DNA of 12,250 bases, taken from NCBI GenBank assembly GCA_022573935.1, contig JACZTE010000007.1, positions 1 through 12,250 of the forward strand, read 5' to 3'. The notes beneath the pieces are model-generated. The model had not been told where the DNA came from, made no database searches, and saw only the letters and a program-made list of their open reading frames with translations. The position numbers and the translations under genes are program-made. Below are positions 1 through 12,250 of the stretch, one piece after another. Source of the DNA: Chloroflexota bacterium (GTDB lineage: Bacteria; Chloroflexota; Dehalococcoidia; DSTF01; RBG-16-68-14). Positions within the stretch are counted from its first letter, which is position 1; the number at the start of each line of letters is the position of its first letter.

Positions 1-12
1 GAGTTCTGCTCC

Positions 13-31
13 TCGCGGGCTAGGTCCGCGA
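13..31 (-). terminator. Weak stem-loop downstream of the surface-protein gene
   Basis: TCGCGG and CCGCGA form a 6-bp GC-rich stem with a 7-nt loop, 13 nt beyond the stop of the leftward gene. There is no T-tract after it in the transcription direction (the next bases read GGAGCAGAAC), so intrinsic termination is doubtful. It may only be a 3'-end stabilising hairpin or chance. Confidence 0.25.
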
Positions 32-44
32 ACGCTGCTTGGTG

Positions 45-968
45 CTACAGCCGCCTCTTCGTGTACCAGGCTGCGCCGCTCAGCGCGACGACGCCAGCCG
101 CAATGGCGGCCAAGACGCCGGCGATGAGGCCCGTGCTGGCGCCTGAGGAGTCGGGCGCGTCCAGAGGCGTGCCTGCCGCCTCGGCCAGCTCCGCGACACC
201 TCCGACGCTACGCGGACAGTCGCCTTGCTTGAACGGGTCGGAGTGGTTTGCCTGCGGCGATGGGTCCAGCTCGTTCCAGTCACTACAGTGAGTGCTGCCG
301 ATGAGTGGGAAGCCCCCATCCTTGTCCCAGTTGGAGCTGTCTACTGCCGTACCTATGGTGGGGCCGGCCATGTAGAGCGCATCGAACTGGACTGCGATGG
401 TGCCTAAGCCGGTACCGCTCAGCGTTGTGCAGGTTCCGTCTGTGTAGATATTCTCGAACGTGAAGGAACCGGTCGACTGTACGCCTGGCTCGCTCTTGCT
501 CAAGTCGAGCTGCAGGCTGACTATCGTCCCACCTGGCATGGTGATTCCTCCGAATGCAAAGTCCGCCTGGCACGAACCCCCGCTTATCTTGTTGTTGGCG
601 TACGTGAGATCAATGACGCTGGGCCGGGTCTCGTTCGCGGCGGGCGGGGTCGCTCCTGTCGGCATCGGAGCCTGCGCCGTCTTACAATCCGGCATAGCAA
701 ACGCACCCAATGGATCGGTGTATGCCACCGCTGTGACGGTAACTGAGTCGTCGCCCAGATCGTGGTCAATGCGGGCGAGGGTGGTGCCTTGGAAATTCGG
801 AAGAGGAACTCCCGTCAGGGTGTGGAGATAGCCACAGATGACGCCGTTGACGTCGGTGAACGCGGCCTCTGCCTGCCGCGGGGGCTGCCCCAGGCTGCCT
901 GCGAGTAGCACGGCAGCGACAGCCACGGCCAACATGGTAATACGTAGATTCAGTCTCAAGTGGTGCAT
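45..968 (-). CDS. Secreted, C-terminally membrane-anchored protein of unknown function
   Basis: The 307-residue product starts with a short basic region and a hydrophobic stretch (about residues 10-26), then a likely signal-peptidase site after AEA near residue 35. The exported part (about 37-278) is rich in Thr, Gly, Asp and Ser and has six cysteines (45, 95, 133, 180, 228, 251), which could form disulfides. A hydrophobic helix (about 280-302) followed by the tail YTKRRL would anchor it in the membrane with a basic cytoplasmic end; no LPXTG sorting motif is visible. The ATG is supported by a near-perfect Shine-Dalgarno, AAGGAGGT on the minus strand at 974-981, five bases before the start. 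It is transcribed away from the catabolic genes, so a shared function is not implied. I recognise no enzymatic family; a beta-rich surface protein is the best description. Confidence 0.82.
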   Translation of the reverse strand: MHHLRLNLRITMLAVAVAAVLLAGSLGQPPRQAEAAFTDVNGVICGYLHTLTGVPLPNFQGTTLARIDHDLGDDSVTVTAVAYTDPLGAFAMPDCKTAQAPMPTGATPPAANETRPSVIDLTYANNKISGGSCQADFAFGGITMPGGTIVSLQLDLSKSEPGVQSTGSFTFENIYTDGTCTTLSGTGLGTIAVQFDALYMAGPTIGTAVDSSNWDKDGGFPLIGSTHCSDWNELDPSPQANHSDPFKQGDCPRSVGGVAELAEAAGTPLDAPDSSGASTGLIAGVLAAIAAGVVALSGAAWYTKRRL

Positions 969-1187
969 GCGATACCTCCTTATGCGCGGGGTGTAGACAA
1001 GGATAAGGGTCGTGTTGTTTCTAGCCTTGTCCCCCTCTCGTTTGGCTCGCCGTTGGGTTTACGCCGAGGCAGACGACGCCGGCACGCGGAGCCACCATGT
1101 GCGCCAACTCGCTTCCTCGTCGGCCTTCAACTTGCGGGGAGTCTTGCCACCAACGACCGCAGGCCCAACGCGGGCCTATCTTGCTAG

Positions 1188-2534
<1,347 letters not shown>

Positions 2535-2565
2535 TGTCGCGAGCCCTCAAGCTCCGGAAGGCCGC

Positions 2566-3315
2566 ATGATTGCACCCGGACAGTTCGACGGCAAGGTCGC
2601 CCTGGTCACGGGTGCCGGATCGGGCATCGGCCGCGCTTCTGCCCTCGCCTTCGCGCGAGGGAACGCGCACGTCGTCGTTTCCGATATCTCTGACGAAGGC
2701 GGCGAGGAGACCGTGCGGCTGATCCAGGCGGCTGGCGGAGAGGCCACGTTCGTCCACGCGGACGTCTCGCGCGCGGACGAAGTGCAGGCGCTGATCGACG
2801 AGGCCGTCCGTTCGCTCGGGCGGCTGGACTACGCGCACAATAACGCTGGCGTCCTTGGCACGATGTCTTCAACGGCGGATTGCACCGAGGAAGACTGGGA
2901 CAGGACGATCGCAATCAACCTCAAGGGAGTCTGGCTGTGCATGCGATCGGAGATCCCGCAGATGCTGAGCCAAGGCGGCGGAGCGATCGTCAACACGTCG
3001 TCGGCGGCGGGGCTAGTCGCCTTCCAGGGCCTCCCCGCTTACGTGGCCAGCAAGCACGGCGTCGTCGGCCTTACCAAAGCGGCAGCGCTAGACTACGCCC
3101 GAGATGGAATCAGGGTGAACGCGGTGTGTCCCGGATTCATCGACACGCCGCTGGTCAAAGGTGTCGCATCTGGTGACCTTGGACGCATCCTGCCAACCGG
3201 CCGTCTCGGCACGCCCGAAGAGGTGGCCGAGGCCGTGGTGTGGCTCTGCTCCGAAAGCGCATCATACGTCACCGGCCACACGATGGTCGTCGACGGCGCG
3301 ATGATCGTCCAATAG
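2566..3315 (+). CDS. Short-chain dehydrogenase/reductase (SDR family)
   Basis: This 249-residue classical SDR is a cytoplasmic NAD(P)-dependent alcohol dehydrogenase or ketoreductase. It shows the Rossmann motif TGAGSGIG (15-22), D40 after the second beta strand (which favours NAD+), NNAG (92-95), and the catalytic S146, Y159 and K163 (YVASK). PG at 189-190 and the C-terminal VTGHTMVVDGA are also typical. The ATG at 2566 is preceded by GGAAGG at 2556-2561; the open frame extends upstream into the thiolase gene, but those residues are not SDR-like. It lies 31 nt after the thiolase and is probably co-transcribed. In context it may oxidise a 3-hydroxyacyl-CoA to the ketoacyl-CoA used by the thiolase, or a ring hydroxyl; that assignment is inference. 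Confidence 0.93.
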   Translation: MIAPGQFDGKVALVTGAGSGIGRASALAFARGNAHVVVSDISDEGGEETVRLIQAAGGEATFVHADVSRADEVQALIDEAVRSLGRLDYAHNNAGVLGTMSSTADCTEEDWDRTIAINLKGVWLCMRSEIPQMLSQGGGAIVNTSSAAGLVAFQGLPAYVASKHGVVGLTKAAALDYARDGIRVNAVCPGFIDTPLVKGVASGDLGRILPTGRLGTPEEVAEAVVWLCSESASYVTGHTMVVDGAMIVQ

Positions 3316-3356
3316 CCATCCATACCCGCGAACGGCACCCTCGCATGTGCAGGGCT

Positions 3357-3413
3357 CTTGCCGAGCGCTCCACTTGCCGAGCGGGCTGCCGTCACCTAGA
3401 ATCAAGCGTCACC
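3357..3413. repeat. Two sets of short direct repeats over a promoter
   Basis: CTTGCCGAGCG occurs at 3357-3367 and 3373-3383 (11 of 11 identical, 16-nt period). CGTCACC occurs at 3390-3396 and 3407-3413 (17-nt period), flanking the -10. The second long copy contains the -35 hexamer. Such an arrangement could be an operator or activator site for the following operon, but no regulator gene is in the window. Confidence 0.45.
3374..3402 (+). promoter_or_regulatory. Candidate sigma70-type promoter for the large operon
   Basis: TTGCCG (3374-3379) and TAGAAT (3397-3402) are exactly 17 bp apart; the -10 matches consensus at 5 of 6 and the -35 at 4 of 6. A start near 3409 gives a leader of about 36 nt before the ATG at 3445. 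It lies in the only sizeable gap (129 nt) between the SDR and the next gene, which supports a new transcription unit here. Confidence 0.5.
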
Positions 3414-3444
3414 GGTTGCCCAGTAATCTCCTCGTGGGGGAGCG

Positions 3445-3954
3445 ATGCCCGTCATCACTGATGAACAGCGAGCGCTGATCGGAAAGGAGAGCGAGCCGAG
3501 GCTCGTGCCGGAGCCGGTCAACCAGACCATGGCCAGGCATTGGTCGGAGATGGTCGAGGACCCGAATCCGATCTACTTCGACGAGGCGTACGCCCGCACG
3601 ACCTGGCTGCAGGGCACGTTTGCACCGCCCGCCATGCTCTATACGTGGGCAAGGCCGCCCGTGTGGCCTGAAGAGGAGTCGGAGAGCCCGCTGTCGCAAC
3701 TCGCCTTGGAGGGCTGCCCGGTTACGGTGGCAGTTAACGCGACGCAGGAGTACCTCATGCCGCTGCGCTACGGCGATGCCCTCTCCGTGACCAGTCAGCT
3801 CAGCGCCATCAGCGACGAGAAGACGACGCGACTGGGGACTGGCCATTTCGTCTCTACGATGGACACGTTTCGGAATCAGTTCGACCATGTGGTGGGCAGC
3901 CACAGCTTTACGTTTTTCATCTATCGCCCCCACGCGCCGGGTGCCGAGGCATGA
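3445..3954 (+). CDS. FAS1-like dehydratase domain protein (MaoC N-terminal hotdog subunit)
   Basis: The 169-residue product is a single hotdog domain of the MaoC_dehydrat_N type, likely the non-catalytic partner of a heteromeric enoyl-CoA hydratase. The hydratase-2 signature D-x-N-P-I-H is present as DPNPIY (39-44), with Tyr where the catalytic His belongs, so this chain probably cannot catalyse hydration alone. The family comparison is with the N-terminal half of mycobacterial ChsH2, which pairs with ChsH1; ChsH2 carries an additional C-terminal DUF35 domain that is absent here. The ATG at 3445 has GGGGGAG at 3436-3442, only two bases away, so initiation may be weak. The stop overlaps the next start (ATGA), a strong sign of translational coupling with the catalytic subunit. 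Confidence 0.85.
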   Translation: MPVITDEQRALIGKESEPRLVPEPVNQTMARHWSEMVEDPNPIYFDEAYARTTWLQGTFAPPAMLYTWARPPVWPEEESESPLSQLALEGCPVTVAVNATQEYLMPLRYGDALSVTSQLSAISDEKTTRLGTGHFVSTMDTFRNQFDHVVGSHSFTFFIYRPHAPGAEA

Positions 3955-4370
3955 CGAGCACATGGAGCGCGGACGACAAGCTGGCGCCCGTTAGCTTGGA
4001 GCTTACGCGCAGGCGGGCAGCCCAGGCCGTGGCGGGCACGAGGGACTACTATCCAGTCCATCACGACGAGGAGTTCGCCCGTAAGAGCGGCGCGACGGGC
4101 ATCTTCTTCAACACGATGTTCCTGCAAGGATTCGTGGGCAGGGCCGCAACCGAGTGGTTCGGCAACGACGCGTTCCTTCGCAAACTGGAGATCACGATGG
4201 GCGGTTCGAATTACATCGGCCGCACGCTCGTGGCCGAGGGCACCGTGTTGGCGGTTCGAGAGTCCAACGGCTGCACGCTCGTCGACGCGGAGGTGACCCT
4301 CTCGACGGAGGACGGCCCGACGACCGATGTGAAGCTCACGATCCAGCTTCCCGCTACCATCACGCCATGA
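3951..4370 (+). CDS. MaoC-like hotdog hydratase subunit
   Basis: The 139-residue single-hotdog protein is the likely catalytic half of an (R)-type enoyl-CoA hydratase. The motif DYYPVHHD (32-39) provides D32 and H37 at the D-x(4)-H spacing of hydratase-2 active sites, and GATGIFFNT follows where the family usually has the G-x-I-x-H-G loop. Together with the upstream FAS1-like subunit it resembles the ChsH1/ChsH2 pair, which adds water across the double bond of steroid side-chain enoyl-CoAs. The start overlaps the upstream stop by four bases. The CoA-transferase gene begins 22 nt downstream. The two adjacent hotdog genes, with catalytic residues only in this one, make an obligate heteromer the simplest reading; the substrate is not determinable. 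Confidence 0.87.
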   Translation: MTSTWSADDKLAPVSLELTRRRAAQAVAGTRDYYPVHHDEEFARKSGATGIFFNTMFLQGFVGRAATEWFGNDAFLRKLEITMGGSNYIGRTLVAEGTVLAVRESNGCTLVDAEVTLSTEDGPTTDVKLTIQLPATITP

Positions 4371-4392
4371 ATCGATGCTGTAGGCGAGCGCC

Positions 4393-6765
4393 GTGACAAT
4401 CCTGGCAGGGCTGCACGTCGTCGAGATCTCCGGGAACGGCGCCGCTGCTATGGCCGCGAAGCATTTCGCCGACTGGGGCGCCAGCGTCACCATATTGGAA
4501 CCGAGCGGCGGAACGCCTCTGCGCGATGAGCCCCCGTTCTATGAGAAGGACGGCGGCAGGCGAAGCGCGACCTGGGCATGGCTATCGCGCGGGAAGACCA
4601 CTGTCCGTGTTGGGCCAGGAACGAAGCTCACGATCGAGGCGGCCGGCCGGCTCTGCGAGAGCGCGGACGTGGTGTTCGTGGAGAGCGAGATGGCGCTGCC
4701 CGTACTCGGGCTGACGCCAGCGCAGGTGCGGCCACGCTTCGAGGGGAAGACGACCTGCGTCCTGATCTCGCCGTTCGCGCCCGATGGCCCGTACGCGCAC
4801 TACGCCGCGACCGATCTCGGGATCAACGCGCTCGGCGGCTGGATGGACCTGCTCGGCGATCCCGACCGCGAGCCGCTCCGTCCCGGCGGCGGAATCACGC
4901 CCCGGCTCACCGGCCTCTTCGCCCTCGTCGCGGCGCTGATCGGACTGCGACACGTCAGGCAAGGCGGGCCGCTCCAGTTCGTCGATCTGTCTGCGCAGGC
5001 GGTCGCCGCATCGATGATCGTCGCGCCGTGGCTGGTGAAGAGCATGATTGGCTATCAGCACAAGCGACGCGGCAACGCCTGGCCGATGGGGGTGATGGAG
5101 TGCGCCGATGGGTTCATCGGCATACCGCCGCTGACCGCGACGCACTGGGAACTGCTCTGCCAGCTCATGGACATCGGCGATGTCCTGGACCATCCCCAGG
5201 GCCGCGACATCCTCTACCGGATGGAGCACGAAGCTGAGCTGCACGAGCGCGTGAAGCCCTGGCTCAAAGAGCGCAAACGAGACGAGATCATCGAACAGGC
5301 CCAGTCGTGGCATCTGCCCGGCGCTCCAGTGCAGACCATCGCCGAGCGTCTCGACTGCCCGCAGCTAGCGGCCCGCAACTTCTGGGACTCGGCCGAGATC
5401 GACGGCAGGCCGGTGAAGGTGCCGCGCGTTACCTACTCCGTCGAGGGTTTGGCGCCGGTGGAGCGCTCGCCGCTCCGCGAGGCGGAGGAGGTGGAGATCG
5501 CGTCGCCGTCGACCGCCGCACCAAGCGACGGCCCCAGGTCGCTGCCGTTCGAGGGCCTCCGCGTGCTCGACCTGACGATGCTGTGGGCGGGGCCGTACGC
5601 GATGATGCTGCTCGGCGCCCTCGGCGCGGACGTGCTCAAGGTCGAGTCGATCCAGCGCCCTGATCCCTATCGCTACACGTGGGCGCCGGTAGGCCAGGAT
5701 CACTGGTTCGAGCGGGCGCCGCTGTGGAATGACACGAACTGCGACAAGCGCAACATCACGCTCGATCTCACCTCCGAGGCCGGCAAAGAGCTGTTCGAGC
5801 GGCTGGTCGGCGAGGCTGATATCGTCATCAGCAACTTCGCCAACCGGGTCATGCCGAACCTTGGGCTGACCAACGAGCGGCTGCTGAGCATCAACCCGCG
5901 GCTCATCGCCGTTTCGATGCCCGGCTACGGCGTGGGCGGGCCGTGGGAGACTTACGTCGGCTATGCCATCGCGTTCGAGCAACTCATTTGCGGGTCGATG
6001 ACCGGCTACGCGGATGGAGTGCCCTCGTACTGCGGCGGCTTCTGCGACCCGCTGGTCGGCCTGCACGTCGTGACGTCGATTGAGCTCGCGTTGCGTCAGC
6101 GCGAGGAGACGGGGAAGGGCGTCGAGGTTGAGATCCCGCAGTGCGAGACGCTGGACAGCCTCTTCGCGCCGGAGCAGATCGCCGTGCAGCATGGGGCGCC
6201 GGTGCCGTCCCGGCGGGGGAACAAGCACGAGTGGATGGCCCCGCACGACGCCTATCGCGTCGCCGGCGTCGACCAGTGGATCACGATCGCGGTCGCTACG
6301 GACGACGAGTTCGCCGCGCTATCGACGGCGCTCGGTCGCGCCGAGCTGGCGAGCGACCAGCGCTTCGCCACGATCGCGGCGCGGAAGGAGAACGAGGCGG
6401 CGCTCGACGAAGTCATCGCCGCGGCGGTGAAGGATCATGACGCGAAGGCGCTCGAGCGCGAGCTTCAGGCGGTGGGCGTCATGGCCTGCCGGGTCGTCGA
6501 GCCCTACCTGCTGCCCGAAGACGAAGGGCTGCGGCATATCGGCTTCTTCCAGCCGCTGGAGCGGGAGCTGACGGGAACGCACATGTTCAAGACCTGGCCG
6601 TTCCGCTTCAGCTCGATCGATGCCTCGCACAAGCGGCAGCCGCCGCTCCTGGGCGAGCACAACCACGAGATACTGTCGTCCCAACTCGGCCTCTCCGCTG
6701 ATGAGCTGTCCCGGCTGGAACGGGAGCGGGTGATCGGCACGGAGCCGCTGGGGCTCGATGGCTAG
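4393..6765 (+). CDS. Tandem (two-domain) family III CoA-transferase, CaiB/BaiF type
   Basis: The 790-residue protein is about twice the length of a normal family III CoA-transferase and carries two CaiB/BaiF repeats: residues 1 to about 360 (begins LAGLHVVEISG) and about 386-775 (begins FEGLRVLDLTMLWAGPYA), joined by an acidic, Ser/Pro-containing linker. Members move CoA between carboxylates through an aspartyl-CoA anhydride. The expected catalytic Asp is D198 in FVDLS in the first half; the second half reads VEVEI, placing E580 at that position. It probably activates the substrate acid at the expense of a pathway CoA-thioester. The start is GTG with only weak GGCGAG-like complementarity upstream. 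The DMSP CoA-transferase/lyase DddD has the same tandem layout, but the neighbours here do not suggest DMSP metabolism. The next gene is 32 nt downstream. Confidence 0.9.
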   Translation: MTILAGLHVVEISGNGAAAMAAKHFADWGASVTILEPSGGTPLRDEPPFYEKDGGRRSATWAWLSRGKTTVRVGPGTKLTIEAAGRLCESADVVFVESEMALPVLGLTPAQVRPRFEGKTTCVLISPFAPDGPYAHYAATDLGINALGGWMDLLGDPDREPLRPGGGITPRLTGLFALVAALIGLRHVRQGGPLQFVDLSAQAVAASMIVAPWLVKSMIGYQHKRRGNAWPMGVMECADGFIGIPPLTATHWELLCQLMDIGDVLDHPQGRDILYRMEHEAELHERVKPWLKERKRDEIIEQAQSWHLPGAPVQTIAERLDCPQLAARNFWDSAEIDGRPVKVPRVTYSVEGLAPVERSPLREAEEVEIASPSTAAPSDGPRSLPFEGLRVLDLTMLWAGPYAMMLLGALGADVLKVESIQRPDPYRYTWAPVGQDHWFERAPLWNDTNCDKRNITLDLTSEAGKELFERLVGEADIVISNFANRVMPNLGLTNERLLSINPRLIAVSMPGYGVGGPWETYVGYAIAFEQLICGSMTGYADGVPSYCGGFCDPLVGLHVVTSIELALRQREETGKGVEVEIPQCETLDSLFAPEQIAVQHGAPVPSRRGNKHEWMAPHDAYRVAGVDQWITIAVATDDEFAALSTALGRAELASDQRFATIAARKENEAALDEVIAAAVKDHDAKALERELQAVGVMACRVVEPYLLPEDEGLRHIGFFQPLERELTGTHMFKTWPFRFSSIDASHKRQPPLLGEHNHEILSSQLGLSADELSRLERERVIGTEPLGLDG

Positions 6766-6797
6766 GCCGGCGCACCGCGCACAAGGAGCGACGTAGG

Positions 6798-7961
6798 ATG
6801 GATTTCGCGTTTCCGCCCGAGGTGAGCGCCTTCCGCCAGGAGCTTGGGCGCTACCTCGATGCGTCAGTGACGCCCGAACTCTTGGAGGAGTGCCGGACGG
6901 GAAGCCAGTGGGGCGGGCCGCTAACGAAGGCGTTCTGGCGCAAACTCGGGGCCGATGGCTACTTCAGTATCGGCTGGCCGGTCGAATATGGCGGCGGCGG
7001 GAAGTCGCTCCTCTACCTGTACGCCTTCAACTACGAGATGTCCTATCGCCGTCTTCCCGTACCGCTGGTGACGCTGAACACGGTGGCCCCGACGATCATG
7101 CGCATCGGCACGGAAGAGCAGAAGCAGGAGTACCTCCCGAAGATTCTCCGTGGCGAGATCGAGTTCGCCATCGGCTACACAGAGCCCGAGGCCGGCACCG
7201 ACCTCGCCTCGCTGAAGACGCAGGCGGTTCGCGATGGCGATAGCTACGTGATCAACGGCCAGAAGCTCTTCACCAGCGGGGCGGACCACGCAGACTACGT
7301 GTGGCTGGCCGTCCGGACGGACCCCGAGGCGCCGAAGCACCGCGGCATCTCCGTGCTGGTCGTCCCACTCGACGCGGAGGGCGTCGAGGTGAGGCCGCTG
7401 CACATCATGTCGGGTACCAGCACGAGCGTCACGTTTTACGATAACGTGCGCGTGCCCGTCTCCGCGCTGATCGGCGAGGAGAACCGCGGCTGGTACCACA
7501 TGACGACCCAGCTCGATTTCGAGCGGGTGGCGATCAGCGCCGTCCCCCACATTCAGCGCCTGTTCGACTCGCTGTGCGAGGCGCTCCTCCCGCAGGCCCT
7601 GGGAGAGGGCGATGAGTGGACGCGGGTCACGCTCGCGGGGATGGCGGCGGACCTCAATGCGCTCAAGGTGATGGACCTCAAACTAGCGTCGATGGTGGCG
7701 AACGGCGAGGTGCCGGTCTACGAGGCCTCGCTCCTGAAGGTGCTCTCCAACGAATTCCGGGTGAAGCTCACCGGCGAAGCGCTCCAGATGCTGGGCAGCG
7801 CTGGGCTGATCCGCCGCAATTCGCCCGGGGCGATCCTCGACAGCTCTCACGACACGATCGAACGGCAGATGAGAGAGTCGGTGATCAACCTTTTCGGCGG
7901 AGGAAGCAACGACGTTCAGCGAGACATTATGGCCACGCACGGCCTCGGGTTGCCGAGGTAA
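6798..7961 (+). CDS. Acyl-CoA dehydrogenase, catalytic-Glu subunit of a heteromeric pair
   Basis: This 387-residue flavoprotein chain would form the alpha,beta double bond in an acyl-CoA. The flavin/substrate motif YTEPEAGTD (127-135) is intact. A glutamate in FERVAIS (E242) sits where isovaleryl- and long-chain-type enzymes place their catalytic base, while the medium-chain position in the C-terminal loop (GGGSNDVQR) is Gly (G368). The R-x-x-F-G motif that binds the FAD of the neighbouring subunit is missing after E242; the next gene has it. This matches the ChsE1/ChsE2 type of heterotetramer, in which two different chains build each active site. AAGGAG (6783-6788) nine bases before the ATG supports the start. 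The partner gene begins three bases after its stop. Confidence 0.92.
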   Translation: MDFAFPPEVSAFRQELGRYLDASVTPELLEECRTGSQWGGPLTKAFWRKLGADGYFSIGWPVEYGGGGKSLLYLYAFNYEMSYRRLPVPLVTLNTVAPTIMRIGTEEQKQEYLPKILRGEIEFAIGYTEPEAGTDLASLKTQAVRDGDSYVINGQKLFTSGADHADYVWLAVRTDPEAPKHRGISVLVVPLDAEGVEVRPLHIMSGTSTSVTFYDNVRVPVSALIGEENRGWYHMTTQLDFERVAISAVPHIQRLFDSLCEALLPQALGEGDEWTRVTLAGMAADLNALKVMDLKLASMVANGEVPVYEASLLKVLSNEFRVKLTGEALQMLGSAGLIRRNSPGAILDSSHDTIERQMRESVINLFGGGSNDVQRDIMATHGLGLPR

Positions 7962-7964
7962 GAT

Positions 7965-9089
7965 ATGCAGTTCAGCGACTCGGAGACGCAACGGCTGCTG
8001 CGGGACACCACGCGGTCCTATCTCGCGGACAGGTTCGCATCGGAGCGGCTGTACCCGCTCCACCATGGCGAAAGCCCGCTGACTGATGAGGAGCTGAAAG
8101 GGTTCGCCGAGCTAGGGTGGTTCGGCCTGCTGGTCGCGGAGTCGGAGGGCGGGGGCGGCGTCTCGCTGCTGAACGCGGCCGTCGTCATTGAGGAGTTCGG
8201 CTACGCGTCGGTACCCGCCCCGGTGATGGTGGGCAACATCGCCGCCGTGCTCCTCGCGAGTGTCCCTGCCTCCGACGCGCTCCGCAACCACCTGTCCGGC
8301 CTCGCAGGAGGCAAGCGGCTCTACACCGTCTGCGAAGGCCCGCGGCGACGCGGCCGCCCGGCTGAGCCGGCATCGCCGCCGCTCACGTCGACCGGCGGGA
8401 CGCTCAGCGGGACGTTGCCGCTGGTTCCCTTCGCGGACGTGAGCGACTTCGTCGTGGCGCCGCTCATCGTCGAGGGCGAGCCTGCCTTCGGCCTCCTGCC
8501 GTTGGAGGGTGCTCGCCTGCAGCGCCAGGAGCTGCTCGACCGGCCAAACTACTTCAGCGTCCACTTCGAGGAGGCAGCCTTCGACGGCTCGATCGTGCTC
8601 GCGACGGGCGAGCGCGCGGACGAGCTGCACGAGCGCTGCGATGCGATTGTGACCGCCCTGTCGCTGATCGAGCTCGCTGGGATGATGCAGCGCATCCTGG
8701 AGATGACCACGACGTTCGTCACCAATCGCGTGCAGTTCGGGCAGCCGATCGCGAAGTTCCAGGCCGTGCGCCATCGCGCGGCCGAACTCTTGATGCAGAC
8801 GGAGACGACCCGTTGGGCCGCCTACCATGCCCTCTGGCGCTTTCAGGAGGACCCCGCAGACACGGAAGAGATCTGGCTGGCGAAGCAGTGGGCGGTGCGG
8901 GCGGCGGATCGCATCTATCAGACCAGCCACCTGCTGCACGGCGGCGTCGGCGTGGCCATCGATTTCCCGCTCCATCTCTACACGCTGGGTGTCGCCTCCT
9001 TCGCCGTCCGTGGCGGCACGATGAACGAGATGGTCGACCGGACGGTGGAGACGATGAAGTCGCGACTCGGAGCCGAGGCGTCCGCATGA
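7965..9089 (+). CDS. Acyl-CoA dehydrogenase, FAD-site partner subunit
   Basis: The 374-residue chain has the acyl-CoA dehydrogenase fold markers R255-x-x-F258-G259 in NRVQFGQPI and HGGVGV (325-330), both of which contact FAD. It lacks the TEP segment: the corresponding region (about 120-140) is an irregular Arg/Pro stretch. The helix before NRVQFG (SLIELAGMMQ) has no Glu at the catalytic position equivalent to E242 of the upstream protein (E236 lies elsewhere in that helix by my alignment). It is therefore unlikely to work alone and complements the upstream gene, from which it is separated by three bases. Its stop overlaps the ATG of the Ltp2-like gene (ATGA). The abnormal stretch could in principle reflect a compensated frameshift, but the flanking frame reads through convincingly. 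Confidence 0.9.
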   Translation: MQFSDSETQRLLRDTTRSYLADRFASERLYPLHHGESPLTDEELKGFAELGWFGLLVAESEGGGGVSLLNAAVVIEEFGYASVPAPVMVGNIAAVLLASVPASDALRNHLSGLAGGKRLYTVCEGPRRRGRPAEPASPPLTSTGGTLSGTLPLVPFADVSDFVVAPLIVEGEPAFGLLPLEGARLQRQELLDRPNYFSVHFEEAAFDGSIVLATGERADELHERCDAIVTALSLIELAGMMQRILEMTTTFVTNRVQFGQPIAKFQAVRHRAAELLMQTETTRWAAYHALWRFQEDPADTEEIWLAKQWAVRAADRIYQTSHLLHGGVGVAIDFPLHLYTLGVASFAVRGGTMNEMVDRTVETMKSRLGAEASA

Positions 9090-10249
9090 CGATCCGCAAC
9101 AAGGCGGCTATCGTCGGCATCGGTCAGACGGAGTTCTCGAAGGACTCCGGCCGGAGCACGTTGCACATGGCGCTGGAGGCGATCCTGCAGGCGCTGGACG
9201 ACTGCGGCCTCACGACGAACGACGTCGACGCGGTCGTGAAGATGAGCGCCAACGACGATATCTACGAGATCGACCTGCTGCGCTCGCTGAATCTTTCGAA
9301 CCTGCGCTTCTTCAACGAAGTGCCCCACGGCGGCGGCGCCGCTTGCGGGACGATCGCGGGAGCGGTGGCGGCCGTCGTCTCCGGCATGGCCGACGTGGTG
9401 GTGACCTTCCGGTCGCTGAACGAACGCTCGGAGCTTCGGTTCGGGCAGTCCAGCCTGGGCGGCGGAGTAACGCACTGGCGGCAGTACTACCTGCCCCACG
9501 GCCTGGTGACGCCGGCGCAGTGGGTGGCCATCTTCGGCCAGCGCTACCTCCACGAGTACGGCCACTCGACCGAGGAGCTGGGCCGGGTCTCGGTGCTCAC
9601 CCGCAAGCACGCGGCGACGAACCCGCACGCGATGATGTACGAGCGGCCGATTACCATCGAGGATCACCAGAGCTCCCGCTGGATCGCCGAGCCGTTACGC
9701 CTCCTCGACTGTTGCCTCGATACGGACGGCGCCTGCGCCGCGATCGTCGTCTCCGCGGAGAAGGCAAAGCGGCTGAAGTCGACGCCCGCGTACATCGCCG
9801 CCGCGGCACAGGGCACGGGCAGCCGTTCGGAGATGATGACCAGCTACCAGCGCACCAACCTCGCCCGGCTCGAGGAGTCGGAGGCGGCCGCCGCGCAGAT
9901 CTATCCGATAGCCGAGCTGACGCCCAAGGACATCGATGTCGCGCAGATCTACGATCCGTTTACGCCCATGGTGTTGATGCAGCTAGAGGCGTACGGATTC
10001 GCTGAGCCCGGGCAGGCGCCGCGACTCTTCCACGAGGGCCGCCTGGAGCTCGACGGCGGCATGCCGATGAACACGCACGGCGGCCATCTGGGCGAGGGGT
10101 ATCTCCACGGCTTCGGGCACATCGTCGAGGGTGTCCGTCAGATCCGGGGCACCGCCGTCAACCAGGTTCCCGACGTCAAGACCTGCCTCGTGACCAGCGG
10201 TGTCGGCGTGCCCACCAGCGCGATCATCCTATCGCGAGAGGCGTACTGA
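9086..10249 (+). CDS. Ltp2-like thiolase-fold retro-aldolase (lipid-transfer/SCPx type)
   Basis: The 387-residue product belongs to the lipid-transfer branch of the thiolase superfamily: AAIVGIGQTEF at the N terminus, THWRQYYLPHGLVTPAQW in the middle, and NTHGGHLGEGYLHGFGH near the C terminus, where true thiolases have the GHPxGATG block. In the steroid aldolase Ltp2 the catalytic residues are, as I recall, Tyr294 and Tyr344. Here Y289 (YDPFTP) and Y339 (GEGYLHG) have the same 50-residue spacing. This suggests retro-aldol cleavage of a beta-hydroxyacyl-CoA, releasing a ketone or aldehyde and a short acyl-CoA, rather than thiolysis. C87 (AACGTI) lies near the thiolase nucleophile position but may not be equivalent. 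The ATG overlaps the upstream stop by four bases, and the DUF35 gene starts one base inside this stop, as expected for a stoichiometric partner. Confidence 0.9.
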   Translation: MTIRNKAAIVGIGQTEFSKDSGRSTLHMALEAILQALDDCGLTTNDVDAVVKMSANDDIYEIDLLRSLNLSNLRFFNEVPHGGGAACGTIAGAVAAVVSGMADVVVTFRSLNERSELRFGQSSLGGGVTHWRQYYLPHGLVTPAQWVAIFGQRYLHEYGHSTEELGRVSVLTRKHAATNPHAMMYERPITIEDHQSSRWIAEPLRLLDCCLDTDGACAAIVVSAEKAKRLKSTPAYIAAAAQGTGSRSEMMTSYQRTNLARLEESEAAAAQIYPIAELTPKDIDVAQIYDPFTPMVLMQLEAYGFAEPGQAPRLFHEGRLELDGGMPMNTHGGHLGEGYLHGFGHIVEGVRQIRGTAVNQVPDVKTCLVTSGVGVPTSAIILSREAY

Positions 10250-10650
10250 TGGCCGACTCCCCGCGTCCCTATCCGCAGCCGGATCGCGACACGGCGCCGT
10301 TCTGGGAGGCGCAGAACCGGCATGAGCTCAGCTTCCAACGCTGCACGAGCTGCTCCGCGGTGCGCTACCTGGTGGGCCCCATCTGCCCGCAGTGTCACTC
10401 CTTCGACCACGAGTGGGTCGCATCCAGCGGTCGGGGCACGATTCATAGCTACACGGTGGTGCGACACCAGACGCACCCGGCGTTCCCGGTGCCGTACACG
10501 GTGCTGCTGGTCGAGATGGAGGAGGGGCCGCGAGTCATCGCCCAGCTGCGCGCGCCGGAGGACGCTCCGTTCGAGATCGGCTCGCCCGTTCACATCGAGT
10601 GGGAAGACCACCCCAAGCAGTCGCTCCCGGTCTTCGTTCTGGACGGGTAG
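10249..10650 (+). CDS. DUF35 protein (rubredoxin-like zinc ribbon plus OB-fold)
   Basis: The 133-residue protein shows the standard DUF35 order: an N-terminal helix segment PFWEAQNRHEL (17-27), a zinc ribbon with C32-x2-C35 and C46-x2-C49, then an OB-fold (about 60-130) with GTIHSYTVV and PYTVLLVEM strands. DUF35 proteins are non-catalytic partners of lipid-transfer thiolases and aldolases; in mycobacteria the DUF35 half of ChsH2 binds Ltp2 and is needed for its activity. Here it is free-standing, and its ATG overlaps the Ltp2-like stop (TGATG), which indicates coupled synthesis with the aldolase rather than with the hydratase. It closes the run of tightly packed genes; a 91-nt gap with a promoter follows. 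Confidence 0.93.
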   Translation: MADSPRPYPQPDRDTAPFWEAQNRHELSFQRCTSCSAVRYLVGPICPQCHSFDHEWVASSGRGTIHSYTVVRHQTHPAFPVPYTVLLVEMEEGPRVIAQLRAPEDAPFEIGSPVHIEWEDHPKQSLPVFVLDG

Positions 10651-10676
10651 GCGAACCGATCGGGCGAGCCGTCGTC

Positions 10677-10706
10677 TTGACTGCGGAGACAGCGAGCGGC
10701 TAAGGT
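10677..10706 (+). promoter_or_regulatory. Candidate sigma70-type promoter for the amidohydrolase unit
   Basis: TTGACT (10677-10682, 5 of 6) and TAAGGT (10701-10706, TANNNT type) are 18 bp apart, the same geometry as the candidate promoter before the thiolase. A start near 10713 gives a leader of about 29 nt that contains the strong AAGGAG at 10730-10735. Confidence 0.5.
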
Positions 10707-10720
10707 TATGACCGCTGGCT
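10691..10720. promoter_or_regulatory. Candidate operator dyad spanning the -10 element
   Basis: AGCGAGCGG (10691-10699) and CCGCTGGCT (10712-10720) pair at 8 of 9 positions around a 12-nt centre that contains the TAAGGT hexamer. Size and position suit a TetR-family or similar dimeric repressor. This is based on symmetry alone. Confidence 0.35.
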
Positions 10721-10741
10721 TGCTAGTGGAAGGAGAGTAGC

Positions 10742-11734
10742 GTGGCAGACAAAGAGTATTTCATCGCAGCCTCCGAATGCCACCTTATGGGGAGCTTCGA
10801 CGAGGTGAGCTACTATCCCGATCTCTCGCGCTGGTTTAGGAGCGCCATGACCGGCGTCGCCCGGGTCTGGGGCGCTCCTAAGGAGATGGCGCCGCCCCGG
10901 GCCGTGGAGCTGATCAAGCAGATGGACGAATGCGGTGTCGACGTCGCATTCGGGCTGCGCGAGTCGATGATGGACGTCACGGGCTACGCAGCTCCCATGT
11001 CCACCAACGGCTTCATCATCAAGGAGATCGAGCCGTACCCGGACCGGCTCTTCCTCGAATGCAACGTCGGGCCCATCTTGCATCGTGGCGTCAAGCACGC
11101 GATCTGGGAGATGGAGTATCTAGTCAAGAACCACGGCGCGAAGCTCTGCAAGGTCTACGCGCCGGAGGATGGCCCGCTCAACGACCCGGAGATGTGGCCG
11201 TTCTACGAGAAGGCGTGCGAGCTGGACATCCCGCTCACCATCCACATGGGGATGGCGTATGTCGTGCCGCAGCCGACGAAGTACACGCTGCCGCTGCTGC
11301 TGGACGATGTCCTCCTCGCCTTTCCGGAGCTGAAGGTGATCGCCTACCACATGGGCTGGCCGTACCACGAGGAGCTGTTCGGCTTGGCCGGCAAGCACCG
11401 GAACCTCTACATCGGCATCTCGGGCATCGTCGGCTGGTTCGCCCGAGCTCCGTACCGGGGCTATCACCTGATCGGCGAGGCGTTGGAATGGGCGGGCCCT
11501 GACAAAATCGTCTTCGGGCTGGACTGGCCCGGCGTCACCATGAAGGCGTGCGTCGACTACATCAAGAACCTCGAGATTCCGGAAGAGCTCCAGCAGCAGT
11601 GGGGCTATCCCGCGATCACCGACGAGATTCGAGCGAAGATACTCGGCCTCAACCTCGCCCGGCTCACGGGCATCGAGCCTGTGAAACGGCTGAAGGGAGC
11701 TCCAGCGCAGAGCGGCGTCGCGGGCGGGAGCTAG
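10742..11734 (+). CDS. Amidohydrolase_2 (ACMSD-like) family metal-dependent hydrolase or decarboxylase
   Basis: The 330-residue TIM-barrel protein belongs to the amidohydrolase_2/ACMSD-related group, whose members hydrolyse or decarboxylate carboxylated rings. Likely metal and catalytic residues are H168 (TIHMG), H203 (AYHMGWPYHEE) and D261 (FGLDWPG). The first-strand HxH motif reads E12-C-H14 (SECHL), so one His ligand is replaced by Glu. Some decarboxylases of this family (gamma-resorcylate and 5-carboxyvanillate decarboxylases) also use a Glu at this site, which makes a decarboxylase or lyase role as likely as hydrolysis. The start is GTG, chosen because AAGGAG (10730-10735) lies six bases upstream. 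The last 15 or so residues are Gly/Ala/Ser-rich and probably disordered. It has its own promoter and likely forms an operon with the following aldolase-like gene, 34 nt downstream. Confidence 0.88.
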   Translation: MADKEYFIAASECHLMGSFDEVSYYPDLSRWFRSAMTGVARVWGAPKEMAPPRAVELIKQMDECGVDVAFGLRESMMDVTGYAAPMSTNGFIIKEIEPYPDRLFLECNVGPILHRGVKHAIWEMEYLVKNHGAKLCKVYAPEDGPLNDPEMWPFYEKACELDIPLTIHMGMAYVVPQPTKYTLPLLLDDVLLAFPELKVIAYHMGWPYHEELFGLAGKHRNLYIGISGIVGWFARAPYRGYHLIGEALEWAGPDKIVFGLDWPGVTMKACVDYIKNLEIPEELQQQWGYPAITDEIRAKILGLNLARLTGIEPVKRLKGAPAQSGVAGGS

Positions 11735-11768
11735 CGTCCGACCGCAGGCCGATGAAAGGGCGCGATTG

Positions 11769-12250
11769 TTGAAGGATCAGGCCTGTATCGTCGGCATTGG
11801 TGAGACTGCGTACACCCGCGACCGCGACTCGACAACTGGCACCCTGGCCCTACAGCTTCAGGCCTCCGTGCGCGCGGCCGAGGACGCGGGCCTCAGCACC
11901 AAGCAGATCGACGGCGTCATGCCGTTTCCCCGTCTCGCCACCGCCGAGGAGCTGGCGGCCAACCTGGGCATGAAGGATCTGCGCTACGCGGCGACGCTCC
12001 ATATGGGAGGCGCCGCCCCTGTCGCGTCGCTGCAGAGCGCCGCGATGGCGGTCACCTCGGGCGCTGCCGACTACGTGCTCATTCCGGCCGGATGGAACAG
12101 CTACTCCGGCAGGCGCGCGCAGGATACCGTCGTCGATGACGTCTCGGCGATGCCGGGCGGCGCGATCGCCCGCGACTACTACGTTCCCTACGGGCTGACA
12201 GCGCCCGCGCAGTGGTACTCTCTCATCGCCCGTCGCCACATGCACGAGTT
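11769..12250 (+). CDS. Second Ltp2-like thiolase-fold protein, truncated by window end
   Basis: The reading frame runs off the end of the window after about 160 codons. It begins KDQACIVGIGETAYTR and contains YYVPYGLTAPAQW, closely matching AIVGIGQTEF and YYLPHGLVTPAQW of the Ltp2-like gene at 9086, so it is a divergent paralogue in the lipid-transfer thiolase branch. The segment LHMGGAAPVASLQSAAMAV corresponds to the N-terminal active-site helix, and no Cys is present at the thiolase nucleophile position. No in-frame ATG precedes it; a TTG at 11769 (or the adjacent TTG at 11766) with AAAGGG at 11755-11760 is the best start. Residues equivalent to the catalytic tyrosines lie beyond the window, so aldolase activity cannot be judged. 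It follows the amidohydrolase by 34 nt. Confidence 0.85.
   Translation, partial: MKDQACIVGIGETAYTRDRDSTTGTLALQLQASVRAAEDAGLSTKQIDGVMPFPRLATAEELAANLGMKDLRYAATLHMGGAAPVASLQSAAMAVTSGAADYVLIPAGWNSYSGRRAQDTVVDDVSAMPGGAIARDYYVPYGLTAPAQWYSLIARRHMHE

Follow-up and report, generated by a model that had tools for sequence, protein, structure and literature searches.

The window, the whole 12,250-nucleotide stretch of Chloroflexota DNA that was analysed, contains seven packed genes on the forward strand at positions 3445-10650. All domains named in the original prediction were found in them: both MaoC-type hydratase halves (H2 and H1), a CoA-transferase, a pair of acyl-CoA dehydrogenases (AcdA and AcdB), an Ltp2-type aldolase and a DUF35 protein. 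The close packing was likewise as described. The H2 and H1 genes overlap by 4 nt, as do the AcdB and Ltp2 genes, and the DUF35 gene is a separate open reading frame that overlaps the aldolase stop codon by 1 nt (TGATG). AcdA and AcdB are 3 nt apart, and the remaining gaps are 22 and 32 nt long. The seven genes stand, but position 3445 does not mark the start of the cluster, as a thiolase gene (1368-2534) and an SDR gene (2566-3315) lie upstream, followed by a gap of 129 nt before H2. An amidohydrolase gene (10742-11734) and a second aldolase gene, which starts at 11766 and is cut by the end of the window, lie downstream. All features described below are on the forward strand.

The ChsH2-type MaoC half (169 residues, 3445..3954, PF13452) lacks a DUF35 domain, and its best structural match is 4w78_A/4wnb_A (E 7.5e-19). 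The ChsH1-type MaoC protein (139 residues, 3951..4370, PF01575) best matches 4wnb_B/4w78_B (E 3e-9). The Asp/His dyad, the role of which in MaoC hydratases is described in passages of PMC11321319, is kept at its positions in 100 of the 101 aligned H1 rows, with a gap in the remaining one. The His position of the dyad is occupied in H2 by Tyr in the window and in 82 of 97 aligned rows, and by His in two of the 97. The window thus has the dyad in the ChsH1-type half only, as expected of a heteromeric MaoC hydratase, and by sequence the H2 half is probably a non-catalytic subunit. The locus L009 is an exception: its H2 is one of the two with His at the dyad position, which argues against an H2 that is always inert.

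The ChsE2-type acyl-CoA dehydrogenase AcdA (387 residues, 6798..7961) is composed of N-terminal, middle and C-terminal domains, and the ChsE1-type AcdB (374 residues, 7965..9089) of N- and C-terminal domains only. Each chain best matches one chain of 6wy8, as expected of a heteromer: AcdA resembles 6wy8_B (Tcur3483, E 5e-101), followed by 6wy9 and 4x28_A, and AcdB resembles 6wy8_A (Tcur3481, E 2.6e-26), followed by 4x28_D. A Glu-Arg pair, the Glu of which we take to be catalytic, is present in AcdA and in 96 of 100 aligned rows. Glu was found in the catalytic column in none of 61 aligned AcdB rows (61 of 96 rows used); the AcdB of the window has Glu-Arg two columns away, and an alignment shift is possible for this row.

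The 790-residue protein encoded at 4393..6765 contains two PF02515 stretches and is the tandem class III CoA-transferase that had been noticed in mid-operon. Its C-terminal half best matches 9fn0_B (E 9e-55), and the best stretch for 9fn0_A lies in the N-terminal half (E 1e-28). The Asp that we assume to be the functional site of class III CoA-transferases is at the expected place in the C-terminal half; the N-terminal half has Thr there. Two class III chains with Asp in one of them characterize the benzylsuccinate type, and the predicted protein resembles a fused benzylsuccinate CoA-transferase.

The Ltp2-type retro-aldolase (387 residues, 9086..10249) has a thiolase-like C-terminal domain, passes the NCBIfam model PRK07855 'lipid-transfer protein' (529.8 bits, cut-off 469) and has 6ok1_A as its best structural match (E 2.8e-123). 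Its Tyr289 and Tyr339 align with Tyr294 and Tyr344 of 6ok1. The motif YDHF of igr/cas-type modules is, however, replaced by YDPF. The His at this position forms the oxyanion hole in Ltp2 of T. curvata, and its exchange for Pro counts against igr/cas-type chemistry. The DUF35 protein (133 residues, 10249..10650) consists of PF12172 and PF01796 (zf-ChsH2 and OB_ChsH2_C), has a C-x2-C-x10-C-x2-C zinc finger and best matches 6ok1_B, the DUF35 domain of ChsH2 (E 4e-29); it is not fused to the ChsH2-type MaoC half in the window.

The upstream thiolase (388 residues, 1368..2534) reaches 684.4 bits with the NCBIfam model NF005889 'steroid 3-ketoacyl-CoA thiolase', 169 bits above the cut-off of 515, and is a member of this family, presumably that of FadA5. 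The cut-off is exceeded in six of nine related Chloroflexota genomes, once in each and on the contig of the module, and in none of 14 control genomes. As judged by sequence, the linked FadA5-type thiolase makes a steroid-like substrate more likely than the original prediction allowed. The SDR oxidoreductase (2566..3315, PF13561/PF00106) just passes a generic SDR model (NF004818, 336.6 bits, cut-off 336); its position is conserved in the loci L007, L008 and L127, and it is probably a 3-hydroxyacyl-CoA or ring-hydroxyl dehydrogenase. The Amidohydrolase_2 family protein (10742..11734) matches PF04909 at residues 120-308 only and has weak structural matches (best 3irs, E 5e-7); it occupies the same position in L007-L009 and L127. 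The second Ltp2-like aldolase, of which the window contains the start (11766..12248; PRK07855, 107.9 bits on 161 residues), is full-length in L008 and L127, where it has a YDCF motif and its own DUF35 protein.

The proposed comparison of gene order showed the seven-gene order to be kept in the Chloroflexi MAG contigs L007, L008 and L009 and in L127, the AcdA of which is represented by two open reading frames. Because the order recurs in these loci, we dismiss a chance arrangement. The order of the flanking thiolase, SDR, amidohydrolase and second aldolase is shared with L008 and L127. In these comparisons the families were called with profiles made from relatives of the window's own proteins. 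The locus L010 (genome G004) contains thiolase, SDR, H2, H1, Ltp2 and DUF35 and is missing the acyl-CoA dehydrogenases and the tandem CoA-transferase; these last two parts are therefore not always linked to the others, which counts against the preferred reading. Predicted promoters (2 against 1.4 expected) and terminators (3 against 4.2 expected) were rejected as support, and a search of the window gave no Rfam match.

The separate DUF35 gene had been regarded as the mark of a special, unlinked version of the module. Among 48 Chloroflexota loci (L087-L136 minus L125 and L135 from R. opacus; the series repeats some of its own loci and some of L007-L010, and its first 30 loci are of about 4 kb), DUF35 stands alone in 36, is not seen in 12 and is fused in none, so that the free form is the sole state in the 36 loci showing DUF35. 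In a scan of genome contigs, from which the best 80 of 552 were kept, 17 of the 80 loci have an unfused DUF35, some of them with an igr/cas-like order; fusion therefore does not strictly define the module. According to passages of PMC10398937, ChsH4, a DUF35 protein that stands by itself, acts with the aldolase Atf1 and matters in sterol side-chain breakdown. A free DUF35 beside an aldolase thus has an experimental precedent, and with this and the counts above, the view of the unlinked protein as special, or as a new enzyme class, was abandoned. Passages of PMC12502768 report that the MaoC and DUF35 parts from Comamonas TA441 retained both activities when expressed separately. The cluster suggests that fusion of DUF35 to the hydratase was a later addition to an aldolase-DUF35 pair.

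The predicted likeness to ChsE1E2, ChsH1H2 and Ltp2 is supported by the structure search, in which the best solved relatives of the six ChsE/ChsH/Ltp2/DUF35-type proteins are steroid side-chain enzymes, and by trees of the aldolase and the catalytic acyl-CoA dehydrogenase, which show the same branching. Best matches to non-steroid families without a shared clade, the outcome named as contrary evidence, were not what was found, and the two trees led us to reject a superficial likeness to igr. In the Ltp2 tree, a Chloroflexota clade (11 rows, support 100) is sister to a 48-row clade that includes the igr/cas-type modules (100), joined at 95. In the AcdA tree, 7 rows (100) are sister to 29 rows (96), joined at 99, and both clades lie away from the second acyl-CoA dehydrogenase pair of Proteobacteria. 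Both trees are quick ones with SH-aLRT support only. There were 133 aldolase rows; the Ltp2 tree was built from 92 of 124 rows, with 32 of 64 fused YDHF rows kept, and the AcdA tree from 56 of 99. The DUF35 partner of the Sal row L053 is labelled 'alone' in the Ltp2 tree, yet its gene encodes 312 residues and is probably a Shy fusion missed by the MaoC profile. The module of the window is sister to, not inside, the clade of Actinobacteria and Proteobacteria, and the tree rows include no characterized sequence.

Ring-degradation genes were sought in eight genomes whose aldolase shares at least 70% identity with that of the window. Full-length KstD/ChcC-like FAD dehydrogenases are present in six of them, and in G175, G186 and G002 they lie on the contig of the module or of a paralogous module. 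The best structural match of the G186 protein is 7p18, a 3-oxosteroid 1-dehydrogenase. The KstD-like proteins score 431.2 bits with a 4-oxocyclohexanecarboxylate dehydrogenase model and 431.3 with a KstD model, both below cut-off. No protein of the set passed the cut-off of NF009479, not even those of true steroid degraders. This model is a poor separator, because 11 of 14 controls match it below cut-off, and we therefore relied on full-length matches and position for the KstD-like genes. Ten open reading frames in the flank of the R. opacus locus gave no KstD yardstick. EbdA-like molybdenum oxidoreductases occur in four of the eight genomes, in match numbers that include fragments. KshA (KshA_C, PF19298) was found in none of these eight genomes, the completeness of which is unstated, and is present in the more distant G265 and in all three positive controls. 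The aerobic 9,10-seco ring pathway is therefore unlikely in the eight genomes.

We consider it probable that the cluster uses igr/cas chemistry to cut a branched three-carbon side chain, released as propionyl-CoA, off an acid with rings of a steroid-like or other alicyclic kind, perhaps without oxygen. From the observed gene content, order, residues and phylogeny, we infer the reactions, complexes and substrate class as follows. The two-domain CoA-transferase would put CoA on the acid, probably from succinyl-CoA, with the C-terminal half catalytic and the N-terminal half as its partner, by likeness to BbsEF. If the side chain is longer, the SDR and the FadA5-type thiolase may remove acetyl-CoA. 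The AcdA-AcdB heteromer would form the α,β double bond using the Glu of AcdA, and the H1-H2 heteromer would add water using the Asp/His dyad of H1, while H2 holds the rings. The aldolase and its separate DUF35 subunit would break the C-C bond via the two tyrosines, releasing a ring ketone and propionyl-CoA, and the hydratase would have no covalent tie to the aldolase. The residue checks fit each assigned role and support this scheme, as do the structure matches, the two trees, the linked thiolase and the KstD-like genes of related genomes; the near-equal scores of the KstD-like proteins on the two models and the missing KshA tell against it.

It is possible, though we give it clearly less weight, that the same chemistry acts on simpler ring or aryl acids (naphthenic, cyclohexane-type or arylpropanoid) rather than on a steroid-like nucleus. 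Genes of these families also form unlinked sets in apparent aromatic-acid clusters, which counts against the preferred reading: on a plasmid of R. rhodochrous (L001), two CaiB genes, both MaoC halves, a free DUF35 and Ltp2 come immediately before a 3-(3-hydroxyphenyl)propionate hydroxylase gene, and in Sphingopyxis L005, CaiB, DUF35 and Ltp2 lie a few genes from a meta-cleavage-type set. The equal scores of the KstD-like neighbors as ChcC1, matches of the window SDR to ChcB models (below cut-off) and the missing KshA also fit simpler acids. However, the annotation of L001 and L005, over about 19 kb in each case, lists no acyl-CoA dehydrogenase gene, whereas two are present in the window, the linked thiolase lies far above the steroid model cut-off, and the aldolase and acyl-CoA dehydrogenase of the window branch beside the whole igr/cas-type clade. 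Somewhat less plausible is a free DUF35 that bridges aldolase and hydratase non-covalently and keeps hydration and cleavage in one particle. The conserved, overlapping Ltp2 and DUF35 genes and the report that hydration is unfavorable without cleavage favor such a particle, but in Shy-Sal, a MaoC domain deprived of its DUF35 failed to co-purify with the aldolase (both in passages of PMC11321319), and the separately expressed TA441 halves were functional.

The Pro in the YDPF motif, together with the YDCF aldolase and its own DUF35 in L008 and L127, could mean that the first aldolase is impaired or otherwise employed and that the downstream one cleaves, which we regard as improbable. YDPF with both tyrosines occurs in 45 of the 120 nearest homologues, among the matches listed (the best 120 of 7768, from 7998 scored candidates sharing most words), so this is not a decayed gene; the L008 and L009 aldolases carry YDHF in the same operon type, and passages of PMC12329534 give a cost of only 14-fold for the His change in T. 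curvata Ltp2. Very improbable is a thiolase or condensing role of Ltp2-DUF35, akin to BbsAB or the archaeal HMG-CoA synthase complex, in ordinary β-oxidation or biosynthesis. Such complexes have free DUF35 subunits, and 7pxp and 6esq, with separate DUF35 chains, are distant matches; yet 6ok1 is far ahead of 7pxp (E 2.4e-28), the Ltp2 Tyr pair is present, the Cys of the thiolase HDCF motif (described in passages of PMC12329534) is missing, and the cluster already holds a separate true thiolase.

The cluster is a well-defined candidate for side-chain removal that can be put to the test. Cleavage much as in cholesterol degraders would open steroid-like or other ringed carbon to a poorly understood group of microbes. 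Natural YDHF, YDPF, YDAF and YDVF aldolases offer test variants for how the aldolase works. In passages of PMC5395668, dark-ocean SAR202 Chloroflexi are proposed as oxidizers of recalcitrant carbon resembling sterols and hopanoids, and the prominence of CaiB/BaiF CoA-transferases in them is noted; the text contains none of the words aldolase, MaoC, thiolase or lipid transfer. Excerpts of a survey (PMC5790920) point to a lack of experimental evidence for steroid degradation by SAR202 and report no hsaC among the Chloroflexi hits from its metagenomes. We speculate, with considerable doubt, that some Dehalococcoidia-type Chloroflexota have a complete oxygen-free route for breaking down the side chains of sterols, hopanoids or comparable polycyclic terpenoids. 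In it, EbdA/S25DH-like molybdenum hydroxylases would act first and a fused BbsEF-like CoA-transferase would activate the acid; the chain would be removed by a FadA5-type thiolase together with unlinked ChsE/ChsH/Ltp2-DUF35 enzymes, and the rings would first be attacked by KstD-like ones. If true, this would be a steroid-type side-chain pathway in a group other than Actinobacteria and Proteobacteria, and its aldolases would work with Pro, Ala or Val in place of the oxyanion-hole His. New here are the BbsEF-like fused CoA-transferase, the YDPF motif, and KstD-like and EbdA-like genes without KshA in related genomes.

The window shares an acyl-CoA dehydrogenase pair, a heteromeric MaoC pair and Ltp2 with DUF35 with igr (ChsE1-ChsE2, ChsH1-ChsH2, Ltp2), CasL-CasN/CasM-CasO/CasP and TA441 ORF40-44. 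It differs from igr/cas in that DUF35 is unfused and encoded 3' of Ltp2, the operon includes a CoA-transferase, YDPF replaces YDHF, and the host belongs to the Chloroflexota. The thiolase is above the curated FadA5-type cut-off and adjoins the C3 module; the proteins over this cut-off noticed outside Chloroflexota are actinobacterial (G007, L079). Atf1-ChsH4 of Mycolicibacterium neoaurum also combines an aldolase and a DUF35-only partner in one operon for sterol side-chain breakdown; it acts on a longer side chain, is termed the Sal1 counterpart, and its operon is described without a MaoC pair in passages of PMC10398937. Shy-Sal of Comamonas testosteroni is a thiolase-fold retro-aldolase complexed with a DUF35 domain, as is presumed for the window, but in passages of PMC11321319 and PMC12329534 it acts on a C5 side chain and has a YDCY motif, a C3H1 zinc finger and DUF35 fused to a single homomeric MaoC, whereas the window has YDPF and a C4 finger, not YDCY/F and C3H1. 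The benzylsuccinate CoA-transferase (9fn0) and the Bbs β-oxidation set share two unlike class III chains with the window, and the Bbs thiolase (7pxp) likewise has a separate DUF35-type chain; in the window, however, the two chains form one 790-residue protein, and the pathway would end with an aldolase, not a thiolase.

The seven module genes, all on the forward strand, lie where the original prediction placed them and encode the matching domains. A FAS1-type MaoC protein (H2, 3445–3954) and a second MaoC protein (H1, 3951–4370) are followed by a 790-residue protein with two class III CoA-transferase domains (4393–6765), an acyl-CoA dehydrogenase (ACAD) with N, middle and C domains (AcdA, 6798–7961), a divergent ACAD (AcdB, 7965–9089), a thiolase-fold protein of the Ltp2 family (9086–10249), which also exceeds the cut-off of NCBIfam PRK07855, and a DUF35 protein composed of a zinc ribbon and an OB-fold (10249–10650). 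H2 and H1 overlap by 4 nt, as do AcdB and Ltp2, whereas Ltp2 and DUF35 share 1 nt; the largest gap between any of the seven is 32 nt. The proposed likeness to ChsE, ChsH, Ltp2 and DUF35 is supported by comparison with the PDB, in which the top solved relative of all six proteins other than the CoA-transferase is a steroid side-chain enzyme. The aldolase is closest to Ltp2 of Thermomonospora curvata (6ok1, E 2.8e-123), DUF35 to the ChsH2-DUF35 of the same organism (6ok1, E 4e-29), and both MaoC halves to ChsH1/ChsH2 (4w78 and 4wnb, between which the ChsH1 and ChsH2 chain names are swapped). AcdA and AcdB are closest to Tcur3483 (E 5e-101) and Tcur3481 (E 2.6e-26) of 6wy8, followed in each case by 4x28; we take both entries to be steroid ACADs, the PDB listing itself giving acyl-CoA dehydrogenase only.

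Both dyad residues of MaoC, Asp and His, are kept in 100 of 101 aligned H1-family rows, the remaining row being a gap. The dyad His position is occupied by Tyr in 82 of 97 H2-family rows, including the window, and by His in two, one of them from L009, a Chloroflexi contig with the same operon type. The L009 H2 half (4446–4952), with His where the window has Tyr, may be a second active MaoC half. Of 100 AcdA rows, 96 have Glu-Arg at the presumed catalytic position; none of the 61 aligned AcdB rows has Glu at that column, and the Glu-Arg of the window AcdB is two columns off. The closest solved relative of the CoA-transferase is benzylsuccinate CoA-transferase, chain B of which resembles the C-terminal half (E 9e-55), while the best stretch of chain A falls in the N-terminal half (E 1e-28). 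The Asp that we take to be catalytic is retained in the C-terminal half and replaced by Thr in the N-terminal half. Of nine related Chloroflexota genomes, seven have a copy with 54 to 71% identity; G004 and G085 have none at this level.

The aldolase keeps both tyrosines equivalent to Tyr294 and Tyr344 of T. curvata Ltp2, the roles of which follow excerpts of PMC12329534. Its YDHF motif reads YDPF. Among the 120 closest homologues listed, the alignment assigns YDPF to 45 and YDHF to 75, and a plain pattern search counts 44 YDPF. YDHF with Tyr is found in 98 of 133 Ltp2-like rows of the compared loci (duplicates counted); the tyrosine-keeping Ala, Pro and Val variants (nine, eight and three rows) all come from Chloroflexota loci. 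Since YDHF is present in L009 and in a further Chloroflexi contig, L008, both with the gene order of the window, the motif change arose inside this operon family.

A quick maximum-likelihood analysis of 92 aldolase rows places the window inside a Chloroflexota clade of 11 rows (support 100). Its sister clade (100) has 48 rows which, apart from a few others, are from Actinobacteria and Proteobacteria; the node that joins both clades has a support of 95. In the catalytic ACAD tree, seven Chloroflexota rows (100) are neighbours of an igr/cas-type group of 29 rows (96), with a support of 99 for their junction; the second ACAD pair found in proteobacterial clusters stands apart from both. Comamonas, Pseudomonas and Rhodococcus loci of such gene orders serve as proxies for the characterised enzymes, none of which is itself a row of either tree. 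Because both trees branch alike, a common evolutionary history of the aldolase and the dehydrogenase is probable. Ltp2-like matches at 1e-60 occur in 107 of 294 genomes of the class of the relative G002, with at least 70% identity in eight only; among the homologues listed, several at 78–89% bear the source names Dehalococcoidia or Chloroflexi, which makes an origin of the window in that group probable.

DUF35 is indeed encoded by a separate gene, but a view of this unlinked version as something special is not supported, since the arrangement recurs in the scanned loci and has precedents. Among the best 80 of 552 loci in a contig scan, DUF35 is fused to MaoC in 60, alone in 17, in both states in one and missing from two. 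The 17 comprise five Chloroflexi, six mycobacteria, three Nocardioides, two other actinobacteria and one Myxococcales. In the Myxococcales locus (L070), a tandem CoA-transferase adjoins the aldolase; in some mycobacterial loci, for example L033 and L038, one is close by on the opposite strand. In 48 further Chloroflexota loci (duplicates and short pieces counted), DUF35 is alone in 36, none is shown in 12, and a DUF35-MaoC fusion occurs in none. Four changes on the aldolase tree explain the fused state, which is nested in the unlinked state if the root lies outside Ltp2. According to excerpts of two papers, ChsH4, an independent DUF35 protein, and its partner aldolase Atf1 act in the breakdown of sterol side chains (PMC10398937), and the MaoC and DUF35 parts of ORF40, expressed separately, yielded both activities (PMC12502768). 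Because of the locus counts, the tree and these precedents, unlinked DUF35 is an ordinary state and probably older than the fusion.

The cluster does not start at 3445, as had been proposed, but extends further to include a thiolase at 1368–2534, which scores 684 bits on the NCBI equivalog "steroid 3-ketoacyl-CoA thiolase" (cut-off 515) and is of the FadA5 type. FadA5 in actinobacteria works on the longer side chain, ahead of the C3 module. Of nine related Chloroflexota genomes, six have a protein that passes this model (G003, G179 and G265 do not), each a single copy on the contig of the module, and R. opacus has two; the 14 control genomes and the two proteobacterial genomes that carry fused-type clusters have none. 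In the actinobacterial contig L079, a thiolase of this model adjoins Ltp2. Downstream in L008 and in the locus L127 lie an amidohydrolase, a second aldolase and a second free DUF35. This Ltp2-like aldolase is cut by the window end (11766–12248, forward strand) and full-length in L008 (12646–13806) and L127 (4780–5940, reverse strand). In both loci its motif is YDCF, the second Tyr is replaced by His, and a free DUF35 of its own, with a C4 finger, accompanies it; this aldolase may serve another side-chain length. The Amidohydrolase_2 Pfam match of the window amidohydrolase (10742–11734) starts only at residue 120; the N-terminal region reads ECHLMG at the presumed site of the HxH metal motif, and the metal site may be altered. 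At 45–935 on the reverse strand, a predicted secreted protein without Pfam match ends in a hydrophobic helix and KRRL, which would resemble surface-sorted proteins.

Other loci deviate from this arrangement. H2-H1 lies on the opposite strand in L128, and is divergent in L130, which has no tandem CoA-transferase; the stretch covered of L010 contains neither ACADs nor tandem CoA-transferase. In L129, from G179, a fused double MaoC follows DUF35. The stretch just before that module (5291–6922) encodes an aldolase that has YDCY, the CtSal motif, and groups with a Vibrio Sal-like protein (support 100; long branches meet), together with a free DUF35 whose finger is C-x3-H-x8-C-x2-C, the Shy type in excerpts of PMC12329534. 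A Sal-type and an Ltp2-type aldolase are neighbours here, both of the unlinked kind. Paralogous modules in L134 (G186, contig C61) and L136 (G002, contig C126) combine an ACAD pair, a single protein that unites the two MaoC halves, a tandem CoA-transferase, a YDVF aldolase, a free DUF35 and a third ACAD. An R. rhodochrous plasmid locus (L001, 5085–11888) encodes two CaiB proteins, the two MaoC halves, Ltp2 and a free DUF35, has no annotated ACAD and adjoins a hydroxyphenylpropionate hydroxylase gene; this context hints that side chains of aromatic compounds may be cleaved by retro-aldol chemistry. Ltp2-like genes are also present on three Vibrio alfacsensis plasmids, two of which are listed from fish; L002, the plasmid inspected, has a fused-type ChsE/ChsH/Ltp2 cluster.

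Ring-degradation genes were sought in the eight class-sample genomes with an aldolase at least 70% identical (G001–G004, G085, G175, G179 and G186). KshA_C is found in none of the eight; G265, a more distant genome, and all three positive controls have it. Full-length KstD-like FAD dehydrogenases occur in six of the eight (not in G085 or G179), with best scores per genome of 270–343 bits versus 386–580 in three true degraders; nothing in the set, true degraders included, reaches the curated KstD cut-off. For the KstD-like proteins scanned, NCBIfam does not separate KstD from 4-oxocyclohexanecarboxylate dehydrogenase; among solved structures, the G186 protein best matches 7p18, a 3-oxosteroid 1-dehydrogenase. 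In G186 (C38) and, twice, in G175 (C13), a KstD-like gene shares a contig with the module; in G002 (C126), one lies beside the paralogous module. The stretch of G175 from the module thiolase to a KstD-like gene includes two EbdA-like alpha subunits of the type II DMSO-reductase family (601 and 757 bits, below cut-off). EbdA-like matches (fragments counted) number seven in G001, 17 in G175, 13 in G179 and 16 in G186, and zero in G002, G003, G004, G085, G265 and the three steroid-degrader controls. Steroid C25 dehydrogenases, which hydroxylate sterol side chains without O2, belong to the same enzyme class according to excerpts of PMC6016249. As a lead from homology, the EbdA-like subunits are candidate O2-free sterol side-chain hydroxylases.

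We consider it likely that the module performs igr/cas-type side-chain cleavage; we are much less sure of the substrate. Among the top-ranked hits in the open-licence PMC literature, covered mostly as titles and abstract openings, no report of the module in Chloroflexota was found; the nearest published idea, from an excerpt, is the SAR202 proposal (PMC5395668). The enzymes themselves are known. New, relative to the literature so covered, are the phylum, not named there for this module, the fused CoA-transferase in the operon and the altered aldolase motif.
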